From contig CALMRZ010000088.1 of the NCBI GenBank assembly GCA_937872225.1, positions 1 to 63,588 on the forward strand: a stretch of DNA of 63,588 nucleotides, in the 5' to 3' direction. The position numbers and the translations under genes were made by a program. Below, in pieces: positions 1 to 63,588 of this stretch. The stretch comes from an uncultured Spirochaetota bacterium. Its GTDB lineage: Bacteria; Spirochaetota; UBA4802; UBA5550. Below the pieces are notes generated by a model, which ran no database searches, was not told the DNA's origin, and was given only the letters and a program-made list of their open reading frames with translations. The first letter of the stretch is position 1. Each line of letters opens with the position of its first letter.

Positions 1-2584
1 GTTCATTTTCATTTTCCTTCATGAACTTTTTAAGTCCGGTAGGGATGTTGTCGAATGATTGAAAATTTTCAAGATATATAACGTATTCTTCACTATTTGC
101 AATATGATAGCGGTCAATATCTGAATTTCGTGCTCGTATAAAGAATGAACCTTTTTTAAGTTTCCACTTTTCAATTTCATCATGTTGCCTTTTGCTATAA
201 ACATTATTTAACCCTGTTTCCATTCCTTTTCCTATGATAAGAATGTTTTCGAGTGGTTCTGATATTGAATCAATTTTTTGAATAATTTCATCTGTTGAAT
301 TATCTGCAAATGACCATATTTGTTCTTTAAAATATGATTGTGGATAAGAGAGAAGATTAAAATTATCAAAGTTATCTAAAGATAATGAATCATTTTTTGT
401 ACCTATATACTGTCGAATAATAGCGGGTGAATCATTTTTATTGGTCAGGATTGTGATGCAACTTGTAATGCCAACTCCCTCAAAAATATAATAATTCCTG
501 AAGTCGATTATTTGAGAAATAGATTTTTTCTGAGAAATGAAGCCACGTAGTTTATTTGCTTTATATGCTTCTAAAAAAGCACGTGATACAATAAACCCAA
601 TATGCTCTTTTGATATATCTATGGCCTTTTTGAAAAAATAAAATAGAATGTCAGTTTTATCATTATATATCTCTGGGTATTTTGATTTTACATATGATAG
701 TCGTGAATCTTTTGAGCCCCAAGTATCATCTATGCTATAATAGGGGGGGTTGCCGATAATGACATCAAAGCCTTTGTTGTTGTTTGCAAAAATTGAAGGG
801 AAGTTTTTTTCCCAATTGAAAGGATTGATTCTTCTTCTTTCTTCTATTTCATAATCAATCGAAAAATCACTATCCTTCAGCTTGACCTGTTCAAAATAAT
901 CCTCATCAATCAGGCTATTACCACACTTGATGTTGTTCTTTAAATCAGGGAGTATTGAAGAATGGAATAAATTTACCTCATTATAAAGTTCATCATGGTC
1001 GTCATAATCTTCAACTGCTTTCATGGATAATGAGAACCGGGTAACTTCAACAGCTTGTTCATCAATATCAACACCATATATTGAATTAGTTAATATTTCT
1101 TTTTTCTTTTTTATTGTTAAAATTATTTTATAATTAGATTTCTCTTTATTTAAAAGTTGTATAAGAAAGTCGTTCCGGTGCTTTTTGTTTATTGAATCAA
1201 AATTTTCACCTTTATCTAATAATTTCTCTACTAATTTGAAATAATATTCTATGTGCCAATTTATTAGTTTATCATACACAGCTATTAAAAAACTACCTGA
1301 ACCACATGCCGGGTCACATATTTTAATTTTGCTTACATCTTCCGGTTTAGTGCAATTCTTTAATATGATACCAACGGTATTATCGACGATATAGTCCACT
1401 ATATGCGCAGGTGTGTAATATACACCTCCAGCTTTTTTTACGTCAGGCTTGAGAACAGGACTAACTCCACGGCCTTTTTTACATATTATTTCACCAAGAA
1501 ATTTTTCATACATAGTACCTATTACATGAACAGGCATTGCATCCAATGAATATATCGAGTTCTCAGGTCTTAGGGATTGAAGAATGGTCTTTAATGTTTT
1601 GTTGCTTACTTTTACACTGTCTAATTCGATTCTTTTTTCGAAAATACTGCCGTTATATGTAGTCTGTAGATTGTTGAAAATATCCTTACATTCATCATAA
1701 AATGATATTTCATCATCTGATTTATCAATTCGTATGAGTAACTCACTCAAATAATCTTTTTCCAATTCTTTATCGGTGAGCATTTTTATAAATATTATTC
1801 GGTTTATCATTAACTGACTTGCAGCGGTTAAAACATTCTCTGTTAACGTTTTATCATTTCGATAAATATCCTGTGCAATTTCTTTTCGCCAATCACGCAG
1901 TATGGCCAGCATCTCAAAATCAGGGGCTTTTCGAGAATCTTTTAATTCTTCATCGCTAATGGAAAACTCTCTTAAACTCCCTTTGGTAACTTGTCCTTTT
2001 TCAAAAACATCCCACAATGTATTAAAGTCAGATATATAATTATGGTAGTTCCAATCAAAATCTTTTATTACTCTCTTATTGAAATGTTGAACCTCATTTG
2101 ATTTTAATGGGGCCCGGTCTCTACAATCAAAAAGACGAAATTCTTCAAAATCTGTTAATAAACTTAAATTCACACGTCTTTCAGGCTTTTCTGTTTTACA
2201 TAATGTTGAATTTGCATATAGATAACACTGCCGGATATAGGTTAGGTCTTTTGCAAGGTTGTACTTCGGATGTTTTGCTTCAATAAAGAGTACATGCCTC
2301 ATTTTATTGATGCTTTCGTCTTTAACTCTTAATAGGTAATCTGGTCTGAGTCCTATATGTTTGAGTCTATATTGAACGATAAATTCATGTTCCTTATATG
2401 GCAGGTCAACATTATGTATGTTCCAATTAAGATATAGGAATAAAGGTTTGATAAATGTATCTTCAACCTTTGCTTCATCCATTACCCCTCTGTCTACAAT
2501 TGCCGGTAAGTCTTTTTCGAATTGTTCGACCAATTTAGTGATTTCAATTTTTGACTGTTCTTTACTGTACATCTGAAAACTCAT
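1..2584 (-). CDS. Type IIG restriction-modification enzyme (Eco57I-like), C-terminus beyond window
   Basis: A single reading frame stays open from the ATG at 2584 to the left edge (861 codons visible). The upstream AGGTGGGG ribosome site supports this start. The N-terminal region has a PD-(D/E)xK-type nuclease signature: RPDYLL followed about 20 residues later by FIEAKHP. The centre has the adenine-methyltransferase motif DPACGSGSFL, preceded by GGVYYTPAHIV, and further on the catalytic NPPY. Nuclease and N6-adenine methyltransferase in one chain is the type IIG layout, so it should both cut foreign DNA and methylate its own site. The target-recognition part is only partly visible. The gene is very A+T-rich compared with sequence after 5 kb, in keeping with horizontal transfer on the element bounded by the integrase at 3528-4628. 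Confidence 0.9.
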   Translation of the reverse strand, partial: MSFQMYSKEQSKIEITKLVEQFEKDLPAIVDRGVMDEAKVEDTFIKPLFLYLNWNIHNVDLPYKEHEFIVQYRLKHIGLRPDYLLRVKDESINKMRHVLFIEAKHPKYNLAKDLTYIRQCYLYANSTLCKTEKPERRVNLSLLTDFEEFRLFDCRDRAPLKSNEVQHFNKRVIKDFDWNYHNYISDFNTLWDVFEKGQVTKGSLREFSISDEELKDSRKAPDFEMLAILRDWRKEIAQDIYRNDKTLTENVLTAASQLMINRIIFIKMLTDKELEKDYLSELLIRIDKSDDEISFYDECKDIFNNLQTTYNGSIFEKRIELDSVKVSNKTLKTILQSLRPENSIYSLDAMPVHVIGTMYEKFLGEIICKKGRGVSPVLKPDVKKAGGVYYTPAHIVDYIVDNTVGIILKNCTKPEDVSKIKICDPACGSGSFLIAVYDKLINWHIEYYFKLVEKLLDKGENFDSINKKHRNDFLIQLLNKEKSNYKIILTIKKKKEILTNSIYGVDIDEQAVEVTRFSLSMKAVEDYDDHDELYNEVNLFHSSILPDLKNNIKCGNSLIDEDYFEQVKLKDSDFSIDYEIEERRRINPFNWEKNFPSIFANNNKGFDVIIGNPPYYSIDDTWGSKDSRLSYVKSKYPEIYNDKTDILFYFFKKAIDISKEHIGFIVSRAFLEAYKANKLRGFISQKKSISQIIDFRNYYIFEGVGITSCITILTNKNDSPAIIRQYIGTKNDSLSLDNFDNFNLLSYPQSYFKEQIWSFADNSTDEIIQKIDSISEPLENILIIGKGMETGLNNVYSKRQHDEIEKWKLKKGSFFIRARNSDIDRYHIANSEEYVIYLENFQSFDNIPTGLKKFMKENENE

Positions 2585-2636
2585 AAGACCCCACCTTTGC
2601 ATGTGTATATTGAAAATGAATGATTAGAAATAAACC

Positions 2637-2891
2637 TCAATCCAACACCCACTCGTCATTTTCCAACTCTTGAATCGAGTCGTATTCTGTAATAACTTCA
2701 TTCCTTATGTTATAAACGATATAATGCTTATTTACTGAATCCTCGAATTTTATATACCCATACTTACCGCCCTTCTTTAATTGCCTGACAAAAATCCTGT
2801 CTTGACCTGGAAGGGGAAAGTTCTCTGATGCATTATTAGATACATCATGTAACAAGTCGTTGAGAGATTTTTGTGGCATATACACACTCAT
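2637..2891 (-). CDS. Small hypothetical protein upstream of the type IIG enzyme
   Basis: This 84-residue protein is not recognised. It starts MSVYMPQKSLNDLL and has a mixed charged middle with KKGGKYGYIKFED. No helix-turn-helix, zinc or membrane segment is evident. It is read in the same direction as the restriction-modification gene and ends 52 bases before it, so the two are probably co-transcribed from the promoter at 3019-3049. It could be a controller, inhibitor or accessory specificity protein. No strong ribosome site is seen, and the ATG at 2879 is an alternative start. Confidence 0.65.
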   Translation of the reverse strand: MSVYMPQKSLNDLLHDVSNNASENFPLPGQDRIFVRQLKKGGKYGYIKFEDSVNKHYIVYNIRNEVITEYDSIQELENDEWVLD

Positions 2892-3018
2892 TAAAAAAAT
2901 TTAAAAAGAGGAATTTTTTGAAAAATTTTTGAATACATATCGCAACATAAAACAACATACGGCAATATGTAGAAACATCAAGAATAATTTCACTGAGCAC
3001 ATCTGCTTTTAAAAATGT

Positions 3019-3049
3019 ATATAACTTCAGTTATGTAAAGAAATGTCAA
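3019..3049 (-). promoter_or_regulatory. Leftward promoter with overlapping inverted repeat
   Basis: On the minus strand TTGACA (3049-3044) is followed after 19 bases by TTATAT (3024-3019). A perfect inverted repeat, ATAACT-tc-AGTTAT (3021-3034), overlaps the -10 box and could be an operator. It would drive the 84-residue gene and the restriction-modification gene. The 19-base spacer is longer than ideal. Confidence 0.5.
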
Positions 3050-3060
3050 CGAATCACCAC

Positions 3061-3089
3061 TTGACGAAACATATAAAATTATATATTAT
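3061..3089 (+). promoter_or_regulatory. Rightward sigma-70-type promoter for the excisionase-like and integrase genes
   Basis: TTGACG (3061-3066), a 17-base spacer and TATTAT (3084-3089) form a near-consensus promoter. It lies back to back with the leftward promoter, only 11 bases from its -35 box, so a single regulator could control both. Confidence 0.6.
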
Positions 3090-3167
3090 TATTAGTGACG
3101 TAAAATTTAATAAAGAGCCTTAACTACTGTTCCCTCTTTGCAATGCCGCTTCAGGCGCAATACTTGA

Positions 3168-3203
3168 ACAGACCTCATAGCTCTTTTACTTACAGAGGTC
3201 TGT
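3168..3203 (+). promoter_or_regulatory. Inverted repeat that would hide the ribosome site of the excisionase-like gene
   Basis: ACAGACCTC (3168-3176) and GAGGTCTGT (3195-3203) are perfect 9-base complements separated by 18 bases. The right arm contains the GAGG ribosome-binding sequence of the ATG at 3206. As RNA this would be a translation-blocking hairpin; as DNA it could be an operator. Its presence supports the 3206 start over the in-frame ATG at 3143. Confidence 0.55.
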
Positions 3204-3205
3204 CC

Positions 3206-3439
3206 ATGAACAAAATTCGTCCCTTCAACAACAAGCAGGATAAAAATTCTTTAGACTCGAAGAAGTATGTGCGTACTAAAGAGCTATCAATTCTACTTGA
3301 TACCCCCGCCTATACAATTCGGCGTCTTGCAAGAGAGGGAATCTTGCCAGCTTACCGGATAACAGGTAAGGATTATCTCTTCGACCCTGATGAAATCTTC
3401 AGTTTCATCAGCAAAAAGAAAAAAGTTATAAAAAACTAA
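3206..3439 (+). CDS. Excisionase/MerR-like DNA-binding protein
   Basis: The 77-residue protein contains YVRTKELSILLDTPAYTIRRLAREGILPAYRI, read here as two parts: a helix-turn-helix of the excisionase/MerR type followed by a short wing (GKDYLFDPDEIFSFI). Proteins of this type bend attachment-site DNA or regulate the integrase. The gene sits 88 bases before the integrase in the same direction, which fits an Xis role. The start at 3206 is chosen because GAGG lies 7 bases upstream. An in-frame ATG at 3143 would add 21 residues and place the inverted repeat inside the coding region. Confidence 0.7.
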   Translation: MNKIRPFNNKQDKNSLDSKKYVRTKELSILLDTPAYTIRRLAREGILPAYRITGKDYLFDPDEIFSFISKKKKVIKN

Positions 3440-3460
3440 TTGAATCACCTTACTCTGGGA

Positions 3461-3487
3461 CGTATATTGTATATATTGCAATATACG
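3461..3487. promoter_or_regulatory. Inverted repeat between the excisionase-like and integrase genes
   Basis: CGTATATTG (3461-3469) and CAATATACG (3479-3487) are perfect 9-base complements separated by 9 bases of A+T-rich DNA. It lies 40 bases before the integrase start and is a candidate operator or recombinase/excisionase binding site. There is no T-run, so a terminator is unlikely. Confidence 0.45.
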
Positions 3488-3527
3488 CCATAGTCAGCCT
3501 TCACATCACAACGGAGGAAATTTAACT

Positions 3528-4628
3528 ATGGCATATAGAATTTCAAGTAACCAGAAAGGGGTTCCCAAAGGTAAAATCAGGTTCGAGTTTGATGTTTATA
3601 TCGATGATAAGCGGTATCGTCGAACCCAGACCTGTCAAAAATCTGCCGTCCAGGCTTATTACAAACGCTGGGAAAGGCGGATAAATAATGAACTTGAAGG
3701 GAACTTCACGCTCTTTGAAAAGTTGGATGAGTATTTACAATACTCACAGGAAATGAAGACCCCAGGAATGTATCGTCATGAGAAGATGATTATCGAGGAA
3801 GTGGTAAAAAGGTTCTTCAGCAAGGATATGCTCCTCAGGGACGTAAAACGAGCCCATGTGGATGATTTCATCGCCTGGCGCAGGAACCATGTGGTTTCGA
3901 CCTTCGATAACACTAAGGAGGGGGGTAGACTTTCAAATGCCACGATTAACAGGACAATGGCTGTTTTATCGTATTTTTTTAACTGGGCAATAAAGAAGGA
4001 CTACTATAAGAGCCTGAACCCCTTCTATATGACAAAGCTGCGTGAGGTTAATATCCGTGAAGTTAAGCTGTCGCCTGAGGACATTCGAGGTTTATTTCAG
4101 TTGGCCCAGCAGCAGGATATTAGGCTCTATCAGATAATGATGATAGCTTTGTTGACCGGAATGAGGCGAAACGAGATTTTTTCCTTGCTCTGGTCAGAGG
4201 TCGATTTTGCTTCCTCGCATATTCGGCTTTCCCAGTTAAAGACGAAAAGCAAAAAGGCCCGTTCCATTCCCATATCACCTATTTTGAGGGATATTCTCTT
4301 GGCGATTAAGAACAACAATCCTTCGAGTGATAAAGTGATAAGCAACTTGACTCCTGATATGCTGAGGAAGGGTTGGAACAGGCTCGTTGCGAAAGCTCCA
4401 TTCGGGAAGCTGGATGACGGTACACGACTCAGGTTTCATGACTTGCGCCATCTTTTTGCTCAGAACCTTCTGAATCAAGGCGTGGGTCTTGAAGACATAC
4501 AATCTATCCTCGGCCATGAATCATTCGAGACGACTCAGAAACGATACGCCATGTTTAGCCGTCCCGACTTGCAGGAAAAGGTATCGAGGATTGATAACAT
4601 ATTGAGTCCACAGAGAAAATTGGGATGA
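3528..4628 (+). CDS. Tyrosine recombinase (integrase)
   Basis: The 366-residue protein has the layout of phage/ICE integrases. An N-terminal arm-binding part is followed by a core-binding helical domain (about 60-170) and a catalytic domain. Catalytic residues visible are Arg213 or Arg214 in TGMRRNEIF, His304 and Arg307 in FHDLRHLF, His331 in LGHESFETTQ, and the nucleophile Tyr340 in QKRYAMF. All are in the expected order, so the enzyme is probably active. The start has a GGAGG ribosome site at 3512-3516. It ends about 140 bases from a broken tRNA-Arg, the expected target class. It would integrate and excise the element carrying the type IIG enzyme. Confidence 0.95.
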   Translation: MAYRISSNQKGVPKGKIRFEFDVYIDDKRYRRTQTCQKSAVQAYYKRWERRINNELEGNFTLFEKLDEYLQYSQEMKTPGMYRHEKMIIEEVVKRFFSKDMLLRDVKRAHVDDFIAWRRNHVVSTFDNTKEGGRLSNATINRTMAVLSYFFNWAIKKDYYKSLNPFYMTKLREVNIREVKLSPEDIRGLFQLAQQQDIRLYQIMMIALLTGMRRNEIFSLLWSEVDFASSHIRLSQLKTKSKKARSIPISPILRDILLAIKNNNPSSDKVISNLTPDMLRKGWNRLVAKAPFGKLDDGTRLRFHDLRHLFAQNLLNQGVGLEDIQSILGHESFETTQKRYAMFSRPDLQEKVSRIDNILSPQRKLG

Positions 4629-4649
4629 GTCGCTATATGTATTTTTTTG

Positions 4650-4667
4650 TGGTCAAAATATGGTCAA
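4650..4667. repeat. Direct repeats, candidate integrase arm sites
   Basis: TGGTCAA occurs at 4650-4656 and again at 4661-4667, 11 bases apart, just after the integrase stop. Short direct repeats at helical spacing beside an attachment site are typical of arm-type integrase or excisionase sites. Only two copies are seen. Confidence 0.35.
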
Positions 4668-4700
4668 GTCGCTTAGGTTCGACAATGCGGGAAGTCTTCG

Positions 4701-4735
4701 AAAAAATTAGAACCCCTGAATATTTCAGGGGTTCT
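4701..4735 (-). terminator. Rho-independent terminator facing leftward
   Basis: A perfect 12-base stem (AGAACCCCTGAA / TTCAGGGGTTCT) with a 3-base loop lies at 4709-4735. On the minus strand it is followed by a T-run (complement of 4701-4706). It would stop transcription entering from the tRNA-Arg side, insulating the element. Confidence 0.75.
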
Positions 4736-4760
4736 GTGGGTGTCAGAGATGATTTATTTT

Positions 4761-4773
4761 TCTGACCGTCAGA
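4761..4773. other. Candidate attachment-site core repeat
   Basis: TCTGAC-C-GTCAGA is a perfect interrupted palindrome exactly where similarity to tRNA-Arg stops. A third copy, GTCAGA, lies at 4742-4747. Short inverted core sites flanking a crossover in an anticodon arm are typical for tyrosine recombinases. Confidence 0.4.
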
Positions 4774-4812
4774 TTCGTAGTCCGGCGCTCTATCCAACTG
4801 AGCTACGGACGC
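4768..4812 (-). pseudogene. 5' half of a tRNA-Arg(ACG) gene, broken at the anticodon arm
   Basis: Read on the minus strand from 4812 there is an acceptor strand GCGTCCG, a D-arm GCTCAGTTGGATAGAGC and an anticodon loop CTACGAA (anticodon ACG), all typical of bacterial tRNA-Arg. After the anticodon stem the sequence stops resembling a tRNA. No T-arm (GGTTCRANTCC) and no acceptor complement CGGACGC follows within 80 bases. The break lies next to the integrase gene and a short palindrome, so this is probably the host-side attachment remnant. A complete tRNA-Arg should exist at the other end of the element or elsewhere. Confidence 0.75.
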
Positions 4813-4884
4813 GTGGTTAAACTATATGCAGTATACTTTTCCCCGCCGCATCCGGCAACAAGAAAAATATATCAGCAGGATTAA

Positions 4885-5262
4885 TCAGACATTAATTTTT
4901 TTCGCGTATTGAATGATGAACGGAAAATCGTATTTTTCCAAGCCCATTACTTTCATAAATCCCAGGGCGCATAAGGCGAAATAGGCCCCGTGGGACAGGT
5001 AGATCAGGATCACTATGATCAGCTTGAGAACACGGAACGAGATAGGCACGAATACGGTTGAAAAGGTCAGCAGTATCGGCAGCGCGGTGAAGAACAGGGC
5101 CATGATGAATGCTTGCTTCCCGTGGTGCATGGCGAAGGCGTCGCCCCTCCTGAATGCAAAGGGATAGATCCACCCGATAAAGGGAAAATAGGTGAACCAG
5201 ATCAGGGGCACGTCGAAATCGATGTTGAACCGCTTGATTTGTATACTGAACTTTTCTGCCAT
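4885..5262 (-). CDS. Small integral membrane protein (DUF4870-like)
   Basis: The 125-residue protein has three likely membrane segments: around 20-37 (LIWFTYFPFIGWIYPFAF), 50-70 (AFIMALFFTALPILLTF) and 78-105. Between the first and second is RRGDAFAMHHGKQAF, which resembles the conserved loop seen in DUF4870-type proteins. Function is unknown. The start lies 16 bases downstream of the tRNA-Ser(GCU) 3' end, so it may be read through from the tRNA promoter. It is the first typical chromosomal gene outside the element. Confidence 0.7.
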   Translation of the reverse strand: MAEKFSIQIKRFNIDFDVPLIWFTYFPFIGWIYPFAFRRGDAFAMHHGKQAFIMALFFTALPILLTFSTVFVPISFRVLKLIIVILIYLSHGAYFALCALGFMKVMGLEKYDFPFIIQYAKKINV

Positions 5263-5278
5263 AGCTCGTCATCTCATG

Positions 5279-5365
5279 CGGAGAAGGAGGGATTCGAACC
5301 CTCGGTACCGTTACCAGTACAACGGTTTAGCAAACCGTCCCCTTCGGCCTCTCGGGCACCTCTCC
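5279..5365 (-). tRNA. tRNA-Ser(GCU)
   Basis: The minus strand shows a complete class II tRNA of 87 bases: acceptor GGAGAGG pairing with CCTTCTCC, a D-arm, anticodon loop TTGCTAA (anticodon GCU), a long variable arm and the T-arm GGGTTCGAATCCC. The CCA end is not encoded. It is followed closely by the membrane-protein gene at 5262. Confidence 0.95.
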
Positions 5366-5401
5366 ATTGATAAGGGCACAACCTGTTGTGCCCTTATCAA
5401 T
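5366..5401. repeat. Perfect 17-base hairpin between two tRNA-Ser genes
   Basis: ATTGATAAGGGCACAAC (5366-5382) is followed after CT by its exact complement (5385-5401). The hairpin abuts the mature 5' end of tRNA-Ser(GCU) with no spacer. It lacks a T-run. It could be an RNase III-type processing signal for the dicistronic tRNA transcript or a palindromic insertion. Confidence 0.7.
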
Positions 5402-5409
5402 GCCAGGTT

Positions 5410-5494
5410 CGGAGAGTGAGGGATTCGAACCCCCGGTACCTTGCGGTACAACGGTTTTCAAGACCGCCTCCATCGGCCACTCGGACAACTCTCC
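5410..5494 (-). tRNA. tRNA-Ser(UGA)
   Basis: The minus strand shows an 85-base class II tRNA: acceptor GGAGAGT pairing with ACTCTCC, anticodon loop CTTGAAA (anticodon UGA), a long variable arm and the T-arm GGGTTCGAATCCC. CCA is not encoded. It is the first gene of the tRNA pair and sits directly behind the promoter at 5502-5529. Confidence 0.95.
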
Positions 5495-5501
5495 GGGAGC
5501 A

Positions 5502-5529
5502 AAATTATTAAAACACGGATGATTGTCAA
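5502..5529 (-). promoter_or_regulatory. Promoter of the tRNA-Ser pair
   Basis: On the minus strand TTGACA (5529-5524), a 16-base spacer and TAATTT (5507-5502) end 7 bases before the tRNA-Ser(UGA) gene, which is the distance expected for a start right at the tRNA. Confidence 0.6.
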
Positions 5530-5603
5530 ATAAAAAAGATGGAATCGATGCCTGTTGCAATTAGTGAAGGTGAAAATTTAACAAAAAAGCGCGCGCCGAA
5601 GGG

Positions 5604-6272
5604 TCAAATATCGACATTGAGGCCGAATTTAAGGGATATTTCCCCTGCTACCGGAAGGGGTTTGTACCCGGAGCCGTATATGCTGATCCTCTGCCTGGTG
5701 AGCATTACGTCCAGGGCGAGGCACGGCTCAATAAAGAGGTTGTGATAGAATTTCCAGATATATCCCCCCTCAAGGGTTAGAAAGGGAGTGATGGAGTTCC
5801 CCTTTTTATTGAAAAATTTATGGCTGACCATGTTGTTCCAGACGCCTATGCCGGCGCCGATGGTGAAGCCGTCAAAATTTTTTCCGAAACAGTATTCGAC
5901 GGCAAGGGAAAATGCGTTGGCGTCGTTCTTGTAAAAATACCTGGTGCCGACCAGTGAATTCGGTATGCGCATGTGGACTATGTTGAGCCGTATCTTGAAC
6001 CGGTCAATGCCGAACCACGGCTGTATGGACAGCCCGAATTCGGTGTCAACCAGACTCACAATCGTGGGGAAGAAATCCAGGTTGACGCCGAGGCCCAGGC
6101 GGTGCTGCGCCGGCTGCGACGCTGAATCGGGGGGTCTGTCGTCCACTATCTCGAAGGGGATTTTTTTACCGGCCGTGTCCTGTCCCAGAACAGGTGCACC
6201 GCCGGCTGCGATCAGTGCCGCCGAAACGGCGGACAGGCACATGAAAAGTTTTATTTTTTCGGTAAATGACAT
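5604..6272 (-). CDS. Exported outer-membrane beta-barrel-like protein
   Basis: From the ATG at 6272 the protein is 222 residues, with a clear signal peptide (MSFTEKIKLFMCLSAVSAAL..., cleavage near VLGQ). The mature part consists of alternating hydrophobic/polar strands (GLGVNLDFFPTIVSL, LSIQPWFGIDRFKIRLNIV, FTIGAGIGVWNN, ITPFLTLEGGYIWKF) and ends in a strand (EISLKFGLNVDI), as in small outer-membrane barrels. The function is not known. An in-frame TTG at 6332 would spoil the signal peptide and is rejected as the start. It follows tcdA on the same strand after 130 bases. Confidence 0.7.
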   Translation of the reverse strand: MSFTEKIKLFMCLSAVSAALIAAGGAPVLGQDTAGKKIPFEIVDDRPPDSASQPAQHRLGLGVNLDFFPTIVSLVDTEFGLSIQPWFGIDRFKIRLNIVHMRIPNSLVGTRYFYKNDANAFSLAVEYCFGKNFDGFTIGAGIGVWNNMVSHKFFNKKGNSITPFLTLEGGYIWKFYHNLFIEPCLALDVMLTRQRISIYGSGYKPLPVAGEISLKFGLNVDI

Positions 6273-6405
6273 CGTTTTCACTCTTGAAACCAGTGCGGCC
6301 AGACCGGCAACGGCAGCGTCGTTGAACCGCAACAGTATAAAGCAGATCGGATTTTTTTCAACTCATTTATTGTTTTGGGAGCAGGATGAGTGATTGACGG
6401 GACTG

Positions 6406-7218
6406 TTATCCGGCTTCGACCAGTGCTTTGATGTCGTTTATGACAAGGCCCGCCAGCATGAAACCGAAAATGCCGGTAATGTGGACCAGGGCGCCGTTGA
6501 TCTGTTTTTTCATGCCGCACCAGTCAACCGGCGCTTCGTCATGGTCGGCGCAGAATTTTTCGCGGTCTTTCGCGCAGGGACAGTCGCCGGAGCCGCACAC
6601 TGTTTCGGCGGCCGGGTCCACCGGCAACTCCTCGCTGTACACGCACAGGATATCGGTGGAGATGTTGTTTTTTCTGAGCCTCCTGCGCACGTTGCGCGCG
6701 AGGGGGCAGATTTTCGTGTTGGACAGCAGGTCGACCCTGATCTTTGAAGGATCGGTCTTGGCGCCGGCGCCCATTGAGGAAAATATCTTCACTCCGGACG
6801 AGACGCACTGCTCCAGCAGCAGGACCTTGTTTTTGAGGGAATCAATGGCGTCGATGACATAATCGTATGATGAAAGGTTAAAGTTCCGGTAACTGGTTTC
6901 ATCATAGGCCGCGTGGAGGGCGGTGATGGAGGCCTGCGGATTTATTTCCAGGAGGCGTTTTTTCAACTCTTCCACCTTTGATTGCCCGACATTGCGCGCC
7001 AGGGCCTGTATCTGGCGGTTGATGTTGGTGGGGCACACGATGTCCGAATCGACCATGGTGAGGTTTGTCAGGCCGGACCGGACCAGGCTTTCGGCGCACC
7101 AGCTGCCGACGCCGCCGACGCCGAAAATTATCACCGATACCCTGCCGAGCCGCTCCAGGGCTTTCCCGCCGATAACCATCAGGGTGCGGTGGGTCATGTT
7201 ATCGTAAAAACTGTTCAT
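6406..7218 (-). CDS. tcdA: tRNA threonylcarbamoyladenosine dehydratase (TcdA/CsdL)
   Basis: This 270-residue ThiF/E1-like protein activates the threonylcarbamoyl group of t6A37 with ATP to give the cyclic ct6A form in tRNAs reading ANN codons. The nucleotide-binding loop is GVGGVGSWCAESL (about 34-46), followed by the acidic strand end VDSDIVCPTNINRQ, which matches the family's conserved N-x-N-R-Q. The C-terminal part carries Cys pairs (GSGDCPCA) and a terminal hydrophobic segment (GIFGFMLAGLVINDI) as in family members. It reads away from the secreted-protein gene at 7520 across an intergenic region that contains the long hairpin at 7316-7425. Confidence 0.9.
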   Translation of the reverse strand: MNSFYDNMTHRTLMVIGGKALERLGRVSVIIFGVGGVGSWCAESLVRSGLTNLTMVDSDIVCPTNINRQIQALARNVGQSKVEELKKRLLEINPQASITALHAAYDETSYRNFNLSSYDYVIDAIDSLKNKVLLLEQCVSSGVKIFSSMGAGAKTDPSKIRVDLLSNTKICPLARNVRRRLRKNNISTDILCVYSEELPVDPAAETVCGSGDCPCAKDREKFCADHDEAPVDWCGMKKQINGALVHITGIFGFMLAGLVINDIKALVEAG

Positions 7219-7315
7219 AGTGATTGGCTGCCGTTGGTATTACACAACGCTGCGGGAGGAGATATTGTCAATGATTATTATGGGATATGTTCTTCAACTA
7301 TAGTTATAGGCGATT

Positions 7316-7425
7316 AAAAAGCCGGGAGCTGTTCCACTCGTCCGCCTCGTATAACATCCGTGTGGACTCGGCGGAATCGGCGGCATCCATGTCGCCTACT
7401 CGCTGGAACAACTCCCGGCTTTTTT
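7316..7425. repeat. 110-base element with 21-base near-perfect inverted terminal repeats
   Basis: The left arm (7316-7336, AAAAAGCCGGGAG...) and right arm (7404-7424, ...CTCCCGGCTTTTT) match at 20 of 21 positions in inverted orientation. They enclose 67 bases rich in CGGCGG/CCGCC. Both strands end in a T-run, so each strand resembles a hairpin terminator. It lies between the divergent tcdA and 7520 genes, where no terminator is expected. A miniature mobile element, a small RNA or a transcript insulator are all possible. Confidence 0.6.
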
Positions 7426-7519
7426 AAATTGATTAAATTGTGAACAAAGAGTTGGCATGGGATTGGGCATGAAGAATTATAATTGACTTTCCGGCGGGTT
7501 CCATGGTTGATTCTGTTCC

Positions 7520-8041
7520 ATGAAACGGATTCTATTCGCCTTAACGATTGCGTTCTGCATTGCCGGGATCCTGGGGGGCGACGCCGCGGCCCGGAGGAAG
7601 TCCCGGGACCACGCAACCTTCATTTCCATCCGGGAGATCAGGGACCTCGAACAAAAGGGACTTCTCGTCCCTGCGGGAAAAGACGCGTGGAAAACAAAGT
7701 CCGGCCTTTTAATCGCCGGCCGCGATCCGGACGGACGAACCCGCCTTGACCATATCATGCGGCACGCGTCGGACATTCCCGGGAGGCCGAAGCACGGGGT
7801 CTTCTCGGTGACAAAGGCGGGCGTGATCGATCTCATGGACGAGGCCTGGAAAAAAATAAAGGCCGGCGCCGTCCCGGAAAAGGAACGGGGCGGGAAGATC
7901 GCCTATACGGTCGGGATGGGACGGCCCATCGGCTATCTCGGAGGCAGGAAGGGGCGCGAGCGGGGGAACCCGAAGCTCGCTTCAGTCCGCCTGGTCATAA
8001 AAAAAGGAACGACGGCGGTGGTTACATTTTTCCCGATGTAA
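7520..8041 (+). CDS. Exported protein with a C-terminal domain resembling polymorphic-toxin nucleases
   Basis: The 173-residue protein begins with a signal peptide (MKRILFALTIAFCIAGILGG, cleavage near DAAA). The mature part has GRTRLDHIMRHASD, then KHGVFSVTK, GKIAYTVGMGRPIGYLGG and a final VRLVIKKGTTAVVTFFPM. The spacing of His-x-x-x-His/Arg, the HGVF turn and the terminal VVTFFP strand recall the small barnase/EndoU/colicin-type nuclease domains found at the ends of polymorphic toxins. This is only a visual resemblance. No immunity gene is obvious; the next gene is a zinc-ribbon protein 60 bases on. No strong ribosome site is seen before the ATG. Confidence 0.6.
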   Translation: MKRILFALTIAFCIAGILGGDAAARRKSRDHATFISIREIRDLEQKGLLVPAGKDAWKTKSGLLIAGRDPDGRTRLDHIMRHASDIPGRPKHGVFSVTKAGVIDLMDEAWKKIKAGAVPEKERGGKIAYTVGMGRPIGYLGGRKGRERGNPKLASVRLVIKKGTTAVVTFFPM

Positions 8042-8064
8042 GAGGGAAAGTTCCAAACAGGGAC

Positions 8065-8082
8065 CGCCCGTGATCACGGGCG
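8065..8082. promoter_or_regulatory. 18-base perfect palindrome before the zinc-ribbon gene
   Basis: CGCCCGTGATCACGGGCG is fully self-complementary and lies 19 bases before the ATG at 8102, just upstream of the ribosome site. It may be an operator or an RNA hairpin tuning the downstream gene. It has no T-run. Confidence 0.45.
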
Positions 8083-8101
8083 CAATGAGGGAGGGTTTTT
8101 C

Positions 8102-8290
8102 ATGAAAGAAAAAGAGTCTATCATCTGCCCCTTCTGCGAGGAGGGATCCCTCAACAGAGTCACGTGCAAGAAGTGCGGCCAGCTTTTTCTCCGCTGCGAT
8201 GAATGCGAATCAGTTTACAAGGACCGCGGTTCTCTTGACAAGGATTACGGGCCCGGATGTCCCCACTGCGGGGCTGACATTGATAGTTAA
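8102..8290 (+). CDS. Small double zinc-ribbon protein
   Basis: The 62-residue protein has four Cys pairs: CPFC, CKKC, CDEC and CPHC. These can bind two zinc ions and form two zinc ribbons. There is no other domain. The ribosome site GAGGGAGGG precedes the ATG. It follows the exported toxin-like gene in the same direction, but a link is not proven. Small zinc-ribbon proteins of this type are often of unknown function in bacteria. Confidence 0.8.
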   Translation: MKEKESIICPFCEEGSLNRVTCKKCGQLFLRCDECESVYKDRGSLDKDYGPGCPHCGADIDS

Positions 8291-8306
8291 GTACGATAAG
8301 GGGCCA

Positions 8307-8330
8307 TCCTAAAAGCCCCCTACATCCCCC
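8307..8330 (+). repeat. C-rich intergenic repeat, copy A
   Basis: TCCTAAAAGCCCCCTACATC followed by CCCC is matched at 23 of 24 positions, in opposite orientation, by 26506-26529. It lies in the 125-base gap between the zinc-ribbon and argB genes. See copy B/C at 26441-26529. Confidence 0.6.
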
Positions 8331-8415
8331 GGTGGTGCGCTTGCCTGATCAGAACTTGCCAAATACGCCCCTCCGGGAGGGGTTAAACTGCCCTTTTTCT
8401 CGCCGTGACTCGCCG

Positions 8416-11059
<2,644 letters not shown>

Positions 11060-11206
11060 CGTCGTGCTTCGTTGCACGGTCAGGCAGGTTTATCGCCATC
11101 CCGGCAATAAAATAATATTGATTTTTCCATGGAGGGGCGTCATGCTTTTTCCCGATGAGAAGGGCCCCTATGAACACTGTGAAGTATTGTGAAAAGGAGA
11201 AATGGC

Positions 11207-11998
11207 ATGGACTTCAGGAAACAGATCATTCTCGGAAGAACGGGGCTTCCGGTTAGCAGGCTCGGTCTCGCCTCCGGCTACGGCGTGCCGGCCCGGGCGG
11301 TTGAGAAGGCCTTCAATGAATACGGGATAAATTATTTTTTCTGGAGCTCGCCGCGCCGGTCCGGTTTCGGCGACGGCCTGGGAAACATCGCCGCGGCGGC
11401 GCGGGAGAAAATCGTAATCGTCCTGCAGTCCTATGACCATTCGGGCCTGCTCGCCGAGCGGGCCGTCGACAGGGGTCTCTCGGACCTCGGCATCGATTAT
11501 GCGGATATCCTTATCCTGGGGTGGCATAACTCAGCGCTCCGGGGCCGCCTCCTGGACGCGGCGCGGCGGCTTGTGGAAAAGGGGAAGATCCGCTTCATCG
11601 GCATGTCGGGGCACAGACGGAAAACCTTCGGGGCCATGGCCGCGGATCCGTCGTGCCCCGCCGACGTGTTCATGGTCAGGTATAACGCGGCGCATCCCGG
11701 CGCGGAACAGGACATATTTCCCTTTATTCCCGAAAAAAACAGGCCCGGCATCACCATATACACGGCCACTTCCTGGCGGAAGCTCCTGAAGCCGGACCGG
11801 ATGCCCCGGGGCGAAAAGCCGCTGGCTGCCGCCGATTGCTACCGCTTCGTGCTGTCAAATCCTCATGTGGACCTCTGCCTTTTCGGGCCTTCCGACGAAA
11901 AGCAGATGATAGAGGGAATCGAAGCCCTTGCCCGGGGGCCCCTGACGGATACTGAGATGGAACGGGTCCGGAGAATCGGGAGCCATGTCCATGGTTAA
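11207..11998 (+). CDS. Aldo/keto reductase-family protein
   Basis: The 263-residue protein starts FRKQIILGRTGLPVSRLGLA, the usual opening of aldo/keto reductases. It has the barrel strands for binding NAD(P)H (DYADILILGWHN, GKIRFIGMSGHRR, DVFMVRYNAAHPGAE). The usual catalytic Asp-Tyr-Lys-His set is not clear: the region expected to hold Tyr reads SSPRRSGFGD, so catalysis is uncertain. ATG 11207 is chosen because AAAGGAGA lies 6 bases upstream. It overlaps the SGNH hydrolase gene by 14 bases, so the two are translationally linked. Confidence 0.8.
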   Translation: MDFRKQIILGRTGLPVSRLGLASGYGVPARAVEKAFNEYGINYFFWSSPRRSGFGDGLGNIAAAAREKIVIVLQSYDHSGLLAERAVDRGLSDLGIDYADILILGWHNSALRGRLLDAARRLVEKGKIRFIGMSGHRRKTFGAMAADPSCPADVFMVRYNAAHPGAEQDIFPFIPEKNRPGITIYTATSWRKLLKPDRMPRGEKPLAAADCYRFVLSNPHVDLCLFGPSDEKQMIEGIEALARGPLTDTEMERVRRIGSHVHG

Positions 11999-12893
11999 TC
12001 AGGTCCAATCTCTTCTGCGAAGAAGGCAATCCACGAGAGGTAACATCAAAACGGGAATTATCATCGTCACCGTGACGGCTGCCGCCATGGCGGTCCTGGC
12101 GATGGCGCCCCCGGTCCTGCGGGCTGAAGGAATTTCCGCCGGCGATAGGGCCCTCATCTGGATAAAAACAAAAATGTATGAGCGCCAGTACCGGCGGAAT
12201 ATGCGGAATTCCGCCGTGCTGGACGCCGTCCTTTCCCGGATGAAGCCGGACCCCGGATTATGGAACAAGGAGAGTCCCGCCCACCGGGAACGGCTGAGCC
12301 GGTATATCGGCGATCTCCGGGACGCGCCCCGGGGCGATACCATCGCCTTCGGCGATTCCCTGCTGGACCTGACGAGGACAAAGCTGCATTCAGTGCCGGA
12401 CCGCCTGAATTTTTCAATCAGCGGTTCATGGGCGCACCACATGGCCAGGATGGCCGCTGACATGCGTCCGGCCCTGGAGCGGGCAGGGATAATCAATTCC
12501 GTCAGATATGTCGTTGTCGGGAGCCTGGGGGGTAACCCGCTCCTCATGCGCCAGCCGGCGGACGTGACGATAACGCACAGCCTGGCCGCCCTTGACGCCG
12601 TCAGGCGCCTGTATCCGTCGGCGCGGATCATCGTCTTCGGCATTCCCCCCACGGTCAGCACCTATGTAAACATTACCGCCGTTTCCTTTGAGGCGGCGCT
12701 GTACCGGTGGGTGCGGGCTGACCGCGACGCGGTGCTGCTCCCGCTTCAGCGGAAATTCGCCGGATGGCTCGGCCTCTATCCGAAAGCGGTCATGTCCGTG
12801 GACGGCGTTCATTTTTCGGGCCAGGGGTCCCTGGAGTTCGACAGGCTCATCGAAAACGGGAAGCGGGCTCCGGCGGGGTCCATTGTCGATTGA
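11985..12893 (+). CDS. Exported SGNH/GDSL-type hydrolase
   Basis: The 302-residue protein has one N-terminal membrane segment (about 22-46: IKTGIIIVTVTAAAMAVLAM), acting as a signal anchor or long signal peptide. SGNH blocks follow: IAFGDSLLDLT with nucleophile Ser125, GSLGGNP (Gly182, Asn184), and SVDGVHFSG with Asp273 and His276. The full catalytic set appears present, so it is probably an active periplasmic esterase or lipase-like enzyme. The substrate is unknown. It overlaps the preceding reductase by 14 bases. Confidence 0.8.
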   Translation: MSMVNQVQSLLRRRQSTRGNIKTGIIIVTVTAAAMAVLAMAPPVLRAEGISAGDRALIWIKTKMYERQYRRNMRNSAVLDAVLSRMKPDPGLWNKESPAHRERLSRYIGDLRDAPRGDTIAFGDSLLDLTRTKLHSVPDRLNFSISGSWAHHMARMAADMRPALERAGIINSVRYVVVGSLGGNPLLMRQPADVTITHSLAALDAVRRLYPSARIIVFGIPPTVSTYVNITAVSFEAALYRWVRADRDAVLLPLQRKFAGWLGLYPKAVMSVDGVHFSGQGSLEFDRLIENGKRAPAGSIVD

Positions 12894-13194
12894 CGCTTCG
12901 ATAGCATGGAGGCACCTTTTTTATAAGTAAAAAAATAAGCCTTGATATAGTTGTATGCATGAATATTTTGTATTTTAGACATGTTGCTTATATAAACGAA
13001 ATGTTTCGACACCCCTTGCCGGGGCGAAAAACCTAAAATTACAAATGCCATTACAATTTCTCCTGATCCCGGAATGTCGGGATTTTTCAAAATGACAATT
13101 CTGCAGCCAGTCCGGTATGTATGCCGTTATTACGGAATTGAAGATACAGGGATGACATCCGGCCGAGCAGGGTTAACTTATAAAACGGAGGACG
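12894..13194. other. 301-base intergenic region
   Basis: A+T-rich spacer between the SGNH hydrolase and DUF2177 genes. The only structure I can support is the terminator at 13066-13087. No coding region or RNA gene is evident. Confidence 0.5.
13066..13087 (+). terminator. Rho-independent terminator after the reductase-hydrolase pair
   Basis: ATCCCG-gaatgt-CGGGAT is followed by TTTT on the plus strand. The 6-base stem is short but has the expected layout. Confidence 0.6.
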
Positions 13195-13605
13195 ATGATG
13201 AACGCGACGCTTTTTATCAAGTTGTATCTGATAACAATCCCGGTTTTTTTTGCAATAGACATTGTGTGGCTGGCCGTGATTTCAAAGGGCTTTTACAGGG
13301 AACAGCTGGGTTATATCATGTCTGAATCAGTGAAATGGCCCGCCGCACTGCTTTTTTATCTGCTCTATATTGGAGGCCTTGTCCTGTTCGCCGTCATGCC
13401 GGCCGTTGAAAAACAGTCGCTGCTCAGGGCGCTTGTAATGGGGGCGGCCCTGGGGCTGGTAGCTTACGCCACCTATGATCTTACCAATTATGCCACGATC
13501 AGGGACTGGCCCCTGGTCGTCGTTATTGTTGACCTGATCTGGGGAACAATTTTATCGGCAGGGGTGTCGGCCATTGCCAGCCTTGTAGCCCTGCGCTGGC
13601 TCTAG
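13195..13605 (+). CDS. DUF2177-family membrane protein
   Basis: The 136-residue protein has four membrane segments and the family pattern FFAIDIVWLAVISKGFYREQLG near the N-terminus. A later conserved part is LVAYATYDLTNYATIRDWPL. The biochemical role of the family is unknown. The GGAGG ribosome site lies 5 bases before the ATG pair at 13195/13198. It begins a short run with the acyltransferase (13 bases on) and the DUF1295 protein, all in one direction, suggesting a membrane-lipid operon. Confidence 0.85.
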   Translation: MMNATLFIKLYLITIPVFFAIDIVWLAVISKGFYREQLGYIMSESVKWPAALLFYLLYIGGLVLFAVMPAVEKQSLLRALVMGAALGLVAYATYDLTNYATIRDWPLVVVIVDLIWGTILSAGVSAIASLVALRWL

Positions 13606-13618
13606 GGGGATTTCGTCC

Positions 13619-14353
13619 ATGAAGAAGTTCCTCCATGTTCTGTATCAGCCGTATAAATGGCTGATATTTTTTCCGCTCTTTGCCCTGTTTACCTGCATCC
13701 TGGTGCTGATCGGCGTCATGGTGCTTCTCATTTTTGACGATTACGCCGCCAACAGGACCACCGGCGTCTGGTGGGCACGGCTGACCGGCTATATCACCCC
13801 CATCCTGGTGAAGGTCCACGGCCGTGAACATATTAAGAAAAAGCAGTCCTACATAATAGTGTCGAACCACCAGAGCATGTACGACGTGCTGGTCCTGTAC
13901 GGGTGGCTCGGCGTTGACCTGAAATGGGTGATAAAAAAAGAGCTCCGGAAGGTCCCGGTCATTGGATTTGCCGCTGAAAAGGGCGGGAATATTTTCATAG
14001 ACCGCTCTGATCCGAAAGCTGCGTACGAATCCCTCCGGCAGGCGCGGAAGAAGGTGGTGAACGGGACTTCCATCATCATCCTGCCGGAGGGGACCAGGAG
14101 CAGAAACGGCGAGGTGGGCGAGTTCAAAAAAGGCGCCTTCTGGCTTGCCCGGGAGCTCAAATTGCCGATACTTCCGGTGACGATCATGAACACAGGGAAC
14201 ATCCTTCCCACGGGGACCTTCAATCTGTTCCCGGGGAGGGCTGTTATGAAGGTCCATCAGCCCATGGATACCGCGGCCTGCGACGAAGCGTCCTTTGATG
14301 ATCTTATTGTGCAGGTGAGGAATATCATCAAGGACGGTCTGGATGAAAAATAA
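13619..14353 (+). CDS. plsC: 1-acyl-glycerol-3-phosphate acyltransferase (PlsC family)
   Basis: The 244-residue protein has an N-terminal membrane segment and then the acyltransferase blocks: SNHQSMYDVLVLYG (catalytic His-x4-Asp), the KELRKVPVIGF region, and ILPEGTRSRNGEVG (substrate phosphate binding). It transfers an acyl chain to lysophosphatidic acid in phospholipid synthesis. Spacing to both neighbours is short (13 and 23 bases), so it probably shares their transcript. The exact acyl acceptor cannot be read from sequence. Confidence 0.9.
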   Translation: MKKFLHVLYQPYKWLIFFPLFALFTCILVLIGVMVLLIFDDYAANRTTGVWWARLTGYITPILVKVHGREHIKKKQSYIIVSNHQSMYDVLVLYGWLGVDLKWVIKKELRKVPVIGFAAEKGGNIFIDRSDPKAAYESLRQARKKVVNGTSIIILPEGTRSRNGEVGEFKKGAFWLARELKLPILPVTIMNTGNILPTGTFNLFPGRAVMKVHQPMDTAACDEASFDDLIVQVRNIIKDGLDEK

Positions 14354-14376
14354 CGTTTGCCAGTAAGGAGGGCCCC

Positions 14377-15156
14377 ATGATCCTGATTGACACGATTCTG
14401 TTCGCGGCTCTGGTCATCTTCTGCTACATGACGCTCCTTTTTATTCTGGCTCTGGTCATTAAAGATAACAGCATAGCCGACATAGCCTGGGGCCCTGGCT
14501 TCATAATCGCCGCCTTTGCCGCGGTCTGGTACAACCGGTCCTTTGACGCCCTTCAGGTCATTGTCGTTCTCATGGTGACGGTATGGGGACTGCGGCTGGG
14601 GATCAGGATTTTCCTGCGCAACCGCGGCCGCGGAGAAGACCCCCGTTACAGGAAATGGCGCGAATCATGGGGGAAGTTCTTCGTTCTCAGGAGCTACCTC
14701 CAGGTCTTCATGCTCCAGGGTTGCATACTCCTGGTGAACGTGTCGCCGGTCCTGGCTATAGCGGCCTCGGAGCGCTATGCCCCCGCCTGGTCGGATTACA
14801 TCGGCATCGCCGTGTGGATCTGCGGTTTCCTGTTTGAAACAATCGGAGATTATCAGCTTGACGCCTTCATGAGGGACCCGGCCAACAGGGGAACGATTAT
14901 CGACCGCGGCCTGTGGCGTTATTCGCGGCACCCGAACTATTTCGGCGAGGTCGCCATGTGGTGGGGCATCTTCATCATCGCGCTTCCCGGCGACAAGGGA
15001 TGGATCTCCGTCGTCGGCCCGCTGATGATCACCGCCATGATACTGTTTGTCTCCGGTATCCCCATGACGGAACGGATGATGGCGCGGCATCCGGGTTTTG
15101 AAGAATATAAAAAGAGAACGAGCGTCTTTATCCCCTGGTTCCCGAAAAAGGCCTAG
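14377..15156 (+). CDS. DUF1295 membrane protein (steroid 5-alpha-reductase-like fold)
   Basis: The 259-residue protein has six or more membrane segments and the DUF1295 signature: NSIADIAWGPGF near the N-terminus, then RGRGEDPRYRKWRESWG. The C-terminal part reads RGLWRYSRHPNYFGEVAMWWG, the NAD(P)H-linked reductase/methyltransferase motif of this superfamily. The substrate is unknown, but the superfamily acts on sterols, fatty acyls or isoprenoids. It follows plsC after 23 bases with a GGAGG ribosome site. Confidence 0.88.
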   Translation: MILIDTILFAALVIFCYMTLLFILALVIKDNSIADIAWGPGFIIAAFAAVWYNRSFDALQVIVVLMVTVWGLRLGIRIFLRNRGRGEDPRYRKWRESWGKFFVLRSYLQVFMLQGCILLVNVSPVLAIAASERYAPAWSDYIGIAVWICGFLFETIGDYQLDAFMRDPANRGTIIDRGLWRYSRHPNYFGEVAMWWGIFIIALPGDKGWISVVGPLMITAMILFVSGIPMTERMMARHPGFEEYKKRTSVFIPWFPKKA

Positions 15157-15187
15157 CCCCCGGGAATGGCCGATAGCCGTTTCGCGA

Positions 15188-15733
15188 TTACAGGCTGAAA
15201 GGGAAAAAGGCGGTCCACACCAGGGCGTCGAGCAGGGCTGTCTGCACGATAAAGGCGACGGCGCCGGCCACGGCAATGCCGAAGGCCCATGAGGGCCGGC
15301 GGGGCCGCATCATGACTAGGGCCGTGAAAATTCCGATGGAACCGAGACCCACCGCGGCCAGCACGATCCGGATGGCAATCCATATCCCGGCGGAAGGATC
15401 CCTGATCATCTCAAAGGTCAAGGGCATCCAGAGGGCCGACGGCACGAGAACGACCCCGTAGAGAAAAAGGAAGATGCGGTACCGGTGCCGGCCGATGCGC
15501 GCCTCCCCGGGATTGACCGCCAGGAGAATGTAAAACGTGAAGGCCAGATACCCTGCGGCGGCGGTCAACATCGAGGCCGTGTAGAAGGGCATGAGCCATG
15601 GCGGCACCTCGCCCCAGAGGGCGCCTCCGGCGGAGGGATTGGCGAAAAGACCGTGGGCATAGCTGATCAGCACCGCGCTGCCGCAGACCAGGTTCAAGAT
15701 CAAAAGCTCAATTTGTTGCCGATGCACTGTCAT
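15188..15733 (-). CDS. Polytopic membrane protein of unknown function
   Basis: The 181-residue protein has five likely membrane segments (about 11-30, 47-75, 88-108, 117-143, 150-178). It contains one short charged loop, NPGEARIGRHRYR. I do not recognise the family. It converges on the DUF1295 gene and lies 36 bases downstream of the phosphoesterase gene on the same strand, so it may be cotranscribed with it. Confidence 0.75.
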   Translation of the reverse strand: MTVHRQQIELLILNLVCGSAVLISYAHGLFANPSAGGALWGEVPPWLMPFYTASMLTAAAGYLAFTFYILLAVNPGEARIGRHRYRIFLFLYGVVLVPSALWMPLTFEMIRDPSAGIWIAIRIVLAAVGLGSIGIFTALVMMRPRRPSWAFGIAVAGAVAFIVQTALLDALVWTAFFPFSL

Positions 15734-15769
15734 GGCGTCTCCTCCGGTATATGCAACTAATGTCTGCCG

Positions 15770-17434
15770 TCACCGCTTTTTCTGGAGCAGCGACTCGATC
15801 CTCTGCATCATGGCGTCGGGAATGACGACCCCGGCCGTCTTGAGGCGCGTGATGTACTTGTCAAAGGATTTCCTGGTGTCCGATGAGGCCGCCAGGACGC
15901 GGAGATAGGACCTCATGTTCTCCTCGACCTGCCTCCGCAGGGACATGTTCCTGTTGAGCAGGTCCTCCACCGGCGCCAGGAGACGGTAGTTGACCGGCCT
16001 GCAGAAGGACCGGTACACGGCGAAGCGCTGGGTCATGTCGCAGTCTGCCACTCCGGCGTTGATGCTCTCTATGACCCGGTCCAGGTTTATGAAATCGATC
16101 ACCTGGAAGCCGTGCCGGTCCGCCAGGACGTCCCTGATCCGCGCGGCGACGTCCCGGGCGAAATCGCACGATTCGAAGTCCCCGCCGCATGCCGTCTGGT
16201 CCTTCAGGTAGAGGACGGCGTCGACATCGGACGAGTCCTGGGCCATGCCCATGTTGACGGAGCCGACCAGGTCCAGGGCTATGTGGCCGGTGAGGTCGCC
16301 CAGGGACTGGAGGGCGTTTTCAAGGTTCAGGACCCGTTCCTCGCTCTGCTTCGTCTGGTGTATCCTGAAAAAATTCCGGATATCTCTGAAGATACGCAGC
16401 TCCGGCACCAGGGTGTACCGCTCAATGTTTTCGTCAATGACGGAGATGTCCCTGAGGGCCTTGAGGCGCGCCGGATCAATCACATTTTCCGCATATGATC
16501 CGTCTGTTTTACGGTAATCGGCTATGTCGTACACGCGGTAATCGACGATTTTTTTAAGATTCACTTCCGGCACCGCTCCGCCGTCCACGGTGACCTCGAA
16601 GAAAAATCCCCCTTCGGAAATGTCCCCGCGCGAAGTCATCACCTCCCCGAAATTGGACGGGTTCAGGTAGAGGGTTCCGTTCACGAAGCGGACCCCCCAG
16701 TTCTCGTGGACGTGGCCGCTGAAGCACGCCATGACGGGGTTGTTGTCGCAGTAGGTCCTGAGCGCGGGGGCGCCCCATGACCCGAGGAAACTGATGGCGT
16801 CCAGGATGCCCGAGGCGGGCTGATGGACGACGATGATGTCCGGCCGCGCCCCTTCCAGGAAACGGTACAGTTCGGAGTCGGTGTCCCTTGGGGCCCTGCC
16901 GCCGTAGCGGACCAGGTATTGTTCCGGGAAGCCGGGGGTTCGCACGTCTGCGCCGCCGTACCCGGCAACGACAAGGCCCCCGGCGTCCGCGGTCTTCAGG
17001 TGTATGTTCCGTTCGGAAAGGGCCGTCCCGGTCAGGTCCATGTCGTAATTCCCCGGGATGGTGACGATCATCTTCTTTGCGCCGGCGCTGAAAATATTCT
17101 CTAAAATCTGGTATTTTTTCAGCATCACTTCCCGGGCCATCCCGGAAGCGTCAAGGTAGTAGCGGGCGGCGCCTTTCAATTCATCGCTGATGTCGCCGCC
17201 CTCGAGGAGTGATTCGACGTAATCCTCAAGGATGACATGTTCTTCCTTCGACTCCCGGCGCATGGCGCGAAAGCGGTTCTGGACCTCGGAATACTCGACG
17301 GACTGGCCGAGGGAATAGAAGGGGAGGTCGATAAGGTCGCCGGCAATGATATAGAGGTCGGCAACGGTCTCCTTCAGGAGGTTGTATACCTTTGAAAAGC
17401 TGCCGTGGATGTCGGTGCAGTGTATTATTTTCAT
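15770..17434 (-). CDS. Metallophosphoesterase fused to a nucleotidyltransferase domain
   Basis: The 554-residue protein has a calcineurin-like N-terminal domain: Asp8-x-His10 in HCTDIHGSF, Gly32-Asp33, Gly128-Asn129-Tyr-Asp131 (Tyr replaces the His of the usual GNHD) and GHVH at 240-243. The metal site appears complete except for that variation. The C-terminal part has a polymerase-beta-type nucleotidyltransferase motif, GSVNMGMAQDSSDVDAVLYL (391-410), with Asp403 and Asp405 as likely metal ligands. A helical tail follows. Combining these two activities in one chain is unusual. The protein could add and remove nucleotides from an RNA, protein or antibiotic-like target. The start is ATG 17434. 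Confidence 0.85.
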   Translation of the reverse strand: MKIIHCTDIHGSFSKVYNLLKETVADLYIIAGDLIDLPFYSLGQSVEYSEVQNRFRAMRRESKEEHVILEDYVESLLEGGDISDELKGAARYYLDASGMAREVMLKKYQILENIFSAGAKKMIVTIPGNYDMDLTGTALSERNIHLKTADAGGLVVAGYGGADVRTPGFPEQYLVRYGGRAPRDTDSELYRFLEGARPDIIVVHQPASGILDAISFLGSWGAPALRTYCDNNPVMACFSGHVHENWGVRFVNGTLYLNPSNFGEVMTSRGDISEGGFFFEVTVDGGAVPEVNLKKIVDYRVYDIADYRKTDGSYAENVIDPARLKALRDISVIDENIERYTLVPELRIFRDIRNFFRIHQTKQSEERVLNLENALQSLGDLTGHIALDLVGSVNMGMAQDSSDVDAVLYLKDQTACGGDFESCDFARDVAARIRDVLADRHGFQVIDFINLDRVIESINAGVADCDMTQRFAVYRSFCRPVNYRLLAPVEDLLNRNMSLRRQVEENMRSYLRVLAASSDTRKSFDKYITRLKTAGVVIPDAMMQRIESLLQKKR

Positions 17435-17597
17435 GGCAACGGCCCCGGTCGGCGAGAGTAGTACGGTTTTTCCCTCTATATAATCGCCCCCGGGTTATAG
17501 AATTAAGCACCGGCACATGGTTCCGGTCAAGCACATTCCCGTTCCGGCCGGGTTGTTCCATCGTTCACCCGTTTATTGAGGGGCGTTAAAATTATTA

Positions 17598-17626
17598 TTG
17601 ATCATAACCTGCCGGTTTGTTACCAT
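17598..17626 (+). promoter_or_regulatory. Possible promoter of the UDP-sugar pyrophosphorylase gene
   Basis: TTGATC (17598-17603), 17 bases, then TACCAT (17621-17626). Both boxes are imperfect. It lies 35 bases before the ATG at 17661. Confidence 0.35.
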
Positions 17627-17660
17627 GCTGCCGATCCCATGAACTGCGTCAGGAGGAACC

Positions 17661-19037
17661 ATGATCACCTTCCCGGGCTATGAGGCTGTCATCACCAGGG
17701 TGTACGAGAACAAGCAGGACCATGTCTTCGAGTACTGGAACGCGCTGGATGAAAGCGAAAAAAAACAGCTCCTTGATGACCTGTCCGATGTGGATTTTGA
17801 CCTGCTCCACCGGCTCTTTTCGTCGAAAGAGCTCATGGCGGACACCCGTTTCGAGCCCGCGCCCTTCATACCGGTGCCGGCAACCGATGCGGAACGGTCA
17901 GAGCACCGGCGGGCCCGGGACGCGGGGGTCGCCCACGTGCGAAGCGGCAAAACCGCAGCCTTTGTTGTTGCCGGCGGGCAGGGCTCCCGCCTCGGGTATG
18001 AGGGGCCCAAAGGAAAATATCCCGTGGGGCAGGTGTCGGGGAAAACGCTCTTTCAGATCCACGCGGAAAAAATAGTGAAATACTCAAGCAAGTACGGCAC
18101 GGCGATCCCGTTTCTAATCATGACCTCCCGGGCCAACCACGACGAGACCGTGGCCTATTTCCGGGACAACAGCTACTTCGGCCTCGGCGCCGGGAACGTC
18201 TTCATTTTCCCCCAGAACATGATCCCCTCCCTTGACACGAAGGGAAAGCTTATCCTGGAAACGAAAAAGAACGTGTTTAAGAACCCGGACGGCCACGGCG
18301 GCAGCCTCACGGCGCTCTACACGTCGGGGGTCATCGGCGAAATGAAAAAGCGGGGGATCGAGACCATATCCTACTTCCAGGTCGATAATCCCCTGGTGAA
18401 GATAATCGACCCGGTCTTCATCGGCTTCCATGTTCTGCGCGCGGCCGATATTTCCAGCAAGGCGGTGAGGAAGGCATACCCCGAGGAGAAGGTGGGCGTT
18501 TTCGTGCGCTTCAGCAATAACACCATCGGCGTGGTTGAATACTCGGACCTGCCGGAGGAGAAGACGTTCAGTAAAGATGAAAAAGGCGGTCTGCGGTATT
18601 CCTCGGGAAGCATTGCCATCCACCTGTTCCAGAGGGAATTCATAGAGCGGGTAACCGCCGGGACCGAGATATCTCTCCCGTTCCACACGGCGCGGAAAAA
18701 GATAAAGGCCTTCCGCGGCGGCGCGGCCCGGGAAATTGACGGTTTCAAGTTCGAAAAATTCGTCTTTGACGCACTCCCCCTGACGGAGAAGAACATTGTT
18801 TTCGAAACGCTCCGCGAGGAGGAGTTCGCCCCGGTCAAGAACGCTTCGGGGGTGGATTCCGTGGAATCGGCCCAGAAAATGATGGATGACCAGTTCCGGT
18901 CGTGGCTTGCCGGCAGGGGAGTGCGGGTCCCGGCCGGGGTGAAGTCCCTCGAGATATCTCCCCTGGTTGCCGTGGAACCCGAGGACGTCGATCCCGGGCT
19001 GACCGTTCCCGATGCGGAAAAGGTGTATCTTGGATAA
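17661..19037 (+). CDS. UTP-dependent sugar-1-phosphate pyrophosphorylase (UAP/AGX-like)
   Basis: The 458-residue protein matches the eukaryotic-type UDP-N-acetylglucosamine pyrophosphorylase family. The nucleotide loop is VVAGGQGSRLGYEGPKGKYP (about 95-114), followed by SGKTLFQIHAEKI. The GNGG-type substrate region appears as NPDGHGGSLTALYTSG, and QVDNPLVKIIDPVFIGFH matches the family's DNxL motif. It makes a UDP-sugar, probably UDP-GlcNAc or UDP-GalNAc, for envelope polysaccharides. Substrate choice cannot be fixed by eye. The start has an AGGAGGAACC ribosome site. Confidence 0.88.
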   Translation: MITFPGYEAVITRVYENKQDHVFEYWNALDESEKKQLLDDLSDVDFDLLHRLFSSKELMADTRFEPAPFIPVPATDAERSEHRRARDAGVAHVRSGKTAAFVVAGGQGSRLGYEGPKGKYPVGQVSGKTLFQIHAEKIVKYSSKYGTAIPFLIMTSRANHDETVAYFRDNSYFGLGAGNVFIFPQNMIPSLDTKGKLILETKKNVFKNPDGHGGSLTALYTSGVIGEMKKRGIETISYFQVDNPLVKIIDPVFIGFHVLRAADISSKAVRKAYPEEKVGVFVRFSNNTIGVVEYSDLPEEKTFSKDEKGGLRYSSGSIAIHLFQREFIERVTAGTEISLPFHTARKKIKAFRGGAAREIDGFKFEKFVFDALPLTEKNIVFETLREEEFAPVKNASGVDSVESAQKMMDDQFRSWLAGRGVRVPAGVKSLEISPLVAVEPEDVDPGLTVPDAEKVYLG

Positions 19038-19053
19038 CGAGAGGCGGACAAAG

Positions 19054-19572
19054 ATGCGCAGAAGAAGAATGTACCGGACCTTTGCCGCTGCCCTGATGGC
19101 GGCGGCCGTGCTCCTGGGGCCGTCGCTCCGGTCAAAGCCGGATGAACCGATCCTGGTCTTGGGCTTTGACACGAAACTTCTCAATGACATCCAGGATCGG
19201 CTGCTCAGGGAAGCCGTCATGAAGGAGCTCAGCCTGTCCGGGTACCGCATCGTGCCGGTGATGGAGGTGGAATCCATCTTCCATGACGGCCGGGAGAGGC
19301 AGGTGCGGAAGCTCAAACGGGAAGAGATGAAAAGCCTCTGCGAAGAGATGAAGGCGGGCTATGCCTGTTGCGGCGCCATAGTTCCCGAGACCGCCAAGGC
19401 GGATGAGGAAATCAGGAGCGGCGTGAATTATCTCTGCACGATAACCCTGTATATAAGGGGAAAAAACAGGTTTGAAACCGTGACCACCAGGGCCGCCGGC
19501 GAGGATAATCTGTTCCGGTTCTATGGCGCTCTGTCGAAAAAGATCGTGGCTGAAATGAAGAAGCTGCTGTGA
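19054..19572 (+). CDS. Exported protein of unknown function
   Basis: From ATG 19054 (GAGAGG ribosome site) the protein is 172 residues. It has a positively charged start and a hydrophobic signal (MRRRRMYRTFAAALMAAAVL). The mature part PILVLGFDTKLLNDIQDRLL, followed by IVPVMEVESIF, resembles the fold of periplasmic proteins that reconstruct sums of factors, such as the start of the VWA protein at 61629. An in-frame start at 19012 would overlap the preceding gene and lacks a signal sequence. It begins 16 bases after the pyrophosphorylase gene. Confidence 0.65.
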   Translation: MRRRRMYRTFAAALMAAAVLLGPSLRSKPDEPILVLGFDTKLLNDIQDRLLREAVMKELSLSGYRIVPVMEVESIFHDGRERQVRKLKREEMKSLCEEMKAGYACCGAIVPETAKADEEIRSGVNYLCTITLYIRGKNRFETVTTRAAGEDNLFRFYGALSKKIVAEMKKLL

Positions 19573-19608
19573 CGCGGGGCTGTGCCGCAGTCTCACGCGT
19601 TATTCGTT

Positions 19609-19770
19609 TTATTTTCCAAGAATGAACATGTTGACCAGGAAATCGGTCTGTTTCGGGTCCAGGTCGAACTTCTGGGCCGCCTCTTCGATCAGCTTCGACT
19701 TGTTCGCCTTCGGGTCAGACTTCAGCTCGCCGCTTATGAAGCGGATCGCGTCTTCCATCGGTTTATCCAT
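19609..19770 (-). CDS. 53-residue helical protein downstream of a radical-SAM gene
   Basis: The ATG at 19770 has GGAG 9 bases upstream. The product begins MDKPMEDAIRFISGELKSDP, continues as two further helices (KSKLIEEAAQKFDLD and TDFLVNMFILGK) and then stops. The helical content and 36-base gap after the radical-SAM stop suggest co-expression with it. I do not recognise the family. It could be a small partner or substrate-like peptide, but nothing in the sequence proves that. Confidence 0.7.
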   Translation of the reverse strand: MDKPMEDAIRFISGELKSDPKANKSKLIEEAAQKFDLDPKQTDFLVNMFILGK

Positions 19771-19806
19771 GGCGTTTCTCCACTCTGTAATGAACTATGC
19801 CGTCGC

Positions 19807-20679
19807 CTACAATGCCCTCATGTATTCCGGCTTGAGCAGGTTTTCGTCTCTTTCCTTCAGCACATGGTCGAGCAGGTTCAGGACCTCTGCCTTCTGGTCC
19901 GGAAGGACCGCCCGGATGGGAAGGTAGTTCGACGCATGGTTCGACGTGAACAGGCACTGGTTGCTCACGTCCATGTTTTCCACTATGATCTTCAGCTCCT
20001 CAAGCAGGCCGAACTTGTCCGGAAGCTTGAACGTGCCGGACCGGTATGCCTGGTAGAGCTCCGTGTTGGGAAGGAGCATCACCGTGAGGGCCGAGGCGAA
20101 GTCCGGCGACATTTCGCCCAGGAGCTTCCCCGTATCGCGGGCGTGGTCCATGCTCATCTCCGTGCCGCCGATGCCCAGGAGCACGGTCTGGGACAGGAGG
20201 ATGCCCGATTCCTTGACCTTTGCCGCCGCCTCCTTCATGTTGACGGGGAAGGCGCCTTTTTTGATGCGCCGCAGCACCTCCTTGTTTCCCGATTCGATCC
20301 CCTGGTACATGATCCCGATGCCGGCCTCTTTCAGTTTCTTCAGCTCGGCCGGCGTTTTTTTTATTATTGCCTTGGTGTTGGCATACACGCCGATGCGCTC
20401 GACGCGGCGGTTCTTTTTCTTTATATAGGCGATGATATCAAGGAGCGTCGCCGTGGGCAGGATGAGGACGTCGCCGTCGGCGAGAAAGACGCGGTCAAAA
20501 CGGTACCGCGACGCCTCGTCAATGTCCCGCCTGATGGTTGCCATGTCCTTGACGCGGAATTTCTGTTCCTTGTATGTTCCGCAGAAGGTGCACATGTTGT
20601 GGGAGCACCCCACGGTGACCTGGATGATCATGCTGTATGCCTCGCTGGGAGGCCTGATGACGTGTCCCACGTAATCCAT
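19807..20679 (-). CDS. Radical-SAM protein (COG1032-like)
   Basis: The 290-residue protein has the cluster motif VGCSHNMCTFCGTYKEQKF with Cys-x4-Cys-x2-Cys spacing. Usual radical-SAM barrel features follow (RVFLADGDVLILPT, GIGIMYQGIESGNKEVL, SQTVLLGIGG). It begins HVIRPPSEAYSMIIQVT, nearly the same opening as the radical-SAM protein at 23631, so the two are paralogues. The substrate is unknown. A 53-residue gene follows directly. Confidence 0.85.
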   Translation of the reverse strand: MDYVGHVIRPPSEAYSMIIQVTVGCSHNMCTFCGTYKEQKFRVKDMATIRRDIDEASRYRFDRVFLADGDVLILPTATLLDIIAYIKKKNRRVERIGVYANTKAIIKKTPAELKKLKEAGIGIMYQGIESGNKEVLRRIKKGAFPVNMKEAAAKVKESGILLSQTVLLGIGGTEMSMDHARDTGKLLGEMSPDFASALTVMLLPNTELYQAYRSGTFKLPDKFGLLEELKIIVENMDVSNQCLFTSNHASNYLPIRAVLPDQKAEVLNLLDHVLKERDENLLKPEYMRAL

Positions 20680-20833
20680 GGTGTTAACCTTACCGTTTTT
20701 TCAATATCCGCGCATTATTCAATTGAGCGACCGCTTCGCTCGCGATGACGGACATAATTAATAACCTATGATGTTTCTCAACCTGTTCCGGTTACACCTT
20801 TTCGGGAGGGGATATTTTTAGCAATAATAATTT

Positions 20834-21478
20834 CTATTTCCCTTGTGCGTCGGGTCCCCATAATATCTTGTGCAGCTGAAGGTTGAGCCGTACCGGGAGA
20901 CGGTCCCTGATGATCAGGTCCGCCAGCTCAGTCCCGCCCATAACGCCGGAGACGGGCGAAAAGTTGATGGTTACCCCTTTGTTCAGAAGATATTTGCCGA
21001 GGAAGTCCTTTGAGAAGTCATAATCGGCCGGATCCGATATCACGAACTTAATCTCGTCCCTGTCGGTGAGATACTTGAGGTTCCGCGTTTCGAAAGAATC
21101 GGACTCGCCGCTGGAGGGTGTTTTTACATCAACGATTTTACGCACTTTCTCCGGCACGTCTTTCAGGAGTATGCTTCCGTTCGTTTCAACCTGGCATTTC
21201 CATCCGCTCTCGAGTATCAGCTTCATCAGGGGGATGGCGGCGGCCTGGAGCATCGGTTCGCCGCCCGTCACGGTCACATGGTCCGCCGAGGGGTACTGCT
21301 CCAGCTCGCGCATGATGTCATCCAGTTCCATGACGGTGCCGTTCTCCCGGGCATGCCTGGTGTCGCAATACGCACAGTCGAGATTGCATCCGGTGAGACG
21401 CACGAAGGCCGAGGGAAGCCCCGCGGTCACGGTCTCGCCCTGGATGGAATAGAATATTTCATTCACCGTGAGGTTCAT
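20834..21478 (-). CDS. queE: 7-carboxy-7-deazaguanine synthase
   Basis: The 214-residue radical-SAM enzyme makes 7-carboxy-7-deazaguanine in queuosine synthesis. It begins LTVNEIFYSIQGETVTAGLP, the QueE N-terminal signature, and has the cluster motif TGCNLDCAYCDTRHA (Cys-x3-Cys-x2-Cys), then VTVTGGEPMLQ. Its length is normal for the family. No queC, queD or queF is nearby. It ends 155 bases from the start of the upstream radical-SAM gene on the same strand. Confidence 0.92.
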   Translation of the reverse strand: MNLTVNEIFYSIQGETVTAGLPSAFVRLTGCNLDCAYCDTRHARENGTVMELDDIMRELEQYPSADHVTVTGGEPMLQAAAIPLMKLILESGWKCQVETNGSILLKDVPEKVRKIVDVKTPSSGESDSFETRNLKYLTDRDEIKFVISDPADYDFSKDFLGKYLLNKGVTINFSPVSGVMGGTELADLIIRDRLPVRLNLQLHKILWGPDAQGK

Positions 21479-21626
21479 GGAACAACTATACCATACAAGG
21501 AAAATAAGTCAATGGGCATTTTTTCTACGTGCTGAGCGATGGCCAGAGGCTTGGAGTTTCACAATGGCCACCGGGTCACATTGGAATGTGGGGAATGCGG
21601 AGCTCTCTCCTGAATGACGACAGCAA

Positions 21627-22070
21627 TCATGCTTCTTTTCCCCTTGCTCCTGAAATAATAAAAAAAATTCCGGCAACAAGCAGGATCCCGCAGAGCGCGT
21701 AAATGGCGATATAGGTGGCCCTGTCATGACTCTCCGAGTCAATAAAGGCTGTTTCGGGGTTTTCCCTGCTGTATCGTACCCTGACCGTCTGACCGGCGTA
21801 AAATGCCCCGCAGGAATAACAACCGTAGGGTGAAAAGGTATGTCCGCGCCCCGCGTCATCCTTGAATGAAATGTCCGCGTAACAGCACCGGGCCCTGTTG
21901 CGCAAAGTTTCCCGTAACTGGACCACGGTCCCGGTTGTTCGGGCTGATTTCTCTTTCCATTCCCTGTCGGCAGCGGGCATTATTGTCAATGCTGCGTAAA
22001 GCATATAGCCGGCCAGCGGGACAGCCACGGCACCTGCAATGATTTTCCACCAAACAATTGTCTTTTTCAT
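21627..22070 (-). CDS. DUF3592 membrane protein
   Basis: The 147-residue protein has an N-terminal membrane segment (IIAGAVAVPLAGYMLYAALTI), an extracytoplasmic part with ARTTGTVVQLRETLRN and FYAGQTVRVRYSRENPE, and a C-terminal membrane segment. GxV and GxxVxVxY motifs with this layout are the DUF3592 pattern. Four Cys in CCYADIS and GCYSCGAF may form disulfides. Function is unknown. The start at 22070 is the more likely of two in-frame starts (22100 lacks a hydrophobic context). Confidence 0.75.
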   Translation of the reverse strand: MKKTIVWWKIIAGAVAVPLAGYMLYAALTIMPAADREWKEKSARTTGTVVQLRETLRNRARCCYADISFKDDAGRGHTFSPYGCYSCGAFYAGQTVRVRYSRENPETAFIDSESHDRATYIAIYALCGILLVAGIFFIISGARGKEA

Positions 22071-22325
22071 CGCCACTCCCGCATTACATGAACTACCCAA
22101 AAGGAATCGACGCCATCCTGGAGACCGGATTAAGGCGCACAGCGGTACTTATCTGAACTGAAACATTAAATATGTCAACAGTAAAAGTTCCCGCCGGTGG
22201 CCATGTTGCCCGCGGAAGATGATGAATTCCGAATGAGGCACGTAACCGGCTCATTCTGGGATAAAACTATTTACATTAATTTCGTTTTTCAATATATTGA
22301 CAATGATGAAAAGCAGGGATGTGTC

Positions 22326-22571
22326 ATGACCGGCGGTATCAGGCTCAGGGTCACATGTTATGAGGGAAGCAGGGCCAATGAGCGGCCGATACGCTTTCTC
22401 CTGGGAGAAAAGCAGTATGCTGTAACGGACGTCATCGACCGCTGGTACGGGCCGGATTACCTCTATTTCAAGGTCCGGGCCGATGACGGCAACATCTATA
22501 TACTGCGCTGTGATGAAATAAACGATGAATGGGAGCTGGAGCTGTTTCAAAAGTCAGGGGAGTCTTCATGA
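22326..22571 (+). CDS. Small conserved hypothetical protein
   Basis: From ATG 22326 (AGGGA ribosome site) the product is 81 residues. It reads as a compact beta-rich domain: RPIRFLLGEKQYAVTDVIDR, WYGPDYLYFKVRADDG, YILRCDEINDEWELE. I recognise this only as a small widespread hypothetical type. Its stop overlaps the next start by four bases (ATGA), so it is translationally linked to the carotenoid-synthesis-like membrane protein. An open frame extends to 22197 but has no protein-like character. Confidence 0.75.
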   Translation: MTGGIRLRVTCYEGSRANERPIRFLLGEKQYAVTDVIDRWYGPDYLYFKVRADDGNIYILRCDEINDEWELELFQKSGESS

Positions 22572-23644
22572 ATCGAATCAAACTGATAATTGCCGAGATA
22601 TGGAAACATCTTCCGGCCTGGTTTGTCTTTTATATAACCACCTATACCCTGTTCGGGTATATTGCCCTGCTGAAGCATCCCCGCCCCGATTATGCCATGA
22701 CCTTTCTGTTCCCCTACGGGCTTTTCCTGTTTTATTATTATGCGCGATTGAAGGCTGATAGCAGCCTTGAGGCGAAGAGCAGGGTGCGGAATTACCTTGT
22801 CATAGCCGGCATCACCTCGGCCATTCTCGCCGTGGCTGTTGCCGCTGCCAGGCCGGTACGGCTTGGACCGGACTGGCCGTCGCACTTTGACAGGGCCGTC
22901 ACGTACTACGAGATATCCAACATCCTCTGGACACTGCTCATCGCCGGCCACTGCCTTGCGTTCCAGGGTTGGAGGAAATTCCTTCTTTTCTTCGGCGTTG
23001 CCTTCCTCTACGGCATGATCCTGGAAAGCTCCGGCGTGACCATGGGCTTTTTCTTCGAGGACCATTATCACCTGTATATTCCCGGTTTCAGCGCGCCGGT
23101 TGCCACCATGTTCGGATGGAGCACGGTATTCTATCCCTGCGTATTCATTCTGGAGGGTATCCGCGGGGGGATTCCCCGGATCCGGAACAGGTCCTTCGCC
23201 TGGCAGGGATTCTTTGTCGCCATAGTCGCGGTATTGTTTGATTCTCTCATTGACCCCTTTGCCACCGATTTCGGACTCTGGACCTGGAACAGGGCGTACA
23301 ACCATCAGAACAGCTTCTACTGGTTCGGGGTGCCCCTGGCGAATTTCGTGTCGTGGTTCACGGCGGTTTTCACCTTTGGTGCCGCGTACTACTACTTCGA
23401 GCTGAAGAAAACAGGATGGGAGCAGATGAAGAGGAATGCGGCCATGCTCTGTTCGCTTCCCCTTGTCCTGCTCGCGGCGGGGATAATCGAGTTTTCCTCC
23501 CTGGGGCTTATCGAGGGCTTTCATGGCCCCAGCTGGACCATCCTGAAGCAGTATGTCCGGGACGGCATGCCCCTGACCAGGCCGCCCATCAAGGGAAAGA
23601 TGCAGGAATCTCATTGTGAAGGAGAACAAGATGTCATGTTTTGA
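22568..23644 (+). CDS. Membrane protein related to the carotenoid synthesis family (DUF422/CruF-like)
   Basis: The 358-residue protein has about nine membrane segments. It matches the DUF422 pattern: FLYGMILESSGVTMGFFFEDHYHL, then DSLIDPFATDFGLWTWN and FYWFGVPLANFVSWF. Known relatives (CruF) hydrate carotenoid ends, but no other carotenoid gene is in the window, so the function here is uncertain. The ATG at 22568 overlaps the preceding stop. The gene overlaps the following radical-SAM gene by 14 bases, so all three are probably one operon. Confidence 0.78.
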   Translation: MNRIKLIIAEIWKHLPAWFVFYITTYTLFGYIALLKHPRPDYAMTFLFPYGLFLFYYYARLKADSSLEAKSRVRNYLVIAGITSAILAVAVAAARPVRLGPDWPSHFDRAVTYYEISNILWTLLIAGHCLAFQGWRKFLLFFGVAFLYGMILESSGVTMGFFFEDHYHLYIPGFSAPVATMFGWSTVFYPCVFILEGIRGGIPRIRNRSFAWQGFFVAIVAVLFDSLIDPFATDFGLWTWNRAYNHQNSFYWFGVPLANFVSWFTAVFTFGAAYYYFELKKTGWEQMKRNAAMLCSLPLVLLAAGIIEFSSLGLIEGFHGPSWTILKQYVRDGMPLTRPPIKGKMQESHCEGEQDVMF

Positions 23645-24773
23645 ATTGGGACCCATCAGGCCGCCCAGCGAGGCCCAGAGCATTCTGCTGAGACTGACCC
23701 GCAACTGCCACTGGAACAAGTGCGCCTTCTGCCCGGTCTATAAAAATCAGCAGTTCTCCATGCGGAAGGCGGATGAGATACGGCGGGATATTGACGTGAT
23801 GTCAGGTATCGCGGATACGATTTACCGCGAGCTGAACCGGCGCTATCCGGACCGGAAGGACAATTCGCCGGTGGTGCACGTGATCAAGGATATCGATTTC
23901 GGCGAAGGAGTCGACCAGGGGTGCGCGCGGCAGGTGGCCTTCTGGATCTACCATGGCATGAAGAGCCTCTTTCTCCAGGATGCCGACGCCCTGGTTCTCC
24001 GGACCGGTGACCTGCTGGAGATCCTGAATTACGTGAGGGAAAAGTTCCCGACCATAGAAAGGATCACCACCTATTCGCGGGCCCAGACCATCAGCCGCAA
24101 AACCCCGGAGGAGTTGCGGGCCCTCAGGCAGGCCGGGCTGAACCGGATCCATATCGGCATGGAGACCGGCGCCGACGAGGTCCTTGCCCTGGTCAACAAG
24201 GGGGTGACCCAGGAGGAGCAGATCCGCGCGGGAAGGAACGTGGTGGACGCCGGCTTCGAGCTTTCGCAATATTTCATGCCGGGCCTGGGCGGGCAGGAGT
24301 TTACCGCCGAGAATGCCGTTGAATCCGCGAAGGTCCTGAGCCGGGTGAATCCCACCTTTATCAGGATTCGCAGCACGATACCGGTGCCCGGCACGCCGCT
24401 CCATGACATGATGGAACAGGGCAAATGGACGACCCTCACTGAAGAAGAAAAAGTCCGGGAGATCCGCCTCTTCATTGAAAAGCTGGAGGGGATCACCAGC
24501 ACCGTGCAGAGCGACCATATCATGAACCTGCTGGAGGACGTTGAAGGGACCCTCCCCGGCGACAAGGACCGGATGCTGAAGGTCATTGACTCGTTCCTCG
24601 AGATGGGCCTTGACGACAGAGAATCCTTTACCGTGGGGAGGAGGATCGGGCGGTACCGGTATCTGTCTGATTATGTCCAGTTGTTTGAGGTGGAGAACAT
24701 CAAGCGGGAAATAATCAGGCAGTACGGTTCTATCGACAGGGGAATACTGGAAATCCTTACAAATTTCATATAG
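23631..24773 (+). CDS. Radical-SAM protein, paralogue of the 19807 gene
   Basis: The 380-residue protein opens with GPIRPPSEAQSILLRLTRNC and the cluster motif CHWNKCAFCPVYKNQQF (Cys-x4-Cys-x2-Cys). Barrel motifs follow: SLFLQDADALVLRTGD, RIHIGMETGADEVLALVNKG and YFMPGLGGQE. Its C-terminal part is longer than in the 19807 paralogue. The ATG at 23631 has AAGGAG upstream and lies inside the end of the previous gene. It is fused by overlap to the DUF422 gene, suggesting a lipid, quinone or carotenoid substrate, which is an inference. Confidence 0.85.
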   Translation: MSCFELGPIRPPSEAQSILLRLTRNCHWNKCAFCPVYKNQQFSMRKADEIRRDIDVMSGIADTIYRELNRRYPDRKDNSPVVHVIKDIDFGEGVDQGCARQVAFWIYHGMKSLFLQDADALVLRTGDLLEILNYVREKFPTIERITTYSRAQTISRKTPEELRALRQAGLNRIHIGMETGADEVLALVNKGVTQEEQIRAGRNVVDAGFELSQYFMPGLGGQEFTAENAVESAKVLSRVNPTFIRIRSTIPVPGTPLHDMMEQGKWTTLTEEEKVREIRLFIEKLEGITSTVQSDHIMNLLEDVEGTLPGDKDRMLKVIDSFLEMGLDDRESFTVGRRIGRYRYLSDYVQLFEVENIKREIIRQYGSIDRGILEILTNFI

Positions 24774-24821
24774 CGGCTTCGCCGGGCGCCATAAATTAAT
24801 TCACCGGGGCACTATTTGCTC

Positions 24822-24851
24822 TTGACATATTAACGAGACTCTGTCTATTTT
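24822..24851 (+). promoter_or_regulatory. Promoter of the STAS gene
   Basis: TTGACA (24822-24827), 18 bases, then TATTTT (24846-24851). It lies 51 bases before the ATG at 24903. Confidence 0.55.
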
Positions 24852-24902
24852 TTTATACCGGCATTATCAACAGTCGATGTATTCTGCTCCGCGTGGAATG
24901 GT

Positions 24903-25244
24903 ATGAAGATAAAAACCAGCGTTGAAAATTCAATAGCCGTCATCGAGATTGAGGGATCCCTTTCTTCAGACATGAAGTTTGATTTTGACAATGAAATCAG
25001 CCGGTACGTGAGCCAGCCGGTCCATATCATCCTCGACCTCTCGAAGGTCGCCTTTGTCGACAGCGCCGCCCTCGGCTCGATCATCAAGTTCTATTCCGTG
25101 CTCCGGAAGAACGGCAGGCACCTGCTTCTCTCCAGCATCAACCAGAAGATATACGACGTATTCCGGCTGACGGGGATAACCAGGCAGATAAAAATATTCG
25201 AGTCCCTTCAGAACGCATTGGATTACATTCGCGAAAACAGCTGA
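24903..25244 (+). CDS. STAS-domain anti-sigma-factor antagonist
   Basis: The 113-residue protein is a single STAS domain. Strand VENSIAVIEIEGSLSS is followed by HIILDLSKVAFVDSAALGS, in which the Ser of VDSAALG is the expected phosphorylation site. A helix KFYSVLRKNGRHLLL follows. Such proteins release a partner by binding an anti-sigma factor or similar kinase. No partner kinase or phosphatase is in the window. It is followed 26 bases later by pth. Confidence 0.9.
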   Translation: MKIKTSVENSIAVIEIEGSLSSDMKFDFDNEISRYVSQPVHIILDLSKVAFVDSAALGSIIKFYSVLRKNGRHLLLSSINQKIYDVFRLTGITRQIKIFESLQNALDYIRENS

Positions 25245-25270
25245 TCTGCCCCGGAATGGAGAATACCGAA

Positions 25271-25804
25271 ATGTTCGTTGTCGCCTGCCTTGGAAATCCG
25301 GGTAAAAAATATGCTACAAACAGGCATAATATCGGCTTCCTGCTGGGCGAGTATATAGCCGGCTTGTACCGGATCTCCCTGGCCGCCTCTTCCTTCAGCG
25401 CCCTTGCGGGCAAGGGAACCATGGAGGGCCGCGACGTGCTGATCGTGATGCCCCAGACGTACATGAACAACAGCGGCGGCCCGGTCCGTAAGGCCGTCGA
25501 CTTTTACAAGGTGCCTCCGGAACGGCTCGTCGTGGTCCACGATGACATCGAGCTCCCCTTCTGCCAGTTCCGGTCGAAGTTCGGGGGAGGCCACAAGGGC
25601 CAGAACGGCGTCAGGTCCATCATCCAGGAACTGGGCACCCCGGATTTTTACCGCATACGATTCGGCGTGGGAAGGCCGGAAAATCCCGATGTGGCGGTGG
25701 CGGACCATGTGCTTTCGAATTTTACCGGCGACGAACTGGAACGCATCCGGGAGGCCGCGCCTTCGGTCGCGGAAATGCTGATCGCGATACTTACAGCCCA
25801 GTGA
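25271..25804 (+). CDS. pth: Peptidyl-tRNA hydrolase
   Basis: The 177-residue enzyme frees tRNA from peptidyl-tRNA that has dropped off the ribosome. Signatures are FVVACLGNPGKKYATNRHNIGF (Asn and catalytic His of the N-terminal loop), then PQTYMNNSGGPV, VHDDIELPF and GGGHKGQNGVRSII. Catalytic His and Asp (VHDD) are present. The start at 25271, with GGAG 9 bases upstream, gives the usual N-terminus. An alternative start at 25256 adds five residues. It follows the STAS gene and precedes xpaC. Confidence 0.94.
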   Translation: MFVVACLGNPGKKYATNRHNIGFLLGEYIAGLYRISLAASSFSALAGKGTMEGRDVLIVMPQTYMNNSGGPVRKAVDFYKVPPERLVVVHDDIELPFCQFRSKFGGGHKGQNGVRSIIQELGTPDFYRIRFGVGRPENPDVAVADHVLSNFTGDELERIREAAPSVAEMLIAILTAQ

Positions 25805-25822
25805 CAACGGGGAGGATTGTCC

Positions 25823-26419
25823 GTGAAAAGGTTTTTCATTCTCTTTCTTGCCGGCACGGCGATATTCGCCGCATGCTGGCAGTTCACCGTCCTCGGGTTT
25901 CTCCTTTCGTCCGTGGCGGGGGCCACCGGCATGATGCTCCTGGGGTCGGCACTGAAGCTGTATGACCGGATGAGGCGAAAGCGGGCGGAGGACCGTCCGG
26001 CCCCGGAAAAAGCGGCAGGGGAGCTGGTCAGGGACGGCATGGAAAAGCTCCGCCAGATCAGCAACACCACGCGGATGGTCCAGAGCAACGAGGTCGCCGC
26101 CAGGATCAGGGATATCTGCAAGGTGGGAGTGGAAATCTTCGACTATATCAAGAAAAATCCGGGCAAGATCAACAAGGTGAGGCAGTTCACCAACTACTAC
26201 CTGGACGCGACCAAGAAGATCATCGAGCAGTACGTTGAACTGTCAGGCAGGCGCGGCAGGACACCGGAAATCGAACAGGCGTTGCAGAAGGTAGAAGGGA
26301 TGCTGGATCTGATCAAGCAGACCTTTGACCGGCAGATGGCGAACCTCCTGGAGGACAATCTGCTGGACATAAACACGGAGCTCACGGTTTTAAAGAACAC
26401 AATGAAGATGGAAGGATAG
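25823..26419 (+). CDS. XpaC-like membrane protein
   Basis: The 198-residue protein has an N-terminal hydrophobic hairpin (FFILFLAGTAIFAACW and VLGFLLSSVAGATGMMLLGS) and a long helical cytoplasmic part with NTTRMVQSNEVAARIRDICK. This layout, and the direct neighbour telA, match the XpaC (bromo-chloroindolyl phosphate hydrolysis) family, which occurs next to TelA in many genomes. The exact role is unclear. GTG 25823 is chosen because GGGGAGG lies 8 bases upstream; TTG 25817 is too close. Confidence 0.78.
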   Translation: MKRFFILFLAGTAIFAACWQFTVLGFLLSSVAGATGMMLLGSALKLYDRMRRKRAEDRPAPEKAAGELVRDGMEKLRQISNTTRMVQSNEVAARIRDICKVGVEIFDYIKKNPGKINKVRQFTNYYLDATKKIIEQYVELSGRRGRTPEIEQALQKVEGMLDLIKQTFDRQMANLLEDNLLDINTELTVLKNTMKMEG

Positions 26420-26440
26420 CGGCCGATAGGCTCACCTCGG

Positions 26441-26529
26441 AACACCCCCCAAACCCCCCGGAGGGGGGCTTTTAGGGTTAGCTCTAATTCAATAAGTCCC
26501 CCTCTGGGGGATTTAGGGGGCTTTTAGGA
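26441..26529. repeat. C-rich intergenic repeat, copies B and C
   Basis: The xpaC-telA gap holds two G/C-block units. Copy B (26529-26506, minus strand) reads TCCTAAAAGCCCCCTAAATC plus CCCC, matching 8307-8330 at 23 of 24 positions. Copy C (about 26478-26441) has CCCTAAAAGCCCCC and then a C6/G6 hairpin. The units lie inside a probable operon and are not coding. Confidence 0.6.
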
Positions 26530-26591
26530 CTGCTCCATCGACTGGTTTAAATAATGATTGAATTTCAAATTTGAGAAAAAAGGAGGATGCC

Positions 26592-27716
26592 ATGGATTTG
26601 CAGAAAGTGGACGCCCAGGCGGCGCAACCGGTTGAAGTGAAGGAGCTTACGCTGGCCGACCTCAAGGACGATGAAAAAAAGAAGGTCGAGCAGATACAGA
26701 AAGAGCTGGACCTGGACAATTCCCAGAGCGTAATCCAGTTCGGCGTCGGGTCCCAGAGCGGTATCTCCAATTTTTCGGACACCATCCTGGGCGAGATCAG
26801 GGCCCGGGACAGCGGCTATGTCGGGAACATCCTCACCGACCTGATGCTCAAGGTGAAGAGCCTTGACGTGGGCGACCTGTCGGCGGGAGAGAGCGGCCTG
26901 TCAAAGATCCCGATCATCGGCAGCCTCGTCAGCAGCGCCAAGAAATCCTTCGCCAGCTTCGAGAAGCTTTCGGAGCAGATCGAGAAGATCGTCGACGAGC
27001 TCACCAAGGCCCGGATGCAGCTCCTGAAGGACATTACCATGTTTGATTCCCTCTACGATAAGAACATCCAGTACATCCGGGAGCTTGACCTGTACATTTT
27101 GGCGGGGAAGCTGAAGCTGAAGGAGATCGGGGAGAAGATCATTCCGGAACTGAAGGCCAAAGCCGACCAGACGAAGGACACCCTGGACGCCCAGAAGGTG
27201 CAGGACATGACCCAGGCCCAGAACAGGCTTGAGAAAAAGATATATGACCTCCAGCTCTCGCGCATGGTCGCGCTGCAGACAAATCCCCAGGTGCGGCTCA
27301 TCCAGAGCGGGGACCAGGTGCTGGTGGAAAAGATCCAGAGCTCGATCCTGAACACGATCCCCCTGTGGAAAAACCAGGTGGTCATTGCCATCGGCATCGT
27401 CCGCCAGAAGAAGGCTCTGGAGGCGCAGACGGCGGTCTCCAAGACCACCAATGAGCTGCTGCAGAAGAACGCCGAGATGCTGAAGGCGGGGACCGTTGAG
27501 GTGGCCCGGGAATCCGAGAGGGGCATCGTGGAGATGGAGACCCTGAAGAAGGTCCATGATAACCTGATATCCACCATTGAAGAGACCCTGAAGATCCAGC
27601 AGGAGGGGAAGGCGAAGCGGCAGCAGGCGGAAGGCGAGCTGGCCAAGCTCGAGAGCGAGCTGAAGACCAAGCTGAAAGAGGCCGGTTCGTCCCCTGCTGG
27701 GATGAAGTTGACTTAG
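26592..27716 (+). CDS. telA: TelA-like toxic anion resistance family protein
   Basis: The 374-residue protein is almost wholly helical and matches the TelA layout. An N-terminal acidic linker is followed by SGYVGNILTDLMLKVKSLDVGDL, then long coiled-coil stretches (IYDLQLSRMVALQTNPQVRL, VQDMTQAQNRLEKKI) ending near 374. TelA relatives are linked to tellurite and membrane-stress tolerance and pair with XpaC, its neighbour here. ATG 26592 is chosen because AAAGGAGG lies 7 bases upstream. Confidence 0.88.
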   Translation: MDLQKVDAQAAQPVEVKELTLADLKDDEKKKVEQIQKELDLDNSQSVIQFGVGSQSGISNFSDTILGEIRARDSGYVGNILTDLMLKVKSLDVGDLSAGESGLSKIPIIGSLVSSAKKSFASFEKLSEQIEKIVDELTKARMQLLKDITMFDSLYDKNIQYIRELDLYILAGKLKLKEIGEKIIPELKAKADQTKDTLDAQKVQDMTQAQNRLEKKIYDLQLSRMVALQTNPQVRLIQSGDQVLVEKIQSSILNTIPLWKNQVVIAIGIVRQKKALEAQTAVSKTTNELLQKNAEMLKAGTVEVARESERGIVEMETLKKVHDNLISTIEETLKIQQEGKAKRQQAEGELAKLESELKTKLKEAGSSPAGMKLT

Positions 27717-27805
27717 AGGGCTCATGCATGGCGGGAATCAGCCGCCATTGCGTATAAGGCCCCGGGACTAGACAGGGGCCGTGACACTGTGACAGGGGGT
27801 TTGCC

Positions 27806-28366
27806 ATGGATGTTATTGTGCCTCTGGCTGAGGGGTTCGAAGAGATCGAGGCCGTCACCATCATCGATGTCCTGAGAAGGGCGGGGATCGGAGTGACCGC
27901 CGTGTTCCTGAAAAAAAATCCGGTAACGGGCTCACATGCCATAACCGTAACGGCCGATAAGAATATTGACGATATACGGTCGTCAGATTTCGACTGCGTG
28001 GTTCTCCCCGGCGGCATGCCGGGCAGCAGCAATCTCAAAGACGACCCGAGGATCATATCCCTGATCAGGGAAATGAGCGGGTCGGACAAAATCACCGCGG
28101 CCCTGTGCGCCGCGCCGCTGGTCCTGGGCCACGCAGGGGTCCTCAGGGGCAGGCGGGCCACCTGCTACCCGGGCTTCGAGGCCCAGATGACGGGAGCGAC
28201 GCCCCTGCCCGATCCGGTGGTCCGTGACGGAACGGTCATCACCGGGAAGGGACCGGGTTGCGCCATACCCTTCGCCCTTGAGCTGGTGGCGGTCCTTGCG
28301 GGGAAGGACGCGGCGGAATCCCTGAAGGAGAACATGCAGGTGTACTGGATGCAACCAGATGAATGA
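27806..28366 (+). CDS. DJ-1/PfpI-family protein (YajL-like)
   Basis: The 186-residue protein opens MDVIVPLAEGFEEIEAVTII, in which the Glu of EGFEE is the conserved partner of the nucleophile. The nucleophile elbow is AALCAAPLVLG (Cys). The length is typical of YajL/ThiJ proteins, which protect against aldehydes or act as chaperones. The stop overlaps the next gene by eight bases, so it may be linked to the cyclic-nucleotide-binding protein. Confidence 0.9.
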   Translation: MDVIVPLAEGFEEIEAVTIIDVLRRAGIGVTAVFLKKNPVTGSHAITVTADKNIDDIRSSDFDCVVLPGGMPGSSNLKDDPRIISLIREMSGSDKITAALCAAPLVLGHAGVLRGRRATCYPGFEAQMTGATPLPDPVVRDGTVITGKGPGCAIPFALELVAVLAGKDAAESLKENMQVYWMQPDE

Positions 28367-29753
28367 TCAAAGCAAGAGGCTCTTCAAGGCCGGGTCTTAT
28401 ATCTACATCGAGGGAGATGAGGATGTGGACGAGGTATATATCGTCGAGAAGGGCCTCGTCGAGTTCAAGAGCACCAACCAGCGGGTCCGCACCCACGGGG
28501 AAAACGCCGCTCCCGGCGACGTCTTCGGATTCATATCGTCCCTGAGCCAGCGGCCGCGCATGGAGACCGCCTTTGCAAAGGTGAATTCGACGGTCATCGT
28601 GTTCAACCGCGAACGGTTCCTGGTGCTCCTGAAAAAAAATTCGGAGATAGCCATCAAGCTCCTCAATTCCTACGCGGACGAGCTGCGTCTCTACGACACG
28701 ATGATCTTTCCCCTGGAGGGCGTCAAGGGTGTGTTTTTGCCGGAAGAAACGCAGCTCTACAGTTTGGGCCTGTATTATTACAACGGCAGAATGCTCTCCA
28801 ACGCCTACTATGTCCTGACACGGTATGTCCAGCTCTTCCCCAATGGACCCGACCTGAACGGGGCCCGGAAAGTCCTCGCTGAAATTGAAAAGAGCGGCAT
28901 CAAGAGAGTCCCCGAGCCGGTGCCGGACGGCATATACCGCCAATATGCGGACAAGCAGATAATATTCTGCGAGCATGAGCCGGGCAATGAGCTCTACATC
29001 ATCAAGAGCGGCCGGGTAAAAATCGTCAAGTATCACGGGGACAGCGAAATCATCCTCTCGGTCCTCAGGGAGGGGGAGATATTCGGCGAACTGGCCATCG
29101 TTTCGGACAAACCGAGGAATGCCACGGCGGTCAGCTTCGGCACCACGGTGCTCCTTCCCATCGACAAGGAGTCGATGCTGAAGCTGATACAGAAGTCGTC
29201 CGATCTGTTGAAAAGGATCTTCACCGCCATCAGCCAGCGGGTCTGGTTCACCTTTATCCGCACCGAATCCAAATTCTACCAGAAGCCCATCACCAGGGTC
29301 TACGTGTTCCTGGAGAACAAGCTCATCGAGGACAATGTTTCGCTCAAAAGCAGGGAGCCGCATATTTTCAATTTCGGAATCGATGAGCTGTTGAAAATGA
29401 ACAGCATTCCCAATGACAAGATCGCTGACGCCATGGCCGAGCTTTCTAGGGACCAGAACCTTAATTTTTACATGGGGCAGACCGTGATCGATAATCCCAG
29501 CCTGGTTTCCTCCAAGGCGCGGTACCACCGGTCCCGGGACCACCTGTACGAGGGCAGCGAGGCCGTTACGGCGATACCGCCGCAGGACGAGGAGCCGGGA
29601 GTACCGGAACCCGCGGTTATTGAGGAAGCGGAAATCACCGAGGACCTTGCGGACATGAGGGTCCCCCAGCGTGAAGTCGAGGAAATGGTGCCCGGATCGG
29701 CCGGGACGCTCTTCGAGGAGCTGGATAAGGAAATAGGTAAAAGCGGGCGCTGA
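28359..29753 (+). CDS. Protein with two cyclic-nucleotide-binding domains
   Basis: The 464-residue protein has a first cNMP-type beta-roll at about 8-125 (GDEDVDEVYIVEKGLVEF) and a second at about 200-320 (HEPGNELYIIKSGRVKI, REGEIFGELAIVSDKPRNATAV). The second has the phosphate-binding GELA motif with Arg-Asn-Ala-Thr; the first is degenerate, so only one may bind cAMP or c-di-GMP. The middle segment resembles a TPR-like hairpin. The segment from about 330 (FGIDELLKMNSIPNDKIADAM) may be a winged helix, and the acidic tail is disordered. This architecture is common in spirochaetes. It is translationally coupled to the DJ-1 gene. Confidence 0.85.
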   Translation: MNDQSKRLFKAGSYIYIEGDEDVDEVYIVEKGLVEFKSTNQRVRTHGENAAPGDVFGFISSLSQRPRMETAFAKVNSTVIVFNRERFLVLLKKNSEIAIKLLNSYADELRLYDTMIFPLEGVKGVFLPEETQLYSLGLYYYNGRMLSNAYYVLTRYVQLFPNGPDLNGARKVLAEIEKSGIKRVPEPVPDGIYRQYADKQIIFCEHEPGNELYIIKSGRVKIVKYHGDSEIILSVLREGEIFGELAIVSDKPRNATAVSFGTTVLLPIDKESMLKLIQKSSDLLKRIFTAISQRVWFTFIRTESKFYQKPITRVYVFLENKLIEDNVSLKSREPHIFNFGIDELLKMNSIPNDKIADAMAELSRDQNLNFYMGQTVIDNPSLVSSKARYHRSRDHLYEGSEAVTAIPPQDEEPGVPEPAVIEEAEITEDLADMRVPQREVEEMVPGSAGTLFEELDKEIGKSGR

Positions 29754-29795
29754 TAATCCCGGTGAAAAACCGACCGGGGCCGCATCATAAGCATC

Positions 29796-29824
29796 CCGTG
29801 CCGACCGGCGGACGGATTTTTTTT
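29796..29824 (+). terminator. Rho-independent terminator after the cyclic-nucleotide-binding gene
   Basis: A G+C-rich hairpin (CCG-tg-CCG-accgg-CGG-a-CGG) is followed by eight T residues at 29817-29824. Confidence 0.65.
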
Positions 29825-29825
29825 A

Positions 29826-29855
29826 TTGACTCGCTGAATCGAATTCCAATAAATA
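29826..29855 (+). promoter_or_regulatory. Promoter of the 29925 membrane-protein gene
   Basis: TTGACT (29826-29831), 18 bases, then TAAATA (29850-29855), beginning right after the terminator T-run. Confidence 0.5.
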
Positions 29856-29924
29856 TCATTATTCTTGAGACCTGCCGGGCGGTGTTTTCTGATGTGTCCG
29901 GCGATCTGATCATGGAGGGGAAGC

Positions 29925-30572
29925 ATGCGATACACAGTTGTGAAGCAGTTTTCTAACGGCGTTATTGATAATATTTTTTCGTTTATTTTCAAATGGGTGG
30001 ATTGCGGCAAGATGTTCGTGGAATTTATCTGGTCCTTCATTGAGATATGGATAGCCTTTTTTCTCATCTTCTACAATGCCGCCATGTACGTGTATTACCT
30101 GTTTCTGTTTTTCATAGACCGCGGCGCCGAGTCAAGCGCCGGTATGTTCAGGCTCAGGGGAACCTACAGCGGATCATCGATGATCCCGAAGTTTGAAATT
30201 ACCCGGAGCCCCGGCACGGTGCCGCCGCAGTACGGCCCCCAGGCGGTAGCCAGAACGGCGGAAGCGGTAAGCAAAGGAGCGGGAGCGGTCGCTTCGAAAA
30301 CCGCAGAGGCCGCCACCCAGACCCTCAATGCCTTCAGGTCAGGGGGCTCCGCCGCCGCCCGGGGCATGAAAACGTCTTGGATCAAGGAAGCATCAAGCGC
30401 TATCGCCGATTTTTTCAAGTTCGTCGGTGGCCTGCTGGCGCTGCCCTTTAAAAAGCTCGTACTGCTCTTCGACCGCGGCAAGGAAATCAGGAACCAGCGG
30501 GAAGCTGAGTCCGATTCGAGCAAGAGCCTCATTGACGAATACATCAAGGAGTACGAGCAGAAGCGCCGCTGA
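29925..30572 (+). CDS. Membrane protein with an Ala-rich cytoplasmic tail
   Basis: The 215-residue protein has one or two N-terminal membrane segments (about 31-70: MFVEFIWSFIEIWIAFFLIF and YVYYLFLFFI). An Ala-rich helix follows (VARTAEAVSKGAGAVASKTA) and then a second hydrophobic stretch (FFKFVGGLLALPFKKLVLLF) and a charged end. I do not recognise the family. It has its own promoter and ends at the bidirectional terminator 30626-30663. Confidence 0.7.
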   Translation: MRYTVVKQFSNGVIDNIFSFIFKWVDCGKMFVEFIWSFIEIWIAFFLIFYNAAMYVYYLFLFFIDRGAESSAGMFRLRGTYSGSSMIPKFEITRSPGTVPPQYGPQAVARTAEAVSKGAGAVASKTAEAATQTLNAFRSGGSAAARGMKTSWIKEASSAIADFFKFVGGLLALPFKKLVLLFDRGKEIRNQREAESDSSKSLIDEYIKEYEQKRR

Positions 30573-30625
30573 TCGCAGCGCGCGCAAACTCTGCTCCGGG
30601 GACGAGAGCGCGCAAAACATTATGC

Positions 30626-30663
30626 GACAAAATACCCCGCAGCTAGCTGCGGGGTATTTTGTC
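30626..30663. terminator. Bidirectional terminator made of a 38-base perfect palindrome
   Basis: GACAAAATACCCCGCAGCT and its exact complement meet with no spacer. The arms have A4/T4 runs on both sides, so the hairpin can stop transcription from both convergent genes. The right arm overlaps the yjbQ stop codon (30662-30664). Confidence 0.8.
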
Positions 30664-31078
30664 AGTATACCAGCTGGACCACGATCTCCCGCCTGCGCGG
30701 CCTGGTGTCGCAGTCGATGAGGACAACCTGCTGCCATGTCCCGAGGGACGGTTTACCGCCGACGACGGGCACGGCGACCGACGGCCCGATCAGGGCCGCC
30801 TGCAGGTGGGACGACCCGTTGTCATCGTGCCAGGTCTCGTGATGGTGATACGCCCCCCCGTACGGCACGAGCTTTTCCAGAAAGATATCGATGTCCTTTT
30901 TCAACCCCGGTTCATATTCGATTGTCGTTATGCCCGCCGTAGACCCCGGGGAGAAGACAACGGCTATCCCGTCGGACAGGCCGTGCCTGCCGATGATGTT
31001 CCTCAATTCGGGAGTCAGGTCAATGACCTCCCTGCCGCCCCTGCTTGACACGGTTATGAAATCAGTTTTTACCGCCAC
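30662..31078 (-). CDS. yjbQ: YjbQ/UPF0047 family protein
   Basis: From GTG 31078 (GGAGGGG ribosome site) the product is 138 residues, the usual family size. It has SRGGREVIDLTPELRNII, SDGIAVVFSPGSTAGITTIEYEP and YHHHETWHDDNGSSHLQAAL, with several conserved His and a C-terminal Arg-rich strand (DTRPRRREIVVQ). Relatives have weak thiamine-phosphate synthase activity in vitro; the true role is unclear. The longer frame to 31135 is rejected because the GTG has the better ribosome site. Confidence 0.9.
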   Translation of the reverse strand: MAVKTDFITVSSRGGREVIDLTPELRNIIGRHGLSDGIAVVFSPGSTAGITTIEYEPGLKKDIDIFLEKLVPYGGAYHHHETWHDDNGSSHLQAALIGPSVAVPVVGGKPSLGTWQQVVLIDCDTRPRRREIVVQLVY

Positions 31079-31253
31079 TGGACCCCTCCTGCTGTCATCT
31101 GCAAGAAAGTGTATCATCATCTTCACTGCGGTCAATTATATTTCGCCGCCGGCCGCTCCCCCGGTGTGCAATGTATGAAGCCGCGAATAATATTCAGGAT
31201 ATGAAAAGTGTGTAACGGTATACGGCCGGGGAACAGGACCGCTAACAATGAAC

Positions 31254-31263
31254 TGACATGTCA
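31254..31263. promoter_or_regulatory. Small palindrome upstream of the acyl-CoA synthetase gene
   Basis: TGACATGTCA lies in the 268-base gap between the divergent yjbQ and synthetase genes. It is short enough to be chance but is the only symmetric element in the gap. Confidence 0.25.
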
Positions 31264-31346
31264 TTTTTATGATAAATCGCTTGAAAAAAAAATATGCTGG
31301 ATCTTAACTGGCGGACAGCATATTGATCGGTTCCGGCAGGTTGAGC

Positions 31347-32849
31347 ATGAAAAATCTAGAATCGCTTTTTAACCCGAAAAGCATAGCCGTCGTCGGCGCA
31401 ACGGAGGGAAGGCTGAAGTGGGGCTCCAATGTCCTGACGAATATCCTCGACGGCGGTTTCAGGGGGCCGGTCTATCCGGTATCCTCGTCCCGCGACACTG
31501 TCTACGGCCTCAAGGCCTATAAAACCCTCCAGGAAATACCGGGACCCGTCGACCTGATCTACGTGGCGACCCCGGCGAACACGGTCATGGACGTTCTCCA
31601 GGAGTGCGTTGAAAAGGATGTCCATAACGCCGTTATCATTTCATCGGGTTTCAGCGAGGCCGGGGGGGAGGGCGTGCGCCACGAGAAAGAAATGGTCGAT
31701 TTCGCACAGAAGCACGGCATCAACATAGTGGGCCCCAATACCATGGGGATGTCCAACATCAACTGCGCCCTTAACGGCACGGGCGCCCATCCGAGGCCGA
31801 AGCCGGGAAGGATCTCGATCATTGCCCAGAGCGGCAACGTGGGTAACCAGATCATGCTCTGGGCCGAGATCGAGGGTTTCGGCATAAGCAAGTTCGTCGG
31901 TTCCGGCAACGAGGCCGTCCTCAAGGTCGAGGATTACCTTGACTATTTCAACGACGACGACGACACCTCGGTCATCCTGATATATCTTGAAGGTGTCGAC
32001 GACGGAAGGAAATTCATCGACATTGCGAAAAACACATCCTTGAAAAAGCCGGTGATCGCCCTCAAGGCGGGGAGGACCGCGGGTGGCAGCAGGGCGGCCC
32101 AGTCCCACACCGGGGCCATGGCTGGTTCGTTCCAGATATTCGAAAGCGTGATGAAACAGACCGGGATCATGATCGCCATGAACCCGACAGAGCTCCTGGA
32201 GCTTTCCGCCGCATTCGACAGCTATCCCCTCCCGAAGGGCAATAGGGTCGGCATCGTGACCCTGGGCGGCGGCTGGGGCGTCATCACCGCGGACGAGTGC
32301 GAGGAGCGGGGGCTGGTGCTGCCGCCGCTCCCGGAGGATATCAAGAAGAAATTCGATGAAAAGCTCCCTCCCTTCTGGAGCAGGGCGAACCCGGTGGACC
32401 TGGTCGGACAGCCCGACGCCGGTCTCTTCAAGGAATCCATCGAGCTCATGGTCGCTTCGGAAGAATTTGACGCTATCATCGTGCTGGGCCTTATCGGCTC
32501 CGCGCCCTTCGGCATACGGCCCGTTCAGGCCGCGCACCGCCTGGGCTATATCCCCGCTGAAGAGCTGAAGATCTTTGAAGAAGGGGCCAGGGTCGTGGAC
32601 TATTTCATCCTGGACGCCATCATGACCCTCATGGACAAGTACCACAAACCCATCTATCCCGTGTCCCTGGCGGCCTTTCCGGAAGATAAAATAGTCCACG
32701 CCAGGGAAGGGAGCCCGTACAAGGTCATCGTGTACCAGACCCCGGAAATGGCGGTGCTGTGCCTCTCCAAACAATACCTGTACAGCAAGTATATCCAGAT
32801 GCGGGGGAACGGCCGGTACAAGCCGCCTGCAGCCATGGCGACAAAATAA
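31347..32849 (+). CDS. NDP-forming acyl-CoA synthetase, alpha-type (CoA-binding) protein
   Basis: The 500-residue protein opens with a CoA-binding Rossmann domain (LFNPKSIAVVGATEGRLKWG) and continues with the succinyl-CoA-ligase-like domains of ADP/GDP-forming acetate-CoA ligases. The conserved motif SHTGAMAGS contains the His expected to carry phosphate. No ATP-grasp (beta) partner follows, so either the beta subunit lies elsewhere or this protein has another role, such as an acyl-CoA sensor. It is next to the poly-gamma-glutamate genes (73 bases to pgsB). ATG 31347 is preferred over the in-frame TTG at 31323. Confidence 0.83.
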   Translation: MKNLESLFNPKSIAVVGATEGRLKWGSNVLTNILDGGFRGPVYPVSSSRDTVYGLKAYKTLQEIPGPVDLIYVATPANTVMDVLQECVEKDVHNAVIISSGFSEAGGEGVRHEKEMVDFAQKHGINIVGPNTMGMSNINCALNGTGAHPRPKPGRISIIAQSGNVGNQIMLWAEIEGFGISKFVGSGNEAVLKVEDYLDYFNDDDDTSVILIYLEGVDDGRKFIDIAKNTSLKKPVIALKAGRTAGGSRAAQSHTGAMAGSFQIFESVMKQTGIMIAMNPTELLELSAAFDSYPLPKGNRVGIVTLGGGWGVITADECEERGLVLPPLPEDIKKKFDEKLPPFWSRANPVDLVGQPDAGLFKESIELMVASEEFDAIIVLGLIGSAPFGIRPVQAAHRLGYIPAEELKIFEEGARVVDYFILDAIMTLMDKYHKPIYPVSLAAFPEDKIVHAREGSPYKVIVYQTPEMAVLCLSKQYLYSKYIQMRGNGRYKPPAAMATK

Positions 32850-32922
32850 CTTGACTTTTTCAAACCCCCGTACTATGACCGGTGGGCTACTAACGGGGGT
32901 TCGAGTGAGTGAGGTACTGTTC

Positions 32923-34098
32923 ATGGGCGCTCTTTTTCTGCTGATGGTCCTGCTCGGCGCGGCGGAATACGCGTATCATGAAAAAAACCTGCGGTCGATC
33001 CCCATCCGGATACACGTGAACGGCACCCGGGGGAAGTCCTCCGTGACCAGACTGATCGCCGCGGGCCTGCGCGAGGGGGGGATCAGGACCTTCGCCAAGA
33101 CCACCGGCACGCTCCCGCGCATGATCATCCACGACGGGACCGAGTATCCCGTCTACCGCCAGTCAAAGCCAAACATCATTGAGCAGGTCCGGATCATAGC
33201 CTTCGCGGCCCGCAACCGGGCCGAGGCCCTGGTCATCGAATGCATGGCGATCCAGCCGTACCTGCAGAGCCTGTGCGAGCTGAAGCTCGTGCGGTCTACC
33301 CATGGCGTGATAACCAACGTGAGGGAAGACCACCTCGACATGATGGGCCCCGGGGAACGGGACGTCGCCCTGGCGCTCCTAGGCACGACCCCTCCCGGGA
33401 GAGAGCTGTTCACCTGCGAACGGGACTATTCCCCCGAGTTCGAAACGGTCTGCCGGGAACGCGGCGCCCGCCTGGTCGTCGTTTCCGATGCAGAGATGCG
33501 ATCCGTGAGCGACCGGGACCTCCGCGAATTCCGTTATGTGGAGCACCGGGACAACGTCGCCCTGGCGCTCAAGGTGTGCCGCGCCGTCGGCGTGCCGGAT
33601 GATGTGGCCCTCCGGGGAATGAAGAAGGCTGAACCGGACGCCGGGGCCATGAGCGACCTGAAGCTTGATTTTTTCGGCAGGCGCATCCATTTCGTCAACG
33701 GGTTTGCCGCCAATGACCCTGAGTCCACCGGCATGATCTGGCGCATGGCCCTGGAAAAGCACCCGGACGTACAGCGGCGCATCATGATCATCAACAGCCG
33801 CATTGACCGTCCCGACCGGTCGCGGCAGATCGGGGAGGCCCTGGCCAGCTGGGAGCGCGCTGACCGGTACGTGCTGATCGGCTCCGGCTCGTATTTCCTC
33901 GTCCGCTACGCGGTCAAGGCCGGCATCGATGCGCGCCTGTTCACCAACGCGGAGGACCTCGAGACCGAGGTCATCTTCGAAGAGGTGCTGAAGTACTGTA
34001 AAAAATCGACACTGGTGATGGGGATCGGAAACATAGCCGGCCCCGGTCTGGAACTGATCACGTATTTCCGGAACAGATCGGAAGATATGCCGGTGTAA
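32923..34098 (+). CDS. pgsB: Poly-gamma-glutamate synthase subunit PgsB (CapB)
   Basis: The 391-residue amide ligase, of the Mur-ligase superfamily, polymerises glutamate using ATP. It has an N-terminal membrane segment, the P-loop VNGTRGKSSVTRL, then TFAKTTGTLPRMI, ECMAIQPYLQS and NVREDHLDMMGPG, all typical of PgsB/CapB. The start at 32923 aligns with the usual N-terminus and follows GAGG. Alternative starts at 32851 and 32875 lengthen it without homology. With PgsC (40 bases on) and PgsW it forms a polyglutamate export operon. Confidence 0.93.
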   Translation: MGALFLLMVLLGAAEYAYHEKNLRSIPIRIHVNGTRGKSSVTRLIAAGLREGGIRTFAKTTGTLPRMIIHDGTEYPVYRQSKPNIIEQVRIIAFAARNRAEALVIECMAIQPYLQSLCELKLVRSTHGVITNVREDHLDMMGPGERDVALALLGTTPPGRELFTCERDYSPEFETVCRERGARLVVVSDAEMRSVSDRDLREFRYVEHRDNVALALKVCRAVGVPDDVALRGMKKAEPDAGAMSDLKLDFFGRRIHFVNGFAANDPESTGMIWRMALEKHPDVQRRIMIINSRIDRPDRSRQIGEALASWERADRYVLIGSGSYFLVRYAVKAGIDARLFTNAEDLETEVIFEEVLKYCKKSTLVMGIGNIAGPGLELITYFRNRSEDMPV

Positions 34099-34137
34099 TT
34101 GAACGGGGACCCATGGGTCCCGGGGAGTCGTACTGGT

Positions 34138-34596
34138 ATGGAAAACATCATCACACTTTCAATCGGCCTGGGCCTGTGCGTGAGCCTTCTCTTTTCCGAG
34201 TTTTTCGGAATCGCCGCGGGAGGGATGGTCGTGCCAGGGTATATCGCGCTCTATCTGAACAGGCCCCTGGTCATAATCGCCACGGCCCTGGTGAGCTTGC
34301 TTACCTATTTTATCGTCAATTCGCTGGGATCTTTCATGATCATCTACGGCAGGCGGCGGACGGTCCTCATGATCCTCCTGGGGTTCCTCCTCGGGTGGCT
34401 GGTGCGGACCCTGGAGCCGATCCCCCTCGGCCCCCAGGCGGTCGAGCTTTCCATCGTAGGCTATATCATTCCCGGCCTGATCGCGATATGGCTTGACCGG
34501 CAGGGGATCATCGAGACCATGGCCGCCCTTATTACTTCCAGCGCCATTGTCCGCCTCATACTGATACTCTTTTTCGGCAGGGATATGTCTTTATGA
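34138..34596 (+). CDS. pgsC: Poly-gamma-glutamate synthesis membrane subunit PgsC (CapC)
   Basis: The 152-residue protein has about five membrane segments and the PgsC pattern: LGLCVSLLFSEFFGIAAGGMVVPGYIALYLN near the N-terminus (shown in two parts here: GLCVSLLFSEFFG and GGMVVPGYIALYL). Further segments follow with FLLGWLVRTLEPIPLG. It is the membrane partner of PgsB. Its stop overlaps the pgsW start by four bases. Confidence 0.9.
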   Translation: MENIITLSIGLGLCVSLLFSEFFGIAAGGMVVPGYIALYLNRPLVIIATALVSLLTYFIVNSLGSFMIIYGRRRTVLMILLGFLLGWLVRTLEPIPLGPQAVELSIVGYIIPGLIAIWLDRQGIIETMAALITSSAIVRLILILFFGRDMSL

Positions 34597-35738
34597 AAAA
34601 GCTGATCTGGAAGCCGAGCACCGTTTCGTGGCAGATTCATCTGGTTATCGCCATCATGGCGGTCATAGGACTGGTCATAGTGGAGTCCTTCAAGGTCAAT
34701 GTCAAACAGCCCTATTACCGGGAAAAGGTCCTCGCGGCACGGTACATGATGAAGGGTATGGAGATTTTGAAGCGGCACCGGCTTGAAAACATCGGCCCCA
34801 TTAACAAGGTGATCGACCCGATGCGGTCAGGCCTGATCGGCGTGCTCACGACGCCGATCACCAGCACCACCGTGGACATTGACTCGAAGCTCACCAGCAT
34901 AAATCCCAACTGGGCCGCGGTCATCGTTTCCATGCTCAAGGAAGCGAAGGTGAAAAACGGCAGCACCGTGGCCGTATCCCTCACCGGTTCCTTTCCGGCG
35001 ATGAATCTGGCCGTCTTTTCCGCGGCCAAGGCCCTGAACCTGCGACTGATCATCATCACCAGCGTGTCGGCATCGACCTGGGGGGCCAATATCCCCGGGT
35101 TCACCTGGCTCGACATGGAAAATGTTTTACACGGGGAGAAGTTCTCTCCCTACCGGTCCGTTGCCGCGTCCCTGGGGGGCGTGCAGGACAACGCCCTGGG
35201 CATGTCAGAGGAGGGGAAGACCATATTGCGCACTACGATAAGGAAATATAATATAACCCTTCTCGAATATCAGGACATGAAGAACAGCATCAACGCACGC
35301 ATGGAAATATACTATGACCAGGCGAAGGATTCCCAGATCGCGGCGTACATCAACGTCGGGGGCGGGACGGTCGCCATAGGCTCTTTCATAGGAAAGAAGC
35401 GCTACCGGGCCGGGCTGAACCTCAAGCCATCGCAGAAGGCGATGCGCATTGAGAGCGTCATGAGCAGGTTCGCCCGGAACAACGTGCCGATCCTGAACAT
35501 CAATTACCTGAAAACCCTGGCGCAGAATTACAGGATACCCATCGGCCCGAAAAAGATCCCGAAGATCGGGCAGGGCGAGATATACTACCGTCAGGAATAC
35601 AACAAGGCGGTGGTGGCCGTGGTGCTGGCGTTCCTGCTGGTTTTTCTGTTCCTGTTCATGAAGCTCGGCATCGGTTACCGGATTTTCATTCCGCAGAAAA
35701 AATCTGTCAAGGCGCGGCCCCCCGAACACATGGTCTAA
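34593..35738 (+). CDS. pgsW: Poly-gamma-glutamate system protein PgsW
   Basis: The 381-residue protein has an N-terminal membrane segment (about 14-33), a long extracytoplasmic part with LTTPITSTTVDIDSKLTSIN, LTGSFPAMNLAVFSAAKALN and SVSASTWGANIPGFTWLDM, and a C-terminal membrane segment. This matches the PgsW type found with PgsB and PgsC in Gram-negative bacteria, where it replaces PgsA in export. It overlaps pgsC by four bases, confirming the operon. Confidence 0.87.
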   Translation: MKKLIWKPSTVSWQIHLVIAIMAVIGLVIVESFKVNVKQPYYREKVLAARYMMKGMEILKRHRLENIGPINKVIDPMRSGLIGVLTTPITSTTVDIDSKLTSINPNWAAVIVSMLKEAKVKNGSTVAVSLTGSFPAMNLAVFSAAKALNLRLIIITSVSASTWGANIPGFTWLDMENVLHGEKFSPYRSVAASLGGVQDNALGMSEEGKTILRTTIRKYNITLLEYQDMKNSINARMEIYYDQAKDSQIAAYINVGGGTVAIGSFIGKKRYRAGLNLKPSQKAMRIESVMSRFARNNVPILNINYLKTLAQNYRIPIGPKKIPKIGQGEIYYRQEYNKAVVAVVLAFLLVFLFLFMKLGIGYRIFIPQKKSVKARPPEHMV

Positions 35739-35854
35739 GCGCCGGCTGTCTGTGTATAGGTAATCTGCTGGCATAGGGGAGACCATAGAGGATGATCCCC
35801 TTCAAGGGGGTGAGGGGCCATTAAGTTTTTTATACTTAGGACCGGGATCAAGTC

Positions 35855-36715
35855 ATGAGCGGAAAAAAATTTTTTGCGGATGTACCGAAGGGATACGAAG
35901 AATACGCGTCGGCGGGGATCGTGGTCCTGCCGGTCCCCTATGACGGAACATCCACCTGGATGAAGGGCGCCGACAGGGGACCCGACGCCATTATTGACGC
36001 GTCGTATAACATGTACCTCTATGACATCGACACGGACTCCGAGGTCTATACCAGGGGCATCCATACCGATGAGCCTGTCGGTGAAAAATCATCGCCGGAC
36101 GCTATGGTGGAAGCGGTCAGGGCCCGGGTGTCCCGGCACCTGGCGGCGGGTAAATTCGTGGTGACCCTGGGAGGCGAACACTCCGTCACGGTCGGGACGG
36201 TGCGGGCCCACGCGGAGCGTCATCCCGGCATGTCGGTGCTGCAACTTGACGCCCACGCGGACCTCCAGGAGGAGTTCCATGGGTCCCGGTATAACCACGC
36301 CTGCGTGATGGCCCGCGTCCGTGAATCGTGCCCGATCGTGCAGGTGGGCATCAGGAGCCTGGACGACGTTGAACGGAAAGCGGCTGACCCGGAGCGGCTC
36401 TTCCTGGCGGAAGACATCCAGGGCAGCCGGGACTGGATTGACCGCGCCGTGTCGCTCCTCACGGAGGAAGTCTATGTCACCATTGACCTTGACGCCTTTG
36501 ACATTTCCATCATGGCCGCGACGGGGACGCCGGAGCCCGGCGGGCTGGGGTGGTACGAGGTGATCGCACTTCTGAAAAAAGTATCCAAGGAGAAAAGGAT
36601 AGTGGGCTTTGACGTGGTAGAGCTCTGCCCGAACCCCTATGCCAGGCAGTGCGATTATCTCGCCGCCAAGCTCGTGTACCGGCTCCTGAGCTATGTCTTC
36701 AGGGATGGACGGTGA
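35855..36715 (+). CDS. speB: Agmatinase/ureohydrolase
   Basis: The 286-residue enzyme belongs to the ureohydrolase family. The metal-binding motifs GGEHSVTVG, QLDAHADLQEE and TIDLDAFDISIM supply His and Asp ligands for two Mn ions. It probably splits agmatine to putrescine and urea, although arginase or formiminoglutamase activity cannot be excluded. No speA is nearby. It starts 116 bases after pgsW in the same direction, so it may or may not share its transcript. A hairpin at 36717-36743 follows the stop. Confidence 0.88.
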   Translation: MSGKKFFADVPKGYEEYASAGIVVLPVPYDGTSTWMKGADRGPDAIIDASYNMYLYDIDTDSEVYTRGIHTDEPVGEKSSPDAMVEAVRARVSRHLAAGKFVVTLGGEHSVTVGTVRAHAERHPGMSVLQLDAHADLQEEFHGSRYNHACVMARVRESCPIVQVGIRSLDDVERKAADPERLFLAEDIQGSRDWIDRAVSLLTEEVYVTIDLDAFDISIMAATGTPEPGGLGWYEVIALLKKVSKEKRIVGFDVVELCPNPYARQCDYLAAKLVYRLLSYVFRDGR

Positions 36716-36716
36716 C

Positions 36717-36743
36717 CCGGGCCGCGGATGAGCGCCGGCCCGG
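36717..36743. terminator. Possible intrinsic terminator between convergent genes
   Basis: CCGGGCCG and CGGCCCGG form an 8-base stem with an 11-base loop in the 48-base gap between speB and the SET-domain gene. There is no T-run on either side, so efficiency is doubtful. A 14-base palindrome (TGTTCCTAGGAACA, 36759-36772) overlaps the SET stop codon. Confidence 0.35.
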
Positions 36744-36763
36744 ACGGATGAGGGCGGTTGTTC

Positions 36764-37249
36764 CTAGGAACAGGTCCTCTTCACAATGAAGGGCATCACG
36801 ACGTTCAGGTCGAGATACTTTTTTTTCAGGTCCCCGGGCAGGTGCTTGAAGTCGCGCACTTTCCCCCTGCATGCCCTGTCGCCGCAGAGGCAATCCATCT
36901 CCCAGCAGTCCTCGTCCATGGTGGTGGAATAGTCGAAGGACAGTTCCTCCCCCTTCCGGATATCGCGGATCGCCACGAAGAGGACCCTGCCGTCACGGCA
37001 GGTGAGCCCCCCGTTGGGATTGCAGGAATGGTTGATGAGGTCGTCGGCGTTGCCCGAGGGCCCCATGAAGCAGTCCTCGTCAATCTGGACAAAATGGTTG
37101 TTATCCGGGTCATGGAGCTCCAGGTATTCGGCCATGGTGTATTTCGGGCCGGTAAACTCGCACACGACCTCGCCCTTGCGTATGTCAGCACCGGCAAATA
37201 CGGCCTTTCCTTTCTCTGTTTCCTTTATCTGCAAATAGCACGAATCCAT
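36764..37249 (-). CDS. SET-domain protein (lysine methyltransferase-like)
   Basis: From ATG 37249 the product is 161 residues. It is a short SET domain: KGKAVFAGADIRKGEVVCEF, then DLINHSCNPNGGLTCRDG (the NHSCxPN SAM/substrate signature), and GEELSFDYSTTMDED with the catalytic Tyr. A Cys-rich post-SET segment follows (CWEMDCLCGDRACRGKV). SET proteins usually methylate lysines of histones or ribosomal proteins; bacterial examples are rarer. A start at GTG 37282 would add 11 residues. Confidence 0.85.
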   Translation of the reverse strand: MDSCYLQIKETEKGKAVFAGADIRKGEVVCEFTGPKYTMAEYLELHDPDNNHFVQIDEDCFMGPSGNADDLINHSCNPNGGLTCRDGRVLFVAIRDIRKGEELSFDYSTTMDEDCWEMDCLCGDRACRGKVRDFKHLPGDLKKKYLDLNVVMPFIVKRTCS

Positions 37250-37382
37250 CGTTCTTTTCTTCTCCTTTAAAAATGCAGTCACGGTCTCGCTGGGGCCGGA
37301 ACATGGATATCCACATGCAATAGGGCTGCCTATTTCTGTAAATCTTTTTTCCGTACAGCCGGCCGATAACTGTTATGTATCA

Positions 37383-39131
37383 TTACCTGAGCTTCAGGCC
37401 ATGAACCCTTATTGATTCAATGGAAACAACCTGGCCGTTGGATGGGAAAAAGGTAATGGTCACGGAATCCCCCGGCCTGGCCAGGGTAATTACGCGCGTC
37501 TGGTCAGTTTCACCGCTTGAAGAAAAGAGACGGTTTTCATAACCATCAATGAGAATATAATAGGTCTTGTTGCCGCCGATAACGGTATCGCCCATGCGGA
37601 TAATTTTTGCGGGACCGATTATTTGCTTGCCGTTGATGTCGGAAATCGCCTCGTTTCTGGTCGCGCCATGGCGGGAAAGAATTTCACGGTATTTCTCCAC
37701 CGCCCTGTAGATGTCGCCATCAATGGCAATGGAGCTGATATTGTTCATGTCAACGAGGGCGACCTTCTGGTATATGCCTTCGTTCGACACAATCGGCAGC
37801 ACCCAGGTGGGTATACCGTACAGGTTGTATGGGATAGGCTGTGTCGGGGACCAGCGCGATGAATCGGCGCCCAGCGCTGCATCGACCGCCTCGATGACGC
37901 CGTTTTCATTGGTGCCGTTTATATCATAGAACGTGGATCTGCCTGTCCTGGTATCGACCATGATGGCGCCGACCAGGGACTGGTCTTTTGAGGACGCTGA
38001 AGTCATTCCGGTAAACCAGTATTTCCGGTTTTTAAAAATAATAAACCACATGTCTTTTCCATAGGAAAAGGTTGTCGGTACCTTGATGTCTTTGCCGCCC
38101 AGAAACGAGTTCCACCAGCCATGGACATATTCTCCCCAGTACGTCACCTGATTAATGGTCTGGTGCAGCGGTTTTACCCGGTCAACCCAGGCGGGAATTT
38201 TATTCCCGGCAAGAAGTTCTATTTTACCGGTCTGCGGATCGGCTATGATGACGCCTCGATTCTGCTGTCCCGCAAAGCCGATTTCGGGAGAGGCTGCCGA
38301 TATCACGTAATAAGGCCGCCACTCATCATCGACTTCAAAAGTATACTCATCATGATTTATCCGCGGGTATTTCCAGTATACTGCGCGATCAAGCCAATTC
38401 CCGAAATAGGCATTCCGCGTATAGGTCAGCCTGAATTTCTTTTTTGTTGCAGGATCTGCATCGATCAACTCAGCTTCTTTAGTAGGATTTTGCGCGTTTA
38501 CCCGTATGTATCCCGGGACAAACTCCCTGTTTTTCCATTTAAAAAAACCGGAAAAGTCTAGGGGGAAAATCCACCAGAGCTGGCCATTGACTTCCTGAAT
38601 GGCAGCGCTGTCTGTATCGATTTCCAGCTGAGACCCCAGCACTGTTCCTTCCTTGGTCTGGCCGAGCACCTTGTTCGCCAGTACATAGGCGGTACTTTTC
38701 GATACCAGCCGGATATCCTCGATTTTCACAGGAGGGATGTCTTCTGTAAAATTTTTTTCCTGGACGCTTCCGATGAGGGAACGGTACTTCTTTGCATGAA
38801 ACATTTCACAGGACGTGGGGACATAGATGAGTATCAGCAGGACCAGGATAAAGCCCGGCGTTATGACTCCCAGGATCGTCCTGTTCGACAGAAAAGCAAT
38901 GGCAGCTCCGATGGCGCCGGCAGTGATGAGGGACATCCATGGACCAGGGTAAAAGAAGCCGATGGCCGGTAAAACCCATAGTTGAATACATCCCTGCACA
39001 ATGCCGGACAGAAGCGCTGAGATTACTGTCGGCATCGCCGTTTCATAGGCGTTGTCCAATTTCAACGCTACATGGCACGTTGCTGCGGAAACGGCAATAG
39101 ACAATAGTATCATCAGAACGGTCATGTCCAC
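37383..39131 (-). CDS. Large membrane-anchored protein of unknown function
   Basis: The 582-residue protein has four N-terminal membrane segments (about 4-22, 32-56, 62-82, 87-105) and a long extracytoplasmic part. The latter has VKIEDIRLVSKSTAYVLANK, LWWIFPLDFSGFFKWKNREF, VPGYIRVNAQNPTKEAEL and WSPTQPIPYNLYGIPTWVLP, which look like a large beta-rich sensor or carrier domain. I do not recognise it. It ends with a strand-rich segment (SGETDQTRVITLARPGDSVT). The LysM-domain gene lies upstream on the same strand, so they probably function together. Confidence 0.7.
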   Translation of the reverse strand: MDMTVLMILLSIAVSAATCHVALKLDNAYETAMPTVISALLSGIVQGCIQLWVLPAIGFFYPGPWMSLITAGAIGAAIAFLSNRTILGVITPGFILVLLILIYVPTSCEMFHAKKYRSLIGSVQEKNFTEDIPPVKIEDIRLVSKSTAYVLANKVLGQTKEGTVLGSQLEIDTDSAAIQEVNGQLWWIFPLDFSGFFKWKNREFVPGYIRVNAQNPTKEAELIDADPATKKKFRLTYTRNAYFGNWLDRAVYWKYPRINHDEYTFEVDDEWRPYYVISAASPEIGFAGQQNRGVIIADPQTGKIELLAGNKIPAWVDRVKPLHQTINQVTYWGEYVHGWWNSFLGGKDIKVPTTFSYGKDMWFIIFKNRKYWFTGMTSASSKDQSLVGAIMVDTRTGRSTFYDINGTNENGVIEAVDAALGADSSRWSPTQPIPYNLYGIPTWVLPIVSNEGIYQKVALVDMNNISSIAIDGDIYRAVEKYREILSRHGATRNEAISDINGKQIIGPAKIIRMGDTVIGGNKTYYILIDGYENRLFSSSGETDQTRVITLARPGDSVTITFFPSNGQVVSIESIRVHGLKLR

Positions 39132-39183
39132 CTCGTTGCGCCGGATTGGGAAAGCTCGATGAGAAAAAGGGACGCCACCGCTG

Positions 39184-40017
39184 TTATTTTTTTTGTTCGG
39201 GGAGCTTCAGTTTCTGTCCCGGGAAGATCATCGTCGGATTTTTGATGATATCCCTGTTTGCGTTGAACAGGTCGATCCACCGGGAGTAACCGCCCAGCAT
39301 CTTTTCGCTGATGGAAATAAGGTCGTCCTTCACCTGCACGGTGTAGTATTCCCCGCCTGCTTCCGGTCCTTTGGCTGCCTCGGGCTTTTCAGCTGATTTT
39401 TCCGGTACGGCGGCGGTGTCATCCTTCTGTTCCTCGGCAGGTTTTATTATTTCCGGTGCCTTGTGCTGCTGGTCGGTTGACCCGATCAGTCCGGATATCC
39501 TGTTTTTCATATATTCGCGGGTTGAGGGTATCAACAGTAAAAACATGAATACAAGGATGATGATGACCAGGAGAAACTGGATAATCCTCCCGAAGAGACC
39601 CGGGGCCGCTTCATCCCCCTGGACTTCAGGCTCCTGCAGGGCGGGGGCCGGCGGGGCCGGATGATGTTCAACCCGTGCGGCTGCGGCGTGAGAAACGGCT
39701 TTTTTCGGTTTTGAAGTTTTTCGCGCCGGCTTTTTGACTTTCTTATCTGCGGCGCCCCGGGTGGCGGCCCATTTCCGGATTTCGCCGCGGAACCACCGGT
39801 CGGCTTCCGGAGTAAAGGCATAATGGTCCCTGATGTATTTCATGGTGCTTTTTTCGATATCCGAATAATCGCTGGCGTCCTTGACGGTTCTGAGTATCTT
39901 CTTCGCATCATTCAGCGATATGCGGCCGTCTCCTCTGCCTTTCACCGATGAATCGGCCGAATCGATCAGTTTTTTGTCGTAATTTTTCCCTTTGATTTTT
40001 TTGTAATAGGTAGCCAT
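39184..40017 (-). CDS. LysM-domain membrane protein
   Basis: From ATG 40017 (GGAGGG ribosome site) the product is 277 residues. Its cytoplasmic N-terminus (about 1-80) is charged and helical (KKIKGKNYDKKLIDSADSSV), then a Lys/Ala/Pro-rich linker, one membrane segment (about 143-165: IIQFLLVIIILVFMFLLLIP), a second charged linker, and a C-terminal LysM domain (YYTVQVKDDLISISEKMLGG ... PGQKLKLPEQ). LysM binds peptidoglycan, so the protein can couple the cell wall to the inner membrane. The longer open frame is rejected. It ends 52 bases before the 582-residue gene. Confidence 0.85.
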   Translation of the reverse strand: MATYYKKIKGKNYDKKLIDSADSSVKGRGDGRISLNDAKKILRTVKDASDYSDIEKSTMKYIRDHYAFTPEADRWFRGEIRKWAATRGAADKKVKKPARKTSKPKKAVSHAAAARVEHHPAPPAPALQEPEVQGDEAAPGLFGRIIQFLLVIIILVFMFLLLIPSTREYMKNRISGLIGSTDQQHKAPEIIKPAEEQKDDTAAVPEKSAEKPEAAKGPEAGGEYYTVQVKDDLISISEKMLGGYSRWIDLFNANRDIIKNPTMIFPGQKLKLPEQKK

Positions 40018-40164
40018 GAAACACCCTCCTGTGTATTTGTTTCGCTGCTTAAAGGGAGATGTAACTGAATTGAACCAAACAGCTTGTTTACGTATCATAT
40101 CTGCATTAAATTGTCAAGCGACTCTGCAAATAAAGTAGCGCCGGAGCCCGTCATCATTTTTAAT

Positions 40165-40193
40165 TTGACACCCCATGACAATGAGAATAAACA
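40165..40193 (+). promoter_or_regulatory. Promoter of the GNAT-SfsA pair
   Basis: TTGACA (40165-40170), 17 bases, then TAAACA (40188-40193). A start about seven bases later would place the AGGGA ribosome site (40201-40205) at the very beginning of the message and exclude the ATG at 40194. Confidence 0.55.
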
Positions 40194-40214
40194 ATGGCGC
40201 AGGGATTGACAATC

Positions 40215-40694
40215 ATGGAAATAATTCCGCTGCACATGGCTCCCGAGTACGCCCCCATCCTGGCCCACTGGTCGTTCATGGAGTGGTACCGCACCCGCTC
40301 CATAGATTTTACCCTGGTGCTCAGGGCGTACCAGGAACGGGCGCACAGCGAGGGCATCCCCCTTTCATTCGTGGCGGTCGACGGGTCCCTGCCCGTGGGG
40401 ATGGTCACCCTCAAGCTGGACGATCTATGGTCGCGCAAGGACCTGAATCCGTGGCTGGCGTCGCTCTTCGTGCTGCCGCAGTATCGCAAGTCGGGCGCGG
40501 GCCATGCGCTGGTTCGGGCGATTACGGCCCGGGCGAAGGAGCTCGGCTATGAGCGGATCTACCTTTTTCTCGGCCAGCATGACCGCGAATGGCTTGAGGG
40601 TTTCTATGTGAGCCGCGGCTGGGCTGTTGTGGAAAACGCCGTGGACAATGACGGTCTTGAAACGAAGATCCTCGCCTATGACCTCGGCCGGTAA
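40215..40694 (+). CDS. GNAT-family acetyltransferase
   Basis: The 159-residue protein has the GNAT layout: IPLSFVAVDGSLPVGMVTLKL, then the acetyl-CoA-binding turn LFVLPQYRKSGAGHALVRAITARAKE (Q/R-x-x-G-x-G/A) and YVSRGWAVVEN. The substrate is unknown. The start at 40215 (AGGGA ribosome site) is preferred over ATG 40194, which would lie upstream of the predicted transcript start. It overlaps the following SfsA gene by 17 bases, so both are linked. Confidence 0.85.
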   Translation: MEIIPLHMAPEYAPILAHWSFMEWYRTRSIDFTLVLRAYQERAHSEGIPLSFVAVDGSLPVGMVTLKLDDLWSRKDLNPWLASLFVLPQYRKSGAGHALVRAITARAKELGYERIYLFLGQHDREWLEGFYVSRGWAVVENAVDNDGLETKILAYDLGR

Positions 40695-41793
40695 TACGCC
40701 GCTCCGCGATGCCGTTTTCATCCAGCGGCTCAACCGGTTCGTGGCGCGGGTGACCCTCGACGGGACGATATGTTCCGTGCGCGTCCCCAACACCGGCAGG
40801 CTTGCCGAGCTGCTCCTTCCGGGGAAACAGGTGGTCCTGGTTCCGTCCCCCGGTAAATATCCTTACAAGATACAATATGTCATCTTTAACGGCAGGCCGG
40901 TGCTGATCGACTCGATCATGAGCAACGCGGTATTCCGCGATTGCGTTGTTTCGGGGGTCATGCCGGGTTTCGAGGATTTCGAGATCGTCAGGCGCGAGCC
41001 CTCGGTCGGCAATCACCGTTTTGACTATGCCGTGCGGCATGACGGGAGGGATTTCTTCGTCGAAATCAAGTCCTGCACGCTGGCGTGGAATTCCGTCGCT
41101 TCCTTTCCCGACGCGGTGAGCGCCAGGGCCGCTGAGCATATCAGGGTCCTGGCGGAAACAAAGCGGGGGATCATCGTCTTCATGCTTCTCCACGAGGGGC
41201 TGGATCTCTTCGTGCCCAACTATCACACGGACTTCGCCTTTTATGAGACACTGCGCCATCATAAGAATGACATTGAAATGCGGGCCTATTCCGCCCGCTA
41301 TGACAGGGATTACCGGATAGCGGGGATGGTCCCGGTCAGGATTGAAATCCCGGATGTGGAGCCCCGCGGCGTCTATGTCCTGGTCCTCCGCGCCGGTTCA
41401 GATGCCGATCTGTCCATCGGCGGCCTGGGGGCGATGAAGTTCAGCAAGGGATATTATATCTACGTCGGCAGCGGAATGAACAATCTTTTCAAGCGGATAG
41501 AATACCACCGCAGAAAAAGGAAGGAGCCTCACTGGCACATCGATTACCTGTCGGGGCGGTTCCCTGTCGCAGCGGCGCTGCCCATCGTAACTAAAGAGAA
41601 GCTGGAATGCGGCCTGGCGCGGTCGGTCGGCGCCCTGGGATACCGGTGCATTGAAAAATTCGGATCAAGCGACTGCTCGTGCCCGGGCCACCTGTTTTTC
41701 GGGGAGACAAACCCGCTTCATGACGAGAGATTCATCGGCATGATCTATGAATACCGCTATGGCGGGATGACGCGGCAGTACGGCGGGAATTAG
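40678..41793 (+). CDS. sfsA: SfsA-DUF123 fusion protein
   Basis: The 371-residue protein has an SfsA-like N-terminal half: RLNRFVARVTLDGTICSVRV, NTGRLAELLLPGKQV, and the nuclease-like VEIKSCTLA with SFPDAVSARAAEHI. The C-terminal half (about 225-360) matches DUF123, a GIY-YIG-related domain: GVYVLVLRAGSDADLSIGG, KFSKGYYIYVGSGMNNL, KEPHWHIDYLSG. Such fusions occur in some archaea and bacteria and may act in DNA processing or sugar gene control. The stop overlaps the convergent HD-GYP gene stop by four bases. Confidence 0.87.
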   Translation: MTSAGNTPLRDAVFIQRLNRFVARVTLDGTICSVRVPNTGRLAELLLPGKQVVLVPSPGKYPYKIQYVIFNGRPVLIDSIMSNAVFRDCVVSGVMPGFEDFEIVRREPSVGNHRFDYAVRHDGRDFFVEIKSCTLAWNSVASFPDAVSARAAEHIRVLAETKRGIIVFMLLHEGLDLFVPNYHTDFAFYETLRHHKNDIEMRAYSARYDRDYRIAGMVPVRIEIPDVEPRGVYVLVLRAGSDADLSIGGLGAMKFSKGYYIYVGSGMNNLFKRIEYHRRKRKEPHWHIDYLSGRFPVAAALPIVTKEKLECGLARSVGALGYRCIEKFGSSDCSCPGHLFFGETNPLHDERFIGMIYEYRYGGMTRQYGGN

Positions 41794-43142
41794 GGCATTT
41801 TATATTTTTTTTCCAGGAACAGGCTCAGGCAGATGTCAACGATGTCCTTGTCGAAGTTCTGTCCCTTCTTGTTCCTGATCTCGGTCAGGGCCTCGTCGAT
41901 GCCCCGGGCAGGCCGGTAGGGACGGTCGGATGCCATGGCCTCGACGACGTCGGCAACGCAGATGATGCGCGCGCCCAGGAGAATCGCATCCCCTTCAAGG
42001 CCGCGGGGATAGCCGGAACCGTTGAACCACTCATGGTGCTGGTAGACCATCTCCGCCAACGGCCAGGGAAAATCGATGGTCTTCAGTATGTCATAGCCGA
42101 TCTGGGGGTGCGTTTTGATGAGATCGAATTCTATGGACGACAGCTTTCCCGGCTTGCTCAGGATCTCCGTGGGGATGCAGATTTTTCCGAGGTCATGGAT
42201 GATGCCCGCCATGAATATCCCCTCAACCTGCTTTTCGGGCAGATGCATCTCGTTGGCTATGCAGCGGGCTATGTCCGCGACGCGCCGCTGGTGACCGGCG
42301 GTGTAGGGGTCCCGCGTTTCCAGCGTCTGCGCCATGGCGGTTATGATGCCGCCGATGGCCTTCTTGATCTGGATGTAGCTCTCCTTGATCTTCATCTCGG
42401 ACCGGACCCGTTCCGTGTCGTCGCGGAGAATGATGACGGACCCGGAGCGCTCCCCGTTTATATCGCTGATATGGGACACGCTGAAATCGATGGGGACCTG
42501 TTTGCCGCTGGGCGTGTAGAAATAATTGAAATGGATGTTGCCGTCGGATTCCGGGTTGGTAAAGAGCCCTCCGTGGACCCCGTTGTACCTGATGTTAAGC
42601 ACTTCCGTGAACCGTTTCCCGATGAGCTTGTCAATGGTAAGCTCGGTTATTTTTTCGGCGACGGGATTGACGTAGGTTATGAGGTCGGCATTGTCCATGA
42701 CGAAGACGGCGTCGCCGATGCTGTTCAGTATCGTGAAGAACCGGAGCTCGCTCTCCTTGAGGCGGTCCTCCATCTCGTGGCGCAGTATGGCCAGGTCGAT
42801 GGCGGATTTAAGTTCTTTTTTGTCGACCGGCTTGACAATGTAGCCGGAGGGGTTCGTGGTCAGGGCCCGCTTCAGGGTGTCGCTGTCCGATGATGATGTG
42901 AGATAGATTACGGGAATGTTGTGAATTTCGTTTATCTGCCGGGCGGCCTCGATGCAGTCTATTTCGCCGTCCAGGATGATGTCCATAAGAACCAGGTCGG
43001 GGCTGGTCACGATGGTTTCCCTGACTGCTTCTTCTCCGGTCGGTACTGTTTTGGTGACGCTGAACCCCAGGTCTTTTATGAATTTATGGAGCAGGAGGAT
43101 CGTTGTTTTGTCATCTTCGACAAGAAGAATTTTTTTATTCAT
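41790..43142 (-). CDS. Response regulator-PAS-HD-GYP protein
   Basis: The 450-residue protein has a receiver domain (MNKKILLVEDDKTTIL, phospho-acceptor Asp in DLVLMDIIL), a PAS domain (about 130-240: FFTILNSIGDAVFVMDNADL), a linker helix, and an HD-GYP domain (about 270-440) with TRDPYTAGHQRRVADIA, IIHDLGKICIPTEIL and HHEWFNGSGYPRGLEGDAI. HD-GYP proteins degrade cyclic di-GMP, so this is a signal-responsive phosphodiesterase. All HD residues appear intact. Its stop overlaps the SfsA stop. Confidence 0.93.
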   Translation of the reverse strand: MNKKILLVEDDKTTILLLHKFIKDLGFSVTKTVPTGEEAVRETIVTSPDLVLMDIILDGEIDCIEAARQINEIHNIPVIYLTSSSDSDTLKRALTTNPSGYIVKPVDKKELKSAIDLAILRHEMEDRLKESELRFFTILNSIGDAVFVMDNADLITYVNPVAEKITELTIDKLIGKRFTEVLNIRYNGVHGGLFTNPESDGNIHFNYFYTPSGKQVPIDFSVSHISDINGERSGSVIILRDDTERVRSEMKIKESYIQIKKAIGGIITAMAQTLETRDPYTAGHQRRVADIARCIANEMHLPEKQVEGIFMAGIIHDLGKICIPTEILSKPGKLSSIEFDLIKTHPQIGYDILKTIDFPWPLAEMVYQHHEWFNGSGYPRGLEGDAILLGARIICVADVVEAMASDRPYRPARGIDEALTEIRNKKGQNFDKDIVDICLSLFLEKKYKMP

Positions 43143-43534
43143 TAATGATCCTTTACGTTTCCGAAAATTATGCCCTTTTTTCTGCTAAGTGTTCAGAGGG
43201 ATGTGGGGTGACATTTTTTTCTGCCAATTGTAATATAATGAATAAAAAATTCAAATTATTCTTATTAGATTATAATAAAATTTTTAGCAGATGTAAAGAT
43301 ATCATTACATAAAACAGCTGTTTTGTATATTAATAAATTGGTTCAGGATAAAAAAACTTTATGGACAAAAAAAATTGTAGATATTTTTATGGGCCAATCT
43401 TTTAACTGCAGTTCTTATTTCGTTCCACGGGGAAATAGCGGTATTTTTCAATTTATTGATCAAATAATCAGCAATCATTTTACGCACTACAAACATATAA
43501 AGAAAACAACAGTATTACCGGGAGGCTCTTTTCT
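43143..43534. other. 392-base A+T-rich intergenic region
   Basis: This divergent region separates the HD-GYP and activase genes. It includes a TATAAT (43234-43239), with only weak -35 sequence upstream, and a 14-base palindrome AAAACAGCTGTTTT (43311-43324). If transcription starts here, the activase message has a long leader. No coding region or RNA gene is evident. Confidence 0.4.
43311..43324. promoter_or_regulatory. 14-base palindrome upstream of the activase gene
   Basis: AAAACAGCTGTTTT is perfectly self-complementary and located about 210 bases before the ATG at 43535. It could be an operator, though A+T-rich palindromes can arise by chance. Confidence 0.35.
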
Positions 43535-46500
43535 ATGCAAAGTTTGGGAATCAACATAGGATCTTCAAGCATCAAGGCGGTTCTTCTGGAGGACAAGAAG
43601 GTTCTCTGGAGCACCAGCGTGGCCCATGAAGGCAATTTTCTTGAGACCCTTAAAACGATACTTCTTGAAAACAATGTGGCTCCCGGCGTGCCTTCTCTGG
43701 TGACCGGCACGGAAGGCCGTTACCTGATCAATCTGAATAACGTCCTCGAATCGATCTGCATCGAGGAGGCGCTGTCGCAACTGGACCTCAAGGTCGATGC
43801 GGTCGTGTCCCTCGGCGGCGAGAATTTCGTCGTATACACCATAGACGAGAACGGCAGGATCATAACCAGCTTCGCCGGGAATAAGTGCGCCTCCGGCACC
43901 GGCGAGTTCTTTAAACAGCAGCTCGGCCGGATGGACCTGCGCCTCCATGACGTGGCGAACGTGCCGGATTCCGCCAAGGTCTGCCACATGTCGTCCCGCT
44001 GCTCAGTCTTCATGAAGAGCGACTGCACCCATAAGCTGAACAAGGGAGAGGCGACCAAGGCGGACATCGTCCTGTCCCTCTCCGATGTCATGGCGACCAA
44101 GGTCGTTGATTTCCTCAAGCGCGCCCGCATCAACACCGGCCGGGTGCTTCTTGCCGGAGGCGTCACCCGGAACAAGTACATCATCCGCTTCGTGAAGGAG
44201 AAAATGCCCGACATCGAGATCATCGTGCCCGAGGAGGCCGCCTATTTTGAAGCCTTCGGCGCGGCTCACCTGGCGAAGTCTTCGGGAAGCCAGTTCCCCG
44301 GCATCGGCAATCTCTTCAAGCCGCAGGAGATAGACTTTGCCCGGTACAAGAGCCTCAAGTCCGCGGAGGGAAAGGTGAATTACCTCAAGTCGAGGCGGGG
44401 AACCGCCAAGCCCGGCGGCGAATATATCCTCGGCGTAGACGGCGGCTCCACCACCACCAAGGTCGCCCTCATAGACATTCAAACCGACGAGATCGTGGCT
44501 TCCCACTACGGGCGGACACACGGCGACCCGGTGAACGCCCTCAAGGAATGCCTTGTTGAGGTCAAGAAACAGCTCAAGGAACAGATCGGCGACGCGAAGA
44601 TCAATATCACCCTCGCCTCAACGACCGGTTCGTCGCGGGAGATCCTGGGCGTGTTCCTCGAGACGCCGGCCGTGTACAACGAAATCATCGCCCACGCCGT
44701 GGGCACGACCTATTTCAAGCCTGACATAGACACCATCTTCGAGATCGGCGGGCAGGACGCGAAGTACGCCCTGCTGAAGAACAAGGTCCCCATAGACTAC
44801 GCCATGAATGAGGCGTGCTCCGCCGGCACCGGCTCCTTCCTCGAGGAGTCCGCCTCCGGAGACCTGAACATCACCAACGTCCGCGACATCGGCGATATCG
44901 CCATGCAGGCCCAGGGCCCGCTGAAATTCGGCGAGCAGTGCTCCGCCTTCATCAACTCGGACATACGCAAGGCGATCCAGCTGGGGGCCTCCCGGGAAGA
45001 CATCACCGCCGGCATCATCACCTCCATCGTTTCCAACTACCTCAACCGGGTCGTGGGGAACCGGACCATCGGCGACAACATCGTCCTCCAGGGCGGCGTG
45101 GCCCTGAACAAGGCCGTGCCCCTGGCCTTCGCCATGCTCATGGACAAGGACATCACCATCCCGCCGGACCCCGAGCTCCTTGGCTGCTTCGGCGTGGGGA
45201 TACTGGCTAAACAGAAGTTCAATGACGGCATCATCGCGAAGGGTTCATTCGTGATAGACGAAATACTGAACACGAAGATCGTGTACGAGCGGGAATTCCG
45301 CTGCAAGGCCTGCGACAACGACTGCCCGATCCGCGTCCTCAATGTGAACGGACACAAGTACATGTTCGGCGGCCGCTGCAACAAGTACGCCAACATGCGG
45401 AAAAAGAAGAATATCGACGAGGCGAAGGTCTTCAATTACATCGAAAAGCGGGAACAGCTCATGTTCCACGAGTGTGCGCCGTCAAAGGACGATTTCGTCA
45501 AGAAATACGATTTCGTGGTGGGTGTGCCCAAGGCCTTTTCCGTGTACACCCTGTGGCCGCTCTATTCATGGTTCTTCCATACCCTGGGCATAGAGGTGCG
45601 GCTGTCGGAGGAAATCTCCCACGAGGGCATCGCCCGGACCGAAGGGTCCTACTGCTTCCCGGCGGAAATCGCCCACGGCGCGGTGCAGGATATCATCAAC
45701 TCCGGCCTGGATTACATTTTCGTGCCCCACTTCAGGGACCTGGAGAGCTACGAGGACACGGTGCATGCCACCTTCTGCCCCATCACCCAGTCTCTGCCGT
45801 ATTATATCATGAAGGCCTTCCCGGAAATTGACGCGAACAAATTTCTTACGCCGATCGTGAGCTTCAAGTTCGGCATGGAAAAGGCCCTCGAGGAGTTCAT
45901 CAGGATGGGGGTCCAGCTCGGCGTGCCGGAGCGGGACGTCAGGCGCGCCTTTGCCATCGGGTGCGACAGGCAGAAGGATTTCTGGGACAGGTACCATGCC
46001 ATGGGCCGGGACGCCTACGAAAAAGCCAAGGCAGCCGAGCACCCGGTCATCGCCATCCTGGGAAGGCCCTATAACGCCTTTACCCGGGACGCCAACATGG
46101 GCATCCCCCTCAAGTTCACGACCCGCGGCTACTCGGTCATCCCCTTTGACATGCTCCCCATCGACGAGGCGCATATTTTTGACAACATGTACTGGTACTA
46201 CGGCCAGCAGGACATGCGGGCCAGCGTTGTCCTCAAGGACCAGCCGAACATATTCATCACCTATATAACGAATTTCTCCTGCGCGCCGGATTCCTTCATG
46301 CTCCATTACGTGAAGTGGATCATGGGGACCAAGCCGTTCCTGGTGCTCGAGCTCGATTCCCACTCGGCGGACGCCGGGGTCGACACCAGGGTCGAGGCCT
46401 TCCTTGACATTATCGAAGGATATCGCTCCAAGTTCGACCAGATACGGGAAGAGCGTTACGACAACGGCCTCCGATTCATCAACAACGGCACGGACCCGCT

Positions 46501-47848
46501 GCATCTCATGGACCTCAAGAACAACCGGAAGATCGAGATCTTCGGGAACAAGAAGGTCAAGATGCTCCTCTCCAACATGGGACGGCTTTCAACGGAGCTC
46601 CTGGCCGCGTCGCTCCGGGCGGCCAATGTCACCGCCGAGGCGATGCCCCTGCCCGATGTCTACACCCTCCAGATGGCCCGGAACCACATGTCGGGAAAGG
46701 AATGCCTGCCCTCGCAGCTGGTCCTGGGGAGCGCGCTGAAATACTTCTCGTCGGACAAATACCGTAAGGACGAGATATACCTGCTCTTCGTGCCCACGAC
46801 GACCGGGCCGTGCCGCACCGGCCAGTACTTCGTGTTCTACGAAAACCTGTTCAAGGACATGCGCCTGGAGAACGTGGTGGTGGTGACCCTCGACTCGGAC
46901 AACTCCTACAACGAACTGGGCCCGCATTTCAGCAAGAGCGCGTGGTGGGGACTCGTGGTGGCGGATTACATGAAGGACATCGAGACGTCGCTCCGCACCT
47001 GCGCGGTGGATCCCGTCACTGCCATCGCCAAGTATGACGAACTGTGGCAGGAGCTCATCGACATCACCGAGACCGATATCGCCCAGGTGCTGCCGGCCCT
47101 CCGGCGCATTGCGGCGGAAATCGCCAAGATCCCGCTGAAGCGCAGGCTCGAGGAAACGCCGAAGGTCCTCATCGTCGGCGAGATCTACGTGCGCCGCGAC
47201 GATTTTGCCGTGGACGAGATGATCCGCATGTTCAGCAAGCGGGGCATCATCGCCAAGGTTTCCGGCGTTACCGAGTGGATTTACTACTGCGACTACACCA
47301 GAAAGCACGATATTCAGAAGCGCCTGGGGCTCCTCCCCTGGTACAAGAAGCCCTTCTCGAAGGTGTTCCGCGACCTCATCGGGTGGAAGATAGAAGAGAT
47401 GTTCAAGCACAGCGTCGAGAAGAGGGTCAAGAAGGCCCTCGAGTTAACGAACCTCATTCCGCACACGCCCCATGACATGGAGCATATCATGGACAACGCG
47501 GAGAAGCATTTCGTGAGCGACGAGCTCTACTCGGAAATCTCCATTTCGAGCGGCGTTGCCTCCACAGCCATGATGGAGGACTTTTCCGGCATCGTGAACA
47601 TATCCCCCTTCGCCTGCCTCATCGGCAGGGTGATCGAGGGCCTCATAACGCCCTGGTCGCGGGAACGCCGGTTCCCGGTCATTTCCGTGGAGATCGACGG
47701 CGACATACTCCCGCCGAACATCGTCAACAAGCTCGAGATTTTCATGCTTAACGTGCTCCGGTTCCGGTACAACCCGTCCATAACCGAACTGATTGAGCAC
47801 GAGGGGAACGAGGTGGTCTCCCTGGACAGGAAGATCATCAAGGCGTAA
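43535..47848 (+). CDS. Giant 2-hydroxyacyl-CoA dehydratase activase-type protein
   Basis: The 1437-residue protein has two BcrAD/BadFG-type ATPase domains, at about 1-265 and 296-570. Each has the activase cysteine pair: GNKCASGTGEF and SSRCSVFMKSD in the first, NEACSAGTGSF and GEQCSAFINSD in the second. A Cys-rich segment follows near 589 (CKACDNDCPIRVL ... GGRCNKYANM). The DUF2229 region (about 640-870) and a C-terminal part resembling dehydratase subunits complete it. Such proteins use ATP and a [4Fe-4S] cluster to inject low-potential electrons into CoA-thioester or aromatic substrates. The substrate here is unknown. The GGGAGG ribosome site is 9 bases before the ATG. It is a single-gene unit with a terminator after it. 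Confidence 0.9.
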   Translation: MQSLGINIGSSSIKAVLLEDKKVLWSTSVAHEGNFLETLKTILLENNVAPGVPSLVTGTEGRYLINLNNVLESICIEEALSQLDLKVDAVVSLGGENFVVYTIDENGRIITSFAGNKCASGTGEFFKQQLGRMDLRLHDVANVPDSAKVCHMSSRCSVFMKSDCTHKLNKGEATKADIVLSLSDVMATKVVDFLKRARINTGRVLLAGGVTRNKYIIRFVKEKMPDIEIIVPEEAAYFEAFGAAHLAKSSGSQFPGIGNLFKPQEIDFARYKSLKSAEGKVNYLKSRRGTAKPGGEYILGVDGGSTTTKVALIDIQTDEIVASHYGRTHGDPVNALKECLVEVKKQLKEQIGDAKINITLASTTGSSREILGVFLETPAVYNEIIAHAVGTTYFKPDIDTIFEIGGQDAKYALLKNKVPIDYAMNEACSAGTGSFLEESASGDLNITNVRDIGDIAMQAQGPLKFGEQCSAFINSDIRKAIQLGASREDITAGIITSIVSNYLNRVVGNRTIGDNIVLQGGVALNKAVPLAFAMLMDKDITIPPDPELLGCFGVGILAKQKFNDGIIAKGSFVIDEILNTKIVYEREFRCKACDNDCPIRVLNVNGHKYMFGGRCNKYANMRKKKNIDEAKVFNYIEKREQLMFHECAPSKDDFVKKYDFVVGVPKAFSVYTLWPLYSWFFHTLGIEVRLSEEISHEGIARTEGSYCFPAEIAHGAVQDIINSGLDYIFVPHFRDLESYEDTVHATFCPITQSLPYYIMKAFPEIDANKFLTPIVSFKFGMEKALEEFIRMGVQLGVPERDVRRAFAIGCDRQKDFWDRYHAMGRDAYEKAKAAEHPVIAILGRPYNAFTRDANMGIPLKFTTRGYSVIPFDMLPIDEAHIFDNMYWYYGQQDMRASVVLKDQPNIFITYITNFSCAPDSFMLHYVKWIMGTKPFLVLELDSHSADAGVDTRVEAFLDIIEGYRSKFDQIREERYDNGLRFINNGTDPLHLMDLKNNRKIEIFGNKKVKMLLSNMGRLSTELLAASLRAANVTAEAMPLPDVYTLQMARNHMSGKECLPSQLVLGSALKYFSSDKYRKDEIYLLFVPTTTGPCRTGQYFVFYENLFKDMRLENVVVVTLDSDNSYNELGPHFSKSAWWGLVVADYMKDIETSLRTCAVDPVTAIAKYDELWQELIDITETDIAQVLPALRRIAAEIAKIPLKRRLEETPKVLIVGEIYVRRDDFAVDEMIRMFSKRGIIAKVSGVTEWIYYCDYTRKHDIQKRLGLLPWYKKPFSKVFRDLIGWKIEEMFKHSVEKRVKKALELTNLIPHTPHDMEHIMDNAEKHFVSDELYSEISISSGVASTAMMEDFSGIVNISPFACLIGRVIEGLITPWSRERRFPVISVEIDGDILPPNIVNKLEIFMLNVLRFRYNPSITELIEHEGNEVVSLDRKIIKA

Positions 47849-47851
47849 AAC

Positions 47852-47884
47852 AATAGGCCGCGATTCTTATCGCGGCCTATTTCA
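47852..47884. terminator. Terminator between the activase and FecR genes
   Basis: AATAGGCCGCGAT-tctt-ATCGCGGCCTATT forms a 13-base perfect stem with a short T-run on each side. It serves the convergent activase (+) and FecR (-) genes. Confidence 0.8.
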
Positions 47885-47931
47885 TATGGTGCGTCCTGAA
47901 ACCTGCGTTCAAGCAGTTTCGGGATTTACTA

Positions 47932-48951
47932 CTATATATCCGATTTCTTGTTGGTGAACTTGGATTTTATCTCGTCGATCTTGTTTTTGTACGTTCCCAG
48001 AATCCTGTCCCGGGCCTTCAGATAGTCATCCCTGATCTTCTGCAGGGCAGCCAGGTTCTTTTTCTGCTGCTCGGCCACCAGGCCCGACTGCTTTTCAATC
48101 GTCCGGTACCGTTCGCTGATACCGGCGTCCCTGCCCTGGAACGAATCGGCTATGTCCCGGGCCGACCGGTTGAGCGCTTCATTCATCAGCAGGTCGTCCT
48201 CTGTTTTTTCAGAGGCGCTGTTCAGCTGCTCGCCCGCCCGTTCCAGCGATTCCCGGCTGTCCGCCCCGGCAACGGCGCTCCGGACGCTTACGATGGCGCT
48301 TCCGGTTTCCCGGTTGCGGCTGTCAAGGGCTTTCAGCTGCCGGTCATAGCGGCCGGACCTGGCCGCGGGGTTTTCATCAAAGTCGCGGTCATTTCTCGTT
48401 TTCCAATCCTCGCGGCTGCCGCTTGAAGGGGACGGTTTCCCGCCCATGGGCGTTTCCGACTGTTCGTTTTCCGTTACCGCCGCGCTTCCCCCGGGGCTTA
48501 TGATTTCAACGGTCCCTTCCTTCACGTCGACCCGGGTGTCGCCGCCGTTGCTTACGGTCAGCGTGTATTCGGTGCCGCGGACGGCGCAGACGATGGTCGG
48601 GGTATAGCTCTTGGCGCTCCCCTTGAGGAGCTTCCTGATGCTTCCCGTGGCGGTACCGGAGATGAGGGAGACCCTGTCGGAGCCGGCGATGTTCCTGCTC
48701 CCGATGGTGGCGCTGCTCGATTCGTTCAGCTTGATCTTGCTTCCGTCCGGGTATGATACCTCAAGGAACGAGCCCTTGCCGGTTTTCAAAAGGTCTCCCG
48801 TTTGAAGCGTTTTGCCCACTGCGACGGCATTATGCTTTCCGTTGCGGACCAGGGCGACGTCCCCGAGGTAGAACGAGATTTCCGCCGGATAGACGGCAGA
48901 GGGAAGCATGAAGATGAGCGCAGCCTGCAGGCAGGCGATGGTTTTCATCAT
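47932..48951 (-). CDS. Exported FecR-domain protein
   Basis: From ATG 48951 (AAGGAG ribosome site) the product is 339 residues. It has a signal peptide (MMKTIACLQAALIFMLPSAV) and a FecR domain: GKTLQTGDLLKTGKGSFLEV, PDGSKIKLNESSSATIG, CAVRGTEYTLTVSNGGDTRV. A long helical, charged C-terminal part follows (QSGLVAEQQKKNLAAL). Periplasmic FecR-domain proteins in spirochaetes are of unknown function and not tied to iron sigma factors. The longer frame to 48996 lacks a signal context. Confidence 0.85.
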   Translation of the reverse strand: MMKTIACLQAALIFMLPSAVYPAEISFYLGDVALVRNGKHNAVAVGKTLQTGDLLKTGKGSFLEVSYPDGSKIKLNESSSATIGSRNIAGSDRVSLISGTATGSIRKLLKGSAKSYTPTIVCAVRGTEYTLTVSNGGDTRVDVKEGTVEIISPGGSAAVTENEQSETPMGGKPSPSSGSREDWKTRNDRDFDENPAARSGRYDRQLKALDSRNRETGSAIVSVRSAVAGADSRESLERAGEQLNSASEKTEDDLLMNEALNRSARDIADSFQGRDAGISERYRTIEKQSGLVAEQQKKNLAALQKIRDDYLKARDRILGTYKNKIDEIKSKFTNKKSDI

Positions 48952-49014
48952 GACGGTCCGCTCCTTGTTATAAAAGATCATACCCTCAAGATACAAGGTA
49001 TGGCAGGATTCGTG

Positions 49015-50076
49015 CTATTTTTTTACCATGCCAGCGATTATCTTTACGTCTTGCGATGAGTCCTTGTTGATGACCAGGACCTCGTTGCCGGCCTGGACAA
49101 CAACAATGTTTGAAAGTCCCACGACGCTGATGCGGCTGTTTTCGGTGAACACGGAGCAGTTCTCAGAGTTGAGGAATATTGCCATGTCCTTTTCGGGAGA
49201 GCGGTTGCTGCTCCCGTCGGGCGGCAGGATGTCATCGATGGACTTCCAGCTTCCCAGGTCTGTCCAACCGAAGTCGCCCGGGATGACGATACGGTTTTCC
49301 GCCCGTTCCATGATGCCGAAGTCAACCGAAATGGATTCAACACTGTCGAATATCTTTTTCTTTATCTCCCAGGCGCGCCCGTCGTTGGAGGCGATGTCCT
49401 GCGGCTCTAACTCCGACAGCGGCTTGAAGGCCGCAATCTGGTCCGGGAGCAGCCTGCGGAATTGTTCAAGGATTATCGAGGTTTTCCAGACGAAGATGCC
49501 GCTGTTCCAGAAATAGTTGCCTGACTCGAAGTACTGGCGCGCGCGGTCGAGATCCGGCTTTTCCACGAAGGTGTCAATGGGATAGACGGGGCCCGTACCG
49601 GCCATGGCTTTTATGTATCCGTACCCCGTTTCGGGGTAGGTGGGCTTGATGCCGATGGTCACGAGCTTGTCATGCTGTGCCTGCCGTATGCCTTCCCGCA
49701 GTATCCTGGTGAATTCATCGGTGTCCTTGATGTGGTGGTCCGCAGGCAGCGATATCATGATTGAATCATCGAAGAGCTTTGTCAGGTACAGGGCCGCGTA
49801 GAGCAGCGCCGCCGCGGTGTTCCGCGGACGCGGCTCTGACAGCACGGTGCTGGAGAGATTGAATTTGCGGACCTCGTCCCGGGAGAGGCTTTCATGTTTT
49901 TTTGAAGTGACGATGACAAGGTGCTCCGGCTCGAGGGGAAGCATCCGCTTTATGGTCTCCTCAAGGAGCGTTCCCGCCCCCGATAGATTATGGAATTGCT
50001 TCGGCTTTTCGTCTCGCGAGAGCGGCCAGAGCCGTGTTCCGGCCCCGCCGGCAAGAATTACAGGTATTACGTTCAT
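49015..50076 (-). CDS. manC: Mannose-1-phosphate guanylyltransferase
   Basis: The 353-residue enzyme makes GDP-mannose from GTP and mannose-1-phosphate. Its motifs are VILAGGAGTRLWPLSRDEKPKQF (nucleotide loop), ETGYGYIKAM, YPIDTFVEKPD and WNSGIFVW. It has no fused isomerase domain. It should supply GDP-mannose for capsule or LPS. ATG 50076 gives the usual N-terminus; the frame to 50124 adds unrelated residues. It begins 63 bases after the FecR gene start on the same strand. Confidence 0.92.
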   Translation of the reverse strand: MNVIPVILAGGAGTRLWPLSRDEKPKQFHNLSGAGTLLEETIKRMLPLEPEHLVIVTSKKHESLSRDEVRKFNLSSTVLSEPRPRNTAAALLYAALYLTKLFDDSIMISLPADHHIKDTDEFTRILREGIRQAQHDKLVTIGIKPTYPETGYGYIKAMAGTGPVYPIDTFVEKPDLDRARQYFESGNYFWNSGIFVWKTSIILEQFRRLLPDQIAAFKPLSELEPQDIASNDGRAWEIKKKIFDSVESISVDFGIMERAENRIVIPGDFGWTDLGSWKSIDDILPPDGSSNRSPEKDMAIFLNSENCSVFTENSRISVVGLSNIVVVQAGNEVLVINKDSSQDVKIIAGMVKK

Positions 50077-50393
50077 CTCGGGTCCATGGGCATCATAATT
50101 TTTAACATGAATTTGTCCGCTCAAATGATATATCTGTCAAGAAATATTCATGAAATTATTTTAATGACGCACTGTTCGAGGCGCCGCGGGAGCATGTCGA
50201 TTTTGAGGGAGGCGGAACAGGGGCGGGGCAAATAGGGATATATATTTTATCCCAATAAATGACGATAAGTATTATGGCAGGGGGCGCCTTTTTTTATTGC
50301 AATTACCATGAAAACGTGAGTATGTTATACCTGTTTAGGCACGGCTGGCCGGCGGGGATGTAACGATACCAAGAAGAGAACGGGGATTAAACA
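50077..50393. other. 317-base intergenic region
   Basis: The divergent gap between manC and the HEAT-repeat gene contains a weak promoter (TTGCAA 50297-50302, 18 bases, TATGTT 50321-50326) facing right. A small stem, GGGATA/TATCCC, lies near 50236-50256. No coding region is evident. Confidence 0.35.
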
Positions 50394-53300
50394 GTGGCTG
50401 AAGAAAAGAGTTTTTTACAAACCATAAAGCTTGAGATCAGCAGGAGCTTCAAGCTGGTGCCCTACGAACGCCTGGCTTTCCACAAGGTGATGGGCATAAT
50501 GAAGTCCGACATCGGTATGAGCATACTGGCCAAGGAACTGGACAAGGGGCCCGATGTACGCCACAGCGCCATAGCAACCCTGATCACCTTCGAGAATCCC
50601 GGGGTGCTCCCGATTCTTGTCGCGCAGCTCGGGAAAATTTCGACCGATGAAGAAAGGATCATGGTCCTCGAGCATGTCAAGAAGCATGGCTCCAGTGATA
50701 ACATCAAGGATGTCATCGCATTCATAAAGAAGAAGCAGGAACTGAACTATTCGCATTTCGTAACTTCGGTCGCTTTTGACACACTGAAAACAATTGGCGT
50801 TGAAACTGAGGAGGTGCTTGCTTTCCTCGTGTCGATCATCAACACGGAGCGCGTTGACCCGCAGCTCAAGTCGCTGGCCATAGAGTCCCTCGCGTCGTTC
50901 AAGTCAATGGCCCTGTTCGAAAAGCTGCTGAAGCAGGGCGATGACGCCATAAGCTATTCCGTTTACAAGGCCATTTACTCTCTCGCGGCGGACCTGGCGG
51001 ACAAGGCCAGCAAGATGAAAACCGACGATGACCGCCTCTATACCTATTCCCCGGACAGCGAGGACAAGATCGTCCTGGACATCCGGGTCCTCCTCGGAAA
51101 GATGACCCATGAATTCGACGGCTTCTCGAACCAGACCAAGAACGCCTTCATCTGCGCCATGATGGCATGCAATCACCGGGAATACCTGATCTATACCATG
51201 AAGGCCCTCACCTCCGGGGATATTGACCTAATCAGCATGGTATTGTACGCCATCTATCACAACATCGAGCGTCTCCGGGACCCTGACAAGCTGTTCAGGA
51301 ACCTGATTGCGATATCGACCGAAATCGACCGGTTCAACGAGATGATTGTCGAGATATTCGTCAAGTATTTCAAAATGCCCGTCAACACCCGGCCCTTCAA
51401 CCTTCTGAAAGACAAGCTGTACAATTATATCGTCGTGACCCTGGAGACCTATTTCGAGAATTACCGCAAGGCCTTCATGATCACGGACGTCATCGAAAAA
51501 GGGCTGCCGGAGAGCTTTCAGCGCATCAGGAGGTTTGTTCTGAATTACTGCACCCCGGAACTGAAAAAGGAGATTCTGGCCTTTCTGACCAAGGACGATC
51601 CGACATTGATCAAGCACATCGTGTCCAGCCTGGCAAAGCGCATCAGTTACCTTGAGGGGGACGGGGTCGGGGACCTGGCGCTGCTCATTGAAGTCCTGCT
51701 GGACAAGGACCAGAAATCCCGCGATAACTCCGCGTCACGGCTCGAGGACCTGAACTTTGAAAAGCTGTATCTTCGGAACCGCATCATCCGTCTCTGCCGG
51801 ATCATAAGCCTGCTCTCTATCGACGAGGCTTCCTCGGTGCTGGTCAATATCTACAACTACCTGAAAAAATATCCCGACAAGGACATTCTGGATGCGACGG
51901 TCCTCACGCTTTCGACGCTGAACTATTCGTACATGCTCGGCGAGATCGAGGTCATGATCACCACCGGCTCCGCAGAGGACCAGAAAAGCGCCCTGCGGCT
52001 CCTGTCCCTGTTCACGGAACAGCGCTCCCTCAATATCGTCCTCGAGCTGATGAAAAACAGGATCTCCGAGGATTCGGAGGTCGTCGAGTCGGCCATCACC
52101 ATTCTCCTCGACAGGGACATCACCGGGAATATCACGGCAAACCAGATATTCAAGAGCGTAATCGCGAACAACCCCAGTCCCGCGATCCGGAGCCTTGCCG
52201 TCCTGGGTCTCGGACGGTGCCGCATTGACTCGGACATTGATTATCTCAATGATCTTTTTTACAAGATGGGCCAGGACAATTCGAAGGACGTCATCGTGCG
52301 GGCCATTGCCATGATCGTTGCCCACAGCCCGAGCTTCAACAAGCGCCAGGTCGTCCGGTATCTCCAGGAATACCTGAAGGACCCGGGCATCAAGGTGAGG
52401 ATATACTCCTGCCTGCTCCTGGCGCAGATGGGGAACAGTGACGCGTTCCGTTCGATCCGCGACATGCTGGTCATCAAGAACAAAGGCATTCAGCGGGACA
52501 TCCTGGCCATACTGGGAGACCTGAAATCGATCGAATTTTCATTTTTTCTGCTGTCGCTTCTCAAGGAGGAATATGGTATATCCAAGGATATCATTCCCGT
52601 CATCGCGAAACTGTCGATTGAGGAAATGAAAGAAATCGACGGCTTCGTGGTGAATATTTTCCGGAAGTACGAGGCGCCGGTCATCGAGGGGATGCAGGCG
52701 CCGGCGCCGGACTCGGGGTTCATATCCATCGATGGCCTGAAAAAGGAGCGGGTGACGATACTGAACATGGTTCTCGCGGAGCGGAACCTGGAATCAATGA
52801 CCGGGAGCATCCCCGATCTTATCAACCTGAACCTGCGGATCAAGGCCTTCATCGCGTCCGCCATCAATGACGGCGGTGGCACCATCAGCAAGATGTCCAC
52901 TTCGAATATCGTGGCCTACTTCGCCAGCGCCAGGGCGGCCGCGGAGGCGTCCATTAAAATCCAGAGGAATATCATGGCCTTCAATTCGCTGCGGATCGCG
53001 GACAGGAAGATCGACATGTACCTGCAACTGGTCACGGAAACCGTGAACATCATCAACGATGAAATAATTGAATTTCCCCATATGCTGAAGGCGTTCCTGA
53101 CGCTCCCCGTGAAGAACAAGACCGTCATAGACCATGCCACCATGGAATTGATAGCCGATTCGTTCAGCCTGCGGGAAATACCGAAAATGATCCTCTCGAT
53201 GAGCGGGTTTCCCGTCAGCAGCTACGAGCTCCTTAACCCGATAAACTTCATCCAGCTTTCAGAACAGACCATACGGACGATCAGGGAAGAGGAGGAGAAG

Positions 53301-53552
53301 CGGAACCAGATGCAGCAGCAGATTCAGGCCGAGCTCAAGAAGCTCAAGCAGGGGAGCCGCCCCGCGTCATCGGCGGCGATTGTCCGAGGGCTGGATAACC
53401 TGAGCGGCCAGCTGCAGAACGAGCTTGATGAGATAGACCGGTATGTCCAGAAGCGTTCCACGGACCGGGAGCTGATCAAGAATGTCCGCAAGATGCTCAC
53501 CAATGTCCACAACCTGTACAAGGTTGAAATATCGCGGCTGATCGTCGACTGA
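50394..53552 (+). CDS. HEAT-repeat protein with a degenerate cyclase-like domain
   Basis: The 1052-residue protein, from a GTG start, has HEAT-type helical repeats over about residues 30-770 (VRHSAIATLITFENPGVLPI is an example). From about 800 to 950 it resembles a class III nucleotide-cyclase fold: GGGTISKMSTSNIVAYFASA followed by AAAEASIKIQRNIMAFN, then VTETVNI and a final MSGFPVSSYELLNPI. The usual metal-binding Asp and substrate residues are absent, so it is probably a non-catalytic pseudo-cyclase. A coiled coil (about 965-985, REEEEKRNQMQQQIQAELKK) and a helical tail follow. It is likely a large scaffold. Confidence 0.78.
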   Translation: MAEEKSFLQTIKLEISRSFKLVPYERLAFHKVMGIMKSDIGMSILAKELDKGPDVRHSAIATLITFENPGVLPILVAQLGKISTDEERIMVLEHVKKHGSSDNIKDVIAFIKKKQELNYSHFVTSVAFDTLKTIGVETEEVLAFLVSIINTERVDPQLKSLAIESLASFKSMALFEKLLKQGDDAISYSVYKAIYSLAADLADKASKMKTDDDRLYTYSPDSEDKIVLDIRVLLGKMTHEFDGFSNQTKNAFICAMMACNHREYLIYTMKALTSGDIDLISMVLYAIYHNIERLRDPDKLFRNLIAISTEIDRFNEMIVEIFVKYFKMPVNTRPFNLLKDKLYNYIVVTLETYFENYRKAFMITDVIEKGLPESFQRIRRFVLNYCTPELKKEILAFLTKDDPTLIKHIVSSLAKRISYLEGDGVGDLALLIEVLLDKDQKSRDNSASRLEDLNFEKLYLRNRIIRLCRIISLLSIDEASSVLVNIYNYLKKYPDKDILDATVLTLSTLNYSYMLGEIEVMITTGSAEDQKSALRLLSLFTEQRSLNIVLELMKNRISEDSEVVESAITILLDRDITGNITANQIFKSVIANNPSPAIRSLAVLGLGRCRIDSDIDYLNDLFYKMGQDNSKDVIVRAIAMIVAHSPSFNKRQVVRYLQEYLKDPGIKVRIYSCLLLAQMGNSDAFRSIRDMLVIKNKGIQRDILAILGDLKSIEFSFFLLSLLKEEYGISKDIIPVIAKLSIEEMKEIDGFVVNIFRKYEAPVIEGMQAPAPDSGFISIDGLKKERVTILNMVLAERNLESMTGSIPDLINLNLRIKAFIASAINDGGGTISKMSTSNIVAYFASARAAAEASIKIQRNIMAFNSLRIADRKIDMYLQLVTETVNIINDEIIEFPHMLKAFLTLPVKNKTVIDHATMELIADSFSLREIPKMILSMSGFPVSSYELLNPINFIQLSEQTIRTIREEEEKRNQMQQQIQAELKKLKQGSRPASSAAIVRGLDNLSGQLQNELDEIDRYVQKRSTDRELIKNVRKMLTNVHNLYKVEISRLIVD

Positions 53553-53561
53553 CCGCGCGCA

Positions 53562-54464
53562 TCATTTTTCTATAAAGCGGTTGCTCAGATTGAGCTTGTG
53601 CTCGATCAGCGTCACGGAATTGGTAATAAAAAATTTGTCGTTCTTGTTTTCCAGCAGAATGGCATACTGCTGGCTCGCCGTTTTGTAGTCCTGGAGCTTG
53701 AAGGACGTCTCCGCATAGTAATAGTGGTACGCCCGGTCATAGTCCTTCCGGGTGTCTATGGCCTTGAGCGTGACCAGGGCCTTGTAGTAGTCTCCTTCTT
53801 TGAAATGCACCTTCGCCTTTCCCAGCACGGCATTGTTGAACCGGTGGTCGATCCTGAGGCACTGGTCGTAATATTTCTTGGCCAGCTGGAGCTGGTTGCG
53901 GTTGAAGAAGAGGTCGCCGATGAGGACGTAGGTGTTGAGCTCGTTCTTGTTCCACTTGAGCGCCTGCCGGTAGCTGTCGATGGCCTCGTTGTCACGGTAC
54001 CATTGCTGGTAAATGGAGCCCATCTGCAGATAGGTGCCGTAGTATTCCGGTACCACCGCCTGCGCTTTCCTGAAATGGAGGAGCGATTTCTTCAGCTCGC
54101 GGAGATGCAGGCACGAGACGCCGAGATTGTAGCGGAACGGGAAGAAAAGAGCCGAATTTTTCAGGGCCTTCTCGAGGAGGTCCATCGCGCCGGCATAGTT
54201 TCCCTGTTCCATCATCGCGGCGGCCCTGTTATTGACATCCGCGAGGGCGCTGGTTCCGGTGCAGTATACGATCTCGTTTTTGAAAAATATGCGGTCTTTG
54301 GGGCCGGCGTCGTCAGGGTTCTTGTTTGCCAGGTACAGCAGGTAGTGAAGATAGGTGTAATCCTCCGGGGCCCCCGAGGGGCGGCCCGGCGACGGCTGCA
54401 CGGCCAGGAGCAGGGCCGCGGCGAGCGTAACGAGAACGCCCGATAGCCTCAATACAGATGGCAT
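53562..54464 (-). CDS. Exported TPR-repeat protein
   Basis: From ATG 54464 the product is 300 residues. It has a signal peptide (MPSVLRLSGVLVTLAAALLL) and about six TPR units (YNLGVSCLHLRELKKSLLHF; GTYLQMGSIYQQWYRDNEAI; VLIGDLFFNRNQLQLAKKYY; AVLGKAKVHFKEGDYYKALV). TPR proteins bind other proteins, often in envelope assembly. It overlaps the OppF stop by 16 bases, which suggests shared translation. A frame to 54554 is not supported. Confidence 0.85.
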   Translation of the reverse strand: MPSVLRLSGVLVTLAAALLLAVQPSPGRPSGAPEDYTYLHYLLYLANKNPDDAGPKDRIFFKNEIVYCTGTSALADVNNRAAAMMEQGNYAGAMDLLEKALKNSALFFPFRYNLGVSCLHLRELKKSLLHFRKAQAVVPEYYGTYLQMGSIYQQWYRDNEAIDSYRQALKWNKNELNTYVLIGDLFFNRNQLQLAKKYYDQCLRIDHRFNNAVLGKAKVHFKEGDYYKALVTLKAIDTRKDYDRAYHYYYAETSFKLQDYKTASQQYAILLENKNDKFFITNSVTLIEHKLNLSNRFIEK

Positions 54465-55396
54465 GCCACCCTGGCCTTCCTGACGGTTTTCACCGGGGGA
54501 TATTCTTTCCCGCAAATGTCCATCGCGCAGGGGCAGCGCGGGTGGAAATGGCACCCCCGGGGAGGACTTTCCGGAGACGGTATTTCCCCCGCAATGACGC
54601 TGAAGCCGTGGCGGGACGCCCTTGTTTCAGGGATGGCTTTCATCAGGCTCTGCGTGTAGGGGTGGAGGGGGTTCGCGTACAGGCTTTTCTTGGAGCTCTC
54701 CTCAACGATGCGGCCGAGGTACATCACCACGATGCGGTCGCTCATGTGCTCGACGACGGCAAGGTCATGGGAGACGAAGAGATAGGTGAGCTTGAGTTTC
54801 CTCTGGAGGTCGCTGAGCAGGTTCAGTATCTGTCCCTGGATCGACATGTCCAGGGCCGACACCGGTTCGTCCAGGATGATGAACCGGGGATTCAGGGCCA
54901 GGGCCCGGGCGATGCCGATCCGCTGCCGCTGGCCGCCGCTGAATTCGTGGGGATAACGGTCCCGGTGGGCAGCCTCGAGACCGACCAGGCCCGCCAGTTC
55001 CTCGAACCTGCTGTTGATTTCGGCCTGCTTCATGGCGGTGTGGATCCTGAGCGGCTCGGTAATAATCTTCTCCACGGTCATGCGGGGGTTGAGGGAGCTG
55101 AAAGGGTCCTGGAACACGATCTGCATGTTTTTCCTGAAGTCGCGAAGCTCCTTCCGGTCAAGCTCATGGACCTTGGTCCCGCCGATGACTATTTCTCCGG
55201 CATCCGGCTCGATGAGCCGCAGGATGGAGCGGGCCGCTGTCGTTTTCCCGCTTCCGCTTTCGCCGACCATGCCCATGGTCTGCCCCACCGGTATCGTGAA
55301 AGAAACGCCGTCGACCGCCCTGATGGTCCCGGGGCGCTCGAACAGTCCGGCCTTCCGGGTCGTGTAATATTTTGCCAGAGATGTTACCGATACCAT
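54449..55396 (-). CDS. Oligopeptide/dipeptide ABC transporter ATPase (OppF-type)
   Basis: The 315-residue ATPase has Walker A GESGSGKTTA, Q-loop QIVFQDPFSSLNPR, signature HEFSGGQRQRIGIARAL, Walker B FIILDEPVSALD and the H-loop VSHDLAVVEH. A C-terminal Cys-rich extension (RGCHFHPRCPCAMDICGKEYPP) binds an Fe-S cluster in OppF/DppF types. ATG 55396 is chosen because AGGAG lies 6 bases upstream. No permease, binding protein or OppD is in the window, so it is an orphan subunit. Confidence 0.9.
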   Translation of the reverse strand: MVSVTSLAKYYTTRKAGLFERPGTIRAVDGVSFTIPVGQTMGMVGESGSGKTTAARSILRLIEPDAGEIVIGGTKVHELDRKELRDFRKNMQIVFQDPFSSLNPRMTVEKIITEPLRIHTAMKQAEINSRFEELAGLVGLEAAHRDRYPHEFSGGQRQRIGIARALALNPRFIILDEPVSALDMSIQGQILNLLSDLQRKLKLTYLFVSHDLAVVEHMSDRIVVMYLGRIVEESSKKSLYANPLHPYTQSLMKAIPETRASRHGFSVIAGEIPSPESPPRGCHFHPRCPCAMDICGKEYPPVKTVRKARVACHLY

Positions 55397-55650
55397 CCCT
55401 TTCTCCTGTTTCATTGCCGCTTTCATGTGCCCCTTGATGAAATTTTATCTTTTTGTATTAATTATCATCCAATTATATTGTCAACACTATTTGAAAGTGC
55501 CCGCAGCAGGCTTTTTTCCCGGCCGCCGGCCGGGATGATCAGGCCTTCGTTGGACGAGAATTAAATCCGGCCTCCGCTATAAAGGAATTGAAAAAACGGC
55601 ACGATCAGATCATGGTGAATTGAATCAAGTCCAATCATAAGGCGGGAAAA

Positions 55651-57066
55651 ATGAAAGCACTGCAGCGAAAGACGATAAAGCCGGATACCCGGGTTCTCAT
55701 ACGGCGCTGTGAAGAATATGATGAGAAGGCCATACGGGAAATCGTGCGGCAGGGGATGAAGGACCTCGGCTACGAGCCGTCGGGAAAGGTTTTTGTGAAG
55801 CCCAACGTGGTATACGCCACCAAGAACGGAAAATACGGCTCGACGGCATTCACCCACCCCGCCCTGGTGAGCGCGTCGCTCTGCGCCCTTGCCGGCGCGC
55901 CGCGGGTTGCCAGGGTCGACATGGGAGAGAAAACCGCCATCGGGTATCCCACGCGTCTCACCTACCGCTACGCCGGTTATTACGACCTGGTGCGGAGAGC
56001 GAGAAAAAAGGGCGGCGCGAAGATAGGGATATTCTGCATCGACGAGGAGCGCCGCGACCGGGTGTTTGTGGGCGGTGCGGTCCATGACACCCTGCGCCTG
56101 TCGCGGCGCATGGCCCGGGCCGATTCCATGGTCTACCTGCCGAAGCTCAAGTGCCACTGTGTCAGTTCCATGACCGGCGCGGTGAAGCTCAACATCGGCA
56201 TCTGTTCCGATGATGAGCGCTCCATACGGCACGATTTCCTTCTGAACGACAAGATCGCCGACCTCCTTTCCGTCGGGTATCCCGATTTCATCGTCATGGA
56301 CGCGATCGATGTCGGCGTGGGCACCGAGGCCGTGCCGACGCCGCGGCGGTTGGGCCTTGTCATCATGGGACGGAACCCCCTCGCGGTCGACCTGGTGGGG
56401 GCGCGCCTCCTCGGGTTCAACCTTGAGGACGTTCCCTACCTCCAGGAAACGGTGGCGCGGGGGTACGCGCCGGCGCGCCTGAAGGACGTGACGATCACGG
56501 GCGACCTGAAATCCGTAGCAGACCTGGACCGCCATGCCCGGCGCGTACAGCCGTACGATGACGAATTTTACCACTGGCACGACGTGGAGAAGGAACTGAA
56601 GCGCCTCCGGTCGCCGATACGCTTTTACTGGGGTTATAGCAGGCCTGATAAAAGCCGGTGCAAGACCGGATGCATAATGGCCGTCAAGATGTATTTTGCC
56701 TTCACGGAGCGTTTCGCCGGCGGTGATGCCTTCCGGAAGGGAAAACCGGCGGTGATGGTGGTTGGCCGCGTGGATGAGGAGATAGACGCCAAAGGAGCCC
56801 CGGTGATCATGCTGGGGAGCTGCTCCAAGGCAAAAATCGTGGACGCCGGGAAAATCATCAGGATCGACAGCTGCACCACGACCGCGGTGGAGATGACCGA
56901 GGTGATCCGGGGAAGGCTGGGTATCCCGACGCCGCTTTACGCGCCTTCCCAGATCGGCCCGCTGGCGGGGGCAATGCTCGTTGCATCAATAAAGAAACTG
57001 GTCAACCTGAGATACGTGCAGGATATCGGTCATTTCATCAAGAGGGGATTGCTGAAAAGGATCTGA
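55651..57066 (+). CDS. DUF362 protein
   Basis: The 471-residue protein has the DUF362 opening GKVFVKPNVVYATKNGKYGS, then VYLPKLKCHCVSSMTGAVKLNIGI and FIVMDAIDVGVGTEAVP. Typical DUF362 proteins also carry a ferredoxin domain; here only scattered Cys (KSRCKTGCIMAV) are seen, so no [4Fe-4S] cluster is proven. Function is unknown. It ends at the bidirectional terminator 57089-57116. Confidence 0.87.
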   Translation: MKALQRKTIKPDTRVLIRRCEEYDEKAIREIVRQGMKDLGYEPSGKVFVKPNVVYATKNGKYGSTAFTHPALVSASLCALAGAPRVARVDMGEKTAIGYPTRLTYRYAGYYDLVRRARKKGGAKIGIFCIDEERRDRVFVGGAVHDTLRLSRRMARADSMVYLPKLKCHCVSSMTGAVKLNIGICSDDERSIRHDFLLNDKIADLLSVGYPDFIVMDAIDVGVGTEAVPTPRRLGLVIMGRNPLAVDLVGARLLGFNLEDVPYLQETVARGYAPARLKDVTITGDLKSVADLDRHARRVQPYDDEFYHWHDVEKELKRLRSPIRFYWGYSRPDKSRCKTGCIMAVKMYFAFTERFAGGDAFRKGKPAVMVVGRVDEEIDAKGAPVIMLGSCSKAKIVDAGKIIRIDSCTTTAVEMTEVIRGRLGIPTPLYAPSQIGPLAGAMLVASIKKLVNLRYVQDIGHFIKRGLLKRI

Positions 57067-57088
57067 CGGGCGCGCCATCGCATTAAAA

Positions 57089-57116
57089 AAAAAGGGAATG
57101 CTGTCATCCCCTTTTT
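57089..57116. terminator. Bidirectional terminator
   Basis: AAAAAGGGAATG-ctgt-CATCCCCTTTTT has one mismatch in a 12-base stem and A/T-runs on both sides. It separates the convergent DUF362 and cytochrome genes. Confidence 0.75.
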
Positions 57117-57141
57117 GGCGTTCTCTTCATGATTCAGGTTA

Positions 57142-57528
57142 TCAATGGCATTCCTTGCACTTCTGCGGCCCTTCTTTGCGAGCTATATGGCAGTCGAGGC
57201 AGAGGCCGTGCATGGTGTTGTAGCCGTTGTCGCCGGTGTGGCACAGGGCGCATTTTTTCTCGCGGTCAGGGTTGCCTTTTTTGTGGTGGCACTTCTCGCA
57301 GGGAATCCCTTTGTCCTCATGGACCTTGTGGGACATTTTAACCGCGCCGACCTGGCTTTTGTATTCCTTGCCTGACGATTTTTCCTTGTCAAAGGCCCTT
57401 GTCGTCTTGGTTATGGTGACGATGTCAGTGGGTGTATCTCCGCTCGTCCAGGGATCAAGCTTGCAGGAAACAATGAACATTCCGATGATAACTGCGACGG
57501 CTAAAGGCATGCATTTTTTTATTTCCAC
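57142..57528 (-). CDS. Tetraheme cytochrome c lipoprotein (class III-like)
   Basis: The 128-residue protein has a lipoprotein signal (MEIKKCMPLAVAVIIGMFIV ending in VSC, lipobox IVSC). It has four CxxCH heme sites (CEKCH, CALCH, CLDCH, CKECH) in the last 55 residues plus nearby His (SHKVHEDKG) as axial ligands. The layout is that of small class III cytochromes used in low-potential electron transfer in anaerobes. It stands alone. A reductase partner is not in the window. Confidence 0.88.
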   Translation of the reverse strand: MEIKKCMPLAVAVIIGMFIVSCKLDPWTSGDTPTDIVTITKTTRAFDKEKSSGKEYKSQVGAVKMSHKVHEDKGIPCEKCHHKKGNPDREKKCALCHTGDNGYNTMHGLCLDCHIARKEGPQKCKECH

Positions 57529-57671
57529 CTGAATCCTCTTTTGTAAATATGAGAATCTATAATCCTATATGGCATGAGGCCGGCCTCAGTCCACATGGAG
57601 ATCAACGCTGTTGTCTCTTGTGAATATCAATGGAGTGATGAATCGTGTCAACTTTAAAATATTTTTCCGTA

Positions 57672-57797
57672 GGACTGGTCGAAGAAACCCGCACCAGATG
57701 ACGGGTGCCGCCGGGATACCAGGCGGGGAGTCCACCTGTCGTCCGGCACTATGCATGGGCGGTGCCGGTCATTTTGCGAGGTCATGCGGCAATGACA
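57672..57797 (+). ncRNA. Candidate structured RNA with three or four hairpins
   Basis: A closing stem GGACT/AGTCC (57672-57676, 57729-57733) encloses GCACC/GGTGC (57691-57695, 57704-57708) or the overlapping CCCG/CGGG, and CCGCC/GGCGG (57708-57712, 57722-57726). Then CCGGCAC/GTGCCGG (57743-57749, 57762-57768) and GTCATT/AATGAC (about 57768-57797) follow. The region is G+C-rich between A+T-rich flanks. I could not match it to a known riboswitch. The strand is a guess. Confidence 0.35.
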
Positions 57798-57840
57798 GCG
57801 GTTGGTATCCAGGGTAATTCGGGAAAAGAATATTTTTTAA

Positions 57841-57869
57841 TTGATTTTTTGTTGCACAAATTATTTATA
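57841..57869 (+). promoter_or_regulatory. Promoter of the GlgD-like gene
   Basis: TTGATT (57841-57846), 17 bases, then TTTATA (57864-57869). It lies 73 bases before the ATG at 57942. Confidence 0.5.
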
Positions 57870-57941
57870 TCACCCAGTTTAACAGAGTTCAGGTTTTTAC
57901 AGCATTCATTATGCCGCGTAACATCACCGGGGAACCATTTA

Positions 57942-59120
57942 ATGGAAGATTTTACGATAATATCATATCCGGGAACCAGAAACGACCTGCTTCTTTCGCT
58001 GACGGAGTCGAGGTCCCGGTACATGCTTCCCATCGGCGGACGGTTCCGGGTCGTTGATTTCACGCTGCGCAATTCCTTCACCTCCAGGGCGCGGACCACC
58101 ATCATATACAACAACTTGGACGACGACCTTGAACGGTACGTTGACCGCTATGGCCCCTTCGGCGACATGAAGTTCCCCCCCATCAAGGTGATAACCCGGG
58201 AATATTCAGACATCAAGGTATGCTACAATCTTATCCTGGAAAGCAACACGGAGTATTACGTCATTTATAACGGCGACAATCCCTCGATCATTGATTTTGC
58301 CACTATCATAAAAAAATACAAGGCCAAGAAGACCGGCGCGGTCCTTTTCCGGCTGAACATGGACGGCAAGCCGACCATGGCCTACACGGTGCTCATTTCA
58401 GACCAGAAGACCCTCCTGAACGTGATCAAAGGGGCCATCAAGGAAAAGCGGAGCGCTCCCAACCTCTTTGAGATGATCATCAATATCCTCATCAACACGG
58501 GCATATCCAAAAGCAGTTTCGATGCCTATTACTGGCCCATCAAGAACGTGCCCGAGTATTACACCTTGAGCCGGGATATCATCTGGGACCCCGAGATCTT
58601 CGGCATGCTCTACCGGGAACAGATCATCAAGAGCCAGATCGCGTCGGGCGGCATTGCCCACATCGGCAGGCACGGGAAGGTCGTCAGGTCGTTCGTGTCG
58701 GATTTTTGTAAAATAAACGGGACCGTCGAGAATTCCATCATATATCCCGGCGTCGAAATCGGCGAGCAGACCCTGGTGAAGGATTCCATCATACTTCCCT
58801 ATAACCGCATCGGGTCGGGGGCCCGGATCGTGAGGGCAATCATTGATGAGCGCACCGACCTGAAGGAAGAGTCGACCTATCTGAACATCGGCAATTCCAG
58901 CCGGATCGGTTCAAACGAGGAATTCATCAAGAATGCCGATTTCCCCCGGTCCCTGTTTTCTAGCATCACCCTGGTGGGTAAGGACTGTCGTATCGCCGAT
59001 GGCGCGCGCATCGGCGGCGGCTGTTATGTCGCTTCCGGCCTCGGGGACGAGTTTCAGGGTTCCAAGAAATTCCTCTACGACGGCACATCCCTGGTGCGAA
59101 GCGTACCGGACGCGGTATAA
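57942..59120 (+). CDS. GlgD-like ADP-glucose pyrophosphorylase homologue
   Basis: The 392-residue protein has the GlgC/GlgD fold: RYMLPIGGRFRVVDFTLRNS near the N-terminus, YVIYNGDNPSIIDF, and a C-terminal left-handed beta-helix (NSIIYPGVEIGEQTLVKDSI). The N-terminal loop GGxGTRL needed for nucleotide binding is degenerate (SYPGTRNDLLLSLTESRS), as in GlgD regulatory subunits. No glgC is in the window. It may regulate a distant GlgC or bind another sugar nucleotide. ATG 57942 follows a GGGGA ribosome site. Confidence 0.82.
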   Translation: MEDFTIISYPGTRNDLLLSLTESRSRYMLPIGGRFRVVDFTLRNSFTSRARTTIIYNNLDDDLERYVDRYGPFGDMKFPPIKVITREYSDIKVCYNLILESNTEYYVIYNGDNPSIIDFATIIKKYKAKKTGAVLFRLNMDGKPTMAYTVLISDQKTLLNVIKGAIKEKRSAPNLFEMIINILINTGISKSSFDAYYWPIKNVPEYYTLSRDIIWDPEIFGMLYREQIIKSQIASGGIAHIGRHGKVVRSFVSDFCKINGTVENSIIYPGVEIGEQTLVKDSIILPYNRIGSGARIVRAIIDERTDLKEESTYLNIGNSSRIGSNEEFIKNADFPRSLFSSITLVGKDCRIADGARIGGGCYVASGLGDEFQGSKKFLYDGTSLVRSVPDAV

Positions 59121-59129
59121 GGTGCGGCA

Positions 59130-59780
59130 ATGACCCTGAAGCCGTGGATCGCCGTCATGGGCCTTGTCATCTGCGCGGTGCCGGCCCTACGGCCGGAACC
59201 GGCCTTGCCGGCGAAAAACAGGACAGTTAAACAAATGGATTTCCATGAATTTACCCGACAGGTCAAGGGAACGGATCCCTTTGAACTGACCGTCGCCGGC
59301 GCGGAACATGTGTCCTTTTTTACCGGCAGATCCTATGTCCATTACGAGGCCGTTGCCTTTTGCGGCCGCGATGACATCAGGTCAACATACCGCATCCTCT
59401 TTCACACCGCGGACGACTTCACCATCATGTATGGCCCCTATGCCGTTGATTGCCGGTATTCCCAGGTCCGCACCTGCATCGCCCCTTCCGTTGAGCGGAA
59501 TTACAGGAAAGATGAGCTGTCAAACCCCGAATCGGACAGGCAAAAATCCCTGCGTTCAATTCTCGATGATGGGGAAGGGGAGAGACTTCTGCTGGTTGAA
59601 TACGGCCTTGAGGCAGGGAGGAAATATTACGGCCGCGTCAAGACCGAGAGCCACCACCTGCCGCCGCGGGAACAGGGAGGGAAGCCGGAACGCGGGGAAA
59701 AATCGGTCCTTGTCATATCGGACCGGCCCTTCCCCAATGATTGTGAACTGACGCCCCTCTATAAAGGGTGGAGCTACTGA
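59130..59780 (+). CDS. Exported protein of unknown function
   Basis: The 216-residue protein has a signal peptide (MTLKPWIAVMGLVICAVPAL). The mature part begins NRTVKQMDFHEFTRQVKGTD and contains two Cys (FCGRDD, VDCRYS) that could form a disulfide, plus CIAPSVERNYRKDELSNPES. I do not recognise the family. It starts 10 bases after the GlgD-like gene stop and is probably co-transcribed with it. Confidence 0.65.
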   Translation: MTLKPWIAVMGLVICAVPALRPEPALPAKNRTVKQMDFHEFTRQVKGTDPFELTVAGAEHVSFFTGRSYVHYEAVAFCGRDDIRSTYRILFHTADDFTIMYGPYAVDCRYSQVRTCIAPSVERNYRKDELSNPESDRQKSLRSILDDGEGERLLLVEYGLEAGRKYYGRVKTESHHLPPREQGGKPERGEKSVLVISDRPFPNDCELTPLYKGWSY

Positions 59781-59938
59781 TGGGCGCCCGTCGCCGGTCC
59801 GCCCTATCAAGGATTGGCCTCACTCTGCGCGACCTCCTTTTCATGAAAGGATTGACATTTTCATGTTTGACCGTTACAATGCATGGCATGCGATGGTGCA
59901 TAAACCGCATGGGGCCGCGCATGCAAGGGAGGAACCCG

Positions 59939-60337
59939 ATGAAACGAATCATCATGACCGCAACGATTATCAATTTCCTCGTCATTGTTTTTTCCGGCTC
60001 TTCGTGTTCCCGCGACTGCTGCGATACATGCTGCGGCCGGAAGGACTACCGGGAGTTATGGGACCGCCATGACTGCAGGGACTGGCATCGTGACGTGATC
60101 ATGGGGCGTGAGTTCCTTGATCCCCGGGATTTCGATCCGGACAGCATCTACGGCGGCACCCATGGATGGCGTGACCGGGATTGCAGCAGGTTCCATGATG
60201 ACCCATGCCGCTACCATGACGGTGGACGGCGCTGGAAGCCCTGTCACCGTCGCGGCCATCGCAGCTATAATCGCGACGACGCGTTATCCGAGGGGCACTT
60301 GCCGCCCCCCGCGCCCGACAGGGAATATGATGAATGA
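59939..60337 (+). CDS. Cys/His/Asp/Arg-rich lipoprotein-like protein
   Basis: From ATG 59939 (AAGGGAGG ribosome site) the product is 132 residues. It has a lipoprotein-type signal (MKRIIMTATIINFLVIVFSG, then SSC). The mature part is unusually rich in Cys, His, Asp and Arg: CSRDCCDTCCGRKDY, RHDCRDWHRDVIM, CHRRGHRSYNRD. The composition suits metal binding, but no known motif is seen. The frame from 59768 overlaps the previous gene and is not used. Confidence 0.65.
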   Translation: MKRIIMTATIINFLVIVFSGSSCSRDCCDTCCGRKDYRELWDRHDCRDWHRDVIMGREFLDPRDFDPDSIYGGTHGWRDRDCSRFHDDPCRYHDGGRRWKPCHRRGHRSYNRDDALSEGHLPPPAPDREYDE

Positions 60338-60451
60338 TCCACGAGGTTAGCCACCGGGTCCTGTTGACCGCAATAATTTGCTTAAAATTCAGGCGTTTTT
60401 GTACGATTATGTACCATGACATCTGCTTATTATTGCACAGGATGACTCCAG

Positions 60452-61627
60452 TTGGATAAAACCATTTCATTCCTCCGCGACAATCCAAGAAGCCTTAAAA
60501 GCGCCACCAATGTTGATGCGATCAAAAGGGTCCTGGAAAAGTATGTCGATTTCGAGCATCTTTACCTCCGCGAGGAGTTTGCAATTGAACCGGTCCAGTA
60601 CCTTGGCCGTGTCGATGATACCACTCTGGTGCTGCAATTTAATCGGCCCATCGAAGAAGAGCAGGCCCAGATTTTCACCGTCGTCCGGGAACGGTTCATT
60701 GATTTCAATCTTGATATCCTGTCGCCGGCCGAAGCCCGTTTTCCGGCCAACAGTTACGTCGCCCGGATAAACAATTGCTCCATCGCCCTGGACAAGCGCG
60801 AGCATGAACGCACCCGGTTCGATGGGGACTTCCCCCGGGCAAGCGGCATTGCGACAATAAAAATCCTCGAGCGTGAAAGCGATTTCAGGAAGTCCCTGTC
60901 AGTGCGGATGATCGTTGAAGAATATATCAACAGGATCGAGGGTATTGATGTAAAGAAGGTCAATTTCAGGGATGACAAAGACCTTTCACCGGCAGTCGGT
61001 TACGTCATGGAATCGGGCAGGGTCCTGCACATCGAAGATACCTCTGACGTGTCCGGATTTTTTAACGATAACAATGCGTATTTTGAATCGACAAACTCGG
61101 TGGAATTGCGCGATACCCTGCGTCAGTGGCTCCAGAACAACAGCGCCAGCATACACTCGCTTCTCGTAAGGCCGATCATGTATTATCCCCTGGTGGGCAA
61201 GGAATTCCCCGTTGCGTATCTCAGCGCCATGAACAGGGAAAGGCCCATAACCGGCGGCGATGCTGAACGCATTGACGCCTTCATGGAAGAACTCTCCGAA
61301 AGAATTCGGAACGGAAACCTGGTCGAATCTAAAAGCGAGGGAACTATCATCGATGTTTCGACCGGAGGAGTCAGGATCGGCCTGGATGATGCTGCCATGA
61401 TCAACAAGCTCATTTCGCAGGACATCATAGTCCTGGACATGAATTTTAAGGAAAGCAGTCCGATCACCATATCAGGGCGCATTGTCTGGGTCTACAAGAA
61501 AGATGCCGGCGGCTTTTTGCTGGGGGTAGACTTCAGCGGCTCACAGTTCGGTCCGCAAATGAGGAATGCCCTTGTCATCCACGTCAAGCATTTCCTTTCC
61601 AGGAAGAATCATCGTGCGGGGCGCTGA
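60452..61627 (+). CDS. PilZ-domain protein, possibly DUF1577-related
   Basis: The 391-residue protein has a C-terminal PilZ domain (about 290-380): EGTIIDVSTGGVRIGL and FLLGVDFSGSQFGPQM, but the RxxxR part is not obvious, so c-di-GMP binding is uncertain. The N-terminal half (LVLQFNRPIEEEQAQIFTVV, CSIALDKREHERTRF) is a second, divergent region that includes KREHERTRF, which could be an RxxxR-like motif. It starts at TTG with AGGATGA upstream. It is one base from the VWA gene and probably co-translated. Confidence 0.75.
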   Translation: MDKTISFLRDNPRSLKSATNVDAIKRVLEKYVDFEHLYLREEFAIEPVQYLGRVDDTTLVLQFNRPIEEEQAQIFTVVRERFIDFNLDILSPAEARFPANSYVARINNCSIALDKREHERTRFDGDFPRASGIATIKILERESDFRKSLSVRMIVEEYINRIEGIDVKKVNFRDDKDLSPAVGYVMESGRVLHIEDTSDVSGFFNDNNAYFESTNSVELRDTLRQWLQNNSASIHSLLVRPIMYYPLVGKEFPVAYLSAMNRERPITGGDAERIDAFMEELSERIRNGNLVESKSEGTIIDVSTGGVRIGLDDAAMINKLISQDIIVLDMNFKESSPITISGRIVWVYKKDAGGFLLGVDFSGSQFGPQMRNALVIHVKHFLSRKNHRAGR

Positions 61628-61628
61628 C

Positions 61629-63308
61629 ATGAAAAAAAAGGCATCAATGATGGCGGCTGTTCTGTTCCTGCTGGGCGCATCCGCCCTCCATGCCGAGATT
61701 GCCATCATTCCTTACAAGGTGGAGAATTCTTCCGCTGATTTTCCCGAATCGACGGGCGGCGAGTATTCGCGCCTCCTTTCGGTCGCCTCGCTGCTGCTGA
61801 AAGATGACGTCGAGATAGCCTCTCCGCGGGAGGTTGACCTGGACCTGGAACGCATGAAGCTGTCGCCCCAGGACGTGATAACAAAGGAAGACCTCGATGT
61901 CATGGGAAAGACCCTCAAAATCGATCATTTCCTTCTGGGAAGCCTGACGCGCCAGGGCGGGAAATACCGTTCCGAAAGCGTGCTGTATTCGGTACGCGAG
62001 CGGAAGGTCGTTGCCCGGGCCCGGGTCGCTGACAAAGACATCTTCGGCCTTGCCCAAAAGGAAATCGGTGAAGCATTGCGGGCCTTTCGCGACAAAACGG
62101 CATTTAACCCTGACAGTGCCGGCGGCGGTTCCATGGACCTGGTGCTCCTGGTGGACCTTTCATACCGGATACACCGGGACTGGCCGTCGGTCAAGAACGC
62201 GGCAGTGGGCCTCGCGTCGCACCTGATCGACAGCCGCCGGGTAGACACCAGGTTTTACGTGGTGCCCTTTTCAGACCGCGCGGCCTATCCCTCGTCGACC
62301 GTATCGGTCAACTCGATACCATCGGTGCGCGAAGAGCTTGACAAGCTGAAACCGGGCGGCAGCGCCGGCCAGGAAGAATTCATGAAATCGCTCAAGTATG
62401 CCGTCAGGAACATCAAGTGGCGTTCCGCAGCGAAGAAGGTTATCGTACTGATATCCAATTCCCGCATCGGGGCCGGGAGCGCCGACACGTACGGCGTCAT
62501 GGCGCGTAACAGGGGGATCGTCATCAACGCCGTGTCGCTGGGGGGGATTCCGGGCGACCTGAGCGAGGTCCCTGACCGATTGGCGAGGATCACCGGCGGC
62601 ATCCACTCCCACGCGGCCTATCACCAGAGGCTCTTTGACCCCGCCGGCGAGGGGGTCGAGGTGTTCATGGAAAACGGCAGGCTGTTCAGGTCCCGCGTCC
62701 CGGACGGGGAATGGCGGAAGGGTCTCTATTCCAGGAAGGGCCAGCGCAAACAGCATGCGAAACCGAAGTCGTTTCTGGAAGAGATCTTTATCTCTGAAAA
62801 ACAGGCGCTTCCGAACCCCTACGACATGACCAGAACGTATACCCGGGCGACCATGGAACATATCATAAACCAGGAAAAGCTGGAAGACAACATCGATCTG
62901 CTGGTGAAGCGGGGAACGGGTAAAACCGCCGGCCGTAGCGCCTCCGGACCCGTAACCGCCGGAAGGGCCCTTCTATCAGACGGGACCGTATCCTTCTGGG
63001 TGAACGCCCCGGGCACCGCTTTCATTGATTTTTTCATCGAACGTCAGAAGACGGGATTCGTGTTTCCCCTCGGGGTCAGGGTGAAAAAGGACAGCGGTTC
63101 GGCGTACGGTATTTCCCTCATCCCCGTCATCAAGGGCTTGGGCGCCGATTACCTGCCGCCGTGCATCAAGGCAAGCCTGAGCGATATCGTCAGGCGGAAC
63201 GATTATTTCAGCACAAAAGGTCTTTCCTTCCCGCCGGTCTGGTTTGTCGATGTGAAAGTGGAGCAGGCGGAAAAGGCGCGGGGCGAACGGGATATCAGGG
63301 GCAGATAA
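61629..63308 (+). CDS. Exported VWA-domain protein
   Basis: The 559-residue protein has a signal peptide (MKKKASMMAAVLFLLGASAL). An N-terminal domain (about 20-160: IAIIPYKVENSSADFPEST, DHFLLGSLTRQGGKY) is followed by a von Willebrand A-type domain (about 168-340): MDLVLLVDLSYRIHRDWPS, VDTRFYVVPFSDRA, AAKKVIVLISNSRIG. The metal-site motif is DLSYR where DxSxS is usual, so cation binding may be lost. A C-terminal beta-rich part follows. Its start is one base after the PilZ stop. Confidence 0.82.
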   Translation: MKKKASMMAAVLFLLGASALHAEIAIIPYKVENSSADFPESTGGEYSRLLSVASLLLKDDVEIASPREVDLDLERMKLSPQDVITKEDLDVMGKTLKIDHFLLGSLTRQGGKYRSESVLYSVRERKVVARARVADKDIFGLAQKEIGEALRAFRDKTAFNPDSAGGGSMDLVLLVDLSYRIHRDWPSVKNAAVGLASHLIDSRRVDTRFYVVPFSDRAAYPSSTVSVNSIPSVREELDKLKPGGSAGQEEFMKSLKYAVRNIKWRSAAKKVIVLISNSRIGAGSADTYGVMARNRGIVINAVSLGGIPGDLSEVPDRLARITGGIHSHAAYHQRLFDPAGEGVEVFMENGRLFRSRVPDGEWRKGLYSRKGQRKQHAKPKSFLEEIFISEKQALPNPYDMTRTYTRATMEHIINQEKLEDNIDLLVKRGTGKTAGRSASGPVTAGRALLSDGTVSFWVNAPGTAFIDFFIERQKTGFVFPLGVRVKKDSGSAYGISLIPVIKGLGADYLPPCIKASLSDIVRRNDYFSTKGLSFPPVWFVDVKVEQAEKARGERDIRGR

Positions 63309-63344
63309 TAAGAGTCCTGCGCCGCCGGTCGTTTCATCATTTCC

Positions 63345-63588
63345 TCAGGTGTTCTTCGCCGGCTCGAATCTGCCTTTCAACCGGTTATGGAGTTCGGTGA
63401 ACTTGTTGACGTCCAGCAGGTTGTACTTCTCGAGAATGCTTTCGTCTATGTAATAATAACTGTAACGGCGGTCCTCGATGCCTGCCATCATGTTGGCAAG
63501 GTAGATGACATTGACGATATCGTGGAATTTCGGGGTGCTGTTGTACGGCGCATGGTGGTGGTTTATGGCCTCGATGAGATACTCCGGG
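63345..63588 (-). CDS. HDOD-domain protein, N-terminus beyond window
   Basis: The minus-strand frame from the right edge to the TGA at 63345 encodes 80 residues beginning PEYLIEAINHHHAP, then KFHDIVNVIYLANMMAG and a helical tail. The HH and IVxLAN patterns match the end of an HDOD domain, found in signalling proteins. It is incomplete at its N-terminus. Confidence 0.8.
   Translation of the reverse strand, partial: PEYLIEAINHHHAPYNSTPKFHDIVNVIYLANMMAGIEDRRYSYYYIDESILEKYNLLDVNKFTELHNRLKGRFEPAKNT

Follow-up and report, generated by a model that had tools for sequence, protein, structure and literature searches.

Gene organization and genomic context

The window, by which we mean the whole 63,588-nucleotide stretch of DNA analysed, encodes a protein of 1052 amino acids (50394..53552, + strand, GTG start) that joins HEAT repeats to a C-terminal pseudo-cyclase; the gene is single-copy within its own genome. 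The open reading frame coincides exactly with the place to which the original prediction had assigned a HEAT scaffold, and Pfam recognizes tandem HEAT repeats in three stretches of the product (HEAT_2, 3e-17, 63.1 bits against a curated cut-off of 27.7). All parts of the gene lie on the + strand. The HEAT-repeat solenoid (residues 1-760, 50394..52673), supported by the Pfam matches, a helical model and column entropies, is followed by a variable linker (residues 761-782, 52674..52739; 12.5% median identity to the window protein across the family), the pseudo-cyclase (residues 783-950, 52740..53243), and a charged helical C-terminal extension (residues 951-1052, 53244..53549) that, judging from its sequence and a weak model, is outside the cyclase fold. 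This extension includes a conserved tail motif beginning YVQKRSTDREL (residues 1011-1047, 53424..53534), in which R1021, D1024, M1034 and E1045 are invariant, and which was found in no protein outside the family in the 20 genomes searched.

A full-length AlphaFold model, built from an alignment of three sequences, shows much of the HEAT part as an all-helical solenoid (block pLDDT mostly 70-87 over residues ~40-205 and ~540-680). For the full model Foldseek gave, among the matches listed, only generic HEAT, karyopherin and SF3b solenoids (query-normalised TM-score ≤0.2). With this three-row alignment the pseudo-domain is left poorly defined, at a pLDDT of 23-48. The core fold of class III cyclases runs beta-alpha-alpha-beta-beta-alpha-beta, and the weak model (pLDDT <50) draws a strand (788-793), a helix (806-825), two strands (830-834 and 838-843) and a helix (846-866) in the order expected of such a core, as well as tail helices at 949-986, 993-1021 and 1025-1051. 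A C-terminal construct modelled alone gave a pLDDT of 40 and no strands.

Upstream is a divergent mannose-1-phosphate guanylyltransferase-like gene and downstream a convergent TPR gene; the gene looks monocistronic here because its flanking genes face other ways. Three neighbours recur across 38 loci: the convergent TPR gene, at 28 of them; a gene for an oligopeptide ABC ATPase, at 25; and a divergent gene, lipoprotein-like and with a FlgT_N match, at 18. No cyclase is a conserved neighbour. The conserved gene order supports orthology but points to no partner. The neighbours themselves were considered as partners and rejected, being conserved but mostly divergent or convergent, and varying between families.

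The genome encodes nine class III cyclase domains and has 28 cNMP-binding matches, so that cyclic nucleotide signalling looks extensive; among the 28 is a window gene for a protein with two tandem cNMP-binding domains (28359-29753, + strand). Other genes of the window include one for a sugar nucleotidyltransferase-like protein with hexapeptide repeats (57705-59120, + strand; NTP_transferase at 13.5 bits, below the cut-off of 21.2), possibly a GlgD-like non-catalytic subunit and thus a second candidate pseudoenzyme; one for a small protein with several CxxCH motifs (57142-57528, - strand), likely a multihaem cytochrome; and one for a 1437-residue fusion with matches to BadF/BcrA-type ATPases and DUF2229, of the CoA-dehydratase activase type (43535-47848, + strand).

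Distribution and conservation of the family

Among 59 relatives searched, all but one of the 46 genomes from the window genome's order (families f1-f7) gave a match, either nearly full-length or cut by a contig end, at 30-84% identity; in these 45 genomes the gene is single-copy, with an open and conserved frame. In the sole genome of the order without the gene (G011, 94% complete), the neighbouring TPR gene likewise has no clear match, and loss of the locus cannot be distinguished there from a gap. When 393 genomes of the phylum were searched with a family profile, no additional full-length member emerged; the remaining matches of the profile, inside and outside the order, cover mostly positions 745-960 and belong to class III cyclases. 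A peptide-pattern scan of GTDB contigs returned two records only, both titled Spirochaetes bacterium.

Median identity to the window protein is 49-57% in the HEAT part (residues 251-760) and the tail (residues 1011-1047), versus 24% in the pseudo-domain, and column entropies mark the N-terminal 50 residues and residues 251-400, 451-550 and 651-750 as the strongly conserved HEAT parts. In pairs with unsaturated dS (NG86), dN/dS is 0.08-0.25 for the pseudo-domain and 0.03-0.13 for the HEAT part, the former usually about twice the latter or more. The pseudo-domain is under purifying selection, yet is among the fastest-evolving parts of the protein. Its open frame in 45 genomes, together with a dN/dS of ~0.08-0.25, implies that it is kept for something other than catalysis.

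Homology of the C-terminal domain to class III cyclases

Nothing in the C-terminal 290 residues of the window protein scores above a Pfam cut-off, and single-sequence searches of the C-terminal part against Pfam and the PDB gave no match; among the matches listed, PF00211 was reached by no single sequence, whether the window protein or seven further members. A 39-sequence family profile of the C-terminal part matched class III cyclases only, among PDB entries below an E-value of 0.1, with the best matches to 3mr7 (2.4e-6), Ma1120 (7.5e-5) and photoactivated adenylyl cyclases (3.5e-4). In a profile-profile comparison (hhalign), residues 780-950 aligned with the phylum's active cyclases in 165 of 172 columns (probability 99.4%, 5.7e-21), whereas a HEAT stretch of the same family, used as a negative control, reached 0.8%. 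The resemblance to cyclases claimed in the original prediction is therefore beyond chance, and the letters quoted for it are present in the protein (GGG at 827-829, ARAAAEASIKIQ and YEL). By these profile comparisons the homology is significant over the domain, and the C-terminal domain is almost certainly related to class III nucleotide cyclases by descent.

Loss of active-site residues

The roles assigned here to aligned positions (metal Asp residues, transition-state Asn and Arg, purine-binding Asp) follow general knowledge of class III cyclases. Aligned with its active relatives, the window protein has valine at the first metal position (V793, codon 52770..52772) and serine at the second (S837, codon 52902..52904), both on the + strand, as expected from the original prediction that the metal Asp residues were missing. 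None of the 42 family members has both: the first position is Asp in four (L035, L036, L050 and L056) and Glu in 13, and the second is Asp in three, never along with the first. Also lost in the window protein, though absent from the original prediction, are the transition-state residues, whose positions read H and A in an alignment that is uncertain near these residues; the NxxxR pattern is missing, and the string DTxNxxSR occurs in only one of the 42 members (L065, 7334-10507), which has it together with ADG in its pseudo-domain as a partial active-site remnant. Another partial remnant is an Asp adjoining the second metal position in L036. Given the string of L065 and the uncertain alignment, a few members might conceivably still be active. 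The active-site residues differ even between close relatives. Such a pattern of loss suggests that the domain is very probably catalytically dead.

In the alignment, E890 (codon 53061..53063, + strand) stands where active relatives have the purine-binding Asp, and this position is acidic in all 42 members (Glu in 36, Asp in six), while the aligned base-recognition Lys position is K or R in only 16 of 42. The acidic residue may be left over from base recognition, or it may form a structural salt bridge.

Active HEAT-cyclases and ancestry

Other families of the phylum possess proteins of ~1020-1060 residues (L045, L101, L102, L103 and L104) whose HEAT and cyclase parts both match the family. With a family profile that left these proteins out, the matches were 1.2e-44 (L045), 1.3e-29 (L101), 8.3e-24 (L102), 1e-20 (L104) and 6.9e-17 (L103, chiefly from profile position 616 onward). 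Each retains an intact active site, with D..GY, GDG and N..SR motifs. A profile of the active form picked out seven genomes, from three families, with a full-length protein in five and pieces of one in two, and gave no full-length active form in any genome of the order; conversely, no full-length pseudo form was found in the genomes with active HEAT-cyclases. The libraries searched gave no name for these proteins. Two of them, from two families (L102, 4165-10091, and L103, 4627-9923), are encoded beside Hsp70-like and J-domain-like genes, as judged by sequence starts only. In one genome (G031) the pseudo-cyclase gene has, ~6.6 kb away, a cyclase-like open frame (L062, 3-1364) that matches active HEAT-cyclases at 32%.

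In a tree of cyclase domains, all 42 pseudo-domains fall on one side of a single branch (SH-aLRT 100); deeper placement is not secure because the method was a quick one and the branches are long. The family probably arose from an active HEAT-repeat class III cyclase, a type that persists in three other families of the phylum. In the order's ancestor, the cyclase domain of this protein would have lost the metal-binding and transition-state residues and the protein would have gained the conserved helical tail, the domain being retained as a non-catalytic module.

Proposed role

The protein is best read, with a probability of about 0.6, as a cytoplasmic scaffold derived from an active HEAT-cyclase, in which the pseudo-domain serves as a non-catalytic dimerisation or docking module. 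In this scheme the solenoid and the tail would hold conserved partners, while the intervening pseudo-cyclase would dimerise or dock. The fast sequence change of the domain would also fit one that is on its way out. In a class III site, one partner gives the metal Asp residues and the other gives the Asn and Arg. Because both half-sites are lost, the domain cannot rebuild an active site together with a true cyclase. Homology supports the original prediction of a HEAT scaffold with a pseudo-cyclase at its end, but one of the functions suggested with it, dimerisation with a true cyclase into a working site, is disfavoured, as neither the half with the metal Asp residues nor that with Asn and Arg remains.

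Pairing with a true cyclase could occur only if the pseudo-domain were a silent or inhibitory partner, switching off an active class III chain or positioning it on the scaffold. Such an arrangement is unlikely: true class III cyclases are present in the same genome, class III domains dimerise, and there is a precedent in mammalian membrane cyclases, where a degenerate site without catalysis controls the active site (PMC8815786), but here no site would be completed and no cyclase gene is a conserved neighbour. Somewhat less doubtful is the other suggested function, nucleotide sensing, by which the pseudo-cyclase would bind a purine or cyclic nucleotide without turnover and alter HEAT scaffold binding. 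The invariably acidic purine-binding position and the extensive-looking cyclic nucleotide signalling of the genome are consistent with it, but the poor retention of the aligned Lys, the loss of the metal and phosphate-side residues, and a possibly structural E890 argue against it. Tentatively, these roles may be combined in a broader proposal, of an order-wide, near-universal pseudo-cyclase that evolved once from an active HEAT-cyclase and reads nucleotides or restrains true cyclases from a HEAT scaffold.

Readings that depart from a non-catalytic cyclase homolog fare worse. The single residues kept in a few members (L035, L036, L050, L056 and L065) might indicate a cyclase still active with unusual catalytic residues, which is highly improbable given that no member has the full set and that the residues vary among close relatives. 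A convergent or mistaken resemblance, with the domain being of another kind, would accord with the missing Pfam matches and the uninformative structure models, but it has very little likelihood, since independent profile comparisons in two directions, backed by a negative control, agree on cyclases, and full-length homologues with true cyclases are collinear.

Significance and comparison with known systems

Few descriptions exist of bacterial pseudoenzymes with the class III cyclase fold, and a literature search found none on a HEAT scaffold. Order-wide retention, active full-length relatives and partial remnants together would permit a stepwise study of how catalysis is lost while a domain is retained. 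The family also illustrates that cyclase-derived domains can escape detection by Pfam.

The domain shares profile-level homology with class III nucleotide cyclases (PF00211; Ma1120, 3mr7), from which it differs in having lost the metal Asp residues, the Asn and Arg and the GD motif, and in falling below Pfam detection. The active HEAT-cyclases (L045 and L101-L104) resemble the whole protein in length, in the order of their parts and in collinear HEAT and cyclase homology, but they have kept all catalytic residues and are without the RSTDREL tail. Class III active sites are formed at the dimer interface with catalytic residues from both chains, and heterodimers complement each other where catalytic residues are missing (PMC8815786). 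In mammalian membrane adenylyl cyclases and in heterodimeric cyclases, degenerate cyclase halves have likewise lost catalytic residues and been retained, but there both halves continue to contribute to a single site (PMC8815786), whereas the window protein has lost both half-sites and bears its degenerate domain on a HEAT scaffold.
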